NCBI GenBank assembly: GCA_937951485.1
Contig: CALEDJ010000001.1
Span: 1 to 11,081, forward strand
DNA length: 11,081 nt
Source: an uncultured bacterium
GTDB taxonomy: Bacteria > Hydrogenedentota > Hydrogenedentia > Hydrogenedentales > CAILVY01
Direction of reading: 5' to 3'
Shown one piece after another: positions 1 through 11,081 of this stretch (its first letter is position 1; every line of letters begins with the position of its first letter). Made by a program: the position numbers and the translations under genes. A model generated the notes under the pieces. The model did not search any database and was not told the DNA's origin. It was given only the letters and a program-made list of their open reading frames with translations.

Positions 1-157
1 GGGAGAGGGGGTGGACATTACCTGCGCGAGTGTGTCCGGGGGGGCGCGACAGACACTTGGGAAAAGATGACAAGGTTGCAGGGGGTGTGGCGCTTGCGGG
101 TCCCCCACCGCCTTCGGCGGCAATTCGCAAAAGCAGTAGGCTCTTTTTCAGCGGGCG

Positions 158-195
158 GAATATGTCTTCATGGCAGGGGGATGAACTGAGAGGGA
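158..195. repeat. Direct repeat, copy 1 (38 bp)
   Basis: This segment matches 232-269 at 35 of 38 positions; the copies are offset by 74 bp. The conserved core is TTCATGGCAGGGGGATGAA, in which TTCAT (167-171) and ATGAA (181-185) can pair around a nine-base loop. Read on the minus strand it gives a peptide-like string (SVHPPAMKTYS) that could be misannotated as a small protein. It is probably a dispersed non-coding repeat, but a second locus would be needed to show that. Confidence 0.7.
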
Positions 196-231
196 CGCGA
201 AGCCATGCCCCTCGCGTTCTGTGCTGGTAAT

Positions 232-269
232 GAATATATCTTCATGGCAGGGGGATGAACCGAGAGAGA
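232..269. repeat. Direct repeat, copy 2 (38 bp)
   Basis: This is the second copy of the repeat at 158-195, with mismatches at 238, 261 and 267. The TTCAT/ATGAA arms (241-245 and 255-259) and the G-rich loop are unchanged. The copy directly abuts the AT-rich stretch that leads to the promoter at 415-443. Confidence 0.7.
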
Positions 270-271
270 TA

Positions 272-281
272 CAATATATTG
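272..281. promoter_or_regulatory. Operator-like palindrome CAATATATTG
   Basis: This is a perfect 10-bp palindrome identical to the core (425-434) of the larger palindrome in the promoter at 415-443. It lies about 153 bp upstream of that core, in the same AT-rich segment. A second binding site for the same dimeric regulator is an inference from the sequence match alone; no regulator gene is present in the window. Confidence 0.4.
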
Positions 282-328
282 AATACAGCGTCAGTGATTC
301 ATTTGGTGAAAAAATGAGCGATTTGGCG

Positions 329-338
329 CAACATATTG
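329..338. promoter_or_regulatory. Operator-like site CAACATATTG
   Basis: This matches CAATATATTG with one substitution (T to C at 332). Its right half continues as TATTGTA, like the TATTGTG half-site of the promoter palindrome. A further isolated right half-site TATTGTG lies at 375-381. Together with 272-281 and 421-438 these form a cluster of related motifs over about 165 bp. Confidence 0.3.
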
Positions 339-414
339 TAGGAAGATATAAAATATCATCAAAATCTCCATAAATATTGTGGGAAAATTTTCTTGGAGAG
401 AGCAAAAAAAGATC

Positions 415-443
415 TTGACAAACACAATATATTGTGTTATGCT
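415..443 (+). promoter_or_regulatory. Strong sigma-70-type promoter reading rightward
   Basis: A perfect -35 hexamer TTGACA (415-420) is separated by exactly 17 bp from TATGCT (438-443), a one-mismatch version of TATAAT. Upstream of it is A-rich sequence (404-410) and a GAAAATTTTC palindrome (383-392), which could act as an UP-like element. Transcription would start near 450 and run toward the convergent ankyrin gene. The downstream 200 bp contains no convincing reading frame with a ribosome binding site, so the natural transcript is either a small RNA or the remains of a deleted gene's leader. Confidence 0.65.
421..438. promoter_or_regulatory. Perfect 18-bp palindromic operator inside the promoter
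   Basis: AACACAATATATTGTGTT is a perfect palindrome with 9-bp half-sites. It fills the spacer between the -35 and -10 boxes and includes the first base of the -10. A dimeric repressor bound there would block RNA polymerase directly, the usual geometry for local or autoregulated HTH repressors. The identity of the regulator cannot be read from the sequence. Confidence 0.6.
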
Positions 444-449
444 GTGTCC

Positions 450-613
450 GGTGTCTGAGACAGCGCCGTTCGACAGTCAGAGAATCTGAAGCCCTCCGCA
501 GCCCAAGGGTTCAGGAAGTGACTCTGCCAAAACGCTTGCGCCTACAAGTATCATGAACCGTGTTTCGGACACACCCCGCACGATGGGCGGCGGGCACCCA
601 AGACCCGCCGCCC
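450..613 (+). ncRNA. Candidate small RNA between promoter and GC-rich stem
   Basis: This is the expected transcript from the promoter at 415-443 up to the GC-rich stem at 585-613. It can form a hairpin of ten pairs, one of them a G-U wobble, with one bulged G: arms 485-490 plus 492-495 against 506-515, with a ten-base loop. A short TGTC/GACA stem lies at 452-462. The final stem has ten perfect G-C-rich pairs. No open frame has both a start codon and a ribosome binding site. The call is an inference from promoter plus structure; no known RNA family was recognised, and the region could equally be the leader of a lost gene. Confidence 0.25.
585..613. terminator. GC-rich stem-loop between convergent transcripts
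   Basis: GGGCGGCGGG (585-594) pairs perfectly with CCCGCCGCCC (604-613) around a nine-base loop. It lies 36 bp beyond the stop codon of the ankyrin gene and also downstream of the rightward promoter at 415-443. A transcription end for both strands is plausible from position. There is no T-tract on either side, so this is not a classic intrinsic terminator; it may slow polymerase or protect RNA 3' ends. Confidence 0.4.
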
Positions 614-649
614 CCCTCCTTCTCAGCAACAAGGTTCTATCGGAATCAT

Positions 650-3259
650 TCAGCCTGTTTGGGGCTGGAACTGGCCGATGAGGCGGGCTGCGGTCATGTG
701 GCCTGCATGTTGTGCGACCTGTTCGGGGATGTCGCCGCGACGGGATGGCAGGTCTTTCTGCGCACCGTGAAGCAGCAGGGTTCGGATAACATCCATGTGG
801 CCATTTTCGGCGGCTTCATGCAAGGGGGCGTAGCCGTCAATGCTCACGGCGAGGATGTTTGGGTCGGCGCCTTTTTCCAGGAGCAGTTTGACGGCATCGG
901 CGTGCCCGGCGCGCGCGGCGTGGTGGAGGGGGGTGAGTCCGAAGAGGGTGCCGTTGATGAATTCGGGGAACATTGTGGTGAGTTTCTCCAGTCGTTCCAA
1001 GTCCGCGAACATGGCGGCATTCTTGTATTCCTCATAAAGCACGGCGCGCAGGAAAATCAGGGTGCGGTCCTGACCGAGCCGCGTTGCAATCTGCATGGGG
1101 GTCATTCCCAGCGCGGGAGCGCGTCGTTTGACCTGTTCCTCAACCATATCCAAGGGCGTCTTTCCATCGTTGGTGAGGGCGAACACGTCTGCCCGGCGCC
1201 CCACAAGGAGTCTGACGGTGCGGAGGTGTCCGTTTACGGCGGCCAGATGGAGCGGGGTGTTGCCGTGTTTGTCGGGTGTATTGATGTCAAGGCCGCGCAA
1301 GATGAAAAGTTGGGCCGGTCCCCAGTGTCCGGCTGCGGTGGAGGCGTGCAACGGCAGCCAGCCCTGATTGTCCGCCAGGAAGATATCTGCATCATTGGCG
1401 GTCAGCGCTTTGACAATCAGGATATGTCCTCGCCGTGAGGCGAGATGCAGGGGGGTGCGCCCATCGGCATTGCGCACATTGATGTCCACGCCTTTGCTGA
1501 TCAGGAACTCGGCGGATTCCACGCATCCGCGCTCGGCCACGGCATGGAGCGGGGACTGATTGGTATTGTCGCGGTGGTCGGGGTCAAGGCCAAGTTCGAC
1601 CAGCCAGCGCACGGCGTCCGGCGTGTCATTCTCGGCGGCGGCATAGAGCGGGGTGCGACCGAAGCGGTCGCGCACGTTGATTTCGACGCCCAAATCCACG
1701 AGTTTCCTTGCGATATCCACATGTTCATGGAACAGGGCGGTGAAGAGAGGGGTGCGTTCGTCGGCGTCACGCGCATGGATGTTTGCACCCTTTTCAATCA
1801 GATGGTCAACGATGTCGCGATGTCCGCGGGCGATGGCGGCATGGAGGGGAGTGCGGCGTTCCCGGTCCTGTGACTCAATATCCACGCCTGTCTCCAGGAA
1901 CAGGCGCACCAACGCCAGATGCCCCTCCTCAGCGGCAATATGCAGCGCGTTGCGGCCGTCTCTGTCTTTCTGGCTGGGGTCGGCGCCGCATTCGAGGAGC
2001 AGATGGACCATCTTCTCGTTGTTCATCTCCGTCGCCACGTGGACCGGCGCGTAGCGGCGGCGGTCACGCGCGGAAATATCGGCGCCATTCTCGTGAAGAT
2101 ATGCAACAATGTCTGCAAAGCCTTTGTTTACAGCAATCTGCAAGGGGGTGAAGGTGTCGCGGTTCTTGCCTTCGAGATAGGCGCCGTTTTCAACAAGCAG
2201 CCGCGCCACATCCAGCCGGCCTGTTTCAGCGGCAAGGTGGAGGGGCGTATCGCCTGCCCGGGACCGGGCATCAATATTCGCCCCGCGAGAAATGAGGAAG
2301 GCGACCATGTCGGGCGAAGCCGACCGAACCGCCAAATGCAGCGCCGTTTCTTCCATTCGTGATCCGCTGGTGTCATTTATCGAAAGGCCGAATTCAAGCA
2401 GTAAATCAACCATTTCTTTCGCTTCGCGCCGCACGGCTATCGTCAGGGGCCGGTCGCCTTCCCGGGTGGATGCATCCATGCGGGCGCCTCTCTCCAGGAG
2501 AAATCGCGCCGTTTCGGTGTTGTCGGTCATGACCGCCTCCAGCAGCGGTGTGACCCCCAGAATCGTGGCGGCGTTGACATGATGCGGGTCGTTCTCGAGG
2601 ATTTCACGCAACGCCCGCAGGTCGCCCACGCCTGCGGCATGATGAATCGTATAATCCGGGCCGAACCGACGCAGCAACGCGGTCGCTTCCCATTGTTTGG
2701 CCTCCGCAGCAACTTGAAGCGGGGGCGTGGCAATATCCTCCCGCACCATGCTTCTTGTGTTCGCGCCCAATCCGACCAACGCCCGGATGGCGTCGGTTTG
2801 GCCGGTTCTCGCGGCGTAATGAAGCGGATTCAGCATGTCGGCATTGCGTTTTTCCAAATCCAATCCATGCTTGTGAACAATGTCGAGCGTATAAATACGC
2901 CCCGCGGCCGCCGCAAGATGCAGCGCCGTATTGCCTGCCCCATCCCGGGATTCTAAATCGGCGCCCGCCTGTAACAGTTCATGGACGATAGCGGGCCGGC
3001 CGCTTTGCGCGGCAAAGAGGAGGGCGTCCAGGCCATCGTCGCCGCGTGCGTGGATATCCAATCCACTCCGCAGCATGCGGCGAAACGCATACAAATCGCC
3101 CGCCGCGATAATCTGACGAAGGGTGGCATGGTTCAACCCCGTTGCCGGAGCCGCCTCGCTGAGGTTGTCCTCCGGGGCATCCGCATTACTGAAGTTCCAG
3201 GAATATCCCAGGCCGAAGAACATTGCGGCAAGCGCAATGCACAGCCACGTTCTTTTCAT
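650..3259 (-). CDS. Exported ankyrin-repeat protein
   Basis: This 869-residue protein consists almost entirely of ankyrin repeats, which form a binding surface for other proteins. Residues 1-27 look like a signal peptide: a basic MKR start, a hydrophobic stretch from about residue 5 to 19, and a possible cut after SNA. About 23 repeats of 33 residues follow from about residue 42, many with the consensus G-x-TPLHLAA-x-x-GH and a conserved LL-x-x-GA-D. Repeats 9-20 (about 303-698) are the most regular. Residues 699-773 are an irregular insertion with only a degenerate repeat, and 774-869 return to three repeats, the last lacking its tail. No enzyme domain or membrane anchor is visible. The start ATG at 3259 has a distant AAGGG (3270-3274). 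The protein probably acts in the periplasm or outside the cell; its partner is unknown. It is the last gene of the minus-strand block, 247 bp after the hydrolase gene. Confidence 0.92.
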   Translation of the reverse strand: MKRTWLCIALAAMFFGLGYSWNFSNADAPEDNLSEAAPATGLNHATLRQIIAAGDLYAFRRMLRSGLDIHARGDDGLDALLFAAQSGRPAIVHELLQAGADLESRDGAGNTALHLAAAAGRIYTLDIVHKHGLDLEKRNADMLNPLHYAARTGQTDAIRALVGLGANTRSMVREDIATPPLQVAAEAKQWEATALLRRFGPDYTIHHAAGVGDLRALREILENDPHHVNAATILGVTPLLEAVMTDNTETARFLLERGARMDASTREGDRPLTIAVRREAKEMVDLLLEFGLSINDTSGSRMEETALHLAVRSASPDMVAFLISRGANIDARSRAGDTPLHLAAETGRLDVARLLVENGAYLEGKNRDTFTPLQIAVNKGFADIVAYLHENGADISARDRRRYAPVHVATEMNNEKMVHLLLECGADPSQKDRDGRNALHIAAEEGHLALVRLFLETGVDIESQDRERRTPLHAAIARGHRDIVDHLIEKGANIHARDADERTPLFTALFHEHVDIARKLVDLGVEINVRDRFGRTPLYAAAENDTPDAVRWLVELGLDPDHRDNTNQSPLHAVAERGCVESAEFLISKGVDINVRNADGRTPLHLASRRGHILIVKALTANDADIFLADNQGWLPLHASTAAGHWGPAQLFILRGLDINTPDKHGNTPLHLAAVNGHLRTVRLLVGRRADVFALTNDGKTPLDMVEEQVKRRAPALGMTPMQIATRLGQDRTLIFLRAVLYEEYKNAAMFADLERLEKLTTMFPEFINGTLFGLTPLHHAARAGHADAVKLLLEKGADPNILAVSIDGYAPLHEAAENGHMDVIRTLLLHGAQKDLPSRRGDIPEQVAQHAGHMTAARLIGQFQPQTG

Positions 3260-3506
3260 GAGAGTTCAACCCTTATGTCGTCGCCCGTGGCAATGACGCC
3301 ATCATGTCTCAAACAGAAACACCGGCATCTATAGTGCCACAGGACGCTGGAGGCGCTCAACATGCAGACGGACCAAGGCATTTGTGAAACGGACGTTCCG
3401 AACCCCGGCCCAATCAATAATCCCTGATATTTCGCGCTCTTGGACGAGGAGACTGTCCATTGCGCAAATGCCTGCGATTATGCTGATGGCAGCGGCAAAG
3501 GGAGGG

Positions 3507-4892
3507 TCATTCCATGCGCCAACGGTAGGTGGCGACGGATTTTGGAGCCAGGACAGTCGTAAAAGCGTCATCGCCGCATCGGACGGTGAACGGGCGGTCG
3601 GCGGACCCTGCATTCGCCGCCACCAGAACAATGGCGCCGTCCGGCGTTTTGAAGGCGACCTGCGCGAAAAAGCGCTCCGCTTCGCTCGATTCGATGCGCA
3701 GGGAACCCCGCGGAATGAATTTCATGAACTGCCCATACATGTAGTAGTCGAAGCGGTATTCGACGGAGAGGTCGTCCTTGAGTTCCACGCATGTGGCGCT
3801 GGCGCTGTGCGGTCCGTTGTTCGGCTTGCGATGCTCGTCCAGCATGATCACCCAGGCGTTGTAGGAGCGCGACCAGTGCCGGAGAATATTGATAATGCGA
3901 ACCGCGCCGGTGGTGCGGAACGTGGACCCTTCGGAAAAATAGATGTGTTTGTCGGGAAACTCTTCGCGCAATGTGCTCTGCGCGTCCACGCGGCCTTCAT
4001 AGTGGTGAAACGCCGTGCCTTCCACGTACGTTGCCGCTTCCGGATCGCGCAGCACCGCGCGCGGAAAAGCGAGCAGATTCCAGTTGTGGTCCCAGCACCA
4101 GATATGGGGCGAAAACGGAGACCGGGCGAGCATCGGTCCGAAATGATCGCGGATGAAGTCACGTTGCTCTTCGCCGGTCCAAAGGCAGGTGGGGTATCCG
4201 GGATGTTCCATGCGCGGCTCGTTTTGCAGCGTCAGTGCATGAATCGGCACGCCTTCCGCCTGATAGGCTTCCAGATACCTGATCAGGTATCGCGCATAAA
4301 CGTCGTAATATTCACGCTTCAGCCTGCCCCCGCACATGGTTCCGCTGTCCTTCATCCAGCCCGGGGGACTCCAGGGCGAGGCGAAGAAAAGCAGGTCGGG
4401 GTTGGTTTCCTGTACTTTCTTGATGATTGGCAATACGTAAGCCCGGTCTTTTTCGATGGAAAAGCCCTTGAGTTCGGGGTCGGTTTCCCCTTCGGGAAGA
4501 TCGCTGTAGGAGTAATACGGCTCGCCGATGAAATCCGATGCGCCAATGCACAGGCGCATCAGGTTCATGCCGATGCCTTTCTCCGGGTGAACGAGTTTTT
4601 CGATCACCTCGTCACGCAGCGCCGGGGAGAGACGCGACAGATTGTAGCAGGTGGCGTGTTCGAGGGAGGCGCCCAGCCCCAGAATGCGCTGATACGTCGT
4701 GGTCGGGTCCACAACGATGACATCGCCCCGGACGCGGCGCGGGGCCTTACGGAGAGCGATGGGTTCCCCCGGCGAAAGTCTGTTCAACCCGTCTTCGGAA
4801 CTGGTCCAACTCTCCACTGCGCCCTCTCCCGCCGCGGCAGCGGCAATTGTAAATGCGATCAAGAAGGTCATGACGATGCGCATCAAATACAT
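3507..4892 (-). CDS. GH30 family glycoside hydrolase, glucosylceramidase-like, exported
   Basis: This 461-residue enzyme probably hydrolyses a beta-linked glucosyl (or related) bond with retention. Family GH30 includes lysosomal glucosylceramidase and bacterial beta-glucosidases, beta-1,6-glucanases and xylanases. The first 21 residues form a signal peptide ending in an alanine run. The fold signature follows: GLGAS near 72-76, MNLMRLCIGASDF at 109-121, ASPWSPPGWMK at 171-181. The likely acid/base is E225 in LQNEP and the likely nucleophile is E321 in YFSEGS. The C-terminal 60 residues (VAFKTPDGAIVLVAAN onward) match the beta-sandwich expected in GH30. The ATG at 4892 is chosen because AAGGAG (4901-4906) lies 8 bp upstream; a TTG at 4910 would fall inside the Shine-Dalgarno region. 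The family call is firm; the actual substrate is not, and several GH30 subfamilies share these motifs. It lies 47 bp after the thioredoxin gene. Confidence 0.92.
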   Translation of the reverse strand: MYLMRIVMTFLIAFTIAAAAAGEGAVESWTSSEDGLNRLSPGEPIALRKAPRRVRGDVIVVDPTTTYQRILGLGASLEHATCYNLSRLSPALRDEVIEKLVHPEKGIGMNLMRLCIGASDFIGEPYYSYSDLPEGETDPELKGFSIEKDRAYVLPIIKKVQETNPDLLFFASPWSPPGWMKDSGTMCGGRLKREYYDVYARYLIRYLEAYQAEGVPIHALTLQNEPRMEHPGYPTCLWTGEEQRDFIRDHFGPMLARSPFSPHIWCWDHNWNLLAFPRAVLRDPEAATYVEGTAFHHYEGRVDAQSTLREEFPDKHIYFSEGSTFRTTGAVRIINILRHWSRSYNAWVIMLDEHRKPNNGPHSASATCVELKDDLSVEYRFDYYMYGQFMKFIPRGSLRIESSEAERFFAQVAFKTPDGAIVLVAANAGSADRPFTVRCGDDAFTTVLAPKSVATYRWRME

Positions 4893-4900
4893 GTGGAAGA

Positions 4901-4906
4901 CTCCTT
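4901..4906 (-). promoter_or_regulatory. Ribosome binding site deciding the GH30 start
   Basis: AAGGAG on the minus strand lies 8 bp before the ATG at 4892. It excludes the longer reading from TTG 4910, which would place the Shine-Dalgarno sequence inside the gene. Confidence 0.75.
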
Positions 4907-4939
4907 GCAATCATTTTGTGACATGCGTGAACAGAACCA

Positions 4940-5524
4940 TCACTCCTGGTTGCCGGCCACAGGTGCCGCAAGCAGTGCCGCAATTTGGCGTTTCACGGCG
5001 GATTCAAAGCCCAGAGAGACGCCGACATGCACGTCCCTGATAATTCCATCTTTTCCGATGAACACCGTTTGGGGGATTCCGGAGACTTCGTATAACCGGG
5101 CGATTCCCCCGTCGGCGTCGAAGGCCACGGGCAATCTCAAATCCGCTTCTTTCAAGTAGGCGCCGACCACTGACTCAGGTTCCATCAGATTGATTGCGTA
5201 CACAACCGCCCCTTTCCCATGATAGGTCTCGGCGATTGCGGCGATGGCCGGGAGTCCCCGGCGGCATGGGGGGCACCATGTGGCCCAGAAATCGAGAAGC
5301 ACCACCTCTTTGCCGAGGTGTTGGGACAGGTCCAGTATGCCGCCGCCCATAAGCGGGGCCGTGAAAGTCGGCGCGGGTTGTCCGACCAGCGGATGCACGC
5401 CCCATTGGCGCGCGATGATAACGGCGATGATCAGCAGTCCCGCCCCGAAAAGGAGCATTCGCCAGCGGAACGTTTTCAGCGCAGACGCCGGGCGCCTGTC
5501 GCATTCCGGGGCATCGGCAGTCAT
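4940..5524 (-). CDS. Membrane-anchored thioredoxin-like protein (TlpA/ResA type)
   Basis: This 194-residue protein has a short cytoplasmic tail, one membrane segment (about residues 23-39) and an extracytoplasmic thioredoxin fold of the AhpC/TSA-Redoxin type. The active site is WCPPC (83-87, cysteines C84 and C87), preceded by VLLDFWATW. The cis-proline loop is GIPQT (P151), followed by VFIGKDG. Proteins of this type keep periplasmic cysteines reduced, for example during cytochrome c maturation, or act as general thiol oxidoreductases; no cytochrome gene lies nearby, so the substrate is open. ATG 5524 is preferred over ATG 5539 because GAAAGG (5532-5537) is spaced 7 bp from it and the start then falls directly after the stop codon of the reductase gene. 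This indicates translational coupling with the reductase. Confidence 0.9.
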   Translation of the reverse strand: MTADAPECDRRPASALKTFRWRMLLFGAGLLIIAVIIARQWGVHPLVGQPAPTFTAPLMGGGILDLSQHLGKEVVLLDFWATWCPPCRRGLPAIAAIAETYHGKGAVVYAINLMEPESVVGAYLKEADLRLPVAFDADGGIARLYEVSGIPQTVFIGKDGIIRDVHVGVSLGFESAVKRQIAALLAAPVAGNQE

Positions 5525-5525
5525 G

Positions 5526-6488
5526 TTACGGCCTTTCATCGGTCTGCAAGTCCAACCATGCCATTTCCTCTTTGGAAAGGATCACGGATACTGCGGCGGC
5601 GCTCGATGCAAATTCGTCGGGAGTATAGGCCGCCACCAGCGCGAAGACGTTGAACCCTTGGTTGAACACGTAAGCGAGGGCGATTTGCGCGGCGCTCAGG
5701 CCGCGCGCCTTGCCCAGATCAGTGGCCCGCTCCAGCCGCCGCCAGTTGGCCTCGCAGCCGTAGCAGCGCATGTAAAGCGTGTCGGCGTGTTCGGCCTGGT
5801 TTGCCCGGGTGAGCCTGCCGGAAAACCAGCCGCCCGCCAGGCTGGACCAGCAGAACAGCGGCATCTGTTCGCGCAGATACCATTCCCGCTGCGCGGCGTT
5901 GGCCGCGCCGGTGATGGTCACGCAGTCATCCCACGGCGCTTCGATCTGTTCCGCAAGGCTGAAATGGGGGCTGCTCGCCGCGAACGGCGTCAAACCATGT
6001 TCCCTGGCCCAGGCGTTCGCTTCGGCAATGCGGATCGTGGTCCAATTGGACCCGCCATAAGCGAGAATGCGTCCTGCCTCCTTGTGCTCATGCAATGTTT
6101 CCACAATGGGTCCGACCGGCACTGCCGGATCATCGCGATGCAACAGATAGAGATCAATGTAGTCCGTGCGCATTCGCGCCAGCGTGTCGTAAATGTCCGC
6201 GGTGATATCGAAAGGCGTCACCCGTTTCCGGTCGGCGTTGTGGTGGGCGCCCTTGCCAATGACCACAACCTGGTCGCGCAGGCCGCGTGCGGCGATCCAT
6301 CGCCCCAGTACACGGTCGCATTCGCCGTTGCCGTAGACATGCGCGGTATCGAAGGTATTGCAGCCGTGTTCGAACACGGCATCCAGCAGGGCAAAGCCCT
6401 CAACCTCCGTCTCCGAGGTCAGCATGACGGCGCCCTGCGCCACACGCGAGATGCGCTTTTCTATTCCGGGGACATGGCCGTATTTCAT
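5526..6488 (-). CDS. Aldo/keto reductase family oxidoreductase
   Basis: This 320-residue protein is the normal length for an NAD(P)H-dependent aldo/keto reductase with a TIM-barrel fold. The catalytic tetrad is visible: D47 and Y52 in FDTAHVYGNG, K79 in VIGKGAH, and H117 in YLLHRDD. IDLYLLHRDDP, the YGGSNW strand (near 154) and the C-terminal AQIALAYVFNQGFNVFALVAAYTP segment match the family. The last segment usually binds the nucleotide phosphate or is near it, but the usual RxxxN motif is not obvious, so cofactor preference is unclear. The ATG at 6488 has AAAGGG (6495-6500) 6 bp upstream; an upstream in-frame extension to 6575 has no such support. The physiological substrate cannot be inferred. 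The gene ends 1 bp before the thioredoxin start, so the two are probably co-translated. Confidence 0.92.
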   Translation of the reverse strand: MKYGHVPGIEKRISRVAQGAVMLTSETEVEGFALLDAVFEHGCNTFDTAHVYGNGECDRVLGRWIAARGLRDQVVVIGKGAHHNADRKRVTPFDITADIYDTLARMRTDYIDLYLLHRDDPAVPVGPIVETLHEHKEAGRILAYGGSNWTTIRIAEANAWAREHGLTPFAASSPHFSLAEQIEAPWDDCVTITGAANAAQREWYLREQMPLFCWSSLAGGWFSGRLTRANQAEHADTLYMRCYGCEANWRRLERATDLGKARGLSAAQIALAYVFNQGFNVFALVAAYTPDEFASSAAAVSVILSKEEMAWLDLQTDERP

Positions 6489-6576
6489 GAGATTCCCTTT
6501 GACTTCGCAATGGTTCCTCCGACTGCCGTTATGCGTTTCTGCTCGCCCTGACGGTCGGATGAAAGAAAAAAGCATA

Positions 6577-7590
6577 TCACAAAAAGGTTCTCAATGCGTT
6601 CCAGAGGGGTTCCGGGCGCAGCGAGAACAACAACGCAAGTTCCACCATTGGAGCGCACCAGCATTGACGGCAGGCGCTCGGTGTTTTGCTCAAACGGAAT
6701 TGCTGCGCCAGGTCCGCGCCTTTGGCGCCGACCCCGACGGTTTGCAGATAATGTCCAGTCCCGGCCTGGTGGCAGGCCAAAAACATGCCGTCCGGCTCCA
6801 CGGTGCCGGTCAGCCGCGCTGCGCTGCACCAGATGTATGCGGGTTGCGGCCACTGCGCCAGATGCTTCAGACCGGTTATGGAATTCCGGACCGGCGCTCC
6901 CGCGCGCTTGCGCGCGATGAGTTGTTCCATGGCCCCGCGATACGCTGCCACCGGCGGCGCAATCGGATTGGGCGCGGTGGAAGAATCCAGCCACCGGGTG
7001 GCCGGCTGGAACATCACCGTCAGACCGTGCCGCGCGGCAATTTCCAATACTTCATCGAGACGGTCCAGGTTCATGCTGGAGATGACACACAGGAGCGAGA
7101 CGCTTACCCCGGCGTCGCGGCATGTCGTAATGGCCGCCATGGCCTTGGCATGCGTCCCCTTGCCGCGAATGGCATCGTGCGTCTCCGGACCGCCGTCCAG
7201 GCTGATGTTGACATGATGAATCCACTGGAGAATATCAGGCTTCTGCGGCAACAGCGCGCCGTTGCTGCTGAGATAGACCCTGAAACCGAGGGCATGTGCG
7301 CCACGGGCTATATCTCCGATGTCTTCACGGAGCAGCGGTTCGCCTCCACCGAGCGTGATCCAGCGCGCGCCGATGCGCCACAGGCATTGCAACCCTTCCA
7401 GGACCTGTTGCGTGTCCCATTCTGCGCGGGGCGCATCGCATGCGCCGCAATAGAGACAGCGCTGGTTGCAGCGAAATGTCAGGTTCCACTCGACGAAAAG
7501 CGGGACGCGCAGATGCAACACCCGCACCTTTGCCAGGGCGACGGCCAAGCGGGCGGCACAATGCAGGCCGCGTACCCATTCATGGCGCAT
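6577..7590 (-). CDS. Radical SAM enzyme with SPASM-like cysteine-rich C-terminus
   Basis: This 337-residue protein carries the radical SAM cluster motif CxxxCxxC (C41, C45, C48, followed by C51) after a strand reading VEWNLTFRC. The S-adenosylmethionine motif GGGEPLL is at 81-87, and further barrel motifs are YLSSNG (106-111) and VNISLDG (127-133). The C-terminal part has C255 in WCSAAR, C273 in MFLACH, and C307, C310 and C312. This arrangement resembles a shortened SPASM/twitch domain holding an auxiliary iron-sulphur cluster. Such enzymes modify peptides, lipids or small molecules by radical chemistry; the substrate here is unknown. The start ATG at 7590 overlaps the 3' end of the membrane-protein gene by 11 bp and has GGGGAG (7600-7605) 9 bp upstream. 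Tight coupling suggests that the enzyme and the membrane protein serve one pathway. It is 88 bp from the reductase gene. Confidence 0.9.
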   Translation of the reverse strand: MRHEWVRGLHCAARLAVALAKVRVLHLRVPLFVEWNLTFRCNQRCLYCGACDAPRAEWDTQQVLEGLQCLWRIGARWITLGGGEPLLREDIGDIARGAHALGFRVYLSSNGALLPQKPDILQWIHHVNISLDGGPETHDAIRGKGTHAKAMAAITTCRDAGVSVSLLCVISSMNLDRLDEVLEIAARHGLTVMFQPATRWLDSSTAPNPIAPPVAAYRGAMEQLIARKRAGAPVRNSITGLKHLAQWPQPAYIWCSAARLTGTVEPDGMFLACHQAGTGHYLQTVGVGAKGADLAQQFRLSKTPSACRQCWCAPMVELALLFSLRPEPLWNALRTFL

Positions 7591-8518
7591 CGCCGGGTTC
7601 TCCCCTGGCTGCCGCGCGTCGGGCCTGTCGTCGTGCGAGGCGGTTCACCCACAGCAACGCAACCCACCCCAATGGAATCCATATCCAGAAGGTCAGCAAC
7701 CGGAACGCGCCCACGGCGAAGGCCATGTGGGCGGGCGGCACTTCGAGCATGCGCAGCGAAACCCCCAGCAGCGCCTCCACCGCGCCGATGCCTCCCGGCA
7801 GGCCTGTGCCTGCACCCAATACCAGGTTGGCCGGCGCGATAATCCAAGCCTGCCACAAACGCAAGTTGCCGGGCAAATCCCGAACCACCATGTAAAGCGA
7901 CGTACCCACCAGCATCCACCCCACTGCAACCAGCGCCGCCATAAGAAAGGTGGCGGGCTGCCGCCAATAGGTGCGCGGGATGGCTGCGATTCTCTTCGGC
8001 AACAACACGGTGAGCCACTCGAAGAAAAAGAGCATGGCGAAGACGACGATAACCGCTGCCAACGGCGCCAACCAGGGGATCACCACGCAGGTCATCGCCC
8101 CGGCCAACAGCGCCATCGCTGCGATGCCGCTCAAGACCATCAGCACCAATTCCGCCGTGATGGCGCCACGGAAACCGCCTGCGCCCAATCGCACTATTGC
8201 GTCTGCGCGAACCACCCGGCCCAGTTGCGCGGGCAACAGCAGACCGGCATAGGCGCACAGATACACCAGAAATCCCCGGCGCCACGGCAACCGCGCTCCG
8301 AAGTCCCGCTGCACGCGATGCCAGACGGCCGCATCGAGGAACAGGTCCAGCAGCCGCAGCGTCAAGACAATCCCCACGACTGCCCCGCCGCGCCGCCAGT
8401 ACAACAACGCTTCGCGCCAATCGCCGGAAAAGAAAACCCAAATCCCGTATGCGCTTACCGCCGCCAACAGCAGAAACGCCAGCAGCCGGCCGTATCGCGC
8501 TCCGAATTTCTTTTTCAC
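7580..8518 (-). CDS. PF03706-type integral membrane protein (lysylphosphatidylglycerol synthase TM region / flippase-like)
   Basis: This 312-residue membrane protein has about seven to eight hydrophobic segments (near 12-30, 46-64, 82-97, 122-143, 146-172, 188-212, 222-237 and 264-293) and a basic C-terminal tail. Two family-specific loops are present: LLPAQLGRVVRADAIVRLG (94-112) and GAGTGLPGGIGAVEALLG (235-252). This domain is the flippase half of MprF and also occurs alone in proteins linked to lipid or glycan transport; there is no aminoacyl-transferase domain, so it is not MprF itself. The start is GTG at 8518, with GAGG (8525-8528) 6 bp upstream; the ATG just before it reads straight into a stop. 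It is the first gene of the minus-strand block and overlaps the radical SAM gene by 11 bp. Transport of a lipid-linked product of that enzyme is an inference. Confidence 0.88.
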   Translation of the reverse strand: MKKKFGARYGRLLAFLLLAAVSAYGIWVFFSGDWREALLYWRRGGAVVGIVLTLRLLDLFLDAAVWHRVQRDFGARLPWRRGFLVYLCAYAGLLLPAQLGRVVRADAIVRLGAGGFRGAITAELVLMVLSGIAAMALLAGAMTCVVIPWLAPLAAVIVVFAMLFFFEWLTVLLPKRIAAIPRTYWRQPATFLMAALVAVGWMLVGTSLYMVVRDLPGNLRLWQAWIIAPANLVLGAGTGLPGGIGAVEALLGVSLRMLEVPPAHMAFAVGAFRLLTFWIWIPLGWVALLWVNRLARRQARRAAARGEPGDAP

Positions 8519-8947
8519 ACCATACCTCGCACCAACCGGATTGCCGCAGGAAAGTTTCCATCAATAGGTCCATTTGCCCTGCGACCTTCGCAAAATCATG
8601 AGGAAAAATCAGCAATTGCGTACCGACGGAAGGAAAAAGTCAATTCCGACGACGCCGGAAATGAGCACACGATTATCTCCGCCATTGCTACAGTGTATCC
8701 AAACTGCGCCGCCGATTGCCATTGAAGATTGACACGGCGCGGACGGCCTCCGGCCTTGTCCATGTTGAGGTCTGTACTGCGGGACCCGCACGCGCATCAC
8801 GCCCGCAAAAACATGGCGCAGTCATCGCGATACATGCGCATTGATGTCCATGGCGTGTTGGTTTTGAGAAACGCGGAATGGTATAACCGTAGGCGGCGTT
8901 TACACGGTCGCGTCCGGTGCACGACACGGTACAAGGAGCAGGTCCAG
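8519..8947. other. Divergent intergenic region
   Basis: The 429 bp between the divergent membrane-protein and FHA-HD-GYP genes must hold promoters for both. For the minus-strand block only a weak candidate is seen: TTGGAT (8697-8702) and GATAAT (8672-8677) with a 19-bp spacer. This would leave a leader of about 145 bases. For the plus-strand gene a better candidate is at 8858-8887. A short inverted repeat GGCC-TCC-GGCC lies near 8745-8755. Reading frames here have no ribosome binding site and an arginine-rich, non-protein-like composition. No shared operator was recognised. Confidence 0.5.
8858..8887 (+). promoter_or_regulatory. Possible promoter of the FHA-GAF-HD-GYP gene
   Basis: TTGGTT (8858-8863) and TATAAC (8882-8887) are separated by 18 bp, a plausible sigma-70-type pair. 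The resulting leader would be about 55 bases and end in the AAGGAG ribosome binding site at 8933-8938. The -35 is weak, so the call is tentative. Confidence 0.35.
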
Positions 8948-10741
8948 ATGCGCAAAGAACGGTTGGTGGCGCTTACGGGGGATCTGAAGGGCAAAGTTTT
9001 CAATATCGCCGGCACAGTCAGTATTGGACGCAATCCCGACAACATTGTGCAATTGGATGACATGCAGGTTTCCCGTCGCCATGCCCTGATACATCACGAC
9101 GCCAAGGGGACCGTGCTTCGGGACCTCAGCAGTGGCAACGGCACTTATGTAGGCGCACAGCGCATTAGTGAATATGTGCTCTCGCATGGGGACGTCTTTC
9201 GCGTGGGCAACCAGGAATTTCTCTACGAGGTGGAGGAAACGCCGACTTCCTCGATGCCTGGCGACATATCGCGTGAGATTGAGAAAAAGGGCGGCAGCGG
9301 AGTCCGCATGGAGCCGGGCCGGGAAGGCCGCCTGGAAGCCACCGCGGCGGCCAGCGTTTACCAGACCATGTTTCACGCGGCGCAGGCGGCCCCCACGGAG
9401 GAGCAATTGCGGGAAGCCCAGAAGCGGCTGCGCGCCGTCTATGCCGCCAACCAGGTGATTTCCAGCGAGCGCAATCTGTCCAAACTTTTCGAGCGGGTGA
9501 TGGACCAGATCTTCGCGCTGGTGCCCGCCCACAACGGCGTCATTCTCATCAAAGACAGAGATACGGGGGAATGGGTGCAGGAGCATGTGAAAACCGGCCT
9601 GCGCGACGAGGACTTCATCATCAGTTCCTCCATTGTCAACCGGGCGTATGACAATGGCGAGGCGGTGCTTACCTATGATGCCGCGGAGGACTCCCGTTTC
9701 GAGGCCGGGGCGAGCATCATCACCCAGAAAATCGCCTCGGCCATGTGCGTCCCCCTCATGCACCAGAACGACCGCCTCGGGGTCGTCTATGTGGATACGC
9801 GCGGCACGACAAACGCCTTTGTTTCCGGCGATCTCGAATTGCTGGTGGCGCTGGCGGGGCCGGCCGCCATCGCCATCCGAAACGCGCAATACCTGCACAT
9901 GGTTGAACAGGCCTATGAGGAAACCCTTATCTCATTGGCCAATGCCATCGAAATGCGCGACCACTACACGGTCGGCCATACCTGGCGGGTGACCAACTTC
10001 GCCATGGAAATCGCGCGCGAACTGGGCTGGCCCCCCGAACGCCTCAAGGAAGTCCAGATGGGCGGCGTGCTCCATGATATCGGAAAACTCGCCGTGGATG
10101 ACGCCATCCTCCGAAAACCCGACCGCCTTACGGAGGAAGAATACGAGAAAATGAAAATTCACCCTGAACGCGGCGCGCAACTCCTCCAGGATGTCGGGTC
10201 TCTGCACCCGCTCATCCCCTATTGCCTCTACCACCACGAGCGCTATGACGGCAAGGGCTACCCCTTCGGCCTGAAGGGGGAAGACATCCCCATCGAAGGG
10301 CGCATCCTTTCTGTGGCCGACACCTTCGACGCTATGACCAGCAACCGCCCCTATCGCAAGGGCATGGACCCGGAAATCGCCGTTTCGGAAGTGGAAAAAG
10401 GCATCGGCACCCAATTCGACCCCCTCTGCGCCGAGGCGCTCATCCGCTGTTATCGCGCGGGTAGAATTGACGCCATCCTTCAAGATTATTACAAGAAAGA
10501 AGTCCGAAGCATCGCCTGCCCCTATTGCAGCACCTTCATCCGGCTGCCTGACACGGTCCAATCGGGAGACCATCTCGCCTGTCATGTCTGCCACCGGACG
10601 CTGCGTGTTTTGGAGAAAAATCAGACCTATTACGGCGAATGGCTGCCCCACTCCACCACGAAGCCCTCCGACAAAGCCTCCGCCATCGGCCAGCAAACCA
10701 GCCCAGACGACATGGCAACACAAGAATCTGGCGCTTCGTAA
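8948..10741 (+). CDS. FHA-GAF-HD-GYP signalling protein with C-terminal zinc-ribbon motif
   Basis: This 597-residue cytoplasmic protein probably hydrolyses cyclic di-GMP. An FHA domain spans about 5-93, with the phosphothreonine-binding signature SIGRNPDN, VSRRHA and LSSGNGTYV. A linker (about 95-165) leads to a GAF sensor domain (about 170-315). The HD-GYP domain (about 322-505) has the metal-binding HDIGK (H376, D377), a second histidine pair in YHHERYDGKGYP (H429, H430; GYP 437-439), and VADTFDAMTSNRPYR (456-470). The tail has CPYC (524-527) and CHVC (545-548), a four-cysteine zinc-ribbon-like motif not standard for the family, then a polar end. ATG 8948 is chosen because AAGGAG (8933-8938) lies 9 bp upstream and FHA homology starts there; the 73 codons upstream are arginine-rich and unlike protein. 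FHA suggests control by a Ser/Thr kinase. It stands alone, divergent from the membrane-protein gene. Confidence 0.93.
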   Translation: MRKERLVALTGDLKGKVFNIAGTVSIGRNPDNIVQLDDMQVSRRHALIHHDAKGTVLRDLSSGNGTYVGAQRISEYVLSHGDVFRVGNQEFLYEVEETPTSSMPGDISREIEKKGGSGVRMEPGREGRLEATAAASVYQTMFHAAQAAPTEEQLREAQKRLRAVYAANQVISSERNLSKLFERVMDQIFALVPAHNGVILIKDRDTGEWVQEHVKTGLRDEDFIISSSIVNRAYDNGEAVLTYDAAEDSRFEAGASIITQKIASAMCVPLMHQNDRLGVVYVDTRGTTNAFVSGDLELLVALAGPAAIAIRNAQYLHMVEQAYEETLISLANAIEMRDHYTVGHTWRVTNFAMEIARELGWPPERLKEVQMGGVLHDIGKLAVDDAILRKPDRLTEEEYEKMKIHPERGAQLLQDVGSLHPLIPYCLYHHERYDGKGYPFGLKGEDIPIEGRILSVADTFDAMTSNRPYRKGMDPEIAVSEVEKGIGTQFDPLCAEALIRCYRAGRIDAILQDYYKKEVRSIACPYCSTFIRLPDTVQSGDHLACHVCHRTLRVLEKNQTYYGEWLPHSTTKPSDKASAIGQQTSPDDMATQESGAS

Positions 10742-11081
10742 CATTTCGGCCGACTGGCGTAACCTCTGGAATCAACACACATGACCGGTGCTGTCCAAAA
10801 AATTCTGGGCGCTGAGAAAAGCCTTCAATTATATTGACTTCCCCCTCACCACATCCCCCCTCACCCCACCCCTCTCCCGGAGGGAGAGGGAGCAACAGCA
10901 TTCCCCAGGTGGCGCGCCAAACACCCTCTCCCGGAGGGAGAGGGAGCAACAGCATTCCCCAGGTGGCGCGCCAAACACCCTCTCCCGGAGGGAGAGGAAG
11001 CAACAGCATTCCCCAGGTGGCGCGCCAAACACCCTCTCCCGGAGGGAGAGGGAGCAACAGCATTCCCCAGATGGCGCGCCA
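10742..11081. other. Intergenic region with tandem repeat array
   Basis: The 340 bp after the HD-GYP stop codon contain no credible gene. Positions 10742-10845 are ordinary sequence without a clear T-tailed terminator. From about 10846 the sequence becomes C-rich with several CCCTCACC-type stretches, which lead into the 54-bp tandem array. The minus-strand frame through the array is an 18-residue periodic artefact. Confidence 0.7.
10870..11081. repeat. 54-bp tandem repeat array (about 3.9 units, cut by window end)
   Basis: Units start at 10870, 10924, 10978 and 11032, each exactly 54 bp; the last is cut after 50 bp. Each unit has a near-palindrome, CCCTCTCCC-GGA-GGGAGAGGG (9-bp arms), then a spacer AGCAACAGCATTCCCCAGG and the 10-bp palindrome TGGCGCGCCA. 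Only two substitutions are visible: unit 3 has GGGAGAGGA in the right arm, and unit 4 has CAGATGG in place of CAGGTGG. Near-identity points to recent amplification or homogenisation. The preceding C-rich sequence resembles the common intergenic CCCTCACCCC...CTCTCCC repeats of many bacteria. The hairpins may also end transcription of the upstream gene. Confidence 0.9.

Follow-up and report, generated by a model that had tools for sequence, protein, structure and literature searches.

Background

Fur-RyhB and OmpR-MicF are bacterial small RNAs under the control of a dedicated regulator. The locus described here resembles them in that a signal-sensing regulator appears to stand over a stand-alone small RNA, in this case one with unpaired C-rich segments. 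It differs in its predicted signal (dATP/ATP), in having no identified target and no Hfq detected in the genomes searched (see below), and in an RNA with a long closing stem and several hairpins. The regulator in question, NrdR, is a repressor of ribonucleotide reductase (RNR) genes that senses DNA building blocks; its regulon comprises the nrd operons of Escherichia coli, Salmonella, Streptomyces and Streptococcus, with several 16-bp palindromic boxes overlapping the promoter (PMC9110341, PMC12051234, PMC2892513, PMC12176259). The locus shares these traits, and its genome also has NrdR and RNR genes preceded by boxes. Unlike the known regulon, the gene predicted to be controlled is a non-coding RNA, and the boxes are 41-57 bp apart, against 31-32 bp, with up to four boxes spread over approximately 160 bp.

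The window (the whole stretch of 11,081 nucleotides analysed) belongs to a genome of the phylum Hydrogenedentota. Its positions 269-625 are read as one regulated unit composed of an array of NrdR boxes, a strong sigma-70-type promoter, a stand-alone structured RNA and a GC hairpin; the RNA would be made when dATP falls and may act in trans. A probability of about 0.8 is assigned to this reading. The operator, the identity of the NrdR boxes, the RNA, its structure, its single-copy conservation in the phylum and the coupling of box and RNA were computed. No NrdR-controlled non-coding RNA was found in the open-access literature, to which the search was limited, and no report joining Hydrogenedentota with a small RNA was found there (most subscription papers lay outside the search). 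NrdR boxes and structured bacterial RNAs are both known kinds of element; what appears to be new is how they are combined, how the operator is laid out and the RNA family itself.

Promoter and operator features

The elements upstream of the RNA are listed below, with positions in the window. Matrix scores refer to a weight matrix derived only from boxes in promoters of the structured RNA.

269-284, no strand: distal NrdR box ATACAATATATTGAAT, 153 bp upstream of the promoter box (matrix score 10.1)
326-341, no strand: distal NrdR box GCGCAACATATTGTAG, 96 bp upstream of the promoter box (matrix score 16.3)
367-382, no strand: weak site resembling an NrdR box, TCCATAAATATTGTGG, 55 bp upstream of the promoter box (matrix score only 3.3)
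415-420, + strand: -35 element TTGACA, conserved in relatives
421-438, no strand: operator, a perfect palindrome that fills the promoter spacer and contains the 16-bp NrdR box ACACAATATATTGTGT at 422-437 (matrix score 22.5)
438-443, + strand: -10 element TATGCT, with TAnnnT conserved in relatives

Direct reading of the sequence gives TTGACA, a 17-nt spacer and TATGCT; the two hexamers match the consensus at 10 of 12 positions and a TG precedes the -10 element. The spacer is occupied by the perfect palindrome AACACAATATATTGTGTT, as an earlier note on this DNA had described, and a perfect palindrome of 18 bp arose in 1 of 1000 dinucleotide shuffles of positions 1-640. The same note had reported an exact copy of the palindrome core (CAATATATTG, 272-281), a copy with one mismatch (CAACATATTG, 329-338) and the half-site TATTGTG (375-381), all of which were confirmed. 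Two further palindromes that it listed, GATATAAAATATC (345-357) and GAAAATTTTC (383-392), are present in the sequence, but they are not NrdR boxes and have no support as regulatory sites. The proposal of an operator would have been refuted had the palindrome occurred nowhere else in the genome or in relatives. With up to three mismatches the 18-mer occurs at six places in the 4.55-Mb genome (77 contigs), versus one for the reversed control, and boxes of this kind were found in relatives as well.

The bases at 422-437 fit all 16 positions of acaCwAtATaTwGtgt, which we take to be the NrdR-box consensus. The E. coli K-12 loci with nrdHIEF, nrdDG and nrdAB, each 5-6 kb long, were scanned with the weight matrix. 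At each locus the two best sites form a pair 31 bp apart in the nrd promoter (before nrdH, nrdD and nrdA, respectively), the published spacing of NrdR boxes being 31-32 bp (PMC2892513). Matrix boxes were also found upstream of the operon of thyX and RNR in 22 of the 28 Hydrogenedentota genomes with enough upstream sequence, and none was found in 59,625 scanned bases of RNR coding sequence. The genome of the window has a box pair (C18:27793 and C18:28035) upstream of thyX and an adenosylcobalamin-dependent ribonucleotide reductase, and an nrdR gene at C5:81756-82193 (E = 5e-61); NrdR scored above the cut-off in 54 of 60 genomes. On account of the E. coli pairs, the boxes before thyX and RNR and the presence of NrdR in the genome, the palindromes at 421-438, 326-341 and 269-284 are identified with high confidence as putative NrdR boxes, an assignment made from sequence in the absence of binding data. 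This absence, together with a spacing that departs from the classic pairs, leaves some room for another regulator with a similar site. Such a regulator is very unlikely, however, since the same motif marks the thyX-RNR operon as well as three E. coli nrd promoters, and NrdR is nearly universal in the phylum.

A box with a score of 12.6 also lies 65 nt upstream of nrdR itself (L147:1192-1207), which suggests autoregulation. Elsewhere in the genome just one further NrdR box is near-perfect (C33:30445-30460, equivalent to L029:5946-5961); it has one mismatch to the 18-mer, whose copy there is at C33:30444. It is located in a promoter of the form TTGACA..TTTTAT that faces a gene similar to N-acetylmuramoyl-L-alanine amidase, with no second box nearby.

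The earlier note had proposed a multi-site operator for a dimeric regulator, and this is borne out by additional boxes that, throughout the phylum, precede this RNA at preferred distances. At least one further box within 320 bp upstream of the promoter box was found in 46 of 50 genomes, versus 1.8 expected from shuffles. The preferred offsets in relatives are 95-97, 162-164, 142-144, 127-130, 53-56 and 83-84 bp, with 95-97 bp the commonest, and neighbouring boxes are commonly separated by approximately 41-47 or 53-57 bp. Counterparts of the box at 269-284 lie 150-153, 142-144 or 162-164 bp upstream, and some relatives have better boxes than the site at 367-382 at an offset of 53-56 bp. Among 3000 shuffles of positions 240-414, none contained two or more box-like sites with a score of at least 10, and five contained one or more.

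The spacers between successive boxes of the window are 41, 25 and 39 bp, and the pair separated by 25 bp (326/367) includes the weak site. The promoter box is thus 39 bp from its weak neighbor, and the closest good box lies at 96 bp, outside the range of 12-27 bp for which spacers were tested in PMC12051234. In that study, NrdR was reported to need two boxes with spacers of 14-17 or 24-27 bp, the latter being accepted in vitro, while a single box was not bound (PMC12051234). Measured against these requirements, the gap of 39 bp to a weak neighbor makes the predicted arrangement unlike the NrdR operators described. In some genomes of family f10 the offsets are 42-43, 83-84 and 127-128 bp, so that spacers of roughly 25-29 bp result. 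The helical phasing of all distal boxes relative to the promoter box did not peak clearly at 10.5 bp (R was 0.19, with a best value of 0.47 near 11 bp), and strict phasing is therefore not claimed. Looping or higher assemblies of NrdR at the operator are possible, and there are no data on either.

Two 38-nt copies of GAATATGTCTTCATGGCAGGGGGATGAACTGAGAGGGA, 92% identical and starting 74 nt apart, lie at 158-195 and 232-269, just upstream of the most distal NrdR box.

Predicted structured RNA gene

The following features were assigned downstream of the promoter.

449-625, + strand: structured non-coding RNA gene; covariance model R1 matches 449-614 with 133.5 bits, the start is inferred near 449-451 and the end just after the GC hairpin
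451-462, + strand: 5' strand of closing stem P1, paired in the fold with 561-572; compensatory changes in 8 of 11 modelled pairs
475-523, + strand: hairpin P2 with the C-rich loop CCGCAGCCCAA, from the fold; all P2 pairs compensatory in the fitted alignment
534-549, + strand: region of hairpin P3, from the fold, with the conserved motif CTTGCGCC (26 of 34 sequences)
561-572, + strand: 3' strand of closing stem P1, from the fold and covariation
573-584, + strand: C-rich linker ACCCCGCACGAT, unpaired in the fold, with CCCGCA conserved in 24 of 34 sequences; a possible antisense seed
585-613, + strand: GC hairpin GGGCGGCGGG..CCCGCCGCCC, probably a terminator stem; 5 of 10 pairs compensatory, 98.5% of cells paired
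614-624, + strand: C/U-rich tail CCCTCCTTCTC; the tails of relatives are, in many cases, CCTCC(T/A)TTT

DNA matches to positions 400-640 were obtained in 33 of 60 genomes; wherever a match was extracted in full, the promoter, the box, the RNA and the GC hairpin occur together. When 84,980 species were scanned with a sequence pattern, 25 matches came up, all of them in Hydrogenedentota. Because that pattern included the promoter, it is uninformative on RNAs lacking a box, and model R1 was accordingly derived from the RNA alone, with the promoter excluded. By R1, 53 of the 68 phylum genomes contain exactly one copy; they include 34 of the 38 of good quality and represent 10 of the 11 families sampled. 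A broader second model, R2, adds four genomes for a total of 57. An NrdR box occupies the promoter position in all 52 of the 53 R1 matches for which upstream sequence is available (49 by the strict pattern, three as variants recognized by eye). The suggestion in the earlier note that the promoter may control a small RNA is thereby supported, in that the promoter precedes a conserved structured RNA defined by the covariance model, whose transcription is inferred. The note's alternative of a transferred regulatory island is not supported as a recent event, because the unit is single-copy and present in 10 of 11 families. An RNA that covaries, is present as a single copy and occurs in at least 57 of the 68 genomes probably matters to these uncultured bacteria.

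Two good genomes of family f10 (G022 and G031) have no model match, yet in both of them a stretch of DNA matches the promoter part with its box (G022:C168:6927 and G031:C79:59216). The RNA may thus have diverged in these genomes, or the match may be another NrdR promoter.

The structure is supported by compensatory changes in 31 of 39 pairs over 34 sequences in the fitted alignment, in which 90.8% of cells are paired. None of 500 shuffles was as good, and structures slid along the alignment gave 10-15 pairs and 39-46% of cells paired. In a MAFFT alignment, which is not fitted to the structure, 13 compensatory pairs were found versus 6.4 expected, with P1 held at 97.7% and the GC hairpin at 100%. 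P2 and P3 are less well supported than P1 and the GC hairpin because fitted alignments favor their own structure. The first RNAalifold consensus missed P2, since one family carries an inserted hairpin, and was replaced by a hand-drawn structure and a covariance model. Unpaired C-rich segments are strongly conserved, among them CAGCCC of the P2 loop, which is present in 32 of 34 sequences. The tail that follows the GC hairpin is C-rich before the U run, which is unusual for an intrinsic terminator.

In RNAs of the family f5 type (L044, L053, L058, L062 and L064) the inserted hairpin contains the CCGCAGCCC motif once more, which would fit a duplication of the P2 module.

A search with 4227 Rfam models (E values up to 1) gave no match overlapping the RNA, either in the window or at 10 loci. 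Like 6S RNA (RF00013), the RNA has a size of approximately 165-240 nt, a long closing stem and an open interior; in contrast, it has no Rfam match, and the true 6S RNA of the genome sits elsewhere, above the cut-off at C32:74874-75058, so that this identity was rejected. SRP RNA (RF00169) and tmRNA (RF00023) were rejected as well, being located at C53:35834 and C68:74171, respectively. This exclusion of housekeeping RNAs covers 6S RNA, SRP RNA and tmRNA, and does not include RNase P RNA.

No protein gene follows the promoter in the window, where an ankyrin-repeat gene (650-3259, - strand) is convergent with the RNA. The position of the RNA between a promoter and a possible terminator hairpin would also suit a cis-acting leader, such as a riboswitch or attenuator of a downstream gene. 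This explanation is largely refuted and keeps scarcely any weight: the next gene is the convergent ankyrin gene, which ends at 650, no co-directional gene lies downstream, and the genes downstream in relatives (GFO/IDH, URO-D, ankyrin, MaoC, glycosyltransferase, cytochrome b561) are unrelated to one another and mostly convergent. The idea that the transcript encodes a small protein is more doubtful still. Short open frames do occur in single genomes, but the longest range from 11 to 54 amino acids and differ between relatives in position, start and sequence; conservation tracks base pairing, and no conserved reading frame was seen in the 11 genomes examined. As the neighbors differ between families and are mostly convergent, the RNA, whose transcription is inferred, is taken to stand alone and to act either in trans or on a protein.

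In a genome of a different family (G010, L072:121-1104), too, the RNA faces a large convergent ankyrin-repeat gene, a hint of old synteny.

Proposed function

NrdR binds DNA as a tetramer loaded with dATP/ATP (PMC9110341). The mechanism of NrdR is taken from the literature, and its binding at this locus, transcription of the RNA and its ends, derepression by low dATP and a trans-acting role are inferred. At high dATP, NrdR would occupy the promoter spacer and keep the RNA from being made; at low dATP it would leave the DNA, and the RNA would be produced together with ribonucleotide reductase. The RNA could then act in trans and extend the reach of NrdR to genes without boxes. Its conserved unpaired C-rich segments (the CAGCCC loop, CUUGCGCC, the CCCCGCA linker and the CCUCCUUU tail) might pair with G-rich translation starts.

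Pairing of the C-rich segments with mRNA is the preferred guess for the action in trans, placed ahead of a protein-binding role, and remains tentative. A scan for RNA-RNA duplexes with the leaders of thyX, RTPR and nrdR of this genome, the only three tested, gave nothing above shuffled targets, and Hfq (TIGR02383) was detected in none of 30 genomes, with positive controls. Both results are points in favor of an RNA that instead acts on a protein, in the manner of 6S RNA or a sponge, with RNA polymerase, a replication protein or a C-rich-RNA-binding protein as partner; through NrdR, the level of the RNA would follow the cell's need for DNA precursors. The single long closing stem with internal loops, the repeated C-rich loops and the near-universal single copy in the phylum fit such a role. 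It is nevertheless considered somewhat less likely than pairing, as positive evidence for a protein partner is absent and a separate 6S RNA is present at C32:74874.

Within the preferred reading of a C-rich RNA that pairs with mRNA, the tail at 614-624 could be a seed or just a terminator tail, its function being inferred from likeness only. What follows the GC hairpin (in many relatives CCCUCCUUU) is similar to the anti-Shine-Dalgarno (3') end of 16S rRNA.

With NrdR boxes guarding its promoter, a non-coding RNA appears to be linked to the supply of DNA precursors. It is an evenly balanced proposition that one dedicated structured RNA, near-universal and single-copy, serves the whole phylum as an output of NrdR under an extended multi-box operator, and that NrdR regulates genes without boxes through it. 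If true, the RNA would be a DNA-precursor counterpart of the iron-responsive RyhB. The operator offers a direct clue to the condition in which the RNA is made, a shortage of DNA precursors. It also makes two ideas testable, namely that dNTP supply is tied to post-transcriptional control and that NrdR acts through boxes 40-160 bp apart.

Other features of the window

Positions 94-133 contain a dispersed GC-rich repeat with the appearance of a hairpin (GCGGGTCCCCCACCGCCTTCGGCGGCAATTCGC...), of which approximately 20 further copies occur in the genome; it is possibly a REP-like element. Positions 1-141 of the window repeat, in reverse, the initial 141 bases of contig C62; this is an overlap of the assembly graph, and the sequence to the left of the window therefore probably continues on that contig. 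The right end of the window (10860-11081) is a tandem array with a unit of roughly 50 nt that is open in several frames, and the start of C62 carries GGGAGAGGG-rich repeats similar to this array.
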